Shown piece after piece: positions 1 to 64,000 of a DNA stretch of 64,000 nucleotides. The DNA comes from Acuticoccus mangrovi. GTDB taxonomy: Bacteria > Pseudomonadota > Alphaproteobacteria > Rhizobiales > Amorphaceae. The stretch lies in the NCBI RefSeq assembly GCF_016411865.1, contig NZ_JAEKJA010000003.1, positions 496,001 through 560,000 on the forward strand, written 5' to 3'. Numbering within the stretch: the stretch's first letter is position 1; each line of letters starts with the position of its first letter. The translations under genes were made by a program, and so were the position numbers. The notes under the pieces were generated by a model. The model was given only the letters and a program-made list of their open reading frames with translations. It did not search any database and was not told the origin of the DNA.

Positions 1-761
1 AACACCTCCAGCGCGCGCGACATGTCGCCGATCTCGTCCTGGCGCGACACGCCGGTGATCTCCACCGACCACTCGTGGTCGCGCAGCTTCTCGGTGACGT
101 CGGTCAAGCGCCGCAGGGGCAGCACCACCGAGCCGCGCACCATCATCGCCATCATGACGCAGAAGATCACCACCATCAGGCTGGAGCCGAGGGAGATCAC
201 CTCGAGGAGGATGAGATTGCCGGCCTGGCGCTGCTGGGCGTTGTGCAGGGCCGCGACGTTCGCGGCCCGCTGGCGCGAGAAGGCGCTGTCGATCTTGTCC
301 CACAGCGAGCGGTTCTGCACCGATTCCTCGCGCAGCCGCGCGATGTCGACGGTGTAGGGATCCTCGGTGTCGGCGATCTGGCGCTCGACGACCTGCCGGC
401 GCCAGCGCTCGACGAGAGCGGCGATCTCCTGCGCCGTCGCATGTGCGCTCGAGCCGTCCTCCGATTGGGCGAGCACGTCGTCGCGCTCCCGATCGATCGC
501 GGCGAGATGGTCGCTCAGAACGCCCAGATACTCGATGTCGCTGGAGTTCAGGAGACGCAGCACGGTCTTGTGCGCATCCTGCAGGGCGCTGCGATACTTC
601 TCGAACGCAGCGGCGCGCCCGGTGATCGCGTCGGCCGTCACGACGTCGCGCTGCAGCCGCAGCGACTGGAAGAAGATCAGGCCCGCGGCGACGACGGTCA
701 CGCTCAGGATGGCGCCGAAGGCGATCAGCACCTTCCGATAGATCGAGAGATTGGCCATCAT
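1..761 (-). CDS. Methyl-accepting chemotaxis-type membrane sensor, C-terminus cut by the window edge
   Basis: About 253 N-terminal residues are visible. They show a transmembrane helix at about residues 9-31, a helical extracytoplasmic region rich in Arg, Glu and Gln (four-helix-bundle-like), a second transmembrane helix at about 182-210, and then a HAMP domain ending in DEIGDMSRALEVF, where the window stops. This order is typical of chemoreceptors, but a HAMP-linked histidine kinase or diguanylate cyclase would look the same up to this point because the output domain is missing. The ATG at 761 overlaps the TGA of the upstream secreted-sensor gene (ATGA), so the two are almost certainly co-translated and may work as a pair: a periplasmic ligand sensor and its membrane transducer. 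Confidence 0.7.
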   Translation of the reverse strand, partial: MMANLSIYRKVLIAFGAILSVTVVAAGLIFFQSLRLQRDVVTADAITGRAAAFEKYRSALQDAHKTVLRLLNSSDIEYLGVLSDHLAAIDRERDDVLAQSEDGSSAHATAQEIAALVERWRRQVVERQIADTEDPYTVDIARLREESVQNRSLWDKIDSAFSRQRAANVAALHNAQQRQAGNLILLEVISLGSSLMVVIFCVMMAMMVRGSVVLPLRRLTDVTEKLRDHEWSVEITGVSRQDEIGDMSRALEV

Positions 762-1405
762 CGTGCGTGTTTCCTGCGCTGGAGCTCGGTGAGGTTGACC
801 TCGAAGGTCGCCGCGCCGATCGCCGATCCCGACTGCGGATCCTTGACCGCGAGGTTGACCTGGGCGCGCCAGGTGCCGGTCGTGTCCTCGAACTCGGCTT
901 CGTCGATGAACACGGCGTTCGGACCCACTTTATAGGTGCGCTGATATTTCGCCTCGTCGCCTTGCCAGTAGTCGGAGGTGATGTTGCTCTGGGCGACGTT
1001 GAGGCCGCTCGCATCCATCAGGATGATCTCGGTGAAGAGCCCCAGCGAGTGGGCCTGGATGCGGGTCAGATAGTTCGATGTCGGGCTGGCGAGGGTCACG
1101 GCGATCAGCGGCTGCTTGGTCTGCTCGCGCTCGGCCCGCCACTGCGCGTCGAGCGCGTCGATCACGCTTTGCGGCGGATTGGCCCGCCGCCGGTTCTGGT
1201 TCTCCACCGCCAGGACGACGATCTCGCTCTCGAGCACCCCGCGGATGCGCTCCACGAGCTCGGCGTCGATCAGCTCGATCGTCGGCTCGCTTAAGGGCTG
1301 AGCAGTGAGCCGGCTCGAAGGTGCCGCCTCGATGCCTTCCGCGGCGCCGACCGACAGGCTCGCCGCCAGCACCATTCGCGCCAATAGGCTCCGTCCTCGC
1401 CGCAT
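758..1405 (-). CDS. Secreted Cache/PAS-like periplasmic sensor protein
   Basis: A 215-residue protein beginning MRRGRSLLARM, with a hydrophobic signal peptide ending near AAEGIEA and no further membrane helix. An upstream in-frame start at 1492 would add an Arg/Gly-rich leader that hides the signal, so the internal ATG is preferred. The mature part has an N-terminal helix followed by an alpha/beta region (IAVTLASPTSNYL, FTEIILMDASGLNVAQS, then YKVGPNAVFIDEAEFED). This resembles a single Cache domain as found in the ligand-binding part of chemoreceptors, here made as a free secreted protein. It overlaps the membrane sensor gene by four bases. The fold is inferred from pattern only and the ligand is unknown. 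Confidence 0.55.
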   Translation of the reverse strand: MRRGRSLLARMVLAASLSVGAAEGIEAAPSSRLTAQPLSEPTIELIDAELVERIRGVLESEIVVLAVENQNRRRANPPQSVIDALDAQWRAEREQTKQPLIAVTLASPTSNYLTRIQAHSLGLFTEIILMDASGLNVAQSNITSDYWQGDEAKYQRTYKVGPNAVFIDEAEFEDTTGTWRAQVNLAVKDPQSGSAIGAATFEVNLTELQRRKHAR

Positions 1406-1571
1406 CGTCGCCCCCGTTTGCCTCTCCCGCGCCGCCTGGCCGCGGCCGACGCCGCGTCCGACGAGACGCCACTCGTGTGCGGGACGGCGCACGGCGTCCG
1501 CCCCGACGATGACGTAACGTGAGATGATTGCGCAGGGCTGGAAGTCCGGCGGCGCGGCTCCGCGAGAGCGC

Positions 1572-2510
1572 TCAGAGGCTCCGCCTCGCCCCGCTCGGGT
1601 CGACCCGCAGCCAGCCGAGAAGGCGCCCGTCGATCACGGCGAGGCCCGCGCAGATCAGCGCCATGCCGGCGAGCTGGCCGGTGCTCACCGTCTCACCGAG
1701 CGCGACCGCGCCGACGAGCACGGCGACCACGGGGACGAGGACGGTCACGAGGACGACGTTGGTCGCGCCCGAGCGGGCGAGGATCGCGAAATAGAGAATG
1801 TAGGCGAACGCCGTCGCGAACGCGGCGTTGGCGACCACGGCGAGCCAGACCCCCGCCCCCGGCATCGGCAGCGAGAACGGGCGGTCGAGGATCAGCGCGA
1901 ACGGGGCGAGGATCAGCGCCGCGGCGCTCGTCTGCCCGGTCGCCACCATCATCGGGGCGATGCCGAGCCGCTTGAAGCGTCGCCCGAACACCACCGCGCA
2001 GCCGTAGGAGAAGGCGGCCGCGAGAACCGCGCCCTGGGCCAGAAGGTCGCTGCCGAGGCGCGAGAGGGCGTCGGGACCCACCATCACGGCGACCCCGGCG
2101 AGGCCGAGGAGGAGCCCCCCGACGCGCCGCCGCGTCAGCCGCTCGTCGGCGAGGAAGATGCCGGCGAGACCGGCGGTGAAGAGCGGCGTGGTGGCGTTGA
2201 GGATCGCCGCGAGACCCGCCGTGATCGACGTCTGCCCCCAGACGATGAGCGAGAAGGGGAGCGCGTTGTTGAGGAGCCCCATGGCGGCGAGCGCCGCTAT
2301 CGTGCCGGGCCGGCGGGGCACGGGCGTGCCGCTCGCGAGCACGAGCCCCCACAAGATGACGGCGGCGATCGCGACCCGCAGCGTCACGAGGGTGAGCACC
2401 GGCAGCGCCGCGAGCATCACCTCCGAGAAGATGAAGGACGCCCCCCAGAGAACCGACAAGGCGACGAGCATGGCCCACGCCGGGCCATCCATACGGAGTG
2501 GAAGAGACAT
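1572..2510 (-). CDS. EamA-family (DMT superfamily) metabolite exporter
   Basis: A 312-residue membrane protein with about ten hydrophobic helices and two EamA repeats. The first repeat runs from WAMLVALSVLWGASFIFSE to about residue 135, the second from the AAAFSYGCAVVFGRRF helix onward, and a conserved family pattern (LNATTPLFTAGLAGIFLADE) closes the first half. The ATG at 2510 is chosen because the open frame above it is Arg/Ser-rich and not membrane-like. The family exports amino acids and other small metabolites, and the substrate here cannot be told. It lies 37 bp downstream of an alpha/beta hydrolase gene in the same direction and may be co-transcribed with it. Confidence 0.85.
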   Translation of the reverse strand: MSLPLRMDGPAWAMLVALSVLWGASFIFSEVMLAALPVLTLVTLRVAIAAVILWGLVLASGTPVPRRPGTIAALAAMGLLNNALPFSLIVWGQTSITAGLAAILNATTPLFTAGLAGIFLADERLTRRRVGGLLLGLAGVAVMVGPDALSRLGSDLLAQGAVLAAAFSYGCAVVFGRRFKRLGIAPMMVATGQTSAAALILAPFALILDRPFSLPMPGAGVWLAVVANAAFATAFAYILYFAILARSGATNVVLVTVLVPVVAVLVGAVALGETVSTGQLAGMALICAGLAVIDGRLLGWLRVDPSGARRSL

Positions 2511-2547
2511 GACGGACCTCGCGCGGATCCGCCCGCGCGGCGGCCGC

Positions 2548-3342
2548 TCACAACGTGGCGCTGACCTCGCGGACGGCCGCGGCGCAGCGTTCGGGAAGAA
2601 CTTCGTGGATGAAGTGCCCTTCCTCGGCGACCCGATCAATCGACACGTCGAGTTCGCGAGCCAGAAGCCGGAGATCCTCGGCCGACAGCGCGCTGCCCTT
2701 CCCGCGATCGCCGGCGATGATGCGGATCGGCACCCCCGCGGCGCGGATCGCCGCGAGCACGTCGAACGCGCCGTGGAGGGTGCCCTCGATGAGCGCGTCG
2801 AGGACATGGGGGTCGAAGGCGGCGAGCTGGCGGGCGCGCAGGGCGACCCCCTCGGGCCCGAAAACGTCGAGCATCGTGCGGCGGCCGTGACCCGACCCCC
2901 AGCTCGCGACCACCACTTCCCAGTCGGCGAGGCTATAGGCGTGCGCCTCGCCGTCGATGAACGCCTTCAGCTTGACGAAGCCGCGATAGAAAGGCGTCTC
3001 GCCGAGGCGCGGCATGTCGGATTCGAAGAGCGGCGGATCCTCGAGCACCAGCGCCGCCACGCTGCCCGGACGGCGCGCGGCGAGGGCGAGGGCCACCACC
3101 CCGCCGAGCGAGTGGCCGTAGAGGATCGGCGGTGCCCCCGCGCCGAGGTCGACGGCGTCCGCAAGGCCCGCAACCGTGTAGTCGTCCGCCCGCGGCGCGT
3201 CGCCGTGACCGCTGAGATCGCGCGGCGTGACCTCATGCGGCGCGAGGGCGGCGGCGAGACCCGCGAAGTCGTGCCGATCGCGGGTGACGGCGTGGAGACA
3301 GACGATGCGGTGCGTGTCGGCGGATGAGGCGTCGGGGGTCAC
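2548..3342 (-). CDS. Alpha/beta-fold hydrolase
   Basis: A 264-residue cytoplasmic protein. The nucleophile elbow GHSLGG is at about residues 75-80, an oxyanion-loop region (LHAVTRDRHDF) lies near the N-terminus, an Asp in the IIAGDRGKGS strand is a candidate catalytic acid, and a late His in EEGHFIHE completes the Ser-Asp-His triad. These are general features of the alpha/beta hydrolase superfamily (esterases, C-C hydrolases, haloperoxidases), and no substrate can be named. The gene precedes the DMT exporter in the same orientation. Confidence 0.85.
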   Translation of the reverse strand: MTPDASSADTHRIVCLHAVTRDRHDFAGLAAALAPHEVTPRDLSGHGDAPRADDYTVAGLADAVDLGAGAPPILYGHSLGGVVALALAARRPGSVAALVLEDPPLFESDMPRLGETPFYRGFVKLKAFIDGEAHAYSLADWEVVVASWGSGHGRRTMLDVFGPEGVALRARQLAAFDPHVLDALIEGTLHGAFDVLAAIRAAGVPIRIIAGDRGKGSALSAEDLRLLARELDVSIDRVAEEGHFIHEVLPERCAAAVREVSATL

Positions 3343-3425
3343 GGCGGATGGGCGCTCCTAGGAATGATTCCTCGGGGAAGGCTCCTCGGGGGAAGGCTTG
3401 GGGGAAGACGGCTTCGGAGAAAGGG

Positions 3426-4244
3426 TCAGCCCGCGCCGGACCGCGGCGGCAGCGCGCCGCGCAGCTCTTCGGTGAGGCGCGCGATGTCGGCCCGCAGCGC
3501 CCTCACCTCGTCGGCCATCGCCACCTGGTCGTCGTGGAGCTGGTCGCGGCTCGCCGCGGCCTCCTCCTCCACCTCGAGCTGCATGCCCGACACGATGATA
3601 CCGATGAAGAGGTTCAGCACCGCGAAGGCCGTCACGATGATGAACGGCACGAAGAAGAGCCAGGCGGAGGGATAGACCTCCATCACCGGCCGCACGATGC
3701 CCATCGACCAGGATTCCAGCGTCATGATCTGGAACAGCGAGTAGGCCGACGCGCCGATGGAGCCGAACCAGTCGGGGAAGGAGGCGCCATAGAGCGACGT
3801 CGCCATCACCGCGAAGACGTAGAAGATGATGGCCATCAGGAACACCACGGAGGCCATCCCCGGCAGCGCGGCGATGAGGCCGTTGACGACGCGGCGCAGC
3901 GTCGGCACCACCGAGATGAGGCGCAGCACTCGCAAAATGCGCAGTGCCCGCAGCACCGAGAACTCACGGCTCGCCGGCACCAGCGCGATGGCGACCACGA
4001 GGAAGTCGAAGATGCTCCAGGGGTCGGTGAAGAAGCGCAGCCGGTAGACGGCGATGCGCATCAGGATCTCGGCGACGAACACCCCGACGATCACGGTGTC
4101 GATCACGCTGAGGAGCGGGCCGACGCTCGCCATCAAGGTGCCCGAGGTCATCATGCCGAGGATGACGGCGTTCACGAGGATGATGCCGACGATGAAATAT
4201 TCCCACTCGCGGGACTCCACCAGCCGGCGGACAGGCTCGAGCAC
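3426..4244 (-). CDS. NaChBac/NavAb-type voltage-gated sodium channel
   Basis: A single-domain six-helix cation channel of 272 residues from the proposed GTG at 4244, which sits five bases after a GGGAGG ribosome site; the open frame extends to 4388 but the extra residues are non-membrane. The S4 helix carries four Arg at three-residue spacing (VLRALRILRVLRL). The pore loop contains TLESWSMG, the selectivity-filter sequence of NavAb, and is followed by IVRPVMEVYP as in that protein. A Glu-rich neck and a C-terminal heptad region (about residues 220-265) fit the tetramer-forming coiled coil of this family. Four subunits form one Na+-selective channel in the inner membrane. No partner gene is adjacent. 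Confidence 0.93.
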   Translation of the reverse strand: MLEPVRRLVESREWEYFIVGIILVNAVILGMMTSGTLMASVGPLLSVIDTVIVGVFVAEILMRIAVYRLRFFTDPWSIFDFLVVAIALVPASREFSVLRALRILRVLRLISVVPTLRRVVNGLIAALPGMASVVFLMAIIFYVFAVMATSLYGASFPDWFGSIGASAYSLFQIMTLESWSMGIVRPVMEVYPSAWLFFVPFIIVTAFAVLNLFIGIIVSGMQLEVEEEAAASRDQLHDDQVAMADEVRALRADIARLTEELRGALPPRSGAG

Positions 4245-4444
4245 ACACACCTCCCGGGCACGGGCGGCGCTCCCGGCCGCGCCGCCTCTCGCGCACGCAC
4301 AGTCGTGATGCACCGCACCACGGCGCGAGATGTGCGACCCCCGCCCCGCGCCGTCAAGCCGTCGCCGGCACGCGAGGACGATGGACAAGTGATGGACAAG
4401 GCGCCCGCCCTCCTGTACTCAGAGTGACCGGCTGCCACCGCCGC

Positions 4445-4519
4445 GCGGGTGTAGTTCAGTGGTAGAACGCAAGCTTCCCAAGCTTGATGTCGTGGGTTCG
4501 ATCCCCATCGCCCGCTCCA
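4445..4519 (+). tRNA. tRNA-Gly (CCC anticodon)
   Basis: A 75-nt cloverleaf. The acceptor stem GCGGGTG pairs with CGCCCGC (one T-G pair). The anticodon stem CAAGC/GCTTG encloses the loop TTCCCAA, which places CCC at positions 34-36. A T-arm with GTTCGAT is present, and the 3' TCCA end is encoded in the DNA. It reads the GGG glycine codon. Confidence 0.95.
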
Positions 4520-4721
4520 CCCCCTCCCTTCCGCTTCCGTCGACAGCCGCGCGCATGGCCCGCGCCGAGCCCGCCTCACGCCCGCCGCCGCCAACGGCGA
4601 ACGGGCTCCGAGGAAAATAGTCACCGTCCGGGAACCAATCGGGCGCGCCGCCGTTGTTCGTCGGCACGGACCGCACCCACCCCTTCCGGTCCGCGCATCC
4701 ACCTTCGACAGCCTGCTCTTT

Positions 4722-4751
4722 GGGGCCGCATCCCGCGGCCCCATTTTTTTT
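4722..4751 (+). terminator. Rho-independent terminator
   Basis: A perfect 8-bp stem, GGGGCCGC/GCGGCCCC, closes a 5-nt loop and is followed by A and eight T. It is oriented to end plus-strand transcription from the tRNA-Gly unit about 200 bp upstream. It lies about 30 bp beyond the 3' end of the convergent rfbD gene. Confidence 0.85.
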
Positions 4752-4782
4752 GTCCCGAGCGGCCCCGGCTGGGCGGCGGTCC

Positions 4783-5667
4783 TCAGCGCGGGGCGGCGCC
4801 GGCAAGACGGTCGAGCGTGACGGCGAGGCTTTCGCGCCAGGGCGGCAGCACGATGCCGTAGCGCTCGGCGAGGCGGGTGGTGTCGAGACGCGAATTGGCC
4901 GGCCGCCGGGCGGGCGTCGGATAGGCCGAAGTCGGAATGGGCTCCACGACGGGCGGCGCGGCGGTGCCGGCGAAGATCGCTTCGGCGAGACCGTGCCAGC
5001 TCGTCTCCCCCGTGCCGGCAAGGTGCAGGATCTCGCCGCCGCTCCCCCACCCGTCCCGCATGGCGGCAAGCCTCAGGACGGCGTCGGCGATGTCGAGGGC
5101 GCTCGTCGGGTTGCCGACCTGATCGGACACCACGCGCAGACGATCGCGCTCGGCCCCAAGGCGCAGCATCGTCTTCACGAAATTCTTGCCGAAGGGGGAA
5201 TAGACCCAGGCCGTCCGCAGCACGAGGGCGCGGCCGCCGGCCGCCATGACGGCCGCCTCCCCCTCCGCCTTGGTGCGGCCATAGACGCTCGCCGGGGCGA
5301 TGGGATCGTCCTCGCGATAGGGCCGGTCGAGCGTGCCGTCGAACACGTAGTCGGTGGAAAGGTGGACGAGCGGAATATCGGCCGCGGCGCAGAGGCCGGC
5401 GAGCGCGGCCGGCCCCGCCGCATTGAGCGCGGCGGCGGCCTCCGGCTCGCTCTCGGCCTGATCGACGGCGGTGTAGGCGGCGGCGTTCACCACCACGTCG
5501 GGCTCGACGCGGGAGATCGCGGCGGCGATGCTCTCCGGCCGGCAGAGATCGAGGTCGGGACGGCCGAGCGCCACGACGTCCGCCGCGCTCGGACCGGTAT
5601 GGGCGGCGGCGCGCTCGACGAGCGCCGTCGCGACCTGGCCGGACCGGCCGATGACGAGGCAGCGCAT
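4783..5667 (-). CDS. rfbD: dTDP-4-dehydrorhamnose reductase
   Basis: A 294-residue extended-SDR protein. The N-terminal nucleotide-binding loop reads VIGRSGQVATAL (GxxGQVG-like), and NAAAYTAVDQAE and the catalytic YGRTKAEGE (Tyr-X3-Lys) are characteristic of RmlD/RfbD. The STDYVFDG segment supplies the family Ser/Thr. The enzyme performs the last, NAD(P)H-dependent step of dTDP-L-rhamnose synthesis for surface polysaccharide. Length matches the family (about 290-300). No other rml genes are adjacent in this window; the neighbour 3 bp upstream is the cation antiporter gene. Confidence 0.9.
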   Translation of the reverse strand: MRCLVIGRSGQVATALVERAAAHTGPSAADVVALGRPDLDLCRPESIAAAISRVEPDVVVNAAAYTAVDQAESEPEAAAALNAAGPAALAGLCAAADIPLVHLSTDYVFDGTLDRPYREDDPIAPASVYGRTKAEGEAAVMAAGGRALVLRTAWVYSPFGKNFVKTMLRLGAERDRLRVVSDQVGNPTSALDIADAVLRLAAMRDGWGSGGEILHLAGTGETSWHGLAEAIFAGTAAPPVVEPIPTSAYPTPARRPANSRLDTTRLAERYGIVLPPWRESLAVTLDRLAGAAPR

Positions 5668-5670
5668 CGC

Positions 5671-7440
5671 CTACGCCCTCCGCCGCGGCAGGGCGGTCGC
5701 GAGCTCGCGCTTGCCGGCCTCCCGCTCCTCGCCGATCATCGCGTGAGCCGCCTCGCGGGGGAAGCCGAGGGCGACCAGCGTCTCCTCGCCCATCTGCAGC
5801 GAGGCTTCGAAGGCTTCGAGCACCACCTCGTCGGCGCCGAGCCCATAGAGTTCGGTGGCGTGCACCTTGTCGCGCGCCCGCGCCACCACCGGCGTGGAGA
5901 TCTCCAGATGCCGCAGGTTGCGCAGCACCGCCACGTTGGCCGACGGATCGTCCATCGTCAGGATGATCGCCACCGCATCGGCGGCGTGAACGTTGGTGAG
6001 GACGTCGGCGCGCCGCACGTCGCCAAAGAACACGGGCTTCGAGGCCTTGCGGGCCCGCGCCACCGACGTCGCGTTCTGGTCGAGCGCGATATAGGGGATG
6101 CGGCGCTTGTCGAGCAGCTCGCCGATCGCCCGGCCGATGCGGCCGAAGCCGGCGATGACCACGTGACCCGACAGGTGCTGCCCGGCAAGGCTCGCCGACA
6201 CCGGTGCCACCGAGCTGCGGGCCGCGATGCGCAGGGCGAGGGCGTGGATCGGCCCGGCGAGCGCGGTGGTCAGCGCCATGGTGATGCCGGAGGCGACCAC
6301 CAGAATGCGGGCGACCTCCAGCGGCACCACGTGGGTGGAGGAGGCGAGCGCGAGACCCACCAGCGAGAATTCGCCGATCTGCGCGAGCATCAGCGCGCTC
6401 TCGACCGCCACCGCCAAAGGCTGGCGCATCGCGAGGCAGAGAACGAGCAGCACCGCCGCCTTGATCGCGATGACCCCGCCGATGGTGGCGAGCAGCGTCA
6501 GCGGCGCGTCGATCACCACGCGCGGGTCGATGGTCATTCCGACGGAGAGGAAGAAGAGGCCGAGGAGCAGGCCCTTGAACGGCGCGATCTCCGCTTCGAG
6601 CTGGTGGGAGAACTCGGTGTCGGCGAAGACGAGGCCGGCGAGGAAGGCCCCGAGCGCCATGGAGAGCCCGGCCATCGACGTCGCCGTCGCCGTGCCGATG
6701 ATGACGAGGAGCGCCGCGGCGGTGAACATGTCTCGGTCGCGCCGGGCGCCGACGAAGTGGAACACCGGCCCCACCACGCGCCGGCCGAGGAAGAGGATCG
6801 CCGGCACCAGCACCGCCGCCGCCGCAAGGCTCACGACGAGGCTCTTGATGAGCGCCTCCTCGCTGCCCCCCGCCATCGAGCCGATGACGAGGAGGACGGG
6901 CACCACCGCGATGTCCTGCATCAGGAGCACGGAGAACATCACCTGCCCCGGCGGCGAGGCGAGGCGGCCGCCGGAGATGAGGAGCTGCACCACGATGGCC
7001 GTCGAGGAGAGCGCCAGCGAGGCTCCGATCGCGATCGCCGCGCCGGCGGTGAGGCCGGCGAGCACGCCCGCCGCGGCGAGCGCGGCGGCCGTCGCGAACA
7101 CCTGCAGCCCGCCGAGACCGAACACCAGCCGCCGCATGGCCCAGAGCCGCGGCCCGGAAAGCTCGAGCCCGATCAGGAAGAGGAGGAAGACCACGCCGAG
7201 CTCGGCAATCTGTCGCACCCCCTCGATGTCGGGGATGCCGAGCTCGGAAAGCGGCAGGCCGGCGATCTCGAGCCGCACCGAGCCGAGCCCGAACGGTCCG
7301 ACGAGAACGCCCGCGACGAGATAGCCGAGTATGGGGTTGAGGCCGAAGCGCTGCAGGATCGGCACCAGCACACCGGCCGACACCAGGAAGATCAGTGCCT
7401 CCTTGAGGTGAGGCAGCGCGTGCGTGGCTTCATGCTCCAT
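5671..7440 (-). CDS. CPA2-family monovalent cation:proton antiporter (Kef-like) with RCK domain
   Basis: A 589-residue protein. Residues about 10-390 form a sodium/hydrogen-exchanger domain of some twelve helices (FGLNPILGYLVAGVLVGP near the start, then LALSSTAIVVQLL). After a linker, a TrkA-N Rossmann domain starts at about 415 (HVVIAGFGRIGRAIGELL) and ends near 530. This is the layout of KefB/KefC glutathione-gated potassium efflux systems and related K+/H+ antiporters. It is divergent from trkH across 239 bp, so potassium uptake and efflux genes share one intergenic region. No KefF/KefG-type ancillary reductase is next to it. Confidence 0.9.
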   Translation of the reverse strand: MEHEATHALPHLKEALIFLVSAGVLVPILQRFGLNPILGYLVAGVLVGPFGLGSVRLEIAGLPLSELGIPDIEGVRQIAELGVVFLLFLIGLELSGPRLWAMRRLVFGLGGLQVFATAAALAAAGVLAGLTAGAAIAIGASLALSSTAIVVQLLISGGRLASPPGQVMFSVLLMQDIAVVPVLLVIGSMAGGSEEALIKSLVVSLAAAAVLVPAILFLGRRVVGPVFHFVGARRDRDMFTAAALLVIIGTATATSMAGLSMALGAFLAGLVFADTEFSHQLEAEIAPFKGLLLGLFFLSVGMTIDPRVVIDAPLTLLATIGGVIAIKAAVLLVLCLAMRQPLAVAVESALMLAQIGEFSLVGLALASSTHVVPLEVARILVVASGITMALTTALAGPIHALALRIAARSSVAPVSASLAGQHLSGHVVIAGFGRIGRAIGELLDKRRIPYIALDQNATSVARARKASKPVFFGDVRRADVLTNVHAADAVAIILTMDDPSANVAVLRNLRHLEISTPVVARARDKVHATELYGLGADEVVLEAFEASLQMGEETLVALGFPREAAHAMIGEEREAGKRELATALPRRRA

Positions 7441-7679
7441 CGGCTACTCCGCTCGGAATCCGCCCCTTCTCATAGCCTGCGGGAGGGGCGAAATCCTAGT
7501 CACACCCGCATTTTAGGCTCCGACGGAACGCGCCGGGAGGCCTCTCCACCCTGTGGCGGTCCTGCCACGGCGGCGGACCGTTTGGTCCCCGAGCCCCCGG
7601 TTGAGCTTCCGCCGGATGGACGGCTCGTCTATTTGCGCCGCACTTTGTCCCTCGGATCGCGTCTCAAGGCGGAACCTTT

Positions 7680-9179
7680 GTGGTTGAGCTGACCCGAACG
7701 CCCGAGCGTCACCGGCACGTCCCCCGCGCCGTGCAGCAGTTGCGCCCGGCACTGTACATATCGAGCTATTTCGGACTGATCCTCGCCGTGGCGATGATCG
7801 TTCCGGCCCTGCTCGATGCGGCCGACGGCCGCGAGAGCTGGGCCGTGTTCGCGGTCTCGTCCGGCGGCGTGTTCTGCGTCTCGGTGCTGGGCGTGGTGTC
7901 GCTGCGCCAGCCGATGCCGGCCTTCACCCCGCGCTTCGGCTTCCTCCTCACCACCGTGCTGTGGCTCGTGTCGGGCGTCATCGGCGCCCTGCCCTTCTGG
8001 CTGTCCGACCTCGACATGACGCGCGCCGCCGCCTTCTTCGAGGCCGTCAGCGGGCTCACCACCACCGGGGCGACGGTCCTGTCCGAGCTCGACTCGATGG
8101 CCCGCTCCTACCTCCTGTGGCGGTCCATGCTGCAGTGGTTCGGCGGCATCGGCATCATCGCCATCGGGCTCTTCCTGTTTCCGTTCCTGCGCATCGGCGG
8201 CATGCAGGTGTTCCGCACCGAGTCGTCCGACCGGTCGGAGAAGGCGCTGCCCCGTCTCGTCTCCATCACCCGCGCCCTCTGCCTGATCTACGTGCTCCTC
8301 ACCCTCCTGTGCGCCATCGTCTACGCCGCGCTCGGGATGAGCCTCTTCGACGCGATCTGCCACGCGATGACGACCCTCTCCACGGGCGGCTTCGCCAACC
8401 ACGACCGCTCCTTCGGCTTCTTCGAGGACCCCCGCATCCTGTGGGCGGCGGTGTTCTTCATGGCACTCGGGGCGATGCCCTTCGTGCTCTACGTCGAGAT
8501 CCTGGTGCGCGGCCGCTTCACGATGTGGCGCGACTGGCAGGTGCGCACCTTCCTCGCCGGCCTCGCCGTCGTCATCACCGTGCTCGCGCTGTGGCTGGAG
8601 GCGACGCGCAACATCAGCATCCTGAGCGCCTTCACCCAGTCGGCCTTCAACGTCGTCTCGGTGGTGACCACCACCGGCTACGCCTCCGACGACTACGCCT
8701 ACTGGGGCCCCTTCGCCTACGGCGTCTTCTACATCCTGACCTTCATCGGCGGCTCGTCGGGATCGACGGCCGGCGGCATCAAGGTTTACCGCTTCATCAT
8801 CGTGTTTCAGGCGCTGCGTCGGGCGTTCACGCGGCTCGTCTATCCATCCGCCGTGCAGCCATTGCGGTTCGGCGAGCGGGTGATCGATCAGGACGTCTAC
8901 GACAGCGTCGTCATCTTCTTCATCGCCTTCTTTCTGGTGTACGGATTGACCATCCTCGCCTTGTCCCTCGCCGGCCAAGATTTCATCACGGCGTTGACCG
9001 GGGCCCAAACAGCGCTCACAAACGTGGGACCGGGGCTCGGAGAGACGATCGGACCGGCGGGCAACTTCGCACCGCTCGGTGAGTTCGAGCTCTGGCTTCT
9101 GTCATTCGTCATGATCCTCGGCCGGCTCGAGATCATGACGGTGCTGATCCTGTTCACACCGGTGTTTTGGAGGGATTGA
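7680..9179 (+). CDS. trkH: TrkH-family potassium uptake protein
   Basis: A 499-residue membrane protein with the four pseudo-repeated P-loops of Trk/Ktr transporters: TTTGATVLSELD, LSTGGFANHD, VTTTGYASDD and LTNVGPGLG. The Gly in the centre of each loop forms the K+ filter. The start is GTG at 7680, 7-8 bases after AAGGCGGA; no ATG is available before the first helices. The protein works with a cytosolic TrkA/KtrA RCK subunit, which is not encoded next to it. The stop codon overlaps the ATG of metZ. Confidence 0.92.
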   Translation: MVELTRTPERHRHVPRAVQQLRPALYISSYFGLILAVAMIVPALLDAADGRESWAVFAVSSGGVFCVSVLGVVSLRQPMPAFTPRFGFLLTTVLWLVSGVIGALPFWLSDLDMTRAAAFFEAVSGLTTTGATVLSELDSMARSYLLWRSMLQWFGGIGIIAIGLFLFPFLRIGGMQVFRTESSDRSEKALPRLVSITRALCLIYVLLTLLCAIVYAALGMSLFDAICHAMTTLSTGGFANHDRSFGFFEDPRILWAAVFFMALGAMPFVLYVEILVRGRFTMWRDWQVRTFLAGLAVVITVLALWLEATRNISILSAFTQSAFNVVSVVTTTGYASDDYAYWGPFAYGVFYILTFIGGSSGSTAGGIKVYRFIIVFQALRRAFTRLVYPSAVQPLRFGERVIDQDVYDSVVIFFIAFFLVYGLTILALSLAGQDFITALTGAQTALTNVGPGLGETIGPAGNFAPLGEFELWLLSFVMILGRLEIMTVLILFTPVFWRD

Positions 9180-10396
9180 TGGACACGTCCGACTGGGGCC
9201 TCGCCACGCGCATGGTCCACGACGGCACGATGCGCTCGCAGTTCGGCGAGACGTCGGAGGCGCTGTTCCTCACCCAGGGCTTCGTCTACGACAGCGCGGA
9301 GGAGGCGGAAGCCCGCTTCGCCGGCGAGGCGGAGGGCTACGTCTATTCGCGCTACGGCAACCCCACCGTGTCGATGTTCGAGGAGCGCATGGCCGCGCTC
9401 GAGGGCGCCGAAGCCGCCCGCGGCACGGCGAGCGGCATGGCCGCCGTCACCGCCGCCCTCGTCGCGGCGCTGAAGGCGGGCGACCACATCGTCGCCGCCG
9501 GCGCTCTCTTCGGCGGCTGCCGCTACGTGGTGGAAACCTACCTCCCCCGCTTCGGCGTGGAGGCGACCATCGTCGACGGCACCGACCTCGACGCCTGGAA
9601 GGCCGCGGTCCGGCCCAACACGCGCGCCTTCTTCATGGAGACGCCCACCAACCCCACGCTGAGCCTCGTCGACATCGCCGGCGTCGCCCAGATCCGCGAC
9701 GCGCTGGCGCCGGAGGCGGTGATCGTCGTCGACAACGTGTTCGCCACCGCGATGTGGCAGCATCCGCTTGAGCTCGGCGCCAACGTGGTGGTCTATTCGG
9801 CGACCAAGCACATCGACGGTCAGGGCCGATGTCTCGGCGGCGTCATCCTGTCGTCGAAGGAGTGGGTCACCGAGAAGCTCGACGTGATCCTGCGCCAGAC
9901 GGGGCCGGCGATGTCGCCGTTCAACGCCTGGGTGATGCTGAAGTCGCTCGAGACGCTGCCGCTGCGCCTGCGCACCCAGACCGCGTCCGCCGAGGAGATC
10001 GCCGAGGCCGTCGCCGGGCACAAGGCGGTGAAGCGCGTGTTGTATCCGACGCGCGACGATCACCCCCAGGTGGAGCTCGCCCGCCGGCAGATGCTGAAGG
10101 GCAGCACCCTCGTCGCCTTCGAGGTGGACGGCGGGCGCGAGGCCGCCTTCGAGGTGGAGAACGCCCTGCGGCTCGTGAAGATCTCCAACAATCTCGGCGA
10201 CGCCAAGAGCCTCATCACCCACCCGGCGACCACCACCCATCAGCGCCTCACCGACGAGCAGCGCGCCGAGCAGGGCATCGGCCCGGGCCTGCTGCGCCTC
10301 TCGGTGGGCCTCGAGGAGACGGCGGACATCATCGCCGACCTCACCCAAGCCCTCGACGCGGCCGCCGGCATGCCGCGGATGCGCTCCGCCGGCTGA
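9179..10396 (+). CDS. metZ: O-succinylhomoserine sulfhydrylase
   Basis: A 405-residue PLP enzyme of the Cys/Met metabolism family. The PLP-binding lysine lies in [12 protein letters not shown], the substrate/phosphate loop in [15 protein letters not shown], and the C-terminal hallmark [13 protein letters not shown] is present. GQGRCLGG after the lysine is typical of MetZ rather than MetB/MetC. It converts O-succinylhomoserine and sulfide to homocysteine. The ATG at 9179 is preceded by GGAGGG and overlaps the trkH TGA, so translation of the two is probably coupled although no functional link is known. A homocysteine methyltransferase-type gene lies about 6 kb downstream. Confidence 0.9.
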
Positions 10397-10422
10397 CCCG
10401 CCGCCGATCCGCCCGATACCCG

Positions 10423-10449
10423 AAGCCGCCCCCGACGGGCGGCTTCTTT
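10423..10449 (+). terminator. Terminator after metZ
   Basis: A perfect 9-bp stem, AAGCCGCCC/GGGCGGCTT, with a 5-nt loop is followed by the short pyrimidine tract CTTTC. It lies about 27 bp after the metZ stop and is oriented on the plus strand. Confidence 0.7.
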
Positions 10450-10539
10450 CGTCGGGGCTTTGCAAAAGCGTCATCCATCCGACGCCGTGCTGTCATCGAG
10501 CCGAGGGAGAAGGTGCGCACCTTCGACCGGAGAGCTCCG

Positions 10540-11763
10540 ATGAAACACCTCGCCCTTGCCGGCCTTCTGGCCGCGCTCCCCCTCGGCATCAGCCTCGCCC
10601 AGGCCGCCGACCACGGCCCGATCGCCCTCACCTACGGCAATCGCCCCTTCTTCCTCATCGACAAGATGGAAGACGGTCCGCTCAAGGAGAAGCTGACGGC
10701 CTGCATCGGGCAGACCCCCAAGACGACGACCTTCTCCATCGGCCACCGGGGCGCGCCGCTGCAGTTCCCCGAGCACACGGTGGAATCGAACCTCGCCGCC
10801 GCGCGCCAGGGCGCCGGCATCCTCGAGTGCGACGTCGCCTTCACCGCCGACAAGGAGCTCGTCTGCCGCCACGCGCAGAACGACCTCCACACCACCACCA
10901 ACATGGTGGCGAGCGATCTCGCCGCGAAGTGCACCACCCCGTTCAGCCCGGCCGCCGACGGCAAGCCGGCGAGCGCGGAGTGCCGCACCTCCGACATCAC
11001 CCTCGCCGAGTTCATGACGCTGCAGCCGAAGATGGACGCGGCGGACAAGACCGCCACCACCGCCGAAGCCTATCTCGGCGGCGTGCCGGCCTTCCGCACC
11101 ACGTCCTACGCCGATGGCGCGCACCTGATGACGCACGCCCAGTCGATCGCGCTCTTCAAGGAGCTCGGCGCGAAGTTCACGCCTGAGCTGAAGGACCCGG
11201 CCGTCACGATGCCCTTCGACGGCTTCACGATGGACGACTACGCCCAGAAGATGATCGACGAGTACAAGGCCGCCGGCATCCCCGCGAGCGACGTGTTCGC
11301 CCAGTCCTTCAACCTCGACGTGGTGCGCTACTGGGTCGAGAACGAGCCGGAGTTCGGCAAGCAGGCCGTGTTCCTGGTCGAGCCGCAGGACGACAATTGG
11401 GACGAGCAGGACCCCTCGACCTGGGCGAACAGCCCCGCCGAGATCGCCGGGATGGGCATCAACTACCTCGCCCCCGCGATCTTCATGATGCTGACGCTCG
11501 ACGAGAACGGCGACATCGTGCCCTCGAAGTATGCCGAAGAGGCGAAGGCCGCCGGGCTGAAGCTGATCGCCTGGTCGCTGGAGCGCTCCGGCCCGCTCGC
11601 CACGGGCGGCGGCTGGTACTACCAGTCGATCACCCCCGCCATCGACACCGACGCCGACTACTACAACGTGCTGAACGTCCTCGCCCAGGACGTGGGCGTC
11701 GTCGGCGTGTTCTCCGACTGGCCGGCGACCGTCACCTACTACGCCAACTGCTACGGCCTCTGA
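10540..11763 (+). CDS. Periplasmic glycerophosphodiester phosphodiesterase
   Basis: A 407-residue protein. A signal peptide ([20 protein letters not shown], cleaved after QAA) is followed by a GDPD TIM barrel. The HRG motif occurs in [15 protein letters not shown] at about residue 70, then [17 protein letters not shown] gives the Glu/Asp and His of the active site. A C-terminal [14 protein letters not shown] is also seen in secreted GlpQ-like enzymes. It releases sn-glycerol 3-phosphate from deacylated phospholipids in the periplasm. The ATG at 10540 follows GGAGAG. It appears monocistronic, between two terminators. Confidence 0.88.
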
Positions 11764-11786
11764 GGCCCTCGAGCCTCGCCCGTTCG

Positions 11787-11816
11787 ACGCGCCGGGCCCC
11801 GGGTCCGGCGCGTTTT
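11787..11816 (+). terminator. Terminator between the phosphodiesterase and recQ genes
   Basis: A 9-bp perfect stem, ACGCGCCGG/CCGGCGCGT, is followed by TTT. It lies between two convergent genes and serves the plus-strand gene; the minus-strand side (CGCAAAAC) could provide weak termination as well. Confidence 0.7.
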
Positions 11817-11826
11817 GCGTTGGTGG

Positions 11827-13704
11827 TCAGGAGGGCGCCACGCCCTCGCGGATCACCTCGATGAAGGCCGGGGCGAAGTCGTTGAGCTTGCGCTCGCCCA
11901 CCCCGTGGATGCCGCGCATCTCGCCGAGCGTCTCCGGCTTCTTGGAGGTCATCTCGATGAGGGTGCGGTCGGAGAAGATCACGTAGGCCGGCACGTCCCG
12001 CTCAGAGGCGAGGGTGCGGCGCAGCGCCTTCAGCGCGTCGAGGAGCGCGGGGTCGGCATCGCTCGGCAGCTCGGCGGACGCCGATTTCGACGCCTTCTCC
12101 TTGAGGGAGAGCGCGTCCTTGCGCAGCGTCACCTTCTCCTCGCCCTTGAGGACGCGCCAGCCCGCCTCGGTCAGGCGCCAGGCGTTGAAGCGGTCGGCAT
12201 CGGGGAAGGCGTAGCCGATCGCGCCGAGCTGGCGGTAGATGGAGCGCCAGGAGGGGCGCGACTGATCCTTGCCGACGCCGAAGGTGGGCAGCGTGTCGTG
12301 GCCGCGGGAGGTGACCTTGTCGTTCGCCTCGCCGCGCAGGATCGAGATCAGATGCTCCACGCCGAAGCGCTCGCGGGTGCGCGCCACCGCCGACAGCGCC
12401 TTCTGGGCGAGGACGGTGGCGTCGAACATCTCGACCTTGCCGTTGCAGAGGTCGCAGTTGCCGCAGGGCTCGGACTGTTCGCCGAAATAGGCGAGAAGCA
12501 CTTGGCGCCGGCAGGTGGGCGCCTCGCAGAGCGCGACGAGCGCGTTCACCTTCTGCCGCTCCACCTCCTTCTGCTCCTCGGAGGCCTCCGAGGCTTCGAT
12601 CCACTGGCGGAACTGGCGGATCTCGTTGAAGCCGTAGAGGGCGTGGGCGGTGGCGGCGAGCCCGTCGCGCCCGGCGCGACCGATCTCCTGATAGTAGCTC
12701 TCGATGTTCTTCGAGAGGTCCATGTGGAAGACGAAGCGCACGTCGGGCTTGTCCACCCCCATGCCGAAAGCGATGGTCGCGACCACGATCACCCCGTCCT
12801 CGCGCAGGAAAACGTCCTGGTTGTGGTCGCGCTCCTGCCGCTCCAGCCCGGCATGGTAGGGCACGGCGTTGTAGCCCTTGGCGGCGAGGAAGGCGGCCGT
12901 CTCGTCCACCCGTCGGCGCGACTGGCAGTAGACGATGCCGCTCTCGCCCTGGTGCGCCTTGAGGAAGGCGAGGAGCTGGGCGCGCCCGTCCTGCCGCGCG
13001 GTCATCGCGAGCGAGATGTTAGGGCGGTCGAACGAGCGCAGGAACACCTGCGGCGGCCGCTCGAACAAGCGCTCGGCGATGTCCTTGCGGGTGATCTCGT
13101 CGGCGGTCGCGGTGAAGGCGACCGTCTGGCGGATGGCGAGATCGGCACGGACCTGGCCGATCATCCGATATTCGGGGCGGAAGTCGTGGCCCCATTGGGA
13201 CACGCAGTGCGCCTCGTCGACGGCGAGCAACGAGATCGGCGCGTCGCGCAGCGCCTCGATGGTCTCCACCGACGCGAGCCGCTCCGGCGAGATGTAGAGG
13301 AGCTTCAGCTGGCCGTTGCGCGCCCGCTCCAGGGTCCGGCGGTTGTCCTCGTAGTCGTTGCCGGAGTTGAGGCTTTCGGCGGCGACGCCGAGCGCCTTCA
13401 GCGCCGACACCTGGTCCCGCATCAGCGCGATGAGCGGCGAGACCACGATGGTGACGCCCGCCCGCATCAGAGCTGGGAGCTGGTAGCAGAGCGACTTGCC
13501 GCCGCCCGTCGGCATCACGGCGAGCACCTCCTCGCCGCCCGTCACCGCCTCCACGATCTCCGCCTGACCCGGCCGAAAGGCGGCGAAGCCGAACACCTCG
13601 CGCAGGATCTCCTCCGCGCCGCGACCGTCGCCGCCGACCGGCGTGGAGGCGGGCGTGAGATCGAGCGTCGGACCGGGGTCCTCCGGGTCGAACCAGTCGG
13701 TCAC
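11827..13704 (-). CDS. recQ: ATP-dependent DNA helicase RecQ
   Basis: A 625-residue SF2 helicase. Walker A is TGGGKSLCYQLP, motif II is AVDEAHCVSQWGHDFRPEY (the RecQ aromatic-rich loop), and motif VI is QEIGRAGRDG. A four-Cys zinc site (CRRQVLLAYFG, then CGNCDLC) lies in the RQC region and an HRDC domain closes the protein (LRRTLASERDVPAYVIFSD, GVGERKLNDF). It unwinds recombination and stalled-fork intermediates. The GTG start at 13704 overlaps the dcd TGA by four bases, so recQ is the second gene of a coupled pair. Confidence 0.95.
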   Translation of the reverse strand: MTDWFDPEDPGPTLDLTPASTPVGGDGRGAEEILREVFGFAAFRPGQAEIVEAVTGGEEVLAVMPTGGGKSLCYQLPALMRAGVTIVVSPLIALMRDQVSALKALGVAAESLNSGNDYEDNRRTLERARNGQLKLLYISPERLASVETIEALRDAPISLLAVDEAHCVSQWGHDFRPEYRMIGQVRADLAIRQTVAFTATADEITRKDIAERLFERPPQVFLRSFDRPNISLAMTARQDGRAQLLAFLKAHQGESGIVYCQSRRRVDETAAFLAAKGYNAVPYHAGLERQERDHNQDVFLREDGVIVVATIAFGMGVDKPDVRFVFHMDLSKNIESYYQEIGRAGRDGLAATAHALYGFNEIRQFRQWIEASEASEEQKEVERQKVNALVALCEAPTCRRQVLLAYFGEQSEPCGNCDLCNGKVEMFDATVLAQKALSAVARTRERFGVEHLISILRGEANDKVTSRGHDTLPTFGVGKDQSRPSWRSIYRQLGAIGYAFPDADRFNAWRLTEAGWRVLKGEEKVTLRKDALSLKEKASKSASAELPSDADPALLDALKALRRTLASERDVPAYVIFSDRTLIEMTSKKPETLGEMRGIHGVGERKLNDFAPAFIEVIREGVAPS

Positions 13705-14774
13705 GGGGCCGCCATGAAGTGCTTGGAGAGCTTCAAGGTCTGCGCCTGGTAATTGGACTTGATGTCTTGACCATATAGCACATCCGGAATTTCAGCCATA
13801 CGTTCATACGCCAGCTTCGCCACAACTTGACCGTGTTCGAGAATGAACGGCACCTCGCGCGAGCGCACCTCCAGCACGGCCCGGGCGGCCTGCCCCTCGC
13901 CGTGGCCGAAGCCGGGGTCGAAGAAGCCCGCATAGTGGACGCGGAACTCGCCGACGAGGGGGTCGAACGGCACCATCTCGGCCGCATAGGCCGGCGGGAT
14001 CGCCACCGCCTCACGGCTCATCAGGATATAGAACTCGTCGGGATCGAGGATGAGGGTGCCGTCGGTGGACTGGAGCGGCTCCCAGAAGTCGGCCATCGCG
14101 AGGGCGTCGCGCTTGTCGACGTCGATCAGCCCGGTGTGCCGCTTGGCGCGATAGCCGACGGGACCGCCGCGGGGCTTGAGATCGATGGTGACGTTGAGGC
14201 CGTCCTGGATCCGGGCCGCCGGGGTGGCGAGCGGCGTTGCAGCGTGGAGCGCGGCGAGGGTCTTGTCGTCGAGCCGCGCATCGCCGGAGCGGAAGCGGAT
14301 CTGGCTGAGACGGGAGCCCGCCCGCACCAGCACCGGGAAGGTGCGCGGGCTGATCTCCACCGCGAGCGCCCCGTGATATCCCGCCGGCGCGAAGTCGAAC
14401 CCCCCTGCCCCGTCGGCGATGACGCGGGTGAAGACGTCGAGCCGGCCGGTGGAGCTCTTGGGGTTGGTCGAGGCGGAGAGGCCCGCCGGCAGGTCGAGCC
14501 GCTCCATCAGCGGGACGAGATAGACGCACCCCGTCTCGAGCACCGCCCCCTCGCTGAGGTCGATGGTGTGCAGCGTCACCCGCTCCACCTTGTCGGCGAT
14601 GGCCTCGCCCTCGGCGGGCAGGAAGCTCGCCCGAATGCGATGCGCCTTGGTGCCGAGGCGCAGGTCGAGGCTCGCCGGCTGGAGTTGATCGGCGAGAATC
14701 CCCGCCTCGGCGCGGATCGCCCCCCGCGCCACCAGCCCATCGATCGCCTGCCGCGGCAGAATGCCGTCCGCCAT
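13701..14774 (-). CDS. dcd: 2'-deoxycytidine 5'-triphosphate deaminase (long form)
   Basis: A 357-residue protein of the dUTPase/Dcd fold, nearly twice the length of E. coli Dcd, in keeping with the alphaproteobacterial long form that holds two copies of the fold. Family signatures include NPKSSTGRLDVFTRVIAD in the first half and MVPFDPLVGEFRVHYAGFF, then DPGFGHGEG, in the second. It converts dCTP to dUTP for thymidylate synthesis. The ATG at 14774 is chosen because the frame upstream codes for a non-homologous Arg/Glu-rich extension. It is the first gene of the dcd-recQ pair and is divergent from the ABC1 kinase gene across 150 bp. Confidence 0.9.
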   Translation of the reverse strand: MADGILPRQAIDGLVARGAIRAEAGILADQLQPASLDLRLGTKAHRIRASFLPAEGEAIADKVERVTLHTIDLSEGAVLETGCVYLVPLMERLDLPAGLSASTNPKSSTGRLDVFTRVIADGAGGFDFAPAGYHGALAVEISPRTFPVLVRAGSRLSQIRFRSGDARLDDKTLAALHAATPLATPAARIQDGLNVTIDLKPRGGPVGYRAKRHTGLIDVDKRDALAMADFWEPLQSTDGTLILDPDEFYILMSREAVAIPPAYAAEMVPFDPLVGEFRVHYAGFFDPGFGHGEGQAARAVLEVRSREVPFILEHGQVVAKLAYERMAEIPDVLYGQDIKSNYQAQTLKLSKHFMAAP

Positions 14775-14924
14775 CAGTCCACCCCTTTTTTCCTGGCCTA
14801 TCAGGCGCGGGGCGCCGCTGCACGAACGAAGCGCCGACGATCCTCGTTTTCCAGAGCCTCGCCCCATTCGCCGCATGTGGAGCGCGCGCCGATGCTCTAT
14901 ATCGAGGATCGACGGGAGACGAGG

Positions 14925-16280
14925 ATGGATCGAGAGCGCAACAGATTCTCCGGCCGCGCGAGCCGCTACGCCCGCGTCGGCGGCAACATGTCGGGCATCG
15001 CGGCGAAGATGGTGGGGGCGCGCCTCTTCGGCGGTTCGCTCGATCACGACGAGAATGCCGCCGACATTGCCCGCGCCCTCGGCGGCCTCAAGGGCCCGCT
15101 GATGAAGGTGGCGCAGCTCCTGTCCACCATTCCGGACGCGCTGCCGCCCGAATATGCCGCCGAGCTCGCGACGCTCCAGTCCAACGCCCCGCCGATGGGC
15201 TATCCGTTCGTCAAGCGCCGCATGGCCGCCGAGCTCGGGCCCGACTGGCTGAAGCGCTTCGCCCGCTTCGACAAGGAGCCCGCCGCGGCCGCTTCCCTCG
15301 GCCAGGTGCATCGCGCCCTCACCCATGGCGGCGAGGAGGTCGCCTGCAAGCTCCAATATCCCGACATGGATTCGGCGATCGAGGCGGACCTCAAGCAGCT
15401 CGGCCTGATCTTCAGCCTGCACAAGCGGATGCGGCCGGGTATCGACACCTCCGAGATCCGCGTCGAGATCGCCGACCGGCTGCGCGAGGAGCTCGACTAT
15501 CGCCGCGAGGCCCGCGCCGCCCGCCTCTACGCCCTCACCTTCGCCGACGATCCGATGATCCGCGTCCCCGAGGTGCACGACGACCTCTCCACGCGCCGCC
15601 TCCTCACCCTCGGCTGGCTCGACGGCCGGCGGCTTCTGGAATTCAAAGAGGCGCCGCTCGCCGAGCGCAACGCCATCGCGCACGCCCTCTTTCGCGCCTA
15701 CTGGCACCCCTTCGCCGACATCGGCGTGATCCACGGCGATCCGCATCTCGGCAACTACACCGTGTTCGAGGAGGACGGGGTGCCCGCCGGCATCAACCTC
15801 CTCGACTATGGCTGCATCCGCATCTTCCCGCCCTCCTTCGTCGAGGGCGTTGTGGATCTCTACGAAGGCCTCCTCCACGGCGAGGAGGCGCGCGTCGTCC
15901 ACGCCTACGAGACCTGGGGCTTCAAGGGCCTCTCCAAGGAGCTGATCGAGATCCTCAACATCTGGGCCCGCTTCATCTATGGCCCGATCCTCGACGACCG
16001 CGTGCGCAGCCTCGCCGACGGCACCAAGCCCGGAGAATACGGGCGGCGCGAGGCGTTCAAGGTGCACCAGGCGCTGAAGGAGCGCGGCCCGGTGACGGTG
16101 CCGCGCGAGTTCGTGTTCATGGACCGCGCCGCGGTGGGTCTCGGCGCGGTCCTTCTCCATCTCCAGGCGGAGCTCAACTTCTTTCAGATCTTCCAGGGCG
16201 AACTCGCCGCCTTTCCGCCCGAAGGCGTCGCGGCGCGCCAGGGGAAGGCGCTCGACGCGGCGGGCCTTCCTCGCCCCTGA
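14925..16280 (+). CDS. ABC1/UbiB/COQ8-family atypical protein kinase
   Basis: A 451-residue protein with the UbiB signature blocks. KGPLMKVAQ replaces the usual KxGQ motif with KVAQ, and AAAASLGQVHRA is the Ala-rich nucleotide loop of this family. VACKLQYP carries the ATP-binding Lys, HGDPHLGNYTV is the catalytic loop and LLDYGCIRIF is the metal-binding Asp loop (DFG-like). Members support ubiquinone synthesis or handle lipids at membranes. No ubi genes are adjacent, so the exact role is uncertain. The ATG at 14925 follows GAGACGAGG. Confidence 0.88.
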   Translation: MDRERNRFSGRASRYARVGGNMSGIAAKMVGARLFGGSLDHDENAADIARALGGLKGPLMKVAQLLSTIPDALPPEYAAELATLQSNAPPMGYPFVKRRMAAELGPDWLKRFARFDKEPAAAASLGQVHRALTHGGEEVACKLQYPDMDSAIEADLKQLGLIFSLHKRMRPGIDTSEIRVEIADRLREELDYRREARAARLYALTFADDPMIRVPEVHDDLSTRRLLTLGWLDGRRLLEFKEAPLAERNAIAHALFRAYWHPFADIGVIHGDPHLGNYTVFEEDGVPAGINLLDYGCIRIFPPSFVEGVVDLYEGLLHGEEARVVHAYETWGFKGLSKELIEILNIWARFIYGPILDDRVRSLADGTKPGEYGRREAFKVHQALKERGPVTVPREFVFMDRAAVGLGAVLLHLQAELNFFQIFQGELAAFPPEGVAARQGKALDAAGLPRP

Positions 16281-16310
16281 CGCCCGGACGGCGGGCCCCC
16301 GCCGCCGGTC

Positions 16311-17228
16311 TCAGCAAGCGACCGGCGACAGTTCCGACACGATGTGGTGGATGTGCCGGATGTCGGTCCCGCAGCAGCCGCCGAACACGGTGAGTTCCGG
16401 CAGCGCCTGCGTCAGCGCACGATAGTGCGCGCCGAGCGCCGGCGGATCGCCGATGTCGAGCGTCTCGGCCGCGTCGAGCTCGGCGTGCGACAGGCACGAG
16501 GCGTTGGCGCGCAGGCCGCGGATACGCGCCGCGAACGACCCGTCGAGCGCCTGGGCGAAATGTTCCGGATGGGCGCAGTTCACCATGTAGTAGGCGACGT
16601 AGCCGTCCGTGCGGGCGTCGCACTCCTCGATCGCCTCGCCGAGCGGCTGGCCGGACGGCAGTCGCCCGTCGGTCTCGGTGGTGAAGGAGATCACCACCGG
16701 CATCTGCGCGTTCTCCGCGGCGAGCGCGATGCCGACGGCCTCGTCGACATAGGTCATCGTGAGGGCCGTCACCATGTCGGCCTTCGAGAAGGCCGCGATC
16801 TGGCGCACATGGTAGGTGGCGGCCTCGCCGGCCATCATCATCTCGCCGGCCTTGTAGCCGTCGCCGCGCGGCCCGATCTGGCCGGAGACCAGCGTCGGCG
16901 TCGCCCGATAGTCGAGTTCGATCCTGCGCAGGAAATCGATCGCCTCGCAGTTGATCCGGTCGAGGGCGGCGGCGTTGTAGCCGACCTCGCGCCCCCAGTC
17001 GGGGTTGGAGCGCCAGGTGGGCGCCTCGAAGATGAAGCCCATGCCGTGACGTTTCGCGACGTCGGCGTGCTCGCGATAGTAGGCGTCGAGCCGGGCCCGC
17101 CCCCGCACGTCGTCGAGCAGCACGAAGGCGGCGAAGGCGGGCAGATCGCGGCCGTCGTGAAACACGAGCGTGGTCTCGAGCCCGCTGTCGGTCAGATAGC
17201 GAACATTGGTGTCGAGAGGGGTCGACAT
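16311..17228 (-). CDS. Homocysteine S-methyltransferase family protein
   Basis: A 305-residue TIM-barrel protein with the zinc-thiolate signature of the family: a first Cys in VNCAHPEHF and the paired Cys in GGCCGTDIRHI near the C-terminus. The N-terminal LTDSGLETTLVF fits the DGG/DSG-type substrate loop. It probably transfers a methyl group from S-methylmethionine or a related donor to homocysteine, and it is B12-independent by length. An AGGAGG ribosome site precedes the ATG. The upstream 280 bp contain a strong inverted repeat (17345-17381) but no recognisable riboswitch. Confidence 0.85.
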   Translation of the reverse strand: MSTPLDTNVRYLTDSGLETTLVFHDGRDLPAFAAFVLLDDVRGRARLDAYYREHADVAKRHGMGFIFEAPTWRSNPDWGREVGYNAAALDRINCEAIDFLRRIELDYRATPTLVSGQIGPRGDGYKAGEMMMAGEAATYHVRQIAAFSKADMVTALTMTYVDEAVGIALAAENAQMPVVISFTTETDGRLPSGQPLGEAIEECDARTDGYVAYYMVNCAHPEHFAQALDGSFAARIRGLRANASCLSHAELDAAETLDIGDPPALGAHYRALTQALPELTVFGGCCGTDIRHIHHIVSELSPVAC

Positions 17229-17344
17229 TTGTGGGCCTCCTGATGAGAGCGCCGGCGCCGATGCGCCTGCGGCCTCTAACGTGGATGCCCCCCGACGGTG
17301 GACAATGCGGCTCGCCGGGGTTTCGGGGCGGATTGCGCCAAAGC

Positions 17345-17381
17345 GTGATGGAGATCACGGTTTCGACGTGATCTCCATCAC
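17345..17381. repeat. Perfect 15-bp inverted repeat (hairpin)
   Basis: GTGATGGAGATCACG, a 7-nt loop (GTTTCGA), then the exact complement. There is no T tract, so it does not look like an intrinsic terminator. It lies upstream of the homocysteine methyltransferase gene (which points away) and 130 bp before tRNA-fMet. It could be an operator, a transcript-stabilising hairpin, or a member of a dispersed intergenic palindrome family. Confidence 0.75.
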
Positions 17382-17510
17382 ACTGCGTGCCACGGGCATC
17401 CCTCTGGCCCATCCACAGCCATGCGAATTTGTGACGATTGAATGTCGGCACCCCCCTTTATCTTCGGCGGCACCGTTGCTACATGACCCCTGTCGCCACG
17501 GCGGCGCTGG

Positions 17511-17587
<77 letters not shown>

Positions 17588-17599
17588 TTGATTGCGAAC

Positions 17600-17630
17600 A
17601 AGCCGAGCCCTGCGCTCGGCTTTGTCGTTT
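17600..17630 (+). terminator. Terminator after tRNA-fMet
   Basis: A 9-bp stem, AAGCCGAGC/GCTCGGCTT, with a 5-nt loop is followed by TTGTCGTTTTC. It lies 13 bp after the tRNA 3' end. Confidence 0.75.
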
Positions 17631-18433
17631 TCGGGCCGGATCGAAGGTCAGAAGGCCCGCCAGCTCGATCGTCAGACCGTCACCGTCCGGTGCCAGCTGA
17701 GCCGCCCCCCAGTCTGGTCGTGGTACATCGACGTGCCGAATTCGAACGTCCGGCATGCTCGCCGGATCGACGCGCCTCACCCCCACCAGACTTCGTCCAC
17801 CAACTTGCGCTTCCGGACAGTTTTCGAAGCTTTCTTCGGATCTCACCTTGCAGTATCTCGCGATTGAGATTACTTTATAAAGTTCGAGTTTACACGAAAT
17901 CATGTCGATATTTCTTTAATACTACAATGGATAAAATTGTCGGAAACGGGAGCATGGTCATTGCTCACTCCAACGGTGGGAGCAATGCGAGACGTTGCAC
18001 GAGCTGCCCGTGCCACCACCCATGCGAGGAGGGGGACGAGCGCAATGAGACCTTGGGGTCATTGGGTCTCAGACGAGGCAATCATCGTCTTCGAGTTCGT
18101 CGCTCGGTTCCTTTGCGTGGAACCGTGCGCAACAATGACCGAACAACGGGAACGAGAGCGGATTCAAGGCCGGACGACGCCTGCGCCGGGAGGCGCCGGG
18201 ATCACTGTCGCCAAATGCTCCGGGAACGGTGCTCCCTGCGCGGCTTCAGCCAGCAGGTTGATAGGTTGTCGTGAACCGCAGTGCACCCTCGGTTCCGCCG
18301 CCGGCGATGATTCCGCGGCGCAAAAATTCCGAGGTGGCGCATACTCAGCTTCTGAGTTCCCTGCCAGTACATCGATGCCACTCCAAAATCGGTCCGTGTG
18401 CGGCTCGCACAGCCCACTGGGCACTCACCATAG
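17631..18433. other. Stretch without a recognisable gene (left end of the island)
   Basis: About 800 bp with markedly lower GC than the flanks, including an AT-rich patch at about 17855-17940. Short open frames occur on both strands, but none shows a ribosome site, sustained codon bias or a known motif. No integrase and no exact copy of the tRNA 3' end was found here. It is probably relic mobile DNA. Confidence 0.5.
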
Positions 18434-18658
18434 TCGGCAACATGTATTCGCCGAGGCGAGAGCAATCTGGTACTCAATACCCAGGGTCTATGCGCAGAAC
18501 TGATCCCGCGGCTGAGCAACCCCAAGCAACACGGCCTCGGCGTGAAACTCGTCGTGACGCTGGGGCGACATGTGCGAATGGCCGAAATACAATGGAAGAT
18601 CGACGTCGTGCGCACCGGCTTCTTCGCCGAGTTGCCGAGCGACATTATAACGGCGTGA
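18434..18658 (+). pseudogene. Unidentified gene fragment (C-terminal part)
   Basis: An open frame of 74 codons between a TAG at 18431 and a TGA at 18656 has a codon pattern with strong G/C third positions (LIPRLSNPKQHGLGVKLVV, then MAEIQWKIDVVRTGFF), unlike the surrounding noise. It has no start codon near its beginning, so it looks like the surviving 3' end of a larger gene. The family is not recognised. It lies directly upstream of the truncated hsdM. Confidence 0.35.
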
Positions 18659-18722
18659 AATGGAGCCGACCCGGTATCTGGCGAGGAGCAGACAAGGCGT
18701 CATAGCAGAACGGAGAATTCGG

Positions 18723-19128
18723 GTGTCGATCGAACGAACGTTGTTTCAGGCCGCAGACCAGATGCGCGGCGCGATGGATGTGGGAGAATTCAAGCACGTC
18801 GCGCTGGCAATGCTATTTCTGCGGTACGTCTCGGCCGTATTCGAGCTGCAGCGGCAGAAGCTGGAGGCCGAGGAGTTCGCCGACCCGGAGGACCCAGAGG
18901 GGTACCGCGCCGAGAACGTCTTGTGGGTGCCGGAGCCAGCGCGCTGGTCCCACCTCGCGGCGATCGCCAAGTCGCCGGAGATCGGCGTCGAGATCGACAA
19001 TGCGATGCGGGCGATCGAGACCGCGAACCCATCGCTGAAGGATGCGCTGCCAACAGTGTCCGGGCGCGAGAGCCTCGACCGGGGCATCGTGTCGGGTCTC
19101 ATCGACCTCTTCACGAACATGCCGATCG
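18723..19128 (+). pseudogene. hsdM: Type I restriction-modification methyltransferase HsdM, N-terminal fragment
   Basis: From a GTG at 18723 the frame matches the HsdM N-terminal helical domain (TLFQAADQMRGAMD, then FKHVALAMLFLRYVS and a later GIVSGLIDLF). The similarity stops at about 19128, before the SAM-binding and NPPF catalytic motifs. The frame then runs into sequence belonging to hsdS in another frame. About three quarters of the methyltransferase gene is therefore deleted and the product cannot be active. The right boundary is approximate. Confidence 0.8.
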
Positions 19129-19833
19129 AGGGCAAGCGAGGCCTCGGCCCACGTGGACGAAGCCACTGCTGTCCTTTTCCCCGCCCGCTTCGGCAACGAC
19201 AGCCTCCCGGATGGGTGAACGCCCTCGTCCCTTCCTGAAGTGGCCAATGTGCGCTCAGGTGGCAGGCCGTCGAAACAGGCGGCCGATCTTGGGGGTGGCC
19301 AGGTCCCGTGGAATAGCCCCAAGGTTATGATTGGCCCACACGTCTACGACTCGGAAGGTCAAGTGACTGAGCACGTAATTGGTCGAGGGACGAAAATCGT
19401 ACCCGCAGGTTCCACTCTCATCATGGTGCACAGGACGAGCCCGCACGACGGTATGCGAATTACGCAAGCCCAGCGCGATGTTACTTTCAATCAAAATGTG
19501 AAGGCGCTCGTTCCAATGATCACCGACCTTGGTGCACTGATATTTTCCGGGCATCTTGATGCAGCAGGGGAACTTCACAACGCAGTCGAATCTTCCGGAC
19601 ATGAGGTCGGCCGACTTCCAAGCGCGACTTTGGACAAATTGATGTTCACTTGCCCTCCAGACGATACGGCTACGGATCTGGGCGCTCCACTGAGTGGCCT
19701 CAACGCCACACTTCGGTCGAATGAGGAGCAGTCCCGCACCCTCGCCGCTCTCCGCGACACCCTCCTCCCCAAACTGATGTCCGGCGAGATGCGGGTGCAC
19801 GAAGCCGAACAGCGCGTCGCGGAGATCGTCTGA
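19129..19833 (+). pseudogene. hsdS: Type I specificity subunit HsdS, second half, with a nonsense codon
   Basis: After the hsdM break the frame reads through an HsdS spacer region (TAVLFPARFGNDSLPDG), meets TGA at 19216 where a Trp codon would be expected, and continues with a target-recognition domain (VRSGGRPSKQ, QVPWNSPKV, then IVPAGSTLIMV). The conserved C-terminal helix EEQSRTLAALRDTLLPKLMS ends it. A GTG at 19240 could allow translation of the last 197 residues. The first target-recognition domain is missing, so this is an internal deletion product. Confidence 0.8.
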
Positions 19834-19836
19834 ACC

Positions 19837-20973
19837 ATGTTTCGCATCGATCGCGCCAGCAACCGCATCCACCGCCTCGAACAGAAACGCTTTGCAGACC
19901 TTGGCTTGCGTGAGCGCGATCATCTCCAGGAGTGGCTTGCCAACATGCCGGATGCACTCGGCGAGGAGCTCCTCATCATCCAGAAGGAGTTCGACGGTTT
20001 CGACGACACCCGCGAACGGCTCGACCTCCTCGCCCTAGACAAGGAGGGCCGCCTCGTCGTCATCGAGAACAAGCTCGACGATACCGGCCGCAACGTCGTC
20101 TGGCAGGCGATCAAATACGCCGCCTACGTCTCCAGCCTGACGCGCGCCCAAATCGTCGACATCTACCAGGCCTATCTCGACCGACAGCCCGAGCCCGGCA
20201 ACGCCGCCACGCTCATCTGCGAGTTCCTCGAGGCGGACGATCTCGAAGAGCTCGTCCTCAATCCCGGCAACTCGCAGCGCGTCGTCATGATCGCGGCGAA
20301 CTTCCGCAAGGAGGTCACCGCAACCGCGCTATGGCTTCTCCACCACGGCATCGCCACCCAGTGTTTTCGCGCCACGCCCTACGCCATGGGCGATAACCTC
20401 TTCCTTGATCTCCAGCAGTTCATCCCTGTACCCGATGCCGAGGAATACATGATCGGAATCGCCTCGAAAGAGGCAGAGGAAAAGACGGCAGAAGGCGCCA
20501 AGAATTCTAGACAAGATCTGCGACGAGAATTCTGGGAGAAGACACTCACCGCGATGCGCGAAGCGGGCGTAACGATCTATCAGAATGTAAACCCAGGCCG
20601 GGATCAATGGCTGACCGGCAGCACCGGCATCTCGAATTGCACATTCAATCTCATCTTCGGCAAGGCCGAAGCGCGGGTAGAGGTCTACATGTCCCGCCCG
20701 AACGGCTCGGAGAACAAGGCCATCTTTGATGCGCTGATGGCCCAGCGTGAAGCGATAGAGGCTGACTTTGGCGCCCCGCTCGTTTGGCAGAGGCTCGACG
20801 ACGCCAAGTCCTGTCGCATCAAGTACGCAAAGCCCTTCGACGGCTACAACCGCGCCAACTGGGACGAGATCACGGCCTGGCTGGTCACCAACATCCAGAA
20901 ACTCGACCACGCCTTCCGCGGCCCGCTCCACGAAGTGCGTCATGTCGTTCGCGCAGCCGGGGAGACGCTCTGA
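19837..20973 (+). CDS. DUF4268-family protein with an N-terminal PD-(D/E)XK nuclease-like domain
   Basis: A 378-residue intact frame starting four bases after the hsdS stop. Residues about 55-95 hold a nuclease-like core (RLDLLALD, then RLVVIENKLDD, an Asp followed by a Glu-X-Lys pair), similar to RecB/NucS-type endonucleases. Residues about 225-370 fit DUF4268 (REFWEKTLTAMREAG, then NCTFNLIFGKAEARVEVY). Genes of this type are commonly found inside type I restriction loci between hsdS and hsdR, as here. Its TGA overlaps the hsdR ATG. It is the only gene of the locus that is still whole. Confidence 0.75.
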   Translation: MFRIDRASNRIHRLEQKRFADLGLRERDHLQEWLANMPDALGEELLIIQKEFDGFDDTRERLDLLALDKEGRLVVIENKLDDTGRNVVWQAIKYAAYVSSLTRAQIVDIYQAYLDRQPEPGNAATLICEFLEADDLEELVLNPGNSQRVVMIAANFRKEVTATALWLLHHGIATQCFRATPYAMGDNLFLDLQQFIPVPDAEEYMIGIASKEAEEKTAEGAKNSRQDLRREFWEKTLTAMREAGVTIYQNVNPGRDQWLTGSTGISNCTFNLIFGKAEARVEVYMSRPNGSENKAIFDALMAQREAIEADFGAPLVWQRLDDAKSCRIKYAKPFDGYNRANWDEITAWLVTNIQKLDHAFRGPLHEVRHVVRAAGETL

Positions 20974-22047
20974 TGGCGCATGAACCGGAAGCCGAGCTCG
21001 AGGGTTTCGCCCTCGCACTCCTCGATGAACTCGGCGTGCCGCATGCCCACGGCTCGGCCTTCGCCCCCGAAAGCGCCAACGCGCCGCGCGGAAGCTGGCG
21101 CGAGACGATCCTGCGCCCGCGCCTCAAAGCCGCCGTCGAGCACCTCAGCCCGCACCTGTCGCCGAGTGCCCGGCGCGATACGGTCGCCAAGGTGGCTGAC
21201 TCGGTCTTCCCTGATCCGATCGCCGAGAACGCAACAAAATCGTTCTCCTGACCGATCGCAACGACCTCGACGACGAGCTCTTCGCGACCGTCGCCCGCTG
21301 CGCCGCCCTCTTTGGAGAAACGCCGGAGCAGGCCGAGGACGTCGCGCATCTCAAGTCGCTTCTCGCCCGCAAGATCGGCGGGCTAGTCTTCACGACGCCT
21401 CAAAAGTTCAAGCCTGAGAAGGGCGAGACCGAGTTTTCCATCCTCACCGAACGCTCTGATGTGATCGTCTTCGTCGACGAAGCTCACCGCCCTCAGTACG
21501 GCTTCGCGGCGAAGATGGATGGGGCCGGCGTCATGCGATACGGCTTCACCCATCCCCTCCGCCGGGTGCTGCCGAACGCAGCCGTTGTCGGCTTCGCGGG
21601 AACGCTGGTCGAGCTCGTCAACACCAACGCGTGCGCCATTTTCGGCGACAAGATCGACGCCTACGACATCGCCTAAGCGGTTGCCGACGGCGCGACGGTG
21701 CCGATCTATTACGAGGCGCGCGTTGCGAAGGCCGAGATCGCCGACAACCTTAAAGGCCCGGCTCGACAAAGACCAATGGCAAGGCCGAGTGCTTCGTTCA
21801 AACCCTTCTTCGCGAGTGGGGGAACGAGCAGCTACTGGTTATTGCGGCAGAACTCGTTCGAACGATCCGTGAGAGGGCAGCGATCGACTGGTGGCCTAAG
21901 GAGAACATGCGCATGGCAATGCGTGTCGCGATCCGTCGCATTCTGAGCAAACACGGATTTCCGCCTAACCTCCAAGATGAGGCGACCAAGCCCGTGCTTC
22001 GCCAAGCTGAAGCCCTCGCCGATCAATCTCGCCTTCGCGCCGCATGA
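20973..22047 (+). pseudogene. hsdR: Type I restriction endonuclease HsdR, multiply disrupted
   Basis: The N-terminus is present (ALLDELGVPHAHGSAF to about 21227). A deletion then jumps to the helicase core in another frame (KIVLLTDRNDLDDELF, FVDEAHRPQYGF, VVGFAGTLVELVN), so Walker A and the nuclease motifs are lost. An in-frame TAA at 21674 interrupts the helicase, followed by VADGATVPIYYEARVAKAE. A short transposase-like segment (about 21752-21822) follows, and then the HsdR C-terminal region (ELVRTIRERAAIDWW, RRILSKHGFPPNLQ) to a TGA at 22045. No functional product is possible. Confidence 0.85.
21752..21822 (+). mobile_element. Relic of an IS481-like transposase inside hsdR
   Basis: The frame gives TNGKAECFVQTLLREW, which matches the conserved end of the integrase core in IS481/IS3-type transposases (TNGKAERF-QT-LREW). 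Only about 20 codons remain, with no terminal repeats. It is joined directly to the HsdR C-terminal remnant, so an insertion followed by deletion is the simplest history. Confidence 0.5.
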
Positions 22048-22115
22048 CTTTGACCTCGACGGGCTCTACGGGATGGAGCTACTCCCAGGCCACGCTCCCC
22101 CTCCGCCGCACACAG

Positions 22116-22493
22116 TTAGCCACGCAGAATCTCGCCGATACGCGCTAGTGAGCTACGCGTGATCAGTATCACGTTGCGGTCTTCCAGAGTGCGGCGGACC
22201 TCGGCCGCGAAGCCGCGCGCGTTAGTAACGCCGACGAAGATCGCGTCGTCGGCCGCCCAATTGCGCCGAACTCTCGCTTCATCGGAGAGGATACCGCTGT
22301 TGACGCCGAGATCGCGAGAGGTGTTCTGGGTGTGCTTGTACTGGATGAGATGGGTGACCCGCCCCGCGCTGTCGCGAACGACCACATCGGCGCCACCGTC
22401 ACCGGTTCGCCCCGTTCGCTCCGCGTGCATACCTGAGGTCCTGCATGCGTTGGCGACCCACTGCTCAAACGAGACTGCCCCCCCTAGCGTCGA
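22116..22493 (-). pseudogene. Mrr-like PD-(D/E)XK nuclease domain, probably the detached C-terminus of ZorD
   Basis: An open frame of about 125 codons, whose first ATG is at 22430. It begins upstream of that ATG with a typical Mrr lead-in helix (FEQWVANACRTSG), followed by ERTGRTGDGGADVVV and HLIQYKH, which supply the Asp and Gln-X-Lys of the Mrr catalytic site, and ends with a Rossmann-like half (DDAIFVGVTNARGFAAEV). No start codon precedes the helix, so it does not look like an independent gene. It lies just after the zorD stop in a frame shifted by one, next to a run of seven G. Restoring one base there and reading through the zorD TGA would fuse it to ZorD. It could also be a short separately translated nuclease from 22430. 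Confidence 0.55.
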
Positions 22494-22524
22494 TCAGGGC
22501 GAGAGCGCAGGAGCCGGTATCAAA

Positions 22525-25425
22525 TCAGGATGCGCCCTCCGAGAATCCATCATCGTCGGTTGCGGACCCAGCTATGTCGCCGAACTCCGACGCGGAGATT
22601 TCCGCCGGCATGAACAAGGTTTGGGACATCTTTCGCTTACGCGTCAGGATGCCATGTAGCACGCGGTCATATGAGGCAGCGCCAAAGCCGGGGTGAAGGG
22701 CCATCGGCAGGTGAACGGTGACCGGACGGGTCTGACCGATCCGATACGCCCGCGCAGTGCACTGATCCTCGACGGCCGGGTTCCACCAGCGGTCGAGATG
22801 GATGACATGGGTCGCCGCTGTGATGTTGAGCCCGACCCCGGCCGCCCGCGGTGATAGGATCAGCACGCAGAAGCCCTCGGCGGCGCTGAAACGGTCGACG
22901 ATCTCCTGCCGGCGCCGTGCCGGCGTTTCGCCGGAGATGATGTCGGGCGCGGGAATGCGGTAGCGCTGCGCGAGGAGATCGGACAGGACGTCCTGCATCC
23001 GTCTCGCGTCCAGAAAGACGAGGGCCTTGGCGCCCTCGCGCTGCACGTCGTCGAGGATCGATACGGTCTCGGCGAGTCGCGCGGACAGAGATATGTACGC
23101 CTCATCCGACAGGTCCGGTTCGTTGCTACGGTCGACGGGATGAAGCGAGATCGAGCGCATATCGTGGAGCACCCGCAACTGCTCGCGACCACCTTCAGCC
23201 CGGGCGCGGGCGACCACATGTTGGTAGGCCTCAGCCTGACGGCCGGCCATTTCGCGCTCCACCGGATGCGGGATCAGGGGTGGCAGATCGACGACATCAG
23301 TTTTCAGCCGACGCAGGACGAGCGGTGGCAGGCCCTCATCGTCACGCTCCAGCAGCGCGGTGCGCAACTCACAGAATGGGGTGAGGTCCTCCAAAGACGG
23401 GTCGTACCGGTCGACGAAGTCACGCAACGTGCCGAGGACGCCGGGCTGGATGAGGTCACAGATCGACCAAAGGTCCGCCATGTGATTCTCGACCGGCGTG
23501 CCGGTCATCGCGATGGAGAAATCCGCATTGATCGCCTTCACCGCGTTCGTCAGGCGCGATTTCGGGTTCTTCGCCTTCTGCGTCTCGTCGTAGACGGCGA
23601 TGCCGAAGGGAATTGCCGCGAACGAGATCGCGAAATCCCGCAGCGTTTCATAGGTGGTGAGGACGAAACCGGCCGAAGCGATCGCCTCGATATTGAGGTG
23701 CCCCGTGCCGGTCGCTTCCTCCTTGCCGGTTCGCGTGCGCAACAGCTTGATCCCGGGACCATACGCCGTGAGCTGCGGGCCGAGCGGAGTGGCGAGGTGG
23801 GTCGCGTGCTCGCGCGTCCAGTTGTCGAGAAGGCTGGTCGGCGCCACGATCAGGATCGGACGGGGCGCGGTCGACGCCGCACGCCACCAAGACAGGAACG
23901 CCAGAACCTCGATCGTCTTGCCGAGACCCATGTCATCGGCGAGCAGCGCACCGGGACGACCAGCCGTGTAGCATTCGCAAAGCCATGCGAGGGCCTCGAC
24001 CTGGTGCGGACGCAGTTCGGAGCGCAACGACGGCGTCGCGTCGTTCATCTCGCGGGCACGTGCCTCGCGCAGGTGATCGATCTCGGTGTAGTTGGTGAGG
24101 ATGACCGGCGCATGCGGCCCGGAACGGATGTGATCCGTGTCACCGGCGGTGTCCGACTGCCCTTTCTTTTCAGACGACGTCGGCTCGTCCCGATCAGGAG
24201 GCCGTGACACCGCATCGAGGCCCGCCAGCGTGCGCTCGACGTCAGCGGTGGCAGGCACTTCTACATCACCGACCTGCGCCGTCGATGCCCCGTCCGCCCG
24301 CGCCTTCTGCACGGCGGCGAGGGCTGGCGGAACGCCTTGCGCTTCGAGGGTCACCAGCTTGTCGCCGAGGAGGATGGCGAACCGCTCGGGCAACCAATTG
24401 TTCGGTACGCTCTTGATGAACGGGAGCTCCGGAGGCACCCACGGGCCGATCTCGCGGACCCGCTCGGAGTAGGTTGCCGTCTCGACGAAGCGCGGTGGCT
24501 CCGTGTCCTCCCCATCCGGCTCCGGCAGCGCTCCGGCGTCGGCAAGGACGCGCTCGGGGCGCTGGACGAAGTCGACCCGTTCCGCGTTGGGCGCTCGCTG
24601 CTTCTCATGCACGACGCCGAGCGCACGGCGCAGCGCCGGATCCACGAACACGTACTCTCCGTTGCCCAATACGAAGGCCGGCATGACACCACGACCGCGG
24701 AAGGTCGATCGGAAGCGCTCCTGTTCGGCGTCTCCGAGGAGGGGTGAGGGCTCGCCGCCCTCCTTCCACTCCGACAGCAGCACAGGGTCGAACTCCACCT
24801 CGCCGTCCACGGTCCGCACGTCGAGCAACATCGTGTGCGCGTGGTGCAGGCGGATGCGCTTGAGGAAGGTGTCGGGCTTGATGTTGGCCTCATCCGGCAA
24901 CAGCGCCTTCAGGGCTGCGATCGCCGCAAGCCGCTGGTCTGCGTCATGCGCGTGGTTGATCGCCTCTGCTGCGTCGATGACGCGCCCGACACTCTCCGGC
25001 ACGCGGAACAGACGAGCCCCGACCCGGGCGCTTGCCCCACGCCGCTCGATCCTGACGATCCCGCCGGACGGATCGACGAAGCGGGCCACCGCCCGGAAGC
25101 GGTCGGAGGCGATGTTGTCACGCGTTGCAATCTCGAGCGTGAAGGGAAGGGTTTGCGGCAGTCCGAGCGCATCGGCCTCACCCACATCGAGACGGGCAGC
25201 GCCTCGGTCGTGGATCAAGACGTCGTTGTCGCGCATTTCCGCGAGATCGTCGGCGAGAAGGGCACGCAGGGCGATCCGGCCGGCGGACGTCGCCGGAAGC
25301 CCATGTGCCGCCCATTCCGAGGTGGCCAGTCGGCGCGTCGCACGGCGGAGCAGGCCGCGGGCCGTCTCCTCGGCGGCGATGACAAAGCCCCCGTCGACGG
25401 CCTTCGAGACAAGGCACGCCGTCAT
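22525..25425 (-). CDS. zorD: Zorya type I protein ZorD, SNF2-family helicase (possibly truncated)
   Basis: A 966-residue protein. The N-terminal half (about 1-440) has no common motif. The SNF2 helicase occupies about 460-930: Walker A in DDMGLGKTIEV, motif II as VYDETQKAKNP, MTGTPVENH, motif V in SPRAAGVGLNI and motif VI in QCTARAYRIGQTRPV. ZorD is the DNA-translocating effector of Zorya type I and normally carries an Mrr-like nuclease region after the helicase. Here a TGA at 22525 ends the protein before it, and that domain is found downstream in another frame. The ATG at 25425 overlaps the zorC TGA (ATGA); an ORF start at 25476 would lie within zorC. Confidence 0.85.
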   Translation of the reverse strand: MTACLVSKAVDGGFVIAAEETARGLLRRATRRLATSEWAAHGLPATSAGRIALRALLADDLAEMRDNDVLIHDRGAARLDVGEADALGLPQTLPFTLEIATRDNIASDRFRAVARFVDPSGGIVRIERRGASARVGARLFRVPESVGRVIDAAEAINHAHDADQRLAAIAALKALLPDEANIKPDTFLKRIRLHHAHTMLLDVRTVDGEVEFDPVLLSEWKEGGEPSPLLGDAEQERFRSTFRGRGVMPAFVLGNGEYVFVDPALRRALGVVHEKQRAPNAERVDFVQRPERVLADAGALPEPDGEDTEPPRFVETATYSERVREIGPWVPPELPFIKSVPNNWLPERFAILLGDKLVTLEAQGVPPALAAVQKARADGASTAQVGDVEVPATADVERTLAGLDAVSRPPDRDEPTSSEKKGQSDTAGDTDHIRSGPHAPVILTNYTEIDHLREARAREMNDATPSLRSELRPHQVEALAWLCECYTAGRPGALLADDMGLGKTIEVLAFLSWWRAASTAPRPILIVAPTSLLDNWTREHATHLATPLGPQLTAYGPGIKLLRTRTGKEEATGTGHLNIEAIASAGFVLTTYETLRDFAISFAAIPFGIAVYDETQKAKNPKSRLTNAVKAINADFSIAMTGTPVENHMADLWSICDLIQPGVLGTLRDFVDRYDPSLEDLTPFCELRTALLERDDEGLPPLVLRRLKTDVVDLPPLIPHPVEREMAGRQAEAYQHVVARARAEGGREQLRVLHDMRSISLHPVDRSNEPDLSDEAYISLSARLAETVSILDDVQREGAKALVFLDARRMQDVLSDLLAQRYRIPAPDIISGETPARRRQEIVDRFSAAEGFCVLILSPRAAGVGLNITAATHVIHLDRWWNPAVEDQCTARAYRIGQTRPVTVHLPMALHPGFGAASYDRVLHGILTRKRKMSQTLFMPAEISASEFGDIAGSATDDDGFSEGAS

Positions 25426-26747
25426 GGCATCAGACCCGTGTGCTCGGCGATGACGCGCCGGGCTCGTTCGCACCACAGCGGGTAGGAGTCATGACGGATC
25501 CCATCAACTGCGCGGCCGTACTCGTTACGGACCATCATCGATCCGTCACGCAGCTCTGCGCCCGAAAACTTCTGCTGCTTCAGATCCGGTGCGGCGTGGT
25601 CGCCCTGCGGCCAAAACCTCAGCGTGCCGTCGTGTGACCACTCCGCGACGATCAAGCTTCCGATGTGCATCAAAAGCACGGACTGATCCGTGTCTGCCCC
25701 ACTCAGATCGGCCCATCGCATATGTTGGTTCGTCCGCTGGCGAATCGAGTCCGCGAACTCTCGTGCTTTGCTTCCAAAAACGACATGCACGTCGGTTACG
25801 AAGTTCGCTTCGAAGTAGGGGAGCCAAAAGTCACGGCGGTGCTCCCATTGCGGAATGGCCGTCTTGTTGATCACTTCGATGAAGAGGTGAAGCGTCTCGA
25901 TGGCGAGCCAGCGGCGCACTGTGTTGACGCAGCGATCGGAAAGATGGGCTTCGGCCAACATCGGGCGACTCGTCGTTGGCAGGCGAGGGTCACCGTAGGC
26001 GCTACGGATCCATTCGATCACGCGTTGCTTTGCGCCTTCGTTTGGTGGCCGGTCGAAGTAGGGCCTCACCAGCGCCGGGTAAAGATACTCCGTGAGCGGC
26101 GCGGTGAAGCGTCCGTCCCCGTCGCGCATCTGGCCGAGGACGTGCTCGATCAAGTCGGTCCTCCCGGCGAGCGCTTCGATAGTGCCGGCCGCCGCGCAGG
26201 CGCCAAGACGCGAGCGCAACACGGATGGGCGCATCGCGCGGAGTGGACCGAGTCCGGCACCGGATGGATCAGCGAGCGCATCCGAGACGCGCATCAGTGC
26301 AAGTTGCGGCCGGTGGAGGTCATACGCGTGGATGGGGCCGGCGATCCTTGGTGACAAGCGCGGCAGGAGGGCATCGACGGCGCCTGCGAGCTCCTGGGTC
26401 GGGAAAGAATCGGCGGTGAAGGTGCGCAGGTATGCGGCCCAGAGAGCGCGGGCTGACGGCGGGTCATCGCGCCTCAATGCCTCCCGGACGAGTTGGCGAA
26501 ACCCGTCCGGGGCCGCGTTGTCCGCGACTGTGGGCTGCCAAAGGCCAAACCGAAGCGCCGAGCGGGACAAGGCCGGCACAGTGTTGTGCGCGAGCGCGGA
26601 AACGAGCTCGTCCATGCGATTCTTGTCGGCACCGAGCCGCCGAGGACGCGGCGCGATGGAGGCGACGCGGGCAACCATGTGCGATGGCGCAAGAGGTGTG
26701 AAAACCGGGGGGCGAAAAACATCGAGGGCGTCTTGAAGGCGGCTCAT
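25422..26747 (-). CDS. zorC: Zorya type I protein ZorC (EH-signature domain)
   Basis: A 441-residue soluble protein, all-helical in its first two thirds (VSALAHNTVPALSRSALRF, then FRQLVREALRRDD). The C-terminal third has the pattern of the EH-signature domain: PQWEHRRDFWLPYF followed by LIVAEWSHDGTLRFW. It is encoded between zorB and zorD with four-base overlaps at both ends, the position expected for ZorC. ZorC is reported to be a DNA-binding component needed for defence. Identification rests on operon position plus this domain. Confidence 0.82.
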   Translation of the reverse strand: MSRLQDALDVFRPPVFTPLAPSHMVARVASIAPRPRRLGADKNRMDELVSALAHNTVPALSRSALRFGLWQPTVADNAAPDGFRQLVREALRRDDPPSARALWAAYLRTFTADSFPTQELAGAVDALLPRLSPRIAGPIHAYDLHRPQLALMRVSDALADPSGAGLGPLRAMRPSVLRSRLGACAAAGTIEALAGRTDLIEHVLGQMRDGDGRFTAPLTEYLYPALVRPYFDRPPNEGAKQRVIEWIRSAYGDPRLPTTSRPMLAEAHLSDRCVNTVRRWLAIETLHLFIEVINKTAIPQWEHRRDFWLPYFEANFVTDVHVVFGSKAREFADSIRQRTNQHMRWADLSGADTDQSVLLMHIGSLIVAEWSHDGTLRFWPQGDHAAPDLKQQKFSGAELRDGSMMVRNEYGRAVDGIRHDSYPLWCERARRVIAEHTGLMP

Positions 26748-27682
26748 TGGCGCGCCGCGACGAGGCTTTCCACCCGCTCAAGCGTGTCGCTCCGCGGTGT
26801 GTGCATCAGGATCCGGAGATCGATGCGACGATCACGCGACAGGTCGGTGTTCCCCCGAATCGGCCGTGTCTCGCCATAGGCCGCAACGTTGAGCACCGGC
26901 TCATCATCAACCGAGAGAAAATCCGCTAGCATCGGCTCGACAGCGAGCAGGCGGCGGTATGTCGTTTCCGCGCGCCGCGCCGACAGTCCGAGGTTGTCGA
27001 CGACGGTCGAAGCAAGCGCACCAGCGACGGGCACTCGGTCGGTGTGTCCTTCCACGAAGACCGCCTCCACAAAGGCCGCATCCGGATTGCAGGATGCTTT
27101 CGGCTGAGATGCGGGCCCGCGGGTGAAACAGGGCAGCACACGTGCGAGCGCTGCCGCCAGTTCGGCAACCGCCGAGGCGGCTCGGCCGCCCCCGATCGTA
27201 TAGCTACCGGAGGCGAACAGCAGATCGTTCGGCAAACGCACAACCCCCTGCTCTTCGACGATCTCGACATCGATGCCGACGGCGCGCATCGCGCTTTGGA
27301 TGCTCCGCAGGATCTCGGTCCGCCGCGCGTCGGCAGCTGCGAGATAAAGGCTGACGCGGTCGGCGCGGGTCATCAAGAGCTCCGCCTTGAGGCGCTCGAT
27401 CTCCGCTCGCAGGTCGTCCGCCGTTTGCTCAAGCTCGGCAATCGTTTCGCGCTGCTTCGCGTTCTCGACTTCGAGCCGTCCGACCTCCGCTTGTGCGTCG
27501 TCGCGCTCGGCAACCATCTCCTCATAATCCTGACGCGACACCACGTCCGGGTCCGCGTCCGTGATCTGCAAGGCGAAAAACATGATGACGATGATGAAGA
27601 CGAACAGAAGGCCGACCATGATGTCGGTCATGGATGCGAAGTAGCCTTCATCCTCCTCGTGCAGGGCGTCACCGTCGATCAT
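26744..27682 (-). CDS. zorB: Zorya protein ZorB, MotB/OmpA-like stator subunit
   Basis: A 312-residue protein with one N-terminal transmembrane helix, DIMVGLLFVFIIVIMFFAL, preceded by SMT. The Asp at its start is the candidate proton-carrying residue equivalent to that of MotB. A coiled-coil (about 50-110) leads to a periplasmic OmpA-like peptidoglycan-binding domain (EGHTDRVPV, LSARRAETTYRRL, AAYGETRPI, DRRIDLRI). It forms the anchor of the ZorAB proton-driven motor. Its ATG overlaps the zorA TGA and its TGA overlaps the zorC ATG. Confidence 0.9.
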   Translation of the reverse strand: MIDGDALHEEDEGYFASMTDIMVGLLFVFIIVIMFFALQITDADPDVVSRQDYEEMVAERDDAQAEVGRLEVENAKQRETIAELEQTADDLRAEIERLKAELLMTRADRVSLYLAAADARRTEILRSIQSAMRAVGIDVEIVEEQGVVRLPNDLLFASGSYTIGGGRAASAVAELAAALARVLPCFTRGPASQPKASCNPDAAFVEAVFVEGHTDRVPVAGALASTVVDNLGLSARRAETTYRRLLAVEPMLADFLSVDDEPVLNVAAYGETRPIRGNTDLSRDRRIDLRILMHTPRSDTLERVESLVAARQ

Positions 27683-29631
27683 ACGCGAGCGCCTTGCGGC
27701 GGCGATTGGGATGCGCGGTTAAGACCTGAGAGGTCGTCGACGAGCTCCTGCAGCTCGCCGACCGCGCTTGCGAAGGCGCGGTCGATTTCCTGCACGTGGT
27801 GAGCAAGATCGCGTTGTTGCGCCGCAATGACCTCTTGGAACGCCGTGAAGGCGGCCGCAAACCGGTCGTCAAGATTGTCGTAGCGGGCCACGTGCTGAGA
27901 CAGCGCCTCTTGCGCGGCTTTGAGTGTCTCGGCGATCCGGTCCGCCGTCTTGCTCGTGTCGGCCGCGACGCTTTCGGAACGGCCGGCGAGTTGCTCCGCG
28001 GTGGTCTTCAGAGTCTCGATGGCCGCGCTCACGACACTGCCGGAGCGATCGAGCTGATCCGCTAGGGTGAGAGACCGGGCGGCGATCGTCTCCTGGCGCT
28101 CCGTAGCCGTCTCGGCGGCCCGCGTCGCGTCGATAACGAGGCCGGCAATGGAACGATGCGCCGACCTACTTTCACTCAGGCTCTCGCTGAAGCGCTCTGC
28201 CGCGTCGACCATCGTTTGCGTCTGCGCCGCTATCGCAGTCGCCGCGCGGCCGATCGCCTCCCCTGCGGCCTCGACTGGCGCAACGGCTGCAGATAGGCGG
28301 ACTGCCGCAGCCTCGCTTTCACGCGCCAGACCGGCGCCCGCCTTCGTCGCCGCCTCCTCAAAACCGATGCCTGCTGCGCCAAAGCGGTCCGTCATGGTTT
28401 CGAGTGCCTGATCGGCCCCGCGTGTCACGGCGCCGCCGGCAGCTTCAATTGTTCGAGCGGCGTCGCCGAGCGCATTCAGGATCGGCGCCAAACTCGCCTC
28501 GATCTGCGCGCTGGCCTCCTCCGCACCTTTGTCGGCCACCTGGCCAAATCGTCCGGCAAGTGCGCTCGTCGCAGTGTCCATCGCGCCGACGGCGGAACTA
28601 AGCTGATTCGGCAAGGCCGTGAGCTCGAAGCGCACCGTCTTCAGCGTGCCATCGAGCTGTGACAGCGTGTCGGCGAGCGCGGTCTCGAAGCGATCACCAA
28701 GGGTCGATGCGATGCTCGTCCCCGTCTGATCGGCAATGCGATCGAGTTTGGCCGCAACCGCCTCCATCGTAGCTCCGAGGGTGGCATTGAGCGGCGAAAC
28801 CTTCTCCGCGACTTGATTGCCGATTTGCAGGGCAATATCGGCGGCAAGGTCGCGCATCTGGTCGTTCTGCTCCTTGATGACGCGGAGCTGCTCGACCCGT
28901 GAGAGTGCCGTCTCATCGTACTGAAGGCGATCTTCGAGCGCGTGGTTCAGGCTTTGCATCTGGCCGACAAGACTTGCGAAGAGACGTCGTTGGAGGAGGC
29001 CGAGCACGATGGAGCACGCCAACGCGGTCGCCGAAGCGTAGAATTTCGCGCCCGCAGTGCCGAGAAGCGTCCCAAGGACGTCCCGCATACCCGTCGGTGT
29101 CATTGCTTCGTCGAGGTTGCCGGCCGCGACGGTCAGAGCCGCAATGAGCCCAACGAAGGTGAGAACGAGCCCCAAGCCGACAATGACGCCCGGAAAAGAG
29201 CGTACGAATTCGCCCCCCATTCCGGTCGCGCGAAGTGAGATGAAATCTTGGGGGCGGCGCACATTGCGAATGTTGCTGGAGCCGAGCGCGTCGGTGTTGC
29301 TGGCATCCGGCTTAATGAGCGTTTCTTCAAACTCGGCCCATGCCGGTCCAATCCGCCCTAGGCGGGCAAGTGCGCTGTTGATCTCATCAAATTCACTAGC
29401 AAATGCTCGGCGGCGCGCGTGAACGTCTGATCCAAACGCATGCTCGACGACCCGTCGTGCACGCCAGATTTCGAGGCGAGCCGAGATGTACCAGTCAAGG
29501 GTGTAAACACAGACGATCGCAGCGAAGAGTAAGACACCAACCGCCAGCGCACCACCAATCCCCGGACGAGTGAAGATGAGCACTAGACCGTGCAGCAGTT
29601 GTTCGACGAGGAGGCCAACCTTCAACATCAC
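27679..29631 (-). CDS. zorA: Zorya protein ZorA, MotA/ExbB-like channel with a long cytoplasmic tail
   Basis: A 650-residue protein. Helix 1 (IGGALAVGVLLFAAIVCVYT) is followed by a cytoplasmic loop, then helices 2 and 3 (FPGVIVGLGLVLTFVGLIAA and a later ASATALACSIVLGL), the MotA/TolQ/ExbB pattern. From about residue 225 to the end the sequence is Ala/Glu/Thr-rich and low in Pro, fitting the very long helical tail by which ZorA is thought to signal into the cytoplasm. The start is GTG at 29631 or ATG at 29628. It is the first of four coupled zor genes and begins 10 bases after the stop of a small upstream frame. Confidence 0.9.
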   Translation of the reverse strand: MMLKVGLLVEQLLHGLVLIFTRPGIGGALAVGVLLFAAIVCVYTLDWYISARLEIWRARRVVEHAFGSDVHARRRAFASEFDEINSALARLGRIGPAWAEFEETLIKPDASNTDALGSSNIRNVRRPQDFISLRATGMGGEFVRSFPGVIVGLGLVLTFVGLIAALTVAAGNLDEAMTPTGMRDVLGTLLGTAGAKFYASATALACSIVLGLLQRRLFASLVGQMQSLNHALEDRLQYDETALSRVEQLRVIKEQNDQMRDLAADIALQIGNQVAEKVSPLNATLGATMEAVAAKLDRIADQTGTSIASTLGDRFETALADTLSQLDGTLKTVRFELTALPNQLSSAVGAMDTATSALAGRFGQVADKGAEEASAQIEASLAPILNALGDAARTIEAAGGAVTRGADQALETMTDRFGAAGIGFEEAATKAGAGLARESEAAAVRLSAAVAPVEAAGEAIGRAATAIAAQTQTMVDAAERFSESLSESRSAHRSIAGLVIDATRAAETATERQETIAARSLTLADQLDRSGSVVSAAIETLKTTAEQLAGRSESVAADTSKTADRIAETLKAAQEALSQHVARYDNLDDRFAAAFTAFQEVIAAQQRDLAHHVQEIDRAFASAVGELQELVDDLSGLNRASQSPPQGARV

Positions 29632-29641
29632 TGAAGGACCG

Positions 29642-30151
29642 TCAAATAACGTCGATAGTCAGTGCGTTAGCCAACCACCCATGCACTGTGCTGACGATTG
29701 ATGCACTAGGCTCGATGCGAACCATGCTAAAACGCCTCGAAATCGCAGATCTACTTTTTAGAGTAGTTATGATTGATACAAAAAATTCGCCACTGGGAAC
29801 CGTGGCATGTCTTTCGCTCCAAGGCAAATACGTGATCGCCTTGCTGTAAAGGCTGCTGGGCCCAAGACGCACCCCCGCGACCACATACCGACTGGGTGTG
29901 GATGTCAGCCAATCTCGGCAGAGCGCCTCAAGCCTTGAGCGAGCGGATCGGCGGCAAAGGACCCACTCACACGTCATAAACTGAAGGAGCGTCGCAATAG
30001 ATGCATTGATAGTGGCGGCGCGGCCGTCAAGGCAAGCAACCAGCCGGAGCCAAAGCTTCGGAGCCCATCGCTTTTCAGTAGACGATGGAAGTAACTCAGA
30101 AACGAGTGCACGAGGAAGCGGCACAAAATTCATCTCACGCGCTGGCACCAC
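29642..30151 (-). CDS. Hypothetical protein upstream of zorA
   Basis: A 169-residue open frame starting at GTG 30151 (or ATG 30133) and ending ten bases before zorA in the same direction, so it could be the first gene of the Zorya operon. It is basic, rich in Ser, Arg and Leu, with no signal peptide, membrane helix or motif that I recognise. Its codons are less GC-biased than the core genome, as are those of zorA. It may instead be untranslated leader, because the ribosome site is poor. If it is real, an accessory role in the defence locus is a guess. Confidence 0.4.
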   Translation of the reverse strand: MVPAREMNFVPLPRALVSELLPSSTEKRWAPKLWLRLVACLDGRAATINASIATLLQFMTCEWVLCRRSARSRLEALCRDWLTSTPSRYVVAGVRLGPSSLYSKAITYLPWSERHATVPSGEFFVSIITTLKSRSAISRRFSMVRIEPSASIVSTVHGWLANALTIDVI

Positions 30152-30232
30152 TCGCTCACTTAAGTCGCGAAAGTTGGCTCGTGGCAGCGGGCTGCCTCCT
30201 GTCCACCCATGCGCGACCCGACCTCACTTGAC

Positions 30233-30256
30233 GATGTAAAACGCTCGTTTTACATC
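30233..30256. promoter_or_regulatory. Operator dyad of the adjacent TetR-family regulator
   Basis: A perfect inverted repeat of GATGTAAAACG and its complement separated by CT (24 bp). It ends one base before the first possible GTG of the TetR gene at 30258, so a bound repressor would cover the promoter or the start. Size and symmetry fit TetR operators. This suggests autoregulation of the TetR/quinone-reductase pair. Confidence 0.75.
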
Positions 30257-30257
30257 G

Positions 30258-30803
30258 GTGGGTGTGGACATCAAGACTCACATTATCTCGCGGGCTGAGC
30301 CCGTCTTCGACGAGAATGGATTCGCGGCGACCGGGATGGACCGACTCACGCAAGCCGCGCAGGTTTCCAGCAGGACGCTCTACAAGCATCTCGGCGGAAA
30401 GACCGAGCTCATCTGTGCGGTGCTCGACGCGCGTCGGCAGCGGTTCTTCGACCAGCTCGACGTCGACAGTGTCGATGCTCTTTTCGCGGCACTCGAAACG
30501 TGGGCGCGAACGGAGGGGGCACGCGGATGCTTCTTTCTGCGGGCTCAGGGCGAAATGGGCGGCAGGGAACCGGCCGTGGCCGCTCAGGTCTCGAACTATC
30601 GCCGGGAGCTCCACGAACGGATCGCGCGCGTGCTCGCGAACGACCTCGGAGAGGCGGCCGACGGCGATCTCCTCGACCAGATCCTCGTCCTCTTCGAGGG
30701 CGCGACATCGATGGCGAGCTACCGCGGACCGGCGGCGTTCGCCGCAGCCCGATCGGCGGCCGCGCGCCTCCTCAACCGCACGACCGGACACGCCAACCAA
30801 TGA
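30258..30803 (+). CDS. TetR/AcrR-family transcriptional regulator
   Basis: A 181-residue regulator. Residues about 5-50 form the TetR helix-turn-helix (AEPVFDENGFAATGMD, then SSRTLYKHLGGKTEL). The C-terminal domain resembles the AcrR type that senses small hydrophobic ligands. The start is GTG 30258 or GTG 30264; both lie against the operator dyad, and an in-frame TAA at 30237 prevents an earlier start. The quinone reductase gene follows 10 bp downstream, so the two form an operon. It marks the end of the low-GC island. Confidence 0.88.
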   Translation: MGVDIKTHIISRAEPVFDENGFAATGMDRLTQAAQVSSRTLYKHLGGKTELICAVLDARRQRFFDQLDVDSVDALFAALETWARTEGARGCFFLRAQGEMGGREPAVAAQVSNYRRELHERIARVLANDLGEAADGDLLDQILVLFEGATSMASYRGPAAFAAARSAAARLLNRTTGHANQ

Positions 30804-30813
30804 GGCCGACCCC

Positions 30814-31482
30814 ATGCACCTCATGACTGTCTTTGCCCATCCCTATACCGACAAGTATCCAGCTGCCGTCCTGACGCGCTTTGTCGAACCGTTCCGGACG
30901 GCGTCTTATTCTGTCGATATCCTCGACCTTCACGCCGAACACTTCGATCCACGGTTCACCACCGACGATCATGCGCATTTCTGGGGCGGACCCGTTCCGG
31001 CGGACATCGCCGAGATGCATCGACGGATCGAACGAGCCGACAAGCTCGCCTTCGTCTTTCCGGTCTACTGGTGGGGAATGCCCGCCATCATGAAGGGGTG
31101 GATCGAGCGGGTCTTCACACCCGGCTGGGCTTACCAATACGGCAAGGGCGTCGAAGATCGGGGAAAGGCGCCGCTGTCGTCGCTGCTTGGGAACGTGCCC
31201 ACCGTGCTGATCGGAATCGGAGGGTCAACCCAGGCGACATACGACAAATACGGCTACGCCGACGCGATGCGGACGCAGATCGATGTCGGCACTTTCGCGT
31301 ATTGTGGCATCACGGACGTGGAGAGCCACCTCATTTTCAACGTGGAAGGCGAACACAACGCGCCCAACCGCCGCCAGGGGCTGACGATGGTCGAGGGGAT
31401 CGCTCACACCTTCATGTCGCCCGAACGGGCCGTGCGCAACGCGAAGCAAGACCATCTGCGAGCGAGAGGCTTCGCCGCCTGA
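30814..31482 (+). CDS. Flavodoxin-fold NAD(P)H dehydrogenase (quinone)
   Basis: A 222-residue protein of the NQO1/MdaB/KefF fold. The N-terminal MTVFAHPYTDKYPAAV is the FMN/FAD phosphate loop (AHP type). FVFPVYWWGMPAIMKGWIER and VFTPGWAYQY are the family's conserved flavin and substrate segments. It probably makes two-electron reductions of quinones or nitroaromatics. It is co-transcribed with the TetR gene upstream, a common arrangement for electrophile- or quinone-responsive reductases. Confidence 0.88.
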   Translation: MHLMTVFAHPYTDKYPAAVLTRFVEPFRTASYSVDILDLHAEHFDPRFTTDDHAHFWGGPVPADIAEMHRRIERADKLAFVFPVYWWGMPAIMKGWIERVFTPGWAYQYGKGVEDRGKAPLSSLLGNVPTVLIGIGGSTQATYDKYGYADAMRTQIDVGTFAYCGITDVESHLIFNVEGEHNAPNRRQGLTMVEGIAHTFMSPERAVRNAKQDHLRARGFAA

Positions 31483-31621
31483 TCCCGCCCCGCAGGGCGG
31501 TTGTCGCGGCGGGACATGGCGGGGCCGGAGACCCTGCGCCATCGGACCAACGTCGCCCCCTGACGGAGAGCGCGAGAGGCGGGCCCACGGCAGGGCCCGC
31601 CTCCGACGTCCACCCGAGGGC

Positions 31622-32377
31622 TCAGGCGGGGTTCATCGCCGCGAAGATCGCCTCATATTGGCCGTCCCGCTCCGCCCATCTTCTGGGGAAGTCTCGTTCG
31701 AGCAGCACCTCGCCGCGGGGGTGGTTCCCCGCCTCCAACAATCGCATCACCTCGGCGACGTAGTCGGCGAGCGGCATCGCCCGGGGATCGGACGCCTGCT
31801 GCGCGCCGGTCAGCGCGGTCTGCACATAGGGGGGCGAAAGCTCCAGCACCTCGACCGGGCCGTTGCGCAACTGATGGCGCAGCGACGTCAGCCAGGAGTG
31901 CAGGAACGCCTTGCTCGCGCAATAGGTCGGGAAGTCCGCGCGCGGCACGAAGGCGAGCGCAGAACTCGTCGCCATGATGGTCGCGCGCGGCTGCCGCTTC
32001 AGGATCGGCAGGAAGGCGGCTGTCGTGCGCAGCACTCCGAGGATGTTCGTCTCGACGACCGCTTCGGCGTCGGAGATGTCCCAGTTCTCCGCGGTCATGT
32101 CCTCCGGCCTCGAGACGCCGGCGTTGGCGACAAGCACGTTGAGATCGGGAAATGCCGCGTGAACCGTCTGCGCGGCGTGCGCCAGAGCCGTGCGGTCGGT
32201 CACGTCGACCTTCATCCCGACCAGTCCGGGACGCTCCGCCGTCATGGTGTCGAGCAGGTCTTGCCGACGCCCCGCAACGACGACGCGATTGCCGCGGTCG
32301 TGGAACGTTTCCGCCAGCGCGCGGCCGATGCCGCTCGTCCCGCCGGTGACGAACATCGTATTGCCAGTCATCTTCAT
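31622..32377 (-). CDS. Short-chain dehydrogenase/reductase (DltE-like)
   Basis: A 251-residue classical SDR. It has the NAD(P)-binding loop TGGTSGIGRALAE, NAGVS, a catalytic Ser in ATSSAL and the YCASK active-site pair. The spacing and C-terminal region match the DltE-like oxidoreductase subgroup. The substrate is unknown. It is convergent with the quinone-reductase gene, and its upstream 350 bp have no gene. Confidence 0.88.
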   Translation of the reverse strand: MKMTGNTMFVTGGTSGIGRALAETFHDRGNRVVVAGRRQDLLDTMTAERPGLVGMKVDVTDRTALAHAAQTVHAAFPDLNVLVANAGVSRPEDMTAENWDISDAEAVVETNILGVLRTTAAFLPILKRQPRATIMATSSALAFVPRADFPTYCASKAFLHSWLTSLRHQLRNGPVEVLELSPPYVQTALTGAQQASDPRAMPLADYVAEVMRLLEAGNHPRGEVLLERDFPRRWAERDGQYEAIFAAMNPA

Positions 32378-32727
32378 GAATTGTGCGGCTCCCTCAGGCC
32401 TTTGTCACGGGAAGGCCACGGCAACCGGATGACCCCACCGAGCGCCCGCCGGCAAGCGCCGCGATCGTCGCGACGATGCGGGCCCGTCGGACCGTGCGGT
32501 ATCGACCGACATGCGGCGGCTGGGCAGAGGTGTGAAGGCATACCGTGGCACCGTTAGGCCGAGATCTCCCTGCTGGGGTCCTCTCGACATAGGATGCGTT
32601 GGATGACGGTAACGCCTACGGCAGCGCGATGCGTGCGACTGCACTCAACCGGCTATCCGAGCCGGCCGCGATCGTCAAGGCGGGCACCCTCCCCCCTCGC
32701 GCGGCGAGGGCGCTCGCCGACGAGACG
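32378..32727. other. Intergenic stretch with no supported gene
   Basis: About 350 bp between the SDR start and the end of a TetR gene. GC-rich; short open frames on both strands have no ribosome site or family motif. A small palindrome (GATCGTCGCGACGAT) lies at about 32463-32477. The promoter of the SDR gene should be in the right part. Confidence 0.4.
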
Positions 32728-33390
32728 TCACTCACCCGAGGCGCTCTCGACGGGATCGGCGCCATGCTTCAGTCCATTCAGATAGGCGCACAGCATGTCG
32801 GACATCGCGTCCGCGTAAGCGCCGATCTCGGCGTCGGCTCTGGGTGTCTCGGAAAACTCCTTCGCCACGGCGGTCATCGTCGTAAGGACCAGATCGCCGG
32901 CGAGTTGCCGCGTCGCATCGGGAGCATCCGGGAGGACCTCACGCATGAACCTTGCGGCGATGCGATCGCCTTCGGCATCGATTTCCCGCGCCTCGGGAGC
33001 GTCTCGGTAGAGCGGCGCGGCGTCGTTCAAGGCCACGCGAAGCGCCGCCTCTTCGACCTCCGAGCGGACGAAGCGATGGACGAGGGTTCGCAGCCGGTCG
33101 AGCGGCGGGGACGTGGTGTCACCGAGGATGGCATCACACTGTGCGCTCGTCTGCCGCCATTCGTCGCTTTGCAGCCGGAACAGGATCGCCGCCTTGTTCG
33201 GAAAATACTGGTAGAGCGAGCCGACGCTGACGCCTGCCTTCTCGGCAACGCGAGCGGTCGTGAAACGCCGCGCGCCCTCCTGCGCCAAAACCTGAGCCGC
33301 CGCCTCCAGTATCGCTGCGACGAGCTCGGTCGAGCGGGCCTGTTTGGGCTGCTTTCGTGAGGAAATCTGGGGCGCTGATTGATCGGTCAT
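32728..33390 (-). CDS. TetR-family transcriptional regulator
   Basis: A 220-residue regulator. Helix-turn-helix residues about 20-70 read ILEAAAQVLAQEGARRFTTA and VSVGSLYQYFPNKAAI, a strong TetR match. The C-terminal part (FVRSEVEEAALRVALND, then a YADAMSDML helix) fits a TetR ligand domain. It is divergent from the O-methyltransferase gene over a 93-bp AT-richer spacer, so that gene is the likely target. Confidence 0.88.
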   Translation of the reverse strand: MTDQSAPQISSRKQPKQARSTELVAAILEAAAQVLAQEGARRFTTARVAEKAGVSVGSLYQYFPNKAAILFRLQSDEWRQTSAQCDAILGDTTSPPLDRLRTLVHRFVRSEVEEAALRVALNDAAPLYRDAPEAREIDAEGDRIAARFMREVLPDAPDATRQLAGDLVLTTMTAVAKEFSETPRADAEIGAYADAMSDMLCAYLNGLKHGADPVESASGE

Positions 33391-33483
33391 CGGGCTCTCG
33401 GGAACGCGAATAGAAAATGCGACGAAACAATCGTATTTCTACGAGGAAACTAAAACAACCCTCTATTTCAATAGGATCTCTCG
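33391..33483. promoter_or_regulatory. Divergent promoter region of a TetR/O-methyltransferase pair
   Basis: A 93-bp spacer clearly richer in A+T than its flanks. It contains the small dyads CGTATTTCTACG (33432-33443) and CTATTTCAATAG (33463-33474). Either may be the regulator's binding site, although both are short. AGGA ahead of the methyltransferase ATG can serve as its ribosome site. Confidence 0.45.
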
Positions 33484-34140
33484 ATGACCACTCTCGACGC
33501 TGCACCTGTTGCGCCTCTGTTGGACCGGCTGTTCGCGGAGGCCGACGCCGCGAGAAGCCCGACCATGACCGCACTCTCCCGTGACGAGTGGGAGCGGCTG
33601 ATGCACAGCAAGACCGAATATCTTCATCTTTATGAGCTGATGAAGGATCTCTGGCTGCCGGTTTCGCGGGAGACCGGAGTGCTTCTCTACATGCTGGCGC
33701 GCAGCACGAGCGCGCGCAGTGTCGTCGAATACGGCACGTCCTTCGGCATTTCGACGCTGCATCTGGCGGCGGCCCTGCGCGACAACGGCGGCGGGCACCT
33801 GATCACCAGCGAGTTCGAGCCCTCCAAGGTGGCGCGCGCACGTCAGCATCTAACGGAGGGCGGGCTGGTCAATCTGGTCGAGATCCGCGAGGGCGATGCC
33901 CTCAAGACGCTGAGCGTCGATCTGCCCGACGGCATCGACCTCCTGCTGCTTGACGGGGCCAAGGCGCTCTATCCCGAAATCCTGGGCTTGGTCGAAGGCC
34001 ACCTCAGACCCGGCGCGCTCGTCGTCGCGGACAATGCCGATTTCTGCCCGGAATATCTGGAGCGCGTGCGTGCGCCGGACAGCGGCTACATGTCCATACC
34101 GTTCGCCGAGGATATCGAGCTCTCGATGCGGCTGGGCTGA
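33484..34140 (+). CDS. Class I SAM-dependent O-methyltransferase
   Basis: A 218-residue protein resembling catechol/caffeoyl-CoA-type O-methyltransferases. SAM-binding motif I is VVEYGTSFGISTLHLAA, the acidic loop is ITSEFEPSKVARA, and IDLLLLDGAKALYPE supplies the metal/SAM Asp. The small acceptor is unknown. It is probably controlled by the divergent TetR regulator. Confidence 0.82.
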   Translation: MTTLDAAPVAPLLDRLFAEADAARSPTMTALSRDEWERLMHSKTEYLHLYELMKDLWLPVSRETGVLLYMLARSTSARSVVEYGTSFGISTLHLAAALRDNGGGHLITSEFEPSKVARARQHLTEGGLVNLVEIREGDALKTLSVDLPDGIDLLLLDGAKALYPEILGLVEGHLRPGALVVADNADFCPEYLERVRAPDSGYMSIPFAEDIELSMRLG

Positions 34141-34338
34141 GCCACGGCCCATCCTCGCCACTCCCCTCTCGACGCCGCCACCGACACCGGACCGAACGGG
34201 CGACCCCGCCCATGAAACCCGCGGCGGCAGTGGCCTGCCGCCGTTCCGGGAGAGCCTGCCGGCCCGGTGGCTCGAGGTTTTCGCGCCCGGGGCCGTCAAG
34301 GACGCGCCGCCTCGGAGGGGTACGGGCGCTGGGCGCGG

Positions 34339-35172
34339 CTAGGCCGGGTCGAAGTCGGTCGCGATGCCGACCGAGCGCCAGGCCTCGACATCGGCGCCCA
34401 AGCTGGCAAGCTTCGCATCGGCCGCTTGAAACGCGCGCGCGCCGAGCGGCAGACGGAGCGGCGGCGACTCGGCGTCCAGCGCTTGCATCAGCACTGCGAT
34501 GGCCTTGGCGGGGTCGCCCGCCTGCCGGCCGTCATTTGTCTCCCTATACCGCCGGCGACGTCCCGCGGTCTCGGCGTACTCGGGCATTTCGTGCGAGGCG
34601 ACGGTGATCGATCTCCCGAGGAAATCGGTCCGAAACGGTCCCGGCTCCACGAGCATGACCCTGATGCCGAAGGGGGCGAGTTCCTGTGCCAGCGCCTCGG
34701 ACAGCCCTTCGACGGCGAATTTCGTGGCGTTGTAGTAGCCCGATCCGGCGCTACCCGAGATCCCCGCGGTCGACGAGAAATTGACGATCACACCACCCCG
34801 CGCACGCAGCGTCGGCAACGCGGCGCGGGTCGTCTCGATGAGGCCGAAGACATTGGTCTCGAACAGCGGGCGATATTCCTCCGGGGCCCCCTCCTCCAAC
34901 GCGCCGATGAAGCCATAGCCGGCATTGTTGACCAGGATGTCGATCCCGCCGAACCGCTCGTTCGCCAGAGCGAGGGCGGCTCGGGCCGTTTCGGGTCGCG
35001 TCACGTCGAGGACGGCCGGGACGATGCTCTCGGGGTGCGCGGCGACCAGTGGCGCGAGTTTCGACACGTCGCGTGCAGTCGCCACGACGCGGTCGCCACG
35101 GCTCGCCGCCGCCTCGGCCAGAAGTGAGCCGAAGCCGCTCGAACATCCGGTGATCAGCCAGGTCTTGGGCAT
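34339..35172 (-). CDS. Short-chain dehydrogenase/reductase
   Basis: A 277-residue classical SDR: ITGCSSGFGSLLAEAA for cofactor binding, LVNNAGYGF, and the catalytic YYNATK with the preceding Ser in FSSTAG. GPFRTDFLGRS after the active site is seen in many oxidoreductases of this group. It starts one base after the stop of the 3-hydroxyisobutyrate dehydrogenase-like gene, so they form a two-gene operon read away from a divergent TetR regulator. Confidence 0.88.
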   Translation of the reverse strand: MPKTWLITGCSSGFGSLLAEAAASRGDRVVATARDVSKLAPLVAAHPESIVPAVLDVTRPETARAALALANERFGGIDILVNNAGYGFIGALEEGAPEEYRPLFETNVFGLIETTRAALPTLRARGGVIVNFSSTAGISGSAGSGYYNATKFAVEGLSEALAQELAPFGIRVMLVEPGPFRTDFLGRSITVASHEMPEYAETAGRRRRYRETNDGRQAGDPAKAIAVLMQALDAESPPLRLPLGARAFQAADAKLASLGADVEAWRSVGIATDFDPA

Positions 35173-35173
35173 A

Positions 35174-36049
35174 TCACTGGTCCCCTTTCTCTACCGCGCC
35201 TTTGCGCGTCAAACGTGCCATAGCCGACCAGTCCTCTGCACCAAGACCCGCCTCCACCGCCTCACTCATCCGGCCCCGCACCGTCTCCAGCATCGGCGTG
35301 CTCAGCGCCCGCGCCCGGGCCGCATCGGTCGCGAGACGGAGATCCTTGAGCCCGAGCGTCAGCTTGAACCCCGGAGCATGGCGTTCCTCGACGATCTTGC
35401 CGCCGTAGTTCTGGTAAACCCGGCAGCCGAAGAGGGTCTGCGTCAAGAGGGCAGTGAAATCCGCCGGGGCGACCCCATAGGCTTCCGTCAGAGTGATCCC
35501 CTCGGCCAGCGCCTCGATCGCCATGGTGATCATCATGTTGCCCGCGATCTTCGAGATATTTGCCTGCGCCGGATGCTCGCCCATGCGGAAGACCCGCTTG
35601 CCCAGGACCTCCAGCACCGGCCGGACGCGCTCCACGGCCTCAGATGGCCCCGCGGCCATGATGTTCAGCGCCCCCGCTTCCGCCACGTCGGGCGTGCCGA
35701 AGACCGGCGCGGCGACATAGCCGAGCCCCGCCGCTGCATGATCCCTGGCCAATTCCTCCGACAGAGCCGGAGAGATCGTCGCCATCATGACCTGCACCGC
35801 CCCCGGACGCGCCGCGTTCAGTCGCCCGTGGGCCTGCAGGATCTCGCGCACCGCCGCATCGTCGGACAGCATAGTGATGATCGTATCCGCCTGCATCGCC
35901 TCCGTTGGATCGGAGACGAGCGCGACGCCCGGGACGGCCCCTGGCTCCAGACACGAACGGTTCCAGCCACGCACCGCGTGGCCCGCCGCCGCGAGATTGG
36001 CGGCCAGATGCCGCCCCATACTTCCCAGGCCGACTACGCCGATATCCAT
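35174..36049 (-). CDS. 3-Hydroxyisobutyrate dehydrogenase-like NAD(P)-dependent oxidoreductase
   Basis: A 291-residue beta-hydroxyacid dehydrogenase. The cofactor loop is VVGLGSMGRHLAANL, the substrate segment is GLGYVAAPVFGTPDVAEAG, and the catalytic lysine is in ISKIAGNMM (Lys-X3-Asn). The ATG at 36049 is chosen because the frame upstream is Arg/Ser-rich and precedes the conserved glycine loop. It is the first gene of an operon with the SDR. The substrate (short hydroxy acid or imine) cannot be decided. Confidence 0.88.
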   Translation of the reverse strand: MDIGVVGLGSMGRHLAANLAAAGHAVRGWNRSCLEPGAVPGVALVSDPTEAMQADTIITMLSDDAAVREILQAHGRLNAARPGAVQVMMATISPALSEELARDHAAAGLGYVAAPVFGTPDVAEAGALNIMAAGPSEAVERVRPVLEVLGKRVFRMGEHPAQANISKIAGNMMITMAIEALAEGITLTEAYGVAPADFTALLTQTLFGCRVYQNYGGKIVEERHAPGFKLTLGLKDLRLATDAARARALSTPMLETVRGRMSEAVEAGLGAEDWSAMARLTRKGAVEKGDQ

Positions 36050-36155
36050 GTCCGCTTTCCTTCGGGCTGCCGGGGCGTCAGTGCTTGGGGACGTCCGATG
36101 ATCGCTCCGCCGTTCGGGCAACGTCCCGCCCGGCTGGACATCGTCCCTCCCAGAC

Positions 36156-36177
36156 TTATGAAGTGATCATTCCATAA
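36156..36177. promoter_or_regulatory. Probable operator between divergent TetR and oxidoreductase genes
   Basis: An imperfect 22-bp dyad centred on TGATCA with outer arms TTATG and CCATAA. A related half-site, CTCCATAAG, recurs at about 36214-36222. They lie in the 195-bp spacer between the TetR gene and the oxidoreductase operon, where a repressor acting on both would bind. Confidence 0.55.
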
Positions 36178-36244
36178 ATCTCCGACGCTTGTCAACGATT
36201 TCCAGAGTGCCTACTCCATAAGTCGACAAATCGACGAGGCCGGC

Positions 36245-36877
36245 ATGGCACGAACGGGTCGTCCCCGCAGTTTCGACCGAGAGAGCGCGTTGGACGCCGC
36301 GATGCGGCTATTTTGGCTGCAGGGGTACGAGGCGACCACGGTCAGCCAGCTCGCCGCCGCCATGGGCAAGCTGTCGTCGGCGAGCTTCTATGCCGCCTTC
36401 GGCTCCAAAGAGATCCTGTTTCGTGAGATTCTGGAGCGCTATGAGGCGATCCACGGTCAAGCTCTGGCGCCGCTCAGCGACACCACCCTGCCGCCACGCG
36501 AAGCCGTGGAACGGGCGCTGCGGGCCTCGGTTCGCATGCAGACCGCGCCGGACCTGCCGACCGGATGCCTCGTAGCCCTCGGAGCGTCCGGCTGGTCGGA
36601 ACACAACGCCGCGCTTGCGGCCTGCGTCGCGGAAACCCGCGCCCGCAATCGCGCCAGCTTCTCCGCCTGCGTCGACCGCGCCGTCGCCGTCGGTGACCTC
36701 GACCCCGAGAGCAACACCGCGGCCCTCGGTCTGATGTTCGACACGGTTCTCCTCGGCCTCTCGATCGAGGCGCGCGACAGGCTGCCCCGCGCGCAGCTCG
36801 AGGAGGTGGTGGCCGTGACTATGCGCCTCTGGGACAGCTTTGCGCCCCAGGGAAGAGCCGCCGCCACGCGCGGGTGA
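36245..36877 (+). CDS. TetR-family transcriptional regulator
   Basis: A 210-residue regulator beginning ARTGRPRSFDRESALDAAM, the typical start of one large TetR subgroup. The helix-turn-helix follows (GYEATTVSQLAAAMG, then SSASFYAAFGSKEILF). A conserved LPTGCLVALGA segment in the ligand domain is shared with this subgroup. It is divergent from the 3-hydroxyisobutyrate dehydrogenase-like/SDR operon. Confidence 0.88.
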   Translation: MARTGRPRSFDRESALDAAMRLFWLQGYEATTVSQLAAAMGKLSSASFYAAFGSKEILFREILERYEAIHGQALAPLSDTTLPPREAVERALRASVRMQTAPDLPTGCLVALGASGWSEHNAALAACVAETRARNRASFSACVDRAVAVGDLDPESNTAALGLMFDTVLLGLSIEARDRLPRAQLEEVVAVTMRLWDSFAPQGRAAATRG

Positions 36878-36916
36878 CCGTCGTCCCGGCCCGGCGACGG
36901 CGCACGCGACACCCGC

Positions 36917-37693
36917 TCAGATCCCCGCGTACCATTGATATCCGCGGTCTTCCCAGAAGCCGCCTCGGCCACCCCAGAGGTTCTCGAAACCGTCGACCAC
37001 ATCGATTTGCATGACGTACTTGGCGTGCTTGTAGCCGAGCTGCCGCTCCACCCGCAGCCGAAGCGGGGCGCCGTGCCCCACCGTCAAGGCCGCGTCGTTC
37101 ATCGCGTAGGCGAGGATCGTCTGCGGATGGAACGCGTCGATCAGGTCGATGCTCTCGTAGTAGCGGCCACTGCCGTCGAACGTCCTCTCCAGCTCGTCGG
37201 CACAGTGAAAGACGGCAAAGCGAGCGTTGGGCTTCAGTCCCGCCATCTGCAGGACGTGGCCGAGCGGAACGCCGGTCCATTTGCCGATCGCACTCCAACC
37301 TTCGACGCAGTCGTGGCGGGTGATCTGGGTGCGCGACGGAAGTGCCCTGAGGTCGGCCAGCGAGAGCTCGAGCGACCGGTCGACCAGCCCGCCGATTTTC
37401 AGTTTCCAGTCGGCGAACCCACTCCGATGGAGCGCGGCATAGGCTGCGGAATCGGGCGCCTGCGTGCCGTTGACGCGGAACGTCGGAGAGATGTCGGCCT
37501 CCGAGAATTCGCGGGCCAGCGACCCACGCCAGAGCAAGGCACGCTGTGCGTCCATCGTAACCCACTCGGCCGACTGCAAGACGGCGTCGACGTCCGCGCC
37601 CCGCCCCAGCGCAGCATAGCCGCCGGCCGCGAGCGCACCGGCGCCGAGCGCGCCGCCGATCAGGAAGCGCCGGCGGGTCAGGGGGTTACTCAT
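36917..37693 (-). CDS. Tat-exported molybdopterin-dependent oxidoreductase (sulfite oxidase/MsrP-like)
   Basis: A 258-residue protein. The N-terminus carries a twin-arginine signal (LTRRRFLIGGALGAG). The sulfite-oxidase molybdopterin domain follows, with the Mo-ligating Cys in TRHDCVEGWS and GAPLRLRVERQLGYKHAKY near the C-terminus as in the family. It should act in the periplasm, taking electrons from or giving them to the cytochrome b561 encoded just upstream, whose stop overlaps this ATG by eight bases. The substrate is unknown; sulfoxides and sulfite are the usual candidates. Confidence 0.85.
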   Translation of the reverse strand: MSNPLTRRRFLIGGALGAGALAAGGYAALGRGADVDAVLQSAEWVTMDAQRALLWRGSLAREFSEADISPTFRVNGTQAPDSAAYAALHRSGFADWKLKIGGLVDRSLELSLADLRALPSRTQITRHDCVEGWSAIGKWTGVPLGHVLQMAGLKPNARFAVFHCADELERTFDGSGRYYESIDLIDAFHPQTILAYAMNDAALTVGHGAPLRLRVERQLGYKHAKYVMQIDVVDGFENLWGGRGGFWEDRGYQWYAGI

Positions 37694-38546
37694 GCGACAG
37701 CTCCTTCGGGCGGATGGCGTACCGGCCGGTGATCATCGAGCGCATGTTGTTCCAAGGGCCCGAGAGCACGACCATGGCGACGTGGATGACGACGAAGAGG
37801 ACGATCAGCGATGCGGAGATGAAGTGAATGGTGCGGGCCGACTGACGCCCCCCGAAGATGTCGAGAAGCTGCGGAAACGCCGCATCCATCCCGGGCGACA
37901 TGGTCAGGCCCGTGAGCACCATCAACGGCAGCAGCCCCGCGATGACGACGATATAGCTGAGCTTCTGGAGCGTGTTGTAGTTCCGGGCCTCCTCACCCGA
38001 CGGGAAGCGCAGGCGGGCATGGTCGACGATCTCCCGCCATATGTGACGCGGGCCGAGTTGACGGCGATCCGGCAACAGATCGCGGCGCAGGTGCCCGCTC
38101 CACAGGCCGTGGACGAGATAGACGAGGCCGTTGAAAACGAAGACCCACGCAAAGAAGAAGTGCCAGCGACGACCGGCGGCGAGATCCTGGTAGGAGGGAA
38201 GCGTGAGCCAGGCGGGGAACGCCCGGCGCATCCGCACACCGTCCACCGTCGATAGACCCAGCGCACCCGTGGTGGCGAGGGAAACGCCGCCGACCTTCAG
38301 GTAGCCTCGCGGCTTCCCATTGGCCTCATCGGCTCCGATCTCGACGACGGCGGGGTCGGCATCTGCGCCGTACTCGCCCCAGTGAAGCCGCGGATAGGCG
38401 TTGAAGATCTGAAGGCCGCTCAAGAGCAGGACACAGAGGCACAGCACATTCACCCAATGCGTCAGACGGGTCAGGACGGAGTGGCGTCGGATCAGCACGC
38501 TTTTCCGGCGCGAGGTCGATCGCCGCCGTGGCGTCTCGTGAGACAT
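37686..38546 (-). CDS. Cytochrome b561-family membrane protein
   Basis: A 286-residue protein with four or five membrane helices and His residues placed as haem ligands (HSVLTRLTHWVNVLCL, WHFFFAWVFVFNGLVYLVHG, IHFISASLIVLFVVIHVAM). This is the b-type cytochrome often paired with Mo-oxidoreductases. The ATG at 38546 starts just before a basic stretch and the first helix. It is the middle gene of the DUF5666-like, cytochrome, Mo-enzyme module. Confidence 0.87.
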   Translation of the reverse strand: MSHETPRRRSTSRRKSVLIRRHSVLTRLTHWVNVLCLCVLLLSGLQIFNAYPRLHWGEYGADADPAVVEIGADEANGKPRGYLKVGGVSLATTGALGLSTVDGVRMRRAFPAWLTLPSYQDLAAGRRWHFFFAWVFVFNGLVYLVHGLWSGHLRRDLLPDRRQLGPRHIWREIVDHARLRFPSGEEARNYNTLQKLSYIVVIAGLLPLMVLTGLTMSPGMDAAFPQLLDIFGGRQSARTIHFISASLIVLFVVIHVAMVVLSGPWNNMRSMITGRYAIRPKELSHE

Positions 38547-38653
38547 GGCAAGGTCCTGTGGTTGGCTGAACAGGTGGTGATGGGAGCGACGAGCGAGGTC
38601 GAGGCTCCCACCGGCCGGACGGGCTGAGACGCCCGCCCGGTGGTGGCGTCGCC

Positions 38654-39286
38654 TCACATCGGCGGGACAACGCCGTTGGTGCCGACGACGATGCGCTGCG
38701 CCGTCATCGTCCCGTCCGCGGCCTTCCTGGCCGGGATGAACACGACGGCGCCCGGCTTCAGATCGGACTTGGTAGCCGGCGCGAAGGTGACGACGGGCGT
38801 TCCTTGCGGAACGGCGATCGTCTTCTCCTTCCCGTGGTAGGAGACGGTGACGGTTTGGCCGTCCACACTCGTGACGGCGTCGGCGACGGTGGCGTTGGTC
38901 ATGGTGCTGTTCGGCTTCAGATCCCATCCGAAGCTGCCTTCGCCGGTGCCCTTCAGCGCCGAGGGGAAGATCAGCACCTCGAGCGCCCCGTCGCCGCCGT
39001 CCGCCGTGGGCAGCGAGGCGATGCCGACATAGTCGCCCGGCTTGATGTCCGAGATGTCTGCGCCCGCGACGCCCGACACCATCCACCCGTTCGCGAGGGT
39101 GATGTCGACGGTTTCGCCTTCGCGCGTCCTGACGTCCAACGTCCCGTCCGCGAAGTTCACGACGGAGCCGCGCACGTTGACCGGTTGCGCCGCGGCATCC
39201 TGGGCCGCAGCAGGGGATCCGATGCCTGTGGCGAGCGGCAGGCTGACGATGGCCGCAAGCAAGGCCGGTCCGAATTTGGTGATCAT
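38654..39286 (-). CDS. Secreted DUF5666-like protein
   Basis: A 210-residue protein with a signal peptide (LLAAIVSLPLATGIG, cleavage near AAAQD). The mature part consists of repeated small beta modules (VRGSVVNFADGTLDVRTREG, DIKPGDYVGIASL, SVDGQTVTVSY, DLKPGAVVFIPA), the pattern of DUF5666. Function is unknown; the family is often next to electron-transfer membrane proteins, as here. The ATG is 13 bp from a perfect 18-bp dyad, so repression by the nearby TetR protein is likely. Confidence 0.7.
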   Translation of the reverse strand: MITKFGPALLAAIVSLPLATGIGSPAAAQDAAAQPVNVRGSVVNFADGTLDVRTREGETVDITLANGWMVSGVAGADISDIKPGDYVGIASLPTADGGDGALEVLIFPSALKGTGEGSFGWDLKPNSTMTNATVADAVTSVDGQTVTVSYHGKEKTIAVPQGTPVVTFAPATKSDLKPGAVVFIPARKAADGTMTAQRIVVGTNGVVPPM

Positions 39287-39298
39287 GTCATCTCCTTT

Positions 39299-39316
39299 AT
39301 ACCTACTAGTAGGTAT
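39299..39316. promoter_or_regulatory. TetR operator, copy 1 (perfect palindrome)
   Basis: ATACCTACT followed by its exact complement, 18 bp, just upstream of the DUF5666-like gene. Its 16-bp core TACCTACTAGTAGGTA recurs in variant form at 39398 and 40039. Confidence 0.8.
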
Positions 39317-39397
39317 ATTGCTGGCGCAAATTTGTGTGAGAGCCGATGCGGTGCGCCGAATCTCCGCAACGACTTGAAAGGAAATTCACCACGTAGC

Positions 39398-39413
39398 TAC
39401 CGACTAGATGGTA
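39398..39413. promoter_or_regulatory. TetR operator, copy 2
   Basis: TACCGACTAGATGGTA, matching copy 1 at 13 of 16 positions. It lies about 100 bp further upstream of the DUF5666-like gene and after the 3' end of the TetR gene. Confidence 0.7.
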
Positions 39414-39440
39414 GGCTAGGTTGGCAAATTGTCACCCCTC

Positions 39441-40028
39441 TCATTGTCGACGAGCGACGAGCCTCTCGATCAAGGGTTGGGTCACGACGGTGAAGACCGA
39501 GGGGTCTCCGTACGCCCGCGCCGAGAGCATTGCGCCGTGCACCGTTGCAATGAACCCCTCCGCCTCGGATCGTGCGGTCCCGGCCAGAGTGAGCGTCCCC
39601 TCATCCGCACCTTGCTCCATGAGAGAGGTCAGCCAATCCGAGAACATCCGAAAATAGGCCCGGACCTCCGCGACGACCTCCGATGGAAGAACCGGAAGTT
39701 CGGTTGCGAGCAGCGCGCAGACGCAAAACGTCCGCGTCGCGTCGGCGATGCAGCCCGCCCAGTATCCCGTATAGGCGCGGAGCTGATCCGCGGGTTGCGG
39801 ATAGGCACGCCCGAGCTCGGCGATCGCCGTCTCGGCATCTTCGCGGTAGCGCACCACGAGCGTGCGAACCAGATCGACCTTGCTGGGAAAGTGGTGGTGA
39901 ATGCTCGCCTTGCGAATGCCGACCACTTTGGAGATGTCGGCATAGCTGAAGCCGTTATACCCCCCTTCGATGATGAGCGAGCGCGCGCAACGAAGAATGT
40001 CGTCAGAGGTGCTTGTCAGGTTGCTCAT
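39441..40028 (-). CDS. TetR-family transcriptional regulator
   Basis: A 195-residue regulator. Helix-turn-helix at about residues 9-55: ILRCARSLIIEGGYNGFSYA, then VVGIRKASIHHHFPSKVDLV, typical of the TetR subgroup with the HHHFPSK recognition end. It sits between the DUF5666/cytochrome/Mo-enzyme operon (same direction) and a divergent LysE exporter. Three copies of one 16-bp dyad flank these genes, which makes autoregulation plus control of both neighbours likely. Confidence 0.88.
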   Translation of the reverse strand: MSNLTSTSDDILRCARSLIIEGGYNGFSYADISKVVGIRKASIHHHFPSKVDLVRTLVVRYREDAETAIAELGRAYPQPADQLRAYTGYWAGCIADATRTFCVCALLATELPVLPSEVVAEVRAYFRMFSDWLTSLMEQGADEGTLTLAGTARSEAEGFIATVHGAMLSARAYGDPSVFTVVTQPLIERLVARRQ

Positions 40029-40038
40029 AAGATTAATC

Positions 40039-40054
40039 TACCTTCTAGTAGGAT
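40039..40054. promoter_or_regulatory. TetR operator, copy 3
   Basis: TACCTTCTAGTAGGAT, matching copy 1 at 13 of 16 positions, in the spacer between the divergent TetR and LysE genes. Confidence 0.7.
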
Positions 40055-40076
40055 GACTGTCAAGTGGCGAGATCGG

Positions 40077-40670
40077 ATGAAAATGGATACCCTGCCCACC
40101 CTCGCGCTGTTCGTCGTCTCCGCCACCATCACGCCGGGACCGAACAACATTATGGTGATGGCGTCCGGTGCGAACTTCGGTTTTCGCCGTTCGCTGCCTC
40201 ACCTCAGCGGCGTCGCCACCGGCGTTCTCGGCATCACCCTGTCGGTTGGCCTGGGGCTGATGGCCGTCTTCGACATGTTTCCGGTGCTGGAGCAGGTGTT
40301 GCTCGGCGTGTCCGCCGTCTACCTCCTGTGGCTCGCATGGAAGATCGCGAACACCATGCCAACCAAGGCGAAGAGCACGGCGGCTCACCCGCTGACGTTC
40401 GTCCAAGCCGCGACCTTTCAGGTGGTGAACCCGAAGATCTGGGCAATCGGCCTCTCCGCCATCACCCTCTATGCGCCCGAGCGTTCCCTGGCCTCCACGC
40501 TCCTGGTCGCCTCGTCTTTCGCCGCCGCCGGTCTGGCGTCGAACGCGATCTGGACCAGCATGGGCACCACGCTGCGCCACTGGCTGGCCGTGGGACAAAG
40601 GTTCAGGGCTTTCAATATCGCCATGGCGCTCCTGCTCGTCGCCTCGCTCTACCCGTTGTTGTTCCGCTAG
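40077..40670 (+). CDS. LysE-family amino-acid/metabolite exporter
   Basis: A 197-residue membrane protein of about six helices. The N-terminal signature VSATITPGPNNIMVMASGANF is characteristic of LysE/RhtB, and FQVVNPKIWAIGLSAI is the second conserved segment. The start may be ATG 40077, 40083 or 40053; the first is preferred because it leaves the operator copy 3 outside the gene. It is divergent from the TetR regulator. Confidence 0.88.
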   Translation: MKMDTLPTLALFVVSATITPGPNNIMVMASGANFGFRRSLPHLSGVATGVLGITLSVGLGLMAVFDMFPVLEQVLLGVSAVYLLWLAWKIANTMPTKAKSTAAHPLTFVQAATFQVVNPKIWAIGLSAITLYAPERSLASTLLVASSFAAAGLASNAIWTSMGTTLRHWLAVGQRFRAFNIAMALLLVASLYPLLFR

Positions 40671-40773
40671 CTCGTCTTCGACCCATCATGCGAGCACGTC
40701 GCCGAGCGGCACGCCGCACGACTCCGGTCCGCACTCTCAGATCGACTGACCGCCCATCCCCATCGATGCCGGG

Positions 40774-41634
40774 TCAGAGCGTCGGCGCGGCGCCCTCGCG
40801 GAAGGACCAGAGGCAGGAGCCGAGAATGACGGCGGCGCCGAGGACCGTGTGCCAGGCCGGGACGCTCGAAAAGAGCACCACGCCGGCCACGGTGGCGAAG
40901 AAGAGCTGGGCGTATTGCAGCGGCGCGATGCTGGCGGCGGGGGCCGCGCGGAACGCCGAGGCGAGGAGCAGGAACGAGCAGCCGGTGAGAAGACCGCTCG
41001 CCATGACGAGCATCAAGTCGAGCCCGCGCGGCTCGACCCAGACGGCCGGCACGACGAAGGGCGCGATCAGCAACGCGCAGACATTCCCTACGGTCCCCGT
41101 CGATTCCACCGTCTCGCCGTTGAGGCCGAGCCGGCGCAGGAGGATCATGTTGACCGCCATCCCCGACGCCCCGATCAACGGGATGAGGCTCGCCCACCGG
41201 AATGCCACGCCGGACGGCTCCAGGACGATGAGAACGCCGCAGAAGCCGATCGCGACCGCCGCCCAGCGCCGCGGCGAGACGTGCTCCTTCAGCACCGCCG
41301 CCGCGAGCAGCGTCGCAATCAGCGGCGAGGAGAACAGGATCGCGTAGACGTCCACGAGCGGGAAATGCACGTAGCTCCAGAAGTTGACCACCGTCGTCGC
41401 CACCGTCACGCCGCCGCGCACGAGGTGGAGGCGCCAGCGGCGCGGCTTCATCCGCCGGACGTCACCACGAAGCCACGCGATGGTGAGGATCGCCACCAGC
41501 GCGAAGCCGCAGTTGAACAGCGTGATCTGGAAGACGTGGTAATGCGCTCCGAGCAGTTTCACGAGCGCGTCGACGCACGTGAGGAGCGCGTACGACGCCA
41601 GCGCCATGACCACGCCCCGAGTTGTAGCCGACAC
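40774..41634 (-). CDS. EamA-family (DMT) transporter
   Basis: A 286-residue protein with ten predicted helices and two EamA repeats (ALLTCVDALVKLLGAHYHVF; second half from FRWASLIPLIGASGMAVNMI). The GTG at 41634 follows GGAGAG; an ATG at 41691 lies upstream of this ribosome site and codes for a hydrophilic leader. It is in the same direction as the ureohydrolase gene, about 200 bp away, and may belong to the same transport and hydrolysis locus. Confidence 0.83.
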   Translation of the reverse strand: MSATTRGVVMALASYALLTCVDALVKLLGAHYHVFQITLFNCGFALVAILTIAWLRGDVRRMKPRRWRLHLVRGGVTVATTVVNFWSYVHFPLVDVYAILFSSPLIATLLAAAVLKEHVSPRRWAAVAIGFCGVLIVLEPSGVAFRWASLIPLIGASGMAVNMILLRRLGLNGETVESTGTVGNVCALLIAPFVVPAVWVEPRGLDLMLVMASGLLTGCSFLLLASAFRAAPAASIAPLQYAQLFFATVAGVVLFSSVPAWHTVLGAAVILGSCLWSFREGAAPTL

Positions 41635-41837
41635 GCCGAACTCTCCTGACTTTGCTCGCTCGGACGAGCCGCACCGTTCGCCGGAGCGCATCGCTCCGGC
41701 GTCTGGGCCCGCCTTGATCGTGGGTGATGCCGTCTAGCGCCGGCTCGATGGACGTCCGTTCATCGAGCCACCCCTAGAGCCCTGTGTGTGAGCGTCTTCC
41801 GCGCGGCGGACCCGCTCTCTCTTCGCCGCGATGCGCG

Positions 41838-42818
41838 CTAGCGTGGACGGACCGCGAGGCCGCAGGCCGCCTGCAGGAAGCACACGCAGGCGTTGTCGAG
41901 CCCGGTGCCGAAGAGGTCCATCGTCTTGTCGACCTCCACGACGATCAGCGTCGACACGGCCGGATGGGCGCCGATCACGTTGCACGCCTCGTGCAGCTCC
42001 CATGGCGCGATCTGACCGGGGCGCGCGCCGGGCGAGGCCGGCCCGTAGCCCGCGTCGAGGACGTCGACGTCGATGTCGACGATGATCGTGTCGACGCGCT
42101 CGGCGAGCTGGTCGAGATGGCGGGCGACGCACGCCGCAAAGCCCTCCCGCCGCGCCGGCCCCGCTTCCACGATGGTGAAGCCGTGCTCGTCGCAATAGCG
42201 CCGGTAGACGGGCGAGTTGCCGAACGGGGCGATGCCGATCTGCACCACGTTGGAGCCGAGAAGGCCATCCTCCTCGATCATGAAGCGGACGGCCGCCCCG
42301 TTGTGTGGACCCTGGTTGCGATAGCCGAGCCGCACGTCGTGGTGGGAATCGAGCATCATCAGCCCGATCCGCCCCGGATCCTCGTGCAGCCCCGTCAGCA
42401 CCGGGCGCATCACCGCGTCATCCCCGCCGATGCAGAAGAGGAGATCCGGCACCCCGCGCGCCGCAAGCTCGGTGAACTCCGTCTTGATCTTCTCTTGCGC
42501 CGGCACGTTGTGGAGATGGCCGATCTCGAGGGTTCCGAGGTCGCTCGCCCGCACCTCCTCGCTGAGATAGACGGAGCGCGGATCGGTGATGCCGACCCCT
42601 GCGCCGAAGCAGGCGAAGCGCTCCAGATGCTGCCGGAACAGGGCCGGCGTCATGTGCTGCGCGGCGGGTGGGGCGGAGGACTGGGAGAGCGGCACGCCGA
42701 TCACGCCGATGTGGGGCGCGGAGGCCGGCTGCTCGCCGTAGTCGCCGCGCAGCCACTCTGCGGCCGTCGGCCAGGCCGGATCGCCGGGAATGCCGGGCAT
42801 GGGTTCGCGAATATACAC
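41838..42818 (-). CDS. Arginase/agmatinase-fold ureohydrolase
   Basis: A 326-residue protein with the binuclear-manganese motifs of ureohydrolases: LDSHHDVR (equivalent of DAHxD), IIVDIDVDVLDAGYGPASPG (equivalent of the DxDxxDP block) and a late EVDKTMD. The first motif reads GGDDAV, so the His normally present in GGDHS and acting as a metal ligand is Asp. The enzyme family cleaves guanidino groups to urea plus amine. It lies just downstream of a polar amino-acid ABC transporter operon, which suggests an imported guanidino compound as substrate. Confidence 0.82.
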   Translation of the reverse strand: MYIREPMPGIPGDPAWPTAAEWLRGDYGEQPASAPHIGVIGVPLSQSSAPPAAQHMTPALFRQHLERFACFGAGVGITDPRSVYLSEEVRASDLGTLEIGHLHNVPAQEKIKTEFTELAARGVPDLLFCIGGDDAVMRPVLTGLHEDPGRIGLMMLDSHHDVRLGYRNQGPHNGAAVRFMIEEDGLLGSNVVQIGIAPFGNSPVYRRYCDEHGFTIVEAGPARREGFAACVARHLDQLAERVDTIIVDIDVDVLDAGYGPASPGARPGQIAPWELHEACNVIGAHPAVSTLIVVEVDKTMDLFGTGLDNACVCFLQAACGLAVRPR

Positions 42819-42839
42819 AACGTCCTCTCGTCTCTGGAT

Positions 42840-43610
42840 CTAGGGATGGAGCATCTTGCCGAGGAAGGCGCGGGTGCGCGGGTTCTGCGCCTCGCCGAAG
42901 ATCTGCTCGGGCGGGCCCTCCTCGACGATCCGCCCGGCCTCCATGAAGATCGTGCGGTCGGCGATCTGCCGGGCGAAGCCCATCTCGTGGGTCACGATCA
43001 GCATGGCGACGGAGCGCTCCGCCGACAGGTCGCGGATCACCTCGAGCACTTCGCCGACCCGCTCCGGGTCGAGCGCCGACGTCACCTCGTCGAAGAGCAG
43101 CACCTTGGGGTTCATCGCCAGCGCCCGGGCGATCGCCACTCGCTGCTGCTGGCCGCCGGAGAGCTGGTTCGGAAACGCCTTCACCTTGTCGGAGAGACCG
43201 ACCTGGGCGAGGAGGCGATGCGCGAGGTCGACGGCCTCGCCGCGCCGCATTCCGGCGACGTGGATCGGCGCCTCGACGAGGTTCTGCTCGATCGTCATGT
43301 GCGGAAACAGGTTGAACTGCTGGAACACCATGCCGAGCTTGCTGCGATAGGCGCGCAGCACGGCGTTCGACGTTTTCGGCGCCTTGCCGAGCCGGTCGCC
43401 GAAGTGCAGCGTCACGCCGTCGACGGCGAGGTCGCCCCAGTCGGGCATCTCCACCGTCATCAGCGTGCGCAGGACCGTGGTCTTGCCCGACCCGCTCGGC
43501 CCGATCAGCACCACCTTCTCGGCCGGCGCGATGTCGAGGTTGAAGCGGTCGAGCACCGGCACGTCGGTGTAGGTCTTGCTGATGTCGCGCATCGTGGCGA
43601 TCGGGGTCAT
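42840..43610 (-). CDS. Polar amino-acid ABC transporter, ATP-binding protein
   Basis: A 256-residue ATPase with Walker A GPSGSGKTT, Q-loop VFQQFNLFPHM, signature LSGGQQQRVAIARALA, Walker B VLLFDEVTSALDPE and H-loop THEMGFAR, matching HisP/GlnQ. The ATG overlaps the TGA of the permease gene upstream (ATGA). It powers the two permeases encoded before it. Confidence 0.93.
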   Translation of the reverse strand: MTPIATMRDISKTYTDVPVLDRFNLDIAPAEKVVLIGPSGSGKTTVLRTLMTVEMPDWGDLAVDGVTLHFGDRLGKAPKTSNAVLRAYRSKLGMVFQQFNLFPHMTIEQNLVEAPIHVAGMRRGEAVDLAHRLLAQVGLSDKVKAFPNQLSGGQQQRVAIARALAMNPKVLLFDEVTSALDPERVGEVLEVIRDLSAERSVAMLIVTHEMGFARQIADRTIFMEAGRIVEEGPPEQIFGEAQNPRTRAFLGKMLHP

Positions 43611-44269
43611 GCCGGCACCCGCGTGACGCGCTCGATCCACCGGGTGAGCACGGAATAGAGCGAGCTCAGGACCAGGAAGATCAGGCCGAGCGCGGTGAAG
43701 ACTTCCGTGTACTTGAAGGTTTCGAACGCGAGTTGACGGCCGACGCCGACGAGCTCCGGAATGGTGATGACCGAAAGCAGCGGACTCTCCTTGAGCATCG
43801 CGATCGCGCAGTTGCCGAAGGCCGGAATCATCGGGATCACCGCCTGCGGCAGCAGGATGCGCCACCAGGCACGCCAGCGCGGGATGTTGAGCGCGACGAC
43901 GGCATCGTGCTGGCTGCGCGGGATCGACCGGATGCCGGCCTTGTAGATCTCGCTCGCGTAGGTGCCGTAGTGCGTGCCGATGATGAGCACCGCCGTGAGG
44001 AAAGGCGGCAGCGTCAGACCGTAGAAGGGCAGGACGTAGAAGACGAAATAGATCTGGATCAGAAGCGGGCTGACGCGCACGCACTGGGCGAGGACGTAGG
44101 CGAGGCGCGCGATCGGCCACGCCGCGTAGAGCTGCACCACGGCCAGGACCAGCCCCAGACAGAGCGACAGCGCCATGCCGAGCACGGTGATGAGGATGGT
44201 GACCCCCGTCGCCGACAACAGCACCGGCAGGTGGGCGATCAGGAACTCGAGGTCAAACATGGGCGCCAC
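43607..44269 (-). CDS. Amino-acid ABC transporter permease (HisM/GlnP type), second subunit
   Basis: A 220-residue inner-membrane protein with about five helices. The EAA loop region is HDAVVALNIPRWRAWWRILL, the polar amino-acid permease form. The N-terminal helix ATGVTILITVLGMALSLCLG is typical of the HisM/GlnP family. It overlaps the first permease gene by 17 bp and the ATPase gene by four. Confidence 0.9.
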   Translation of the reverse strand: MAPMFDLEFLIAHLPVLLSATGVTILITVLGMALSLCLGLVLAVVQLYAAWPIARLAYVLAQCVRVSPLLIQIYFVFYVLPFYGLTLPPFLTAVLIIGTHYGTYASEIYKAGIRSIPRSQHDAVVALNIPRWRAWWRILLPQAVIPMIPAFGNCAIAMLKESPLLSVITIPELVGVGRQLAFETFKYTEVFTALGLIFLVLSSLYSVLTRWIERVTRVPA

Positions 44270-44921
44270 CCCAGCGCCGCGTCACGCAGGCGTCGAGCAG
44301 CGCCACGCCGCGCGCCAGCGGCCAGCCGAAGGCGATGTAGATCACCATCAAGACGCCGTAGACGATCGGCGCCTGACCATTGAGGGCGATCAACATCTGG
44401 CCGCGATAGAGAAGGTCCGCGATCGACACCAACGCCAGCAGCGGCGTGCTCTTCATCATCTCGAGGAGGAGATTGCCCATCGGCAGGATCATGCGGGCGG
44501 CCGCCTGCGGCAGGATGATGCGATAGAAGGCGCGTACCCGCGGGATGTTCAGCGCGATGATCGCGTCCCGCTGGTTCGATGCGACGGCGAGCAGGGCGCC
44601 GCGCGTCAGCTCCGCACCGTAGGAGCCGGCATTGAGCCCCAACGCCAGCGTGCCGACCCAGAAGGGGGCGAGCGATACCCCGAGCAGCGGCAGCACATAG
44701 TAGAAGTAGAAGAGCTGCACCAGGAAGGACGTGCCCCGGAAGACCTCGATGTAGGTGAGGCACAGGACGCGCACCAAGCGCTGCGACGACAGAGACCCCA
44801 GCCCCGCGAGGATCGCCAGCGCGAGGCCGACGATCACGGCGGATCCGAGGATGCTGAACGTTGCCGCCAGTCCGGGAAGGACGAAGACGACGATGTCCAG
44901 CACGGACATGGTTTGGTTCAT
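44253..44921 (-). CDS. Amino-acid ABC transporter permease, first subunit
   Basis: A 222-residue membrane protein paralogous to its downstream neighbour. The EAA loop is RDAIIALNIPRVRAFYRIIL and the conserved TYIEVFRGTSFLVQLFYFYY segment is that of HisQ/GlnP permeases. The two different permeases probably form a heterodimeric channel. It starts 48 bp after the binding-protein stop. Confidence 0.9.
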   Translation of the reverse strand: MNQTMSVLDIVVFVLPGLAATFSILGSAVIVGLALAILAGLGSLSSQRLVRVLCLTYIEVFRGTSFLVQLFYFYYVLPLLGVSLAPFWVGTLALGLNAGSYGAELTRGALLAVASNQRDAIIALNIPRVRAFYRIILPQAAARMILPMGNLLLEMMKSTPLLALVSIADLLYRGQMLIALNGQAPIVYGVLMVIYIAFGWPLARGVALLDACVTRRWGGAHV

Positions 44922-44969
44922 GACGATCGCCCGCCGTATGGGGCCCGCGCTCGCGGCGGGCCCGACCCG

Positions 44970-45860
44970 TCAGCCCTTGCAGTAGTCGGCCGCCTGCATC
45001 TCCACCGACGGCAGGCTGGAGGCGCCGAGCCCGTATTTCTCGAAATTCTCGAGCTGCCAGCCCGAGGTGAGCGCCTCGTCGATCGTCTTGTCGAAGAGGG
45101 CGATGAGCTCGTCGGAGACGCCCTTGCGGAAGCCGTAGCCGCCTGGCGAGATGTCCGGCTTGCCGTCGATCACGGGAACCTCGAAGTCCTGCACGACCTC
45201 GACGCCGGCGTCCGCGTTGCGCTGCACGGTCGAGACGAGCAGCGTCCCGACGCTCACGACGGCGTCGACGCGGCCGGCCGCGAGGCCCGCGATCATCGCA
45301 TCGTCGCTCGGAAACACGGTGATCTGGGCATCGGCGACGCCCGCCTTCTTCGCCGTCGACACCTCGTAGGTCTGCGCCACGCCGCCGAGGCGGATCTTCG
45401 GGTCTGCGGCGATGTCGGCGAAGCTGTGGAGGCCGAGCGGGTTGCCCTTCTTCACCGCAATGGCCGACGACACGACCATGTCGGGCTTCGAATAATCGAT
45501 CACGGTGCAACGCGTCGGCTTGATGGCGAGCGAACCGACGACGACGTCGAACCGGCCGGCGACGAGACCGGGGATGAGGCCGTCGAATTCCAGAAGCACC
45601 GGCTCGATCTCGCCGAGATCGTTCTCCGCCACGATCCGCTTCAAGAGATCGAAGCTCGTGCCCATCAGCTCGCCCGAAGCATCCGAGAAGCTGACCGGGG
45701 CGGCCTGGAAGTATCCAACCCGGATGCGGCCCGCGTCACGGATCGCATCGAGCGCCTGCGCGTGAGCGGCGGACCCCGCCCCGAGGACGCCGGCCACGGC
45801 GACCACCCCGCCGACCAGCGTCAAGAATGTCCGTCTGTCGAAAGTGTCAAACATCTTCAT
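44970..45860 (-). CDS. Amino-acid ABC transporter substrate-binding protein
   Basis: A 296-residue family-3 solute-binding protein. A signal with a twin-arginine-like start (DRRTFLTLVGG) runs to about AHAQ. The mature part has RIRVGYFQAAPVSFSDASG, FDGLIPGLVAGRFDVVVGS and the later DISPGGYGFRKG, all family landmarks. The ATG at 45860 is 4-5 bases after GGAG; longer starts would place hydrophilic sequence before the signal. It is the first gene of the transporter-ureohydrolase operon and divergent from a LysR regulator. Confidence 0.92.
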   Translation of the reverse strand: MKMFDTFDRRTFLTLVGGVVAVAGVLGAGSAAHAQALDAIRDAGRIRVGYFQAAPVSFSDASGELMGTSFDLLKRIVAENDLGEIEPVLLEFDGLIPGLVAGRFDVVVGSLAIKPTRCTVIDYSKPDMVVSSAIAVKKGNPLGLHSFADIAADPKIRLGGVAQTYEVSTAKKAGVADAQITVFPSDDAMIAGLAAGRVDAVVSVGTLLVSTVQRNADAGVEVVQDFEVPVIDGKPDISPGGYGFRKGVSDELIALFDKTIDEALTSGWQLENFEKYGLGASSLPSVEMQAADYCKG

Positions 45861-45887
45861 CGGCTCCAACTTTTGTGCACCCCCCAC

Positions 45888-45897
45888 GTCAATTGAC
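45888..45897. promoter_or_regulatory. Dyad in the LysR/ABC transporter divergent region
   Basis: The perfect 10-bp palindrome GTCAATTGAC, about 28 bp upstream of the binding-protein start. LysR-type sites often have this size, but it is short and could be chance. Confidence 0.35.
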
Positions 45898-45998
45898 CAC
45901 TTTTTATCCACGCCTTGGACTTGGTGACGGATTGTGCAAACGGATGGGGCATGGGACAAATTAGAAAGCGTCGACAAACCGATAGCGATTGCTAATCA

Positions 45999-46910
45999 GT
46001 GGCCCCTTCCCTCACCCATTTCGAAACGTTGGTGTGGATCAGTCGGCTCGGCTCGTTTCGGGCGACGGCGGACATGCTCGGGATCAGCCAACCGGCCGTC
46101 TCGCTGCGCATGCGGGAGCTGGAGAAAGAACTTGCCGTGCGGCTCTTCGAGCGCTCCGGGCGGACCGCCGTTCTCACCGACGACGGCCACATGGTGGCCG
46201 AATATGGCGAGCGCATTCTCGCCCTCTCCCAGGATCTACGGTTCCGCATCAGGCGGCACGAGACCCTCGTCGGCACCGTGCGGCTCGGCATTCCCGATGC
46301 GCTCGCCCTCGTCCACCTGCCAAACATTCTGCTCGCCATCGAGCGGCAGCATCCGCAGCTGCGCATCGCGGTGAGCGTCGACAGCAGCTCCGCGCTCGCG
46401 CGGCGGCTCTCCGGCAACGCCCTCGACGCCGCCGTCGTGGTCGGGGAGCAAGGCGCCGGCGCGATCCGGCAGGAGCGGGTCGGCGTTGACGAGCCGGTCT
46501 GGGTCGCCTCGCCCCGTCTCGTCGCGACCGACCGCTGCTACGGCCCGCGCGATCTCGCGCCCCACCGGATCTTCACCAGCGGCGCCTCGTCCAACATGTT
46601 CTCGATGATCGTCGAATGGTTCGGCCGCGAGGGGGTGTCGCCCCGCAATCTCTGCAGCTGCAACAGCGTGGCGACGATTTACAGCCTCGCCAAGGCGGGC
46701 GTCTGCCTCGGCGTCCTACCGCGGATCCTCATCGGCGACGACATCGCCGAGGGGCGCCTCTTCGAGCTCCACACGACCCACCCGATCCCGCCCTCCACCA
46801 TCTACTTCAGCGTCCCCCGCGCCTCGACGAATCCGGCCCTCCAGCCCCTCCTCGACATCGTCAGCACAGAATTCCAAAGCAGCCGAGACCCTGATCGCCG
46901 GACGGCCTAG
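45999..46910 (+). CDS. LysR-family transcriptional regulator
   Basis: A 303-residue LTTR. The winged helix-turn-helix is at about residues 5-64 (FETLVWISRLGSFRATADML, then ISQPAVSLRMRELEKEL). The effector domain begins at about 90 (VGTVRLGIPDALALVHLP). The start is GTG at 45999. It is divergent from the transporter-ureohydrolase operon, the standard position for a regulator of such an operon. Confidence 0.9.
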   Translation: MAPSLTHFETLVWISRLGSFRATADMLGISQPAVSLRMRELEKELAVRLFERSGRTAVLTDDGHMVAEYGERILALSQDLRFRIRRHETLVGTVRLGIPDALALVHLPNILLAIERQHPQLRIAVSVDSSSALARRLSGNALDAAVVVGEQGAGAIRQERVGVDEPVWVASPRLVATDRCYGPRDLAPHRIFTSGASSNMFSMIVEWFGREGVSPRNLCSCNSVATIYSLAKAGVCLGVLPRILIGDDIAEGRLFELHTTHPIPPSTIYFSVPRASTNPALQPLLDIVSTEFQSSRDPDRRTA

Positions 46911-47035
46911 CCGCTCAGCTCCAGGACCGCCCTGCCAGAGTGGGTGAGGCGAATGGGCTCGCTCGTCCAGAGCGCGCAGATGGCTTCGCGCGAACTCACC
47001 CTATCGGTTCCCGACGCAATGGGCGGCTGCGGCTG

Positions 47036-50000
47036 TCAGAACTCGAAGCCGATGCGGAGGGAGCCGGTGCTCGACTGGTAGTCGTCGCCGAGCTCGAGGC
47101 CGTATTCGAGGCGTGCCTCGAAGCCGTTGCCGCGGGTGAGCTGTAGGCCGAGATCGAATTGGCCGATCAGGTTGGGCACGTCGCTCTTGATCTCGAACGT
47201 GCCGGCGCTCGACAGCGCGCCGACGAGGCTCGCCTTGGTCACCCACGTGTCGTTGGTCATCGCGACCAGTCCGGCGCCGGCGTAGGGCCGCAGCACCCAC
47301 GCCTCGCCGAGGCCGAACCGACCGCCCGCTTCCAGGTAGGGAGCGAACGCCACCGTCGTCTCGTCCTGAGCGCGGACGTCCAATGCCGCCCCGGCCGGCC
47401 CGTTCTCCCGATAGGCGGGAACGTGGGCGTAGAGCAGGTCGATGTCGGCGCGCGGCCGCAAATACCAGTCGGCGAAGGGCAGCTCGTACTGGATCCTGAG
47501 GCGCCCGCCGGCGGTGAACACGTCGGTATCGCTGGTGACGCGCTGGCCCGACCCGTAGATGTCGACGCGGCGGTGATTGTCGTACCAGCCGTAGCCGAAA
47601 TTGGCGCCGAGCCCGAGATACCAGGGTCCCGCCACCCGCTTCACCGCGACCGAGGCATCGACACGCTCGCCGTCGCTTCCGGCACCGAGGCTGCCGGTGT
47701 CGGCGCCGACGATCGAATAGGACGCGCTGCCGCCGACGAACCAATCGGACGAGACCTCCCCCTGCCCGCCGACGCGGAACGTCAGCCGATCCTCGCTGTA
47801 GCCGGGAGAGCCGGCGGACGAGCCGCGACGGGTCACGCCGCCCTCGACCTTGCCCCAGACGCAGGAGGTCTCGCCGAGGAGGGTACCCTCGCCGACGAAG
47901 ACCGGGCAGGAGAAGGCGCCGTCGAGCCCGATGCGGGTGGCGAGCGCCTGATCGCTCGCGTGGACCGAGAGCGTTTCGCCGGCGATGTCGTCGAGCGCGG
48001 CGGCGTAGTCGGCACTGGAACCGATGTCGGACAGCACGCCGTAGAGCGGCGCGAGTGTGTCGGAGCCGCCGGCGTCCCAAGTGCTCTGCAGATAGCCGGC
48101 GAGCGCGCTCTCGTTGGTCGTGAGGCTCGCCCCGGAGGGGGTGAAGTCGGCCGCGGGTGAGATCGCGAGGCCGGTGGACGTGAGCTGCGCGGACCAGTCG
48201 AACAGCAGCGTGTCGGCAACGCCGAACCCCTCGTCGACGATGTCGCGCGCCGTCAGCACGGTGTAGCTGCCGGGCAGGAGGTTCAGCGACAGCGTCTCGA
48301 TCGTTCCGCCGAGATCGGCCTCGCCCGCGACTTCGACGAGGTCCGCCGTCTGGGTCCCGAGCGCGTCAATGTCGATCGCCAGGACGCCGGCATTCTCCTG
48401 CTCAAAATCACCACCGAAGACTGTCGTCGCGACGTTCGCGTCACCGCCGACCGACAGGGTGCCGGCGTTGAGCACGGCACCCACGTCGACCACCGCGCCG
48501 CTGGCGAAGAAGCCGGTATTGCCGAGGGAATTGTCGGCGAACGTGGTCACGATGTCCGAGCCTTCGAGAAGGCGGACGCTGCCGACGAGGGTGCCCTCGT
48601 TGGTCACCGCGATCCACGAGTCGAGCGCCAGGATGGCGGTGCCGTCGACCCCCGCCGCGGTCGACACCGTGCCGCTCTCGGTGATGGTGATCGTGTTCGC
48701 CCCGGTCTGCGCATCGATGTTGGCCTCGGTCCGTATCAGGCCGCCCGACACGACGATCCCGGCCGCGTCCGGACCGGTGCCGCCCTCCACCGTGCCGGCG
48801 ATGGTGAGCGCGATGCGGCTCTGCGTCTCGACGGTGCCGATGCTCTGCGCGACGATGCCGATCGCGTTGAGACCCGCCGTCGAGATCGTCCCGCCGGTCT
48901 GCGTCAGGCTGATCGCGCCGCCGACGCCGTAGGACACGCCCTGCGTCGACCCGAGATCGGCGCCGAGCACCGTGGTGTCGCCGGCGCCGACTCCGCCGCT
49001 GTTGCCGGCGCCGCTCGTCTGCACCACCACACCATGCGCATTGGCACCGTAGGTGGCGATGTCGCCGGCGAGGTCGAGCGTGATGTCGCCCCCCATGACG
49101 GGCGCGACCCCGGTCGCCAGCGACAGCGTGTTCACGTTGAGGAAGCTCAGCCCCAAGGAGGAATCGCCGAAGAAGCCGCCGCCGGCGCCGATCGACTGGG
49201 CGAAGATGCCCCAGCCGCCGTCGCCATAGGTCGTCACCGTCGCATCCGCGCCGAGATCGACGGCGATGTCGCCGCCCGCGCCGGACATCAGCGTGCTCTC
49301 GAACGTCACGGAGCTGATGCTCGTCGCCTCGCCGACGGCGAGCCCGCCACCGCCCCCGATCGACTGGGCGACGATGCCCATCGCCCGGGCGCCGCCGGCG
49401 ACGATCGCTCCGGCGCTCTTGTCGATCTCGACGGTGTTGCCGTCGCCGTTGGCTCCGGCGCTGCCTTTGAAGTCGATCCCGATCACCAGGGTGTCGGTCA
49501 GGGCGGACGCGGACTCCGACGTCCCAGAAATGCTGGAGCTCAGGCACTGGCTCGCCTCGACGCCGAGCGAGGCATATTGGGGCGAGGAGTTGGTGCAGCC
49601 GGCACCGGCGACACCACCGCCGCCGCCGATCGATTGGGCGAGAATGCCGTAGGCGTCGTCGCCGACGGCGGTGATCTCGCCGGCGTCGTCGACGATGACC
49701 GAGCCGCCGGAGTTGCCGGCGCCGCCGGACGCCGAATAGCCGACACCGAGGCTCAGGGTCGCGGACGTGCTCGATGTTCCGTCCCCGCCGACGCCACCGC
49801 CCCCACCGATCGACTGGGCGAGGATTGCATGCGCTGCGTAGCCCGCGGTGGTGATCGAGCCGGCGTTTTCGACGGTGACGGTCCCGCCGGTGCTTCCGGA
49901 GCCGGCGACGCCGCCGACGCTGACGCTCGCCGCCAGCGAGATGGAGAACTGGCCCGTCGTCTTGGCGAGCAGCTTGCTGCCGTACGCCTCGAAGTCGGAG

Positions 50001-53000
50001 TTGATCGTTTCCCAGGTCGAGGGGGTCGTCGCCGTCGCCGAGCTGCCGTTGCCGCCACCGCCGCCGATCGATTGTGCTTCGATGCCGTAGGAACGCTGGC
50101 CGTAGGTGGTGATCGTGCCGGTGTTGGCCACGGTGACGTCGCCGCCCGCCCCGCCGGCGCCGCCCTTGCCGCCGACATCGACGGTCGCCGCATAGGAGAT
50201 CGACAGCGAGCTCGACTGAGCGAGACCCTTGTCGACGAGCGACTTGACGGTGGTGATCAGCTGGCCGTCGAAGCCGAACGTGGTCGCGGGATCCGTGCCG
50301 CCGCCCGATCCGCCGCCCCCGCCGATCGACTGCGCGAAGATGCCGACGGCGTCGCCACCGGCCGTGACCACCGTCCCGTCCTCCAGGGTGGTGTAGCCGC
50401 CGGTGACGATCGTGCCGGCGTTGGTGACGGCGACCTCGCCGCCGTCGTTGCCGCTTCCGCCGTCGCCGCCGACGCTCACGTCGACCTTGATCGTGCCGGT
50501 CCCGGTGCCGGTCGCACTGCTACCCGCGGCGCCGCCGCCCCCGCCGACGGACTGGGCGTAGATGCCGTAGGACGACGCGCCATAGGTCCGAATGCGGCTG
50601 CCTGCCAGATTGGTCACGACCACCCGGCCGCCGACGTTGCCATCGCCCCCGCTGCCGCCGACCGCGGTCGCGATCGAGGCCGACATTCCCTCGCCCTCGC
50701 TCAGAAGATTGCCCAAGCTCGCGCTCGAGGTCGATGCATTCCCCGTGCCGCCGGTGCCGCCACCGCCGCCGATCGACTGGGCGAGGACGCCGATCGCGTT
50801 GTCTCCGTAGGTTTCGATCGTGCCGTCGCAATCGCTCAGGCAGGGCGTCGAGACGCCACTCGCATTCTGCACGGAGGCCGTGCCGTTGGTCACGGTCACG
50901 TCGCCGCCGGAGCCACCCCCGCCACCGGTCCCGCCGAGCGCGACGGCGAGGTTGATGTCGCCGATCCCGCCCTGCAGCGAATAGGACGCCGCGGTGGAGT
51001 CCCCCCCGTTGCCGCCGCCGCCACCGATCGACTGGGCCGACACGCCGTGCGCCCCGTCGCCGGCCGTCTTCACGGTTCCGGAGTTGGCGATGGTGATCTC
51101 GCCGCCGTCGCCGCCGGAGCCGCCGCTTCCGCCGCTCGCGAAGTCGAACGTGATGGTCGGGACCTCGGTGGTGGGGATGCCGAGGGATCGGGCCGACGCC
51201 GATCCGCCCGATCCGCCGCCCCCGCCGATCGACTGGGCGAGAATGCCGTGGGCGTCGGCACCGTCGGTCGCCGCTCCGGCGCCGGTATAGGCGTAGGTCG
51301 AGCCGTCGGCATAGCCGGTCAGGATCGTGCCGGTGTTGGTGACCGAGACCGCGTCGGCGTCGCCCCCGTCGCCGCCCGCCCCGCCCAATGCCAGGCCGAT
51401 GGTGATCACGCCGGCCGAATAGGCGGCCGCCGCCCCGCCGGTCCCCCCGCCCCCGCCGAGCGACTGGGCGACGATGCCCCAAGCCTGGTCGCCCCCGGTG
51501 GAGACGGTGGTGGCGTTGTCGATAGATACCGTGCCGCCGTCGCCGCCGCTGCCGCCGCGACCACCGATCGCCGTCGACCCGAGCGAGCCGAACGAGTCGG
51601 CGTAGCCGCCATTGCCGCCGCCCCCGCCGAGCGACTGGGCGAGGACCCCGGCGGCGTAGATGCCTTGCGTCACCACCCCGCCGGTATCCTTGAGCATGAC
51701 GGTGACCGCCGCGCCGTCGCCGCCGTTGCCCCCGGCCCCGCCGACGGCCGCGACCGCGCCCCACGCGTTCGAGCCGTTGCCGCCACCGCCGCCGACGGAT
51801 TGGGCGAGGATGCCGAGGGCGGCGAAGTCCTTCGTCGTGACCTTGCTGGCTCCGGTGGTCGTCACGCCGACCGTGCCGCCGTCGCCGCCGCCGTTCCCGT
51901 CGGCGTCGAGACCGCCGAGGAACATCGCGCGACCGGCCGAGCTGCCGCCACCGCCGCCGATCGACTGCGCCACGATGCCGATGGCGGCGTCGCCGGTCCC
52001 CTCGCCGTCGCCGGTCGTCACCGAGCCGGAGTTGGTGAGGGTCACCGCGGCGCCGTCGCCCCCATCGACGTTCGAGCTCGTCTGACTGCCGATCGCCACG
52101 GCGGCCGCGTCGCTTTCGATGATGTTGAACAGGCCGCCGCCGCCGCCCACCGACTGGGCGAGAAGGCCGTGCGCCGCGAGGCCCAGCGTCGTCACCGTGC
52201 CGCCGTTGTCGAGGACGACGCCGCCGCCGTCGAAGGCGTAGTCGCCGTCGGCGGCGTTGCCCAGCACGCTGGCGGCCGATGCATCGCCGTTGGTGACGAT
52301 CGCCGCACCGCCGATGCTGGAGGCGGCAATGCCGATCGCCATCGAGCCGGTCGTCTCGATGGTGCCGTCATTCTCGACCGTGACCGCCCCGGGGGGGCCG
52401 GGAAAGGCCGTGCTCACGGCCTGGGTGTCGGCGGGAGCCACCTCGCCGATCGAGCCGGAGCTCACCGCCAGGATACCGACCGACAGCGTGTCGCCCGAGG
52501 TGGTGAGGGTCGCGCCCTGCTCCACCCTGACCGTGACGTCGCCGCCGCTGCCGTTGTCCCAGGTGTTGGCGTAGCCGCCGGCGCTGATCGCCATCACGCC
52601 GATCGCGGTGTCGTCGGCCGTGATGGTGACGTCGCTGCCGGCCTCGAGGATCACCTCGACCGTGCCGCCGTCGCCGGCGATGGAGGTCTTGTCGTTGTCT
52701 CCCCCGAGGGGGCGCAGATGGTCGTTCGAATTGCCGCCGGTCGAGACCGCGTAGATGCCCGTCACGGTCGCGCCGGTCCCGGTGATGCTGCCGGCATTCG
52801 TGATCGTGACATCGCCCCCGTCGCCACCGAAGGACGCGATGTCGGTCTCCGCCTCCGAGACGTTGCCGACGCCGCCTTGGGAGAGCGCGAAGATCCCGTT
52901 CGTCGACCCGGTCCAGCTGCCGCCATTGGCCGAGATGGACCCGGTGTTGGTCACCGTGATCGCCCCCCCGGCGCCGCCGTCGCCCCCGTGGCGCGTGTCG

Positions 53001-53731
53001 GAGGTCGTCTCGCCCCAGCCGTCGCCACCGATCGAATAGGCCCCGACGGCATTGAGGGCGACCGGGATCTCGGTGGAGCCGAAGTCGATGGAGCCGCCCG
53101 AGCCGACGACCGAGACGACGCCGGAATTGCTGATCGTCACCGCTCCGCCGGCACCGCCGTCGAAATTCGGATCCGCGACGTTCTTGGAGTGGTCGGCAAA
53201 GCCTTCCGCGCCGATCGAGAGGCCGACGATCGCGCCGGCGCCGTAGGCGAGATAGCCGGGGGAGGAATCGTATTGCCCGGCCGGCGGTTCGAAATAGATG
53301 TCGCTCGCGATCATGCTCTCCAGGCTGAGATCGCCAGCATTGACGATCGTCACCGAGCCGCCGGCGGCATAGGCCGGCGGGCTCGTCCCCTCGGGATCGA
53401 CGGCGAAATTGTCGGCGCCCGTGACGCCGAAGGTCGAGAACACGAAGCCGTAATATTGTCCCGGCAGGGTGCCGTTTCCCGCAAGCGTCGCGGAGAGATC
53501 GGACGGGGCGGTGTCGTCGGCCTCGCGCCCGTTGGTGACGGTCGCATAGAGCGCCGCGCCGAGCCCCAGATCCAAGGTGCAGCCGTACCCTGACCCACCC
53601 TCGACGCAGCCGAGAGAGACGACGTCCGGCGGCAGGATGACTGCCGGGAAGGACGACAAGTCGTCCGCCGCCACCGGCACCGCCGAGCCCGTGAGCACGA
53701 CAGCCGCAAGCGACCACGCACACGCCCGCAT
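47036..53731 (-). CDS. Very large autotransporter (type Va) with Gly-rich repeat passenger
   Basis: A 2,231-residue protein. The ATG at 53731 begins a signal peptide (CAWSLAAVVLTGSAVPVAA). The passenger (about 25-1,900) repeats a unit of about 70-100 residues; each unit has Gly/Thr/Val-rich beta strands (VTVTNTGTI-like) and ends in (A)(H/Y/I)GI-AQS(I/V/L)GGGGG. About fourteen copies with five Gly are present, plus a GAGGG variant and some degenerate ones. The last 270 or so residues form a C-terminal beta-barrel ending in Phe (SLRIGFEF). The passenger is probably a beta-helix displayed on the cell surface; adhesion or biofilm roles are usual for such proteins. No processing protease or regulator is adjacent. 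Confidence 0.9.
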   Translation of the reverse strand: MRACAWSLAAVVLTGSAVPVAADDLSSFPAVILPPDVVSLGCVEGGSGYGCTLDLGLGAALYATVTNGREADDTAPSDLSATLAGNGTLPGQYYGFVFSTFGVTGADNFAVDPEGTSPPAYAAGGSVTIVNAGDLSLESMIASDIYFEPPAGQYDSSPGYLAYGAGAIVGLSIGAEGFADHSKNVADPNFDGGAGGAVTISNSGVVSVVGSGGSIDFGSTEIPVALNAVGAYSIGGDGWGETTSDTRHGGDGGAGGAITVTNTGSISANGGSWTGSTNGIFALSQGGVGNVSEAETDIASFGGDGGDVTITNAGSITGTGATVTGIYAVSTGGNSNDHLRPLGGDNDKTSIAGDGGTVEVILEAGSDVTITADDTAIGVMAISAGGYANTWDNGSGGDVTVRVEQGATLTTSGDTLSVGILAVSSGSIGEVAPADTQAVSTAFPGPPGAVTVENDGTIETTGSMAIGIAASSIGGAAIVTNGDASAASVLGNAADGDYAFDGGGVVLDNGGTVTTLGLAAHGLLAQSVGGGGGLFNIIESDAAAVAIGSQTSSNVDGGDGAAVTLTNSGSVTTGDGEGTGDAAIGIVAQSIGGGGGSSAGRAMFLGGLDADGNGGGDGGTVGVTTTGASKVTTKDFAALGILAQSVGGGGGNGSNAWGAVAAVGGAGGNGGDGAAVTVMLKDTGGVVTQGIYAAGVLAQSLGGGGGNGGYADSFGSLGSTAIGGRGGSGGDGGTVSIDNATTVSTGGDQAWGIVAQSLGGGGGTGGAAAAYSAGVITIGLALGGAGGDGGDADAVSVTNTGTILTGYADGSTYAYTGAGAATDGADAHGILAQSIGGGGGSGGSASARSLGIPTTEVPTITFDFASGGSGGSGGDGGEITIANSGTVKTAGDGAHGVSAQSIGGGGGNGGDSTAASYSLQGGIGDINLAVALGGTGGGGGSGGDVTVTNGTASVQNASGVSTPCLSDCDGTIETYGDNAIGVLAQSIGGGGGTGGTGNASTSSASLGNLLSEGEGMSASIATAVGGSGGDGNVGGRVVVTNLAGSRIRTYGASSYGIYAQSVGGGGGAAGSSATGTGTGTIKVDVSVGGDGGSGNDGGEVAVTNAGTIVTGGYTTLEDGTVVTAGGDAVGIFAQSIGGGGGSGGGTDPATTFGFDGQLITTVKSLVDKGLAQSSSLSISYAATVDVGGKGGAGGAGGDVTVANTGTITTYGQRSYGIEAQSIGGGGGNGSSATATTPSTWETINSDFEAYGSKLLAKTTGQFSISLAASVSVGGVAGSGSTGGTVTVENAGSITTAGYAAHAILAQSIGGGGGVGGDGTSSTSATLSLGVGYSASGGAGNSGGSVIVDDAGEITAVGDDAYGILAQSIGGGGGVAGAGCTNSSPQYASLGVEASQCLSSSISGTSESASALTDTLVIGIDFKGSAGANGDGNTVEIDKSAGAIVAGGARAMGIVAQSIGGGGGLAVGEATSISSVTFESTLMSGAGGDIAVDLGADATVTTYGDGGWGIFAQSIGAGGGFFGDSSLGLSFLNVNTLSLATGVAPVMGGDITLDLAGDIATYGANAHGVVVQTSGAGNSGGVGAGDTTVLGADLGSTQGVSYGVGGAISLTQTGGTISTAGLNAIGIVAQSIGTVETQSRIALTIAGTVEGGTGPDAAGIVVSGGLIRTEANIDAQTGANTITITESGTVSTAAGVDGTAILALDSWIAVTNEGTLVGSVRLLEGSDIVTTFADNSLGNTGFFASGAVVDVGAVLNAGTLSVGGDANVATTVFGGDFEQENAGVLAIDIDALGTQTADLVEVAGEADLGGTIETLSLNLLPGSYTVLTARDIVDEGFGVADTLLFDWSAQLTSTGLAISPAADFTPSGASLTTNESALAGYLQSTWDAGGSDTLAPLYGVLSDIGSSADYAAALDDIAGETLSVHASDQALATRIGLDGAFSCPVFVGEGTLLGETSCVWGKVEGGVTRRGSSAGSPGYSEDRLTFRVGGQGEVSSDWFVGGSASYSIVGADTGSLGAGSDGERVDASVAVKRVAGPWYLGLGANFGYGWYDNHRRVDIYGSGQRVTSDTDVFTAGGRLRIQYELPFADWYLRPRADIDLLYAHVPAYRENGPAGAALDVRAQDETTVAFAPYLEAGGRFGLGEAWVLRPYAGAGLVAMTNDTWVTKASLVGALSSAGTFEIKSDVPNLIGQFDLGLQLTRGNGFEARLEYGLELGDDYQSSTGSLRIGFEF

Positions 53732-54273
53732 GAACGAATCCCCACGCACTCTTGTTCTCCTCTCGCCTGCCGGTGAGAGCCCATTTTTGTCGCCGCAGGT
53801 CCTTGCCGCTGCGTCGTCACCGTAGGGCCGTGCCGACGTCGCAAGCAAGATTATTCCAAATTGCAACAGTGCTTCTGTCGCATTCCTGGCACATTCTTCT
53901 ACTTGCGATTGTTTATCCTGTCCCACGCGACAACGCTGTGCCGGAACAAGTCCCTCTCCTCGCGTTGTTCTGCCGAAGGACGGTTCGGTCGGCCTGCGGC
54001 CGTCGTCTGACTTCAGAGCGGGGAGGGCCAAGGGGCGCTGCCCCTTGCTCCCCGAAGCGAAATCGCACCGACCGTGGCTCAGTCGCTGCGCTCCCTGCGC
54101 CCGCACCACTCGGCGCGATTTCACTTCTCCCCTCCGATCCCCGGTCTCGCCGACGGGCAGGGTTGCAGCCATGGCTGCAACCCGCCGGGTACGGGTCGCA
54201 GAGCACGACCGCCGCGACCCGCGGCAACGCCGTTGGAGAGGGCTCGGGATCCCGCTGCGACGCGGGTCGCCGG
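53732..54273. other. Structured non-coding region upstream of the autotransporter
   Basis: About 540 bp with no supported gene. The part next to the autotransporter (to about 53930) is AT-richer and should hold its promoter; I could not settle the -35/-10 boxes. The rest is crowded with inverted repeats: AAGGGGC/GCCCCTT with a 3-nt loop (54030-54046), GAAGCGAAATCGC facing GCGATTTCACTTC (54054-54066 and 54115-54127, one mismatch), and a 24-bp perfect palindrome at 54160-54183. Confidence 0.6.
54160..54183. repeat. Perfect 24-bp palindrome
   Basis: GGGTTGCAGCCA followed directly by its complement with no spacer. It lies between the ends of the quinone oxidoreductase gene and the start region of the autotransporter. 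No T tract follows on either side. Confidence 0.75.
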
Positions 54274-55266
54274 TCAGACGAGCAACAGCAGCGGCTTGCC
54301 GACGGACGTGCGCGCTTCGAGCGCCTCGTGGGCACGGTGGACGTCGTCGAGACGATAGCTCGTGCCCGGCGTGTGGCGAAGCGCGCCGCTCATGGCCGCT
54401 CCGAAGACGTCCGCCGCGCGGGAGCGGAACTCCGCACCGCTGCGCAGATGGTCGGCGAGGCGCGGCCGCGTCAGCCAGAGCGAGCCCGCCTCGCCGAGCT
54501 CGATGGGGTCGAGGTCCGCCACCGGGCCGGTGACCGAGCCGAAATTCACCATGCGGCCGAAACGGCGCAGGCAGCGCAGGCCCTCGCGCAGTGTCGCCGC
54601 GCCGAGCGGGTCGAAGACGACGTCGACACCGTCGCCGCCGGTGAGCGTCAGCACCTCACCCGCCCAGTCCTCGCCGTCGCGATAGGCCAGCGCGGTCCCG
54701 GCACCGCACGCGAGGGCGATGTCGCGCTTCTGCGGCGTGCTCGCGGTGGCGATCACCCGTGCCCCGAGGCCCACCGCCATCTGCACCAGCAGCTGGCCGA
54801 CGCCGCCCGCCGCGGCATGGACGAGGCAGACCTTGCCCGGGCCGAGCGCGCCGACGTCACGTGCGAGATAGTGGGCCGTCAGACCGTGAAACAGGACCGA
54901 CGCCGCACCCTCGGCATCGAGACCGTCCGGGATCGGGGCGAGGCGATCGACCGGCACGGCGGTATAGTCGGCGTAGCTGCCCCAGACGAGGCAGTAGGCG
55001 ACCCGGTCGCCGACCGCGACGTCCGCCACCCCCTCTCCGATCGCCACGACCTCGCCCGCCCCCTCCATGCCGAGCGTGACGGGCAGCCGGACGGGGTAGG
55101 TCCGCGAGCGGGCATATTTTCCGATCCGAGTATGCACGTCCATGAAGTTGACGCCGGAGACGGCGTTGCGCACCAGCACCTCGCCGGGCCGCGGCTCCGG
55201 GACCGGCCGCTCGCGCAACCGCATGACTTCGATGCCGCCATAGGTCTCGATGTGGATCGCCCGCAT
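54274..55266 (-). CDS. Quinone oxidoreductase (zinc-free medium-chain dehydrogenase)
   Basis: A 330-residue protein of the QOR/Qor1 branch of MDRs. It has the GroES-like start (IHIETYGGIEVMRLRE), the NADPH-binding loop VHAAAGGVGQLLVQMA and no zinc-ligand Cys cluster. The ATG at 55266 gives the family start; two longer starts would add a non-homologous leader. It probably reduces quinones or enones with NADPH. It is divergent from the LysR gene at 55570 across 303 bp. Confidence 0.9.
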   Translation of the reverse strand: MRAIHIETYGGIEVMRLRERPVPEPRPGEVLVRNAVSGVNFMDVHTRIGKYARSRTYPVRLPVTLGMEGAGEVVAIGEGVADVAVGDRVAYCLVWGSYADYTAVPVDRLAPIPDGLDAEGAASVLFHGLTAHYLARDVGALGPGKVCLVHAAAGGVGQLLVQMAVGLGARVIATASTPQKRDIALACGAGTALAYRDGEDWAGEVLTLTGGDGVDVVFDPLGAATLREGLRCLRRFGRMVNFGSVTGPVADLDPIELGEAGSLWLTRPRLADHLRSGAEFRSRAADVFGAAMSGALRHTPGTSYRLDDVHRAHEALEARTSVGKPLLLLV

Positions 55267-55569
55267 GGACCCGTCTCCCGCCGCCATGCGCCTTGGATAG
55301 GCATGCCCGACGGAACGGCAAAAGACCGTCTGCGATGCACGTGATAGCGCAAACGAATGGTGCGAGGGTCGCGATGCCGAAAGGCGGAACCGCGATCGAC
55401 CGTCAGCGGAGCGCGACACAGAGTGCGGACAATATGCTACAGAGGCGGTCCACCTCGATCAGCCAGAGTCCCACGTCCGGCCTCCCGTTGGACAGTTGTC
55501 GCCGCGAACTTGGGCGGACAAGCACGGTTTCGGATGAGCGAGGATCGCGCTGAGAAGAGTTGACGAAGC
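55267..55569. other. Divergent intergenic region, quinone oxidoreductase/LysR
   Basis: About 300 bp with no gene. It must hold the promoters of both flanking genes. I see no clear operator dyad or terminator. Confidence 0.4.
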
Positions 55570-56553
55570 ATGTCGAAAGAAGACGGTGCACGCGACGAAA
55601 CGTTGATGGATTCGTCCAACAGACGCACCGAGGTCTACAGCAAACTCCCCCGGATCGAGCTGCGCCAGCTGAGATATTTTCTCGCCGTCGCGGAGGAGAT
55701 GAACTTCACCCGGGCCGCCGAGAAGATGGGGATCGCGCAGCCGCCCCTCAGCCAGCAGATCCTGACGCTGGAGCAGCAGCTCAAGGTGCAGCTGTTCAAA
55801 CGCAGCCGCCGCAGCATCTCGCTGACGCCCGAAGGCGAGGCCTTCATCGTCTACGCGCGGCGCATCATCAACAACACGCAGATCGCGGCCGAGCTCGTCC
55901 AAGCGATCGAGCGCGGCGAGGAGGGCCCGCTGACGATCGGCGCCATCTTCTCCTCGATCTACACGCTCATCCCGCCGCTGTTCGAGATCTTCGCCAAGCG
56001 CCACCCGCAGGTGCGGCTTCATCTGCGGGAGATGACGATCGGCCAGCAGATCGAGGGGCTGCGGGAGGACCGCATCGACCTCGGGATCCTGCGCGGTCCC
56101 ATGGTCGACCCCGAGCTCGACGTGTTGACCATGATGGAGGAGCCGTTCGTCGTCGTCGTGTCGAAGACGCATCCACTCGCCGAGCGGACCGAGGTGAGCG
56201 TCGCCGACGTCGTGACCGAGCCGCTGATCCGCGTCATCCCCTCGGTGAACCGCAACTACAGCCGACAGATGTTCAGCGTGCTCTACGATCTCGGCATCCC
56301 GCTCAACATCGTGCACGAGGTCGCCGACACCCACACCCTCCTCGGCCTCGTCGCCGCGGGGCTGGGGATGTCGATGGTGCCGCGCTCGCTGAGCACAATC
56401 CACACCGGCCAGCTGCGCTACCTTCCCCTCAAGGAAACCACGCCGACAACGCTCCTTCAGCTCGCCTGGCACAAGAATTCGGAGTCGCGCACGCTGCCGA
56501 AATTCCTCCAGATCGCGCGCGAATTCATCACGGCCCCGCCGCCGATCCTCTAG
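55570..56553 (+). CDS. LysR-family transcriptional regulator
   Basis: A 327-residue LTTR with a 27-residue polar N-terminal extension before IELRQLRYFLAVAEEMNFT. The helix-turn-helix continues AAEKMGIAQPPLSQQILTLE, the form seen in CatR/BenM-like regulators of aromatic catabolism. The effector domain starts near 118 (GPLTIGAIFSSIYTLIPPLF). It is followed in the same direction by the flavin monooxygenase gene, its likely target. An internal start at residue 13 is possible. Confidence 0.9.
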   Translation: MSKEDGARDETLMDSSNRRTEVYSKLPRIELRQLRYFLAVAEEMNFTRAAEKMGIAQPPLSQQILTLEQQLKVQLFKRSRRSISLTPEGEAFIVYARRIINNTQIAAELVQAIERGEEGPLTIGAIFSSIYTLIPPLFEIFAKRHPQVRLHLREMTIGQQIEGLREDRIDLGILRGPMVDPELDVLTMMEEPFVVVVSKTHPLAERTEVSVADVVTEPLIRVIPSVNRNYSRQMFSVLYDLGIPLNIVHEVADTHTLLGLVAAGLGMSMVPRSLSTIHTGQLRYLPLKETTPTTLLQLAWHKNSESRTLPKFLQIAREFITAPPPIL

Positions 56554-56646
56554 CCGCGAACACGGCCCGGCCGGCGCCCCGTCCGCGGGGGGCCGACCGC
56601 AGGCGATGTGCCCCATTTTGTGGTCGGAGTGGGCCGTGTCGCCATA

Positions 56647-56659
56647 GATAACGCGTATC
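56647..56659. promoter_or_regulatory. Possible LysR box upstream of the monooxygenase gene
   Basis: GATAACGCGTATC, a 13-bp interrupted dyad (GATA/TATC), about 116 bp upstream of the monooxygenase ATG and after the LysR gene. It is compatible with a LysR-type site but short. Confidence 0.35.
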
Positions 56660-56774
56660 AGACCCATCCGTTTCGGTCTTAGACATCCCGATCGCCACGG
56701 TGCGATATCCCACGGCGAGCGCGGCACATGGCCGCGCAGCAAGCGGGAACAATAGTCTGGGATGCAGGCCGGAA

Positions 56775-58457
56775 ATGAGCCTTGAGAAGACCCCTATCCT
56801 CATCGTCGGAGCCGGACCCGTGGGACTGTCGCTCGCCGGCGATCTTGCCTGGCGCGACGTTCCTTCGCTGCTGATCGAGCGTACGGATGGGGCGATCCAG
56901 CAGCCGAAGATGGACATGGTCGGCGTGCGGACCATGGAATTCTGCCGGCGCTGGGGCATCGCGCGGGACGTCGAGTACTCGCCCTATCCGCGCGACTATC
57001 CGCAGGACAATGTGTGGATCGAATCGTTTGCCGGCGTGGAATTCGGCCGCGAGCCGATGGTGTCCAAGGAAGAGGAACCCTACCCGCCACAGAGCCCGCA
57101 GAAGCGCGAGCGCTGCCCGCAGGACATGTTCGACCCGATCCTGCGGCGCTTCGTCGGCCGCTTCCCCCACGCCGAGATCCGCTATGGGACCGAGCTCCTC
57201 GACTTCGAGGAGCTCGAGGACGGCGTCATCGCCGACATCGGCCTGCCGGACGGCACGTTCAAGAAGATCGCCGCCGACTATCTGGTGGGGACCGATGGGG
57301 CCGCGAGCACGGTCCGCCACAAGCTCGGCATCGAGATGCACGGGCGGCCGGTGCTGACCTACACCACCAATGTCATCTTCCGCTGCCGCGACCTCCCCTC
57401 CCTGCACGACAAGGGGAAGGCCTACCGCTTCATCTTCATCGGGCCGGAGGGCACCTGGCTGACCATCGTCGCGATCGACGGGGCCGACCGCTGGCGCATG
57501 TCGATCGTCGGCAACGAGGAGAAGCGGACCATTCCGGAGGAGGAGATCCGCCAGATCATCCTGCGGGCGATGGGTAAGCCGTTCGAGTTCGAGATCGAAT
57601 CGATCATGCCCTGGGTGCGGCGCGAGCTCGTCGCCGAGAGCTACGGTTCGGGCCGCGTCTTCCTCGCGGGCGATTCGTGCCATCTCACCTCCCCCACCGG
57701 CGGGTTCGGGATGAACACCGGGATCGCCGACGCCGTCGATCTCGCCTGGAAGCTCGAAGCGGTGGTCAAGGGATGGGGCGGCAAGCACCTGCTGCCGTCC
57801 TACACCATCGAGCGCAAGCCCGTCGCCGTCCGCGCCGTGACCGAGGCCGGGCGCAACCTCAAGCGCATGCTGTCGACGCGCTCCAAGGCCCCGCCCCCGA
57901 TCGCCTTCGTGCCCGGCCCGGAAGGCGAAAAGGAGCGCAAGGCCTACGGCGACTGGTACACCGAAACGATGAAGGCGGAGTGGTACTCCATCGGCATCCA
58001 TCTCGGCTTCAACTACTACCACTCGCCGGTGATCTGCCCCGACGGCAGCCCTGAGCCGCCCGACCTCGTGTCGGACTATCGCCAGACCGGCCGGCCCGGT
58101 CACCGGGCGCCCCACGTGTGGCTGAAGGACGGCCGCTCCTCGGTCGACCTCTTCGGCCGCGGCTTCGTGCTCCTGCGCCTGTCCGAGGACGCGCCCGCCG
58201 TCGACGGGTTCGTGCGCCATGCCCGCCGGTTCGATATTCCGCTGACCGTCGTCGATCTGTTCGACGAACCGGAGATGCGCGCGCTATACGGTGCGGACCT
58301 CTCCATCGTGCGTCCCGACGGCCACGTCGGCTGGTGCGGCGATCGACTGCCCACCTCGCCCGGCGACGTGCTCGACATCCTGCGCGGCGTCAAGGTCTCG
58401 CAGGAGGCGCAGACGCCCCCCGATCTCGCGCCCTCGGTGGAGACGACCACGGGCTGA
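56775..58457 (+). CDS. FAD-dependent aromatic monooxygenase (PheA/MhpA-like)
   Basis: A 560-residue class A flavin hydroxylase. The FAD-binding GxGxxG is ILIVGAGPVGLSLAGDL, the DG-type motif is VGTDGAASTVRHKLG, and the second FAD motif is GRVFLAGDSCHLTSP with GFGMNTGIADA. A C-terminal thioredoxin-like domain (about 440-550) is typical of phenol hydroxylase-like members. It should add oxygen to a phenolic or related ring using NAD(P)H. It is followed 77 bp later by a TRAP transporter operon, which may import the substrate. Confidence 0.9.
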   Translation: MSLEKTPILIVGAGPVGLSLAGDLAWRDVPSLLIERTDGAIQQPKMDMVGVRTMEFCRRWGIARDVEYSPYPRDYPQDNVWIESFAGVEFGREPMVSKEEEPYPPQSPQKRERCPQDMFDPILRRFVGRFPHAEIRYGTELLDFEELEDGVIADIGLPDGTFKKIAADYLVGTDGAASTVRHKLGIEMHGRPVLTYTTNVIFRCRDLPSLHDKGKAYRFIFIGPEGTWLTIVAIDGADRWRMSIVGNEEKRTIPEEEIRQIILRAMGKPFEFEIESIMPWVRRELVAESYGSGRVFLAGDSCHLTSPTGGFGMNTGIADAVDLAWKLEAVVKGWGGKHLLPSYTIERKPVAVRAVTEAGRNLKRMLSTRSKAPPPIAFVPGPEGEKERKAYGDWYTETMKAEWYSIGIHLGFNYYHSPVICPDGSPEPPDLVSDYRQTGRPGHRAPHVWLKDGRSSVDLFGRGFVLLRLSEDAPAVDGFVRHARRFDIPLTVVDLFDEPEMRALYGADLSIVRPDGHVGWCGDRLPTSPGDVLDILRGVKVSQEAQTPPDLAPSVETTTG

Positions 58458-58534
58458 GACCACACGCCGCCGTGGCGGCGCAACGATACCGACGTCCGGC
58501 AAAAAGAGACGCGGAAACGACGGAGGAGACGACG

Positions 58535-59104
58535 ATGCTGCGGGCCATGAGGCGACTGAGCGAATGGGCGGCCGGCTTTCTGCTGGCGCTGTCCTGCGTG
58601 ACGATGCTGCTCCTCGCCGCACACGTGACGGCGGACGTCTTCGCCCGCTACGTCCTCAACAGCCCGCTCGCCGCCACCCTCGAGATCGGCACCTACTACT
58701 ACATGGTGGCGGTCAGCTTCCTGCCGCTCGCCTACGCCCAGCTGCATCGCGACCACGTCGCGGTCGACTTCGTGGTGGAGGCGCTGCCGCCCCGCCTCGC
58801 CGCCTTCGCGATCCTCCTGTCCGACGTCCTCATCACCGTGTTCCTGGTGGTGTTCGCCCGCGCCTCCTACCTCTCCGCGGTGGAGCGCACGCAGCGCAAC
58901 GACTACGCGCTGACCCAGCATTTCGACCTTCTTCTGTGGCCGTCGCGCTGGCTCCTCGTCGTCGGTCTCGTCGCGTTCATCCTGGTGATGCTCACCCAGA
59001 TCGTCGAAGGGGCGGTGGCGTTGGTGACGCCCGGCGACGCCTTGCGGCGGACGGGGGCGCACGCCGACGTCGCGACCGACGGCCCGACCGGAGCGGCCCT
59101 GTGA
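58535..59104 (+). CDS. TRAP transporter small permease (DctQ family)
   Basis: A 189-residue protein with four helices (GFLLALSCVTMLLLAAHVTA, ATLEIGTYYYMVAVSFLPLA and two later). HVTADVFARYVLN is the DctQ signature region. GGAGGAG precedes the ATG. Its TGA overlaps the GTG of the large subunit. It forms the membrane complex with the following DctM. Confidence 0.9.
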   Translation: MLRAMRRLSEWAAGFLLALSCVTMLLLAAHVTADVFARYVLNSPLAATLEIGTYYYMVAVSFLPLAYAQLHRDHVAVDFVVEALPPRLAAFAILLSDVLITVFLVVFARASYLSAVERTQRNDYALTQHFDLLLWPSRWLLVVGLVAFILVMLTQIVEGAVALVTPGDALRRTGAHADVATDGPTGAAL

Positions 59105-60411
59105 GCCCACTCGCGACGGGCTTCGTCGGGCTCGGGATCCTCTTCGTCCTGCTCGCGATTCGCATGCCGGTGGGCATCGTGCTGTCCACCGTGTCCTTCT
59201 TCGGAATCTGGTCGATCCGCGGCTTCGGCGCGGCGTTCGGCACGCTGAAGTCGATCCCCTACGACTTCGCCGCGCACTGGACGCTCTCGGCGATCCCGAT
59301 GTTTCTCCTGATGGGCGCGATCGTGGCGCACTCGGGCATGACCGCGGGTCTCTTCCAGGCGATGCGGGTGTGGCTCGGGTGGCTGCCGGGCGGTCTCGCG
59401 GTCGCCACCAACTTCGCCGGCGCGGGCTTTGCCGCCGCGAGCGGCTCCAGCCTCGCCACCACGGCGACGCTCGGGCGCATCGCGGTGCCGGAGATGCTGC
59501 GCTTCGGCTACAACCCCGGCCTCGCGACCGGTGTCGCCACCGCCGTCGGCACCCTCGGTGCCGTCATCCCGCCGTCGATCGTCATCGTGCTCTACGCGAT
59601 CTTCGCCCAGGTCCCGGTCGGTCAGGTGCTGATCGCCGGCGTGATCCCGGGCCTTCTCACCGCCTTCGTCTACGCCGGGCTCATCATCACGCGCTGCACG
59701 CTCAACCCGGACCTCGCACCGCGGGTCGCGGACGAGCACCGCTCGCTGCTCGACAAGGTCAAGCTCCTCGGGCCGATCTGGCCGCTGCCGATCCTCGTCG
59801 TCGGTGTCATCGGCGGCATCTACAGCGGCATCACCACGGCGACCGAGGCGGGCGCCGCGGGCGTCGTCATCGCGCTCGTGCTGTCGCTCCTGCAGCGCCG
59901 GCTGACGCTGCGCGGGCTCGTCGACAGCCTCGTCGATTCCACGAAGAGCACGGCGACCCTTCTCCTCGTCGCCATCGGTGCCGCCCTGCTGACCCGGTTC
60001 CTGGCATTCACCGGCATTCCCACCTTCCTGTCCGGCGCCGTCGAGGCCGGCGGCACGAGCCCGATCGCGATCATCCTCATCGTCTCGGTGGCCTATCTCG
60101 TGCTCGGCTGCTTCCTCGACCCGCTCGGCGTGCTGCTGCTGACCCTGCCGATCCTGCTGCCGATCTTCCACGCCACCGACATGAACCTCATCTGGGTCGG
60201 CATCATCCTCGTCAAATATATCGAGATCGGGATGCTCACGCCGCCCGTCGGCCTCAACGTCTTCGTGATGAAATCCATCATGGGCGGCCGCGTCTCGCTC
60301 ATCGACATCTTCAAGGGCGTGTCCTGGTTCCTGCTCGCCGAGGTCATCGTCATGGCGCTGCTGATCGCCTTCCCGAGCATCACCCTCTTCCTGCCCAACT
60401 TCATGAACTGA
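59101..60411 (+). CDS. TRAP transporter large permease (DctM family)
   Basis: A 436-residue protein with about twelve helices. Family motifs include TLSAIPMFLLMGAI, GFAAASGSSLATTATLGRIA, VIPPSIVIVLYAIF and GMLTPPVGLNVFV. The GTG at 59101 gives a GTGA overlap with the small subunit. It is the Na+-coupled transport channel of a carboxylate uptake system. No binding-protein gene accompanies this copy. Confidence 0.93.
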   Translation: MSPLATGFVGLGILFVLLAIRMPVGIVLSTVSFFGIWSIRGFGAAFGTLKSIPYDFAAHWTLSAIPMFLLMGAIVAHSGMTAGLFQAMRVWLGWLPGGLAVATNFAGAGFAAASGSSLATTATLGRIAVPEMLRFGYNPGLATGVATAVGTLGAVIPPSIVIVLYAIFAQVPVGQVLIAGVIPGLLTAFVYAGLIITRCTLNPDLAPRVADEHRSLLDKVKLLGPIWPLPILVVGVIGGIYSGITTATEAGAAGVVIALVLSLLQRRLTLRGLVDSLVDSTKSTATLLLVAIGAALLTRFLAFTGIPTFLSGAVEAGGTSPIAIILIVSVAYLVLGCFLDPLGVLLLTLPILLPIFHATDMNLIWVGIILVKYIEIGMLTPPVGLNVFVMKSIMGGRVSLIDIFKGVSWFLLAEVIVMALLIAFPSITLFLPNFMN

Positions 60412-60426
60412 GACGCCGGCGCCGCC

Positions 60427-61848
60427 ATGCCTTCGATCGACTTTTCCGACTGCCCCGCCGAGATCGACGTCCTCGTCGTCGGCGCGGGGATGGCGGGCCA
60501 CGCCGCCGCGATCGCCGCCCGCGAGGCGGGGGCCGACGTCCTCCTCCTCGAAAAGGAGGCCGACTACGGCGGCAGCTCGCTGCTGAGCGGTGCCACCTTC
60601 GCCTTCGCCGGCACGCCGCAGCAGGCCGAACAAGGGATCGAGGACGACGGCGAGCAGCTGCGCGCCGACCTTCTCGACGTCGGCGGCCACCACAACGACC
60701 CCGCCATCGTCGACCTCTACATCGAGCACCAGCTCGCAACCTACGCTTGGCTGCGCTCGATCGGCGTCGCCTTCCAGGAGGTGCAGCTCTCCTCCAACAT
60801 GTCGCGGCCGCGCAGCCATCCGGCGGTGCCGCGCCAGATCTTCGCGTGCCTGCGCGAGCGGCTCGCCGCCGTCGGCGCCGGCTATCTCTGCGCGACGCGC
60901 GCGGGTGCGCTGGAGCGGGACGGGGCCGGCCGCGTCGCCGCGGTCGTCCTCGCGCAAGGCGACGCGGAGCGGCGCATCGCGGTGCGCGGCGGCACGGTGC
61001 TCGCGTCCGGCGGGTTCGCACGCAACGACCATCTGGTGCAGACGTTCGTGCCGGATCAGGCGGCGGCCATGCGCCTCGGCGGCTCCGGCTCGCACGGCGA
61101 CGGCCTGGTGATGGGCTGGGCGCTCGGTGCCGACCTTGCCGACGTCGGCTACATCAAGGCCACGTTCGGCATCGCGAAGCCCGACTATCCCGGCGCCAAC
61201 CGCACCTATGACGGGCCGCGCCCGCTGATCCACGCGATGTATCGCGGCGGCATCGCGGTGAACAGGACCGGCCGTCGCTTCATCTCCGAGGCCTCCTCCT
61301 ACAAGGTGCTCGGCGACGCCTGCCTCACCCAGCCCGATGCGGTCGCCTTCCAGATCTTCGACGCCCGGGTGATGGGCGAATCGCGCGAGGCGCCGCGCAC
61401 GCACGACTATGCCGGCGCCCGCGCGCAAGGTCTCCTCATCGAAGCGAACAGCATCGGCGCCCTCGCGAGCGCCGCCGGCCTCGACGTCGACGCCGTGACC
61501 GACACCGTCGCCCGCTACAACGCGGCATGCGAGGGACGGGAGGCGGACGCGTTCGGTCGCACCACGCTCGGCATGGGCTACGGCACGCCGCCGCCCCTCA
61601 CCGAGCCGCCCTTCTACTGCTACCCCTGCACCTCCGGCCTCTTCACCACCTATGGCGGGCTGCGCACCGACACGCGGCTCGTGGTGACGGACGTGTGGGG
61701 CAAGCCGATCGACGGCCTCTTCGCCGCCGGCGAGGTGATGGGCGGCTTCCACGGCAAGGGCTACATGAGCGGATCGGCGATGGGCAAAGCCGCCGTGTTC
61801 GGCCGCCTCGCCGGCCGCCACGCCGCCGAAGCGGCCGCCGCCGTATGA
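60427..61848 (+). CDS. FAD-dependent oxidoreductase of the fumarate reductase/succinate dehydrogenase flavoprotein type
   Basis: A 473-residue flavoprotein. The FAD Rossmann motif is VLVVGAGMAGHAAAIAA, LLEKEADYGGSSLLSGAT is the family second block, and the C-terminal FAD contacts are GLFAAGEVMGGFHGKGYMSG. The architecture matches soluble fumarate reductase, tricarballylate dehydrogenase and 3-ketosteroid dehydrogenase-like enzymes. It starts 15 bp after the TRAP large permease, so it is in the same operon and probably acts on the imported acid. Confidence 0.88.
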   Translation: MPSIDFSDCPAEIDVLVVGAGMAGHAAAIAAREAGADVLLLEKEADYGGSSLLSGATFAFAGTPQQAEQGIEDDGEQLRADLLDVGGHHNDPAIVDLYIEHQLATYAWLRSIGVAFQEVQLSSNMSRPRSHPAVPRQIFACLRERLAAVGAGYLCATRAGALERDGAGRVAAVVLAQGDAERRIAVRGGTVLASGGFARNDHLVQTFVPDQAAAMRLGGSGSHGDGLVMGWALGADLADVGYIKATFGIAKPDYPGANRTYDGPRPLIHAMYRGGIAVNRTGRRFISEASSYKVLGDACLTQPDAVAFQIFDARVMGESREAPRTHDYAGARAQGLLIEANSIGALASAAGLDVDAVTDTVARYNAACEGREADAFGRTTLGMGYGTPPPLTEPPFYCYPCTSGLFTTYGGLRTDTRLVVTDVWGKPIDGLFAAGEVMGGFHGKGYMSGSAMGKAAVFGRLAGRHAAEAAAAV

Positions 61849-62063
61849 GGCCGCGGCGCACGCGCCGCCTCTCGTCGTCCGGCGACGTCCGTGCGCGCCG
61901 CCACCCTTTCCAGAAGAGGGCACAGCCGTCTGCGGTATGTCAGATACGCTATGATAGTCGTCGTCAGACGTGATTTGTATGTGACCAGGTTCACCCAACA
62001 ACCGATTGTCCTGCCGAACGCGTGTCCTGACGTAGCCAGGCGTCGGGTGACCGGGAGGACTCC

Positions 62064-62567
62064 ATGAAAATCGCGATGATGGCGGCCATCCGTCGTCTCG
62101 AATACGTGATGAATGCGGTTGCCGTCGCGTCGATCGCTTTGATGATGTTGCACATCGTCGCCGAAGCTGGGACGCGACTGGTGCTGCGGCGTTCCCTCGA
62201 AGGCACCACCGAGATCGTGGCGCACTACTACATGATCGGCGTCGTGTTCCTGCCGCTCCTCAGCGTGCGGCTGCGCGGACGGCTGATCGCCGCGAACCTC
62301 ATCGACGCCTGGCTCTCCCCCGCCGCCGACCGCGCCCTGTCGCGCCTCAGCGACCTGCTGCTCGCCGCCTGGTTCATCTTCCTGAGCGTCGCCTCGACGA
62401 TCACCGCCCTCCGAGCCACCGACACCTCCGAATATATCGAGACGACCACGGGCCTCCTGACCATCTGGCCGAGCCGCTGGGCGCTGCCGGTCGCCCTCTC
62501 GGCGACGGCGCTCGCCTGCCTCTGCGCCATCTTCGCCGCCCCCGCCGACCGGAGCGCAGACGCGTGA
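62064..62567 (+). CDS. TRAP transporter small permease (DctQ family), second copy
   Basis: A 167-residue four-helix protein (VASIALMMLHIVAEAGTRLV, HYYMIGVVFLPLLSVRLRG). It is similar in layout to the first DctQ in this window but diverged. A 215-bp spacer separates it from the flavoprotein gene, so it probably has its own promoter. Its TGA overlaps the GTG of the next gene. Confidence 0.88.
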   Translation: MKIAMMAAIRRLEYVMNAVAVASIALMMLHIVAEAGTRLVLRRSLEGTTEIVAHYYMIGVVFLPLLSVRLRGRLIAANLIDAWLSPAADRALSRLSDLLLAAWFIFLSVASTITALRATDTSEYIETTTGLLTIWPSRWALPVALSATALACLCAIFAAPADRSADA

Positions 62568-63874
62568 GCTCACTCACGATCGGCCTCGTCGGAATTGCCG
62601 CCCTCGTCGTTCTCTTCGCCCTGCGCCTGCCGATCGGCCTCGTCCTCGGCGGCGTGTCGTTCTTCGGCATCTGGACGCTGACGAGCTTTCGCACCGCGTT
62701 CGGTGCGGTGAAGAGCATCCCCTACGAATTCTCCGCCAGCTGGTCGCTCACGGCGATCCCGATGTTCCTCCTCATGGGGGCGATCATCCATCGCTCCGGC
62801 ATCACCGAGCAGCTCTTCCGGGCCGCACGCCTCTGGCTCAACCGGCTGCCGGGCGGGCTCGCGGTCGCCACCAACTTCGCCTCGGCGGGATTTGCCGCCG
62901 CCTCCGGGTCGAGCCTTGCCACCGCAACGGCGATGGCGCGCATCGCGGTGCCCGAAATGCTGCGCTACCGCTACGATCCGGGGCTCGCGGCGGGTGTCGT
63001 GGCGTCGGCGGGCACCCTGGGCGCGCTGATCCCGCCGAGCGTGATGTTCGTGCTCTACGGCGTCTTCGCCGAGGAATCGATCACCGACCTGATGCTCGCC
63101 GGCACCGTGCCGGGCATCCTGACGGCGCTCGTCTACGCGGCGATGATCATCCTGCGCTGCAAGCGCAATCCCAGCCTCGCGCCGCGCTCCGACGAGGTGG
63201 TGCCGCTCGGCGAGAGGCTGCGCGCGCTCGCCGGCATCTGGCCGCTGCCGTTCCTCATCATCGGCGTCATCGGCGGCATCTATTCGGGCGTGGTGTCGGC
63301 CACGGAGGCGGGCGCCTACGGCGCGTTCCTGGCGCTCATCGCCGCGGTCCTGACCGGCCGGTTCCGCTGGCGCATGATCGGCGAGGCGTTCCTCGAAGCC
63401 GCGCTCAACACGGCGAACATCTTCTTCATCGCGATCGGCGCGGCGCTGCTCACCCGGTTCGTCGTGCTCGCCGGCATCCCGTTCGCCATCTCGGATCTGA
63501 TCGATGCCCTGCCCGGCGGTGTCGTTCCGCTCTTCGTGCTGATGGCGGTGGTCTACCTCGCGGCCGGCATGTTCCTCGACCCGATCGGCATCATGCTGAT
63601 CACCATTCCGCTCTTCGTGCCGACCTTCCACCAGATGGGGCTCGACGGCGTGCTGATGGGCGTGGTGGTCGTCAAGTTCCTCGAGGTCGGCCTGCTCACT
63701 CCGCCGGTCGGGCTCAACGTCTTCGCGGTCAAGGCCTCGATCGACGACGCCATCCCCATCACCACCATCTTCCGCGGCGTCGCGTGGTTCCTGGTGTGCG
63801 AGGCGATCATCATCACCCTGCTGCTCGCCTTCCCCGCGATCTCGCTGACGCTGCCCGCGCTGAGCGGCCACTAG
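62564..63874 (+). CDS. TRAP transporter large permease (DctM family), second copy
   Basis: A 436-residue paralogue of the DctM at 59.1 kb, the same length and with matching segments throughout (SLTAIPMFLLMGAI, GFAAASGSSLATATAMARIA, LLTPPVGLNVFAV). The GTG start overlaps the small-subunit stop (GTGA). It precedes a binding-protein gene, so this copy has a complete three-gene set. Confidence 0.93.
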   Translation: MSSLTIGLVGIAALVVLFALRLPIGLVLGGVSFFGIWTLTSFRTAFGAVKSIPYEFSASWSLTAIPMFLLMGAIIHRSGITEQLFRAARLWLNRLPGGLAVATNFASAGFAAASGSSLATATAMARIAVPEMLRYRYDPGLAAGVVASAGTLGALIPPSVMFVLYGVFAEESITDLMLAGTVPGILTALVYAAMIILRCKRNPSLAPRSDEVVPLGERLRALAGIWPLPFLIIGVIGGIYSGVVSATEAGAYGAFLALIAAVLTGRFRWRMIGEAFLEAALNTANIFFIAIGAALLTRFVVLAGIPFAISDLIDALPGGVVPLFVLMAVVYLAAGMFLDPIGIMLITIPLFVPTFHQMGLDGVLMGVVVVKFLEVGLLTPPVGLNVFAVKASIDDAIPITTIFRGVAWFLVCEAIIITLLLAFPAISLTLPALSGH

Positions 63875-63906
63875 ACGCCGCCATAAATGAAAACCAGGAG
63901 GACAGG

Positions 63907-64000
63907 ATGAAACGTGCAAGAGTTGCGACACTGAAGCTTGGGCTCGCCATGGCGCTCCTCTCCGCCGGCAGCCTGCATGCGGCCGAGCTCCGCTACGGCA
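63907..64000 (+). CDS. TRAP transporter substrate-binding protein, start only
   Basis: An ATG at 63907, closely preceded by AGGAGGACAGG, begins a signal peptide (KLGLAMALLSAGSLHAAE) and continues into ELRYG, the usual first strand of DctP proteins. The rest is beyond the window. Its position after dctQ and dctM supports the call. Confidence 0.75.
   Translation, partial: MKRARVATLKLGLAMALLSAGSLHAAELRYG

Follow-up and report, generated by a model that had tools for sequence, protein, structure and literature searches.

The regulator studied here belongs to the same protein family as the structure PDB 2g7s, which we take to be Agrobacterium Atu0279. The two proteins align over residues 1 to 192 with 277 bits, and the cysteines at positions 14, 93, 102 and 104 are all kept. 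A functional paper on 2g7s or Atu0279 was not found among open-licence PMC papers. NemR (4yze), which like RcrR represents chlorine sensors that leave DNA on oxidation of cysteines, gave a weak match to the regulator (25.8 bits, E = 8.9e-5). A described system resembling the locus in its operator is PaaR of Burkholderia cenocepacia, a TetR-type repressor for which an inverted repeat, ACCGACCGGTCGGT, lies between the putative -35 and -10 elements, is needed for repression and recurs at several target promoters (PMC2770484). This arrangement, an ACCNAC...GTNGGT repeat between putative -35 and -10 elements under a TetR-type repressor, is a precedent for the one described below; the likeness is one of operator and regulator class, and PaaR differs in governing phenylacetate catabolism and in its operator core (PMC2770484). 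The second comparison, RcrR of uropathogenic Escherichia coli, is an HOCl-responsive repressor that senses via cysteines and controls a small inner-membrane protein (PMC9600549). Here the analogy is only one of working principle, a conserved-cysteine repressor over a small membrane protein: by position number, the RcrR cysteines are 54, 88, 95 and 153 as against 14, 93, 102 and 104, and the targets are rcrA and rcrB, the latter of DUF417 (PMC9600549). Searches of open-licence PMC with the operator sequence described below returned fragment matches only, in papers unrelated by title, and related boxes occurred in papers on phenylacetate genes. None of the papers listed there for TetR regulators with DUF5666, DUF308/HdeD, cytochrome b561/molybdopterin or MsrP treated the regulator studied here, judged by title and abstract start.

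The analysed stretch of the Acuticoccus mangrovi genome (64 kb, hereafter the window) encodes the TetR-family regulator of 195 amino acids on the minus strand at 39441 to 40028, with the domains TetR_N (PF00440; 42.2 bits, cut-off 24) and TetR_C_13 (PF16925; 30.9 bits, cut-off 27); its score against the AcuR model NF051457, 31.1 bits, lies below the cut-off of 247. On the same strand follow a DUF5666-like protein of 210 amino acids with a signal-peptide-like start by eye (38654 to 39286), a cytochrome b561-type membrane subunit (PF01292; 37686 to 38546) and a molybdenum (Mo)-cofactor oxidoreductase of the MsrP/sulfite-oxidase type (PF00174; 36917 to 37693) with a twin-arginine start, also by eye. 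The DUF5666 assignment is marginal, PF18914 scoring 26.2 bits, just under the gathering cut-off of 27. The predicted structure of this protein (mean pLDDT 74) is mostly beta and in two parts, and Foldseek found nothing similar to it with an E-value of 0.001 or lower. For the Mo protein, the best NCBIfam model is MsrP (NF003767, PRK05363), with 83.7 bits against a cut-off of 207. It thus shares the Mo-cofactor domain with MsrP (YedY) of the MsrPQ system while falling far under the MsrP cut-off, and the locus differs from MsrPQ in that the partner is a PF01292 cytochrome b, accompanied by DUF5666. At the far end of this redox operon lies a second TetR_C_13-type regulator (36245 to 36877), and the region upstream of it (36152 to 36240) holds two imperfect palindromes unlike the dyad described next.

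The original prediction had placed three copies of one 16-bp dyad around the TetR gene, two upstream of the DUF5666-like gene and one in the spacer between TetR and a LysE-type transporter, and both number and placement were borne out, the first two lying in the gap between the TetR and DUF5666 genes. The perfect copy, TACCTACTAGTAGGTA, occupies 39300 to 39315 (O1) without mismatch and is contained in a perfect 20-bp palindrome, TATACCTACTAGTAGGTATA (39298 to 39317). The variants TACCGACTAGATGGTA (39398 to 39413, O2) and TACCTTCTAGTAGGAT (40039 to 40054, O3) each deviate from it at 3 of 16 positions and are clearly weaker copies of the dyad. The window has no match besides these three when up to three mismatches are allowed, and none of 100 dinucleotide shuffles of the window contained three or more. 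The genome-wide search for the motif that had been proposed returned the same three places, within 755 bp at the TetR locus, from the whole assembly (5,457,789 bases, i.e., 5.46 Mb, in 65 contigs; 97.44% complete). The reversed pattern, a control of the same composition, matched at nine places genome-wide, so the clustering of TACCTACTAGTAGGTA is unusual more than its total count.

O3 lies in the spacer of the predicted tetR promoter, TTGACA-17-TAGATT (40035 to 40063, minus strand), which agrees with the consensus in 10 of 12 bases; the dyad sits between the -35 and -10 elements and touches the latter. We searched 84,980 species genomes for homologous loci and aligned the region upstream of tetR in the best 80 (TetR 64 to 78% identical) of at least 547 with a confirmed TetR relative; one of the 80 was dropped for want of a match. 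Each base of TTGAC is kept in 70 to 78 of the 79 aligned loci. After a short variable gap it is followed by the other conserved block, the dyad, and the rest is close to random, with only a weakly conserved TA behind the dyad and an AT close to the start codon standing out. O3 is therefore best read as the putative autoregulatory operator of tetR, and a palindromic operator at the own promoter, as expected for the TetR family, is thus predicted from sequence at this locus. The predicted -10 element is separated from the tetR start codon by six bases (40028 to 40035), and in 74 of the 80 loci the 15-base conserved block ends 8 to 10 bases short of the start codon; the tetR mRNA may be leaderless or nearly so across the family.

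Judged by record titles, the 80 loci come from alpha-, beta- and gammaproteobacteria, Paenibacillaceae and mycobacteria. With up to three mismatches allowed, 63 of them have the dyad 10 to 80 bp upstream of tetR (76 with up to four). After the gene, 560 to 1400 bp from the tetR start, it was found in 62 loci (67 at up to four mismatches). The remaining 599,009 bases of these loci contained 8 sites at up to three mismatches and 13 at up to four, some of which are genuine additional sites, for example the DUF5666 operator in locus L004. At up to three mismatches the dyad is absent from three of the 80 loci (L021, L062 and L078). All 67 distinct target sites have a C directly ahead of the dyad, and their consensus is C-TACCWACTAGTAGGTA. 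The dyad is, as predicted from these alignments, the operator of this TetR family and travels with the regulator at fixed positions.

We further surveyed a sample of 397 genomes of the order. The TetR is encoded in 36 of them (E 1e-50 or better), and 33 of these 36 have a site at up to two mismatches, versus 43 of the 361 without the regulator (Fisher p about 1e-23 with counts read from tables, a value that is too small given the shared ancestry of the genomes). Among the matches listed, in which some of the 33 genomes have no position given, the only site of G284 at up to two mismatches lies on another contig. Three of the 36 genomes (G193, G226 and G355) lack any site within two mismatches. 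Sites near TetR at three mismatches were found in G226 (two), G355 (one) and G284 (one) and none in G193. The original prediction had held that a motif widespread at unrelated sites would refute it, and the survey does not account for every occurrence. In 20 stretches around sites away from the family TetR, chosen by hand and not at random among the matches listed, a distant TetR relative (23 to 36% identity) was present in 15, and in 10 it was within about 110 bp of the site. This type of box thus seems to be common to a wider TetR group. The other five stretches lack such a relative. The genome of one stretch, G369, has a family TetR elsewhere. A related box, TACCGACTAGTTGGTA, occurs in six genomes of one genus (g98): G369 (L127), G223 (L128), G180, G291, G319 and G332. 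G223, G319 and G332 have no family TetR at E 1e-50; a distant TetR relative lies beside the box in G223, and none was found in the stretch of G369.

O1 is located 13 bp before the start codon of the DUF5666 gene. In 11 of the 80 best homologous loci a dyad lies 7 to 14 bp before a DUF5666 gene (in L078 at four mismatches), and these 11 comprise every locus among the 80 that has DUF5666 after tetR. O1 therefore probably serves the DUF5666-cytochrome b-MsrP-like operon as its operator. At O1 no clear promoter has the placement seen at tetR, which counts against the reading. The Shine-Dalgarno-like AAAGGAGA directly after O1, and a similar spacing in other loci, would also fit dyads that form mRNA hairpins beside the ribosome-binding site instead of protein-binding DNA. 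We regard such hairpins as very improbable, since a dyad also lies between the -35 and -10 elements of tetR, where transcription would not include it, and since occurrence of the dyad follows a DNA-binding protein, extending to the 10 of 20 inspected stretches with a distant TetR relative within about 110 bp.

Taken as operators, the three dyads would form one circuit with the TetR encoded between them, and we hold it very probable that tetR and the DUF5666 operon are repressed in this way until an inducer appears. The regulator, as a dimer or a pair of dimers, would bind O3 inside the tetR promoter and repress its own gene. On O1, together with O2, it would repress the DUF5666-cytochrome b-Mo-oxidoreductase operon. 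The inducer would release the protein and end repression. The locus is most likely a genuine local TetR regulon of an ordinary kind, autoregulation included.

The variant site O2 lies upstream of O1 in the gap between TetR and DUF5666, the two sites starting 98 bp apart. The bases flanking O2 resemble those of the first site after tetR in L004, which precedes a DUF308 gene, a second site there preceding DUF5666; 21 of 32 flanking bases agree, the top value among 67 rows (mean 10.6, standard deviation 2.8). Furthermore, the TetR proteins of the window, L004 and L108 group together with 95% SH-aLRT support, and both L004 and L108 carry DUF308. Together, flanks and grouping suggest that a DUF308 gene was lost in the window and its operator left behind, so that O2 is perhaps a relic of a DUF308 promoter. 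The only PF03729 (DUF308) protein found in the genome is on another contig, where no dyad at up to three mismatches exists. Tandem sites before DUF5666 also occur in L006 (at four mismatches), L007, L008 and L009, 87 to 94 bp apart, and a weak promoter-like match, GTGACA-16-TACCAT, overlaps O2. Both would fit O2 as a working second operator, acting by looping or at a second promoter, and we give this possibility somewhat less than an even chance: the tandem spacing varies (87 to 98 bp), a tandem pair is missing in 7 of the 11 other loci that have a dyad ahead of DUF5666, and the flanks match the DUF308 promoter of the nearby L004.

The LysE-type transporter (40077 to 40670, plus strand; PF01810 with 42 bits, gathering cut-off 25.6) is divergent from tetR, and we judge it to lie outside the conserved regulon. 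The original prediction had counted it in, as an exporter that the regulator couples to the redox module, possibly with one toxic compound as inducer. The likely LysE start codons, at 40077 or 40083, are indeed only 22 to 28 bp away from O3, an in-frame ATG at 40053 overlaps it, and a LysE promoter, wherever placed, would have to overlap O3 or the tetR start. O3 is already accounted for as the tetR operator, and LysE was found beside TetR in none of the 80 best loci (open reading frames matching at least half of LysE at 1e-5). It had no match in 12 further TetR loci either, and L020 has one weak LysE-like open reading frame that is not adjacent to TetR. A simple consensus scan of 39200 to 40150 found no plus-strand sigma-70-like promoter facing LysE. 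With neighbour and facing promoter both missing, the exporter link amounts to an adjacency seen only here, and a regulon that includes LysE appears unlikely. LysE relatives at 1e-30 are present in 6 of 10 genomes of the bacterial family, the window's own included. The closest one in the other genomes (G100, 58%) lies beside a gene read as DnaJ-like, with neither a family TetR nor the dyad in the 17-kb stretch around it. Hence, of the regulon first proposed, the redox operon stands, with dyads flanking TetR in most of the 80 loci and preceding DUF5666 in 11, and the exporter most likely does not belong. LysE most probably lies beside tetR by chance, although its incidental repression from O3 is possible, given the 22 to 28 bp to the likely start codons.

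The genes under the operator differ among the loci. The commonest sole neighbour under the operator is an unnamed membrane protein with the sequence MFGISPLGW (here MFG), found alone in 33 of the 80 loci, followed by DUF308 alone in 30. The DUF5666-cytochrome b-Mo protein module occurs with DUF308 in five loci and without DUF308 or MFG in four, including L021, where the module is only 30 to 40% identical, lies upstream of tetR and has no site at three mismatches. Three loci have DUF5666 plus DUF308, one has DUF308 plus MFG, and four have none of these modules. Among 12 further regions, MFG comes after DUF5666 in two (L106 and L107), two have DUF5666-cytochrome b-Mo protein (L104 and L110), seven have MFG or DUF308 alone, and one (L114) has neither module nor site. 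As MFG takes the place of cytochrome b and the Mo protein under this operator in L106 and L107, the partners may be interchangeable. Mapped on a tree of 93 TetR proteins, the types of module require 27 changes, with a mean of 46 for shuffled labels. The tree is a quick one, with support under 80 for 39 of 89 inner branches. Since 27 is far above the minimum of seven, we infer that outputs were exchanged repeatedly.

Members of the MFG family share MFGISPLGWVHTLGSLPAIP (example at L016:4676-5161), and an alignment of 28 members shows His11, Pro107 and Glu111 to be invariant. No Pfam match was obtained for L015, L027 and L044, and L056 matched only below cut-offs. For a model of the MFG protein (pLDDT 85), Foldseek likewise gave no hit with an E-value of 0.001 or lower. 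In a second look cytochrome b561 ranked third (Z 7.7, 4.8 A over 145 residues), but unrelated helical bundles scored equally well and the value lies inside the noise range described for the tool, which gives no basis for uniting the membrane modules by fold. Five of six Paenibacillaceae loci (L050, L051, L055, L071 and L072, not L060) have a further common family downstream, whose L050 member is an AhpC/TSA protein.

In the 93 TetR proteins, the ligand-domain cysteines Cys93 and Cys102 are kept in all and Cys104 in 92, and Cys14 in the N-terminal part is kept in 85. The three near-invariant ligand-domain cysteines may point to a thiol-based sensor, and a thiol-reactive oxidant or electrophile is therefore the leading guess for the signal. 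They may also be structural. The AhpC/TSA neighbour and the MsrP-like enzyme point weakly to thiol or oxidant stress as well. We tentatively propose, as roughly a one-in-three possibility, that the family senses such a compound through its cysteines and that one operator drives exchangeable envelope modules, namely DUF5666-cytochrome b-MsrP-like, DUF5666 plus MFG, DUF308, or MFG alone. If so, with regulator and operator constant and the output swapped, the modules would answer the same stress.

This TetR family is widespread and, as far as the literature search showed, little studied, and its cysteines are conserved. The part worth following is the family with its operator and exchangeable outputs, on which we found no paper. 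Assigning the operator to so broad a family gives a testable regulon for membrane and periplasmic proteins of unknown function and, if the cysteines are the sensor, would give the output proteins a shared part in the response to thiol or oxidant stress of the envelope.
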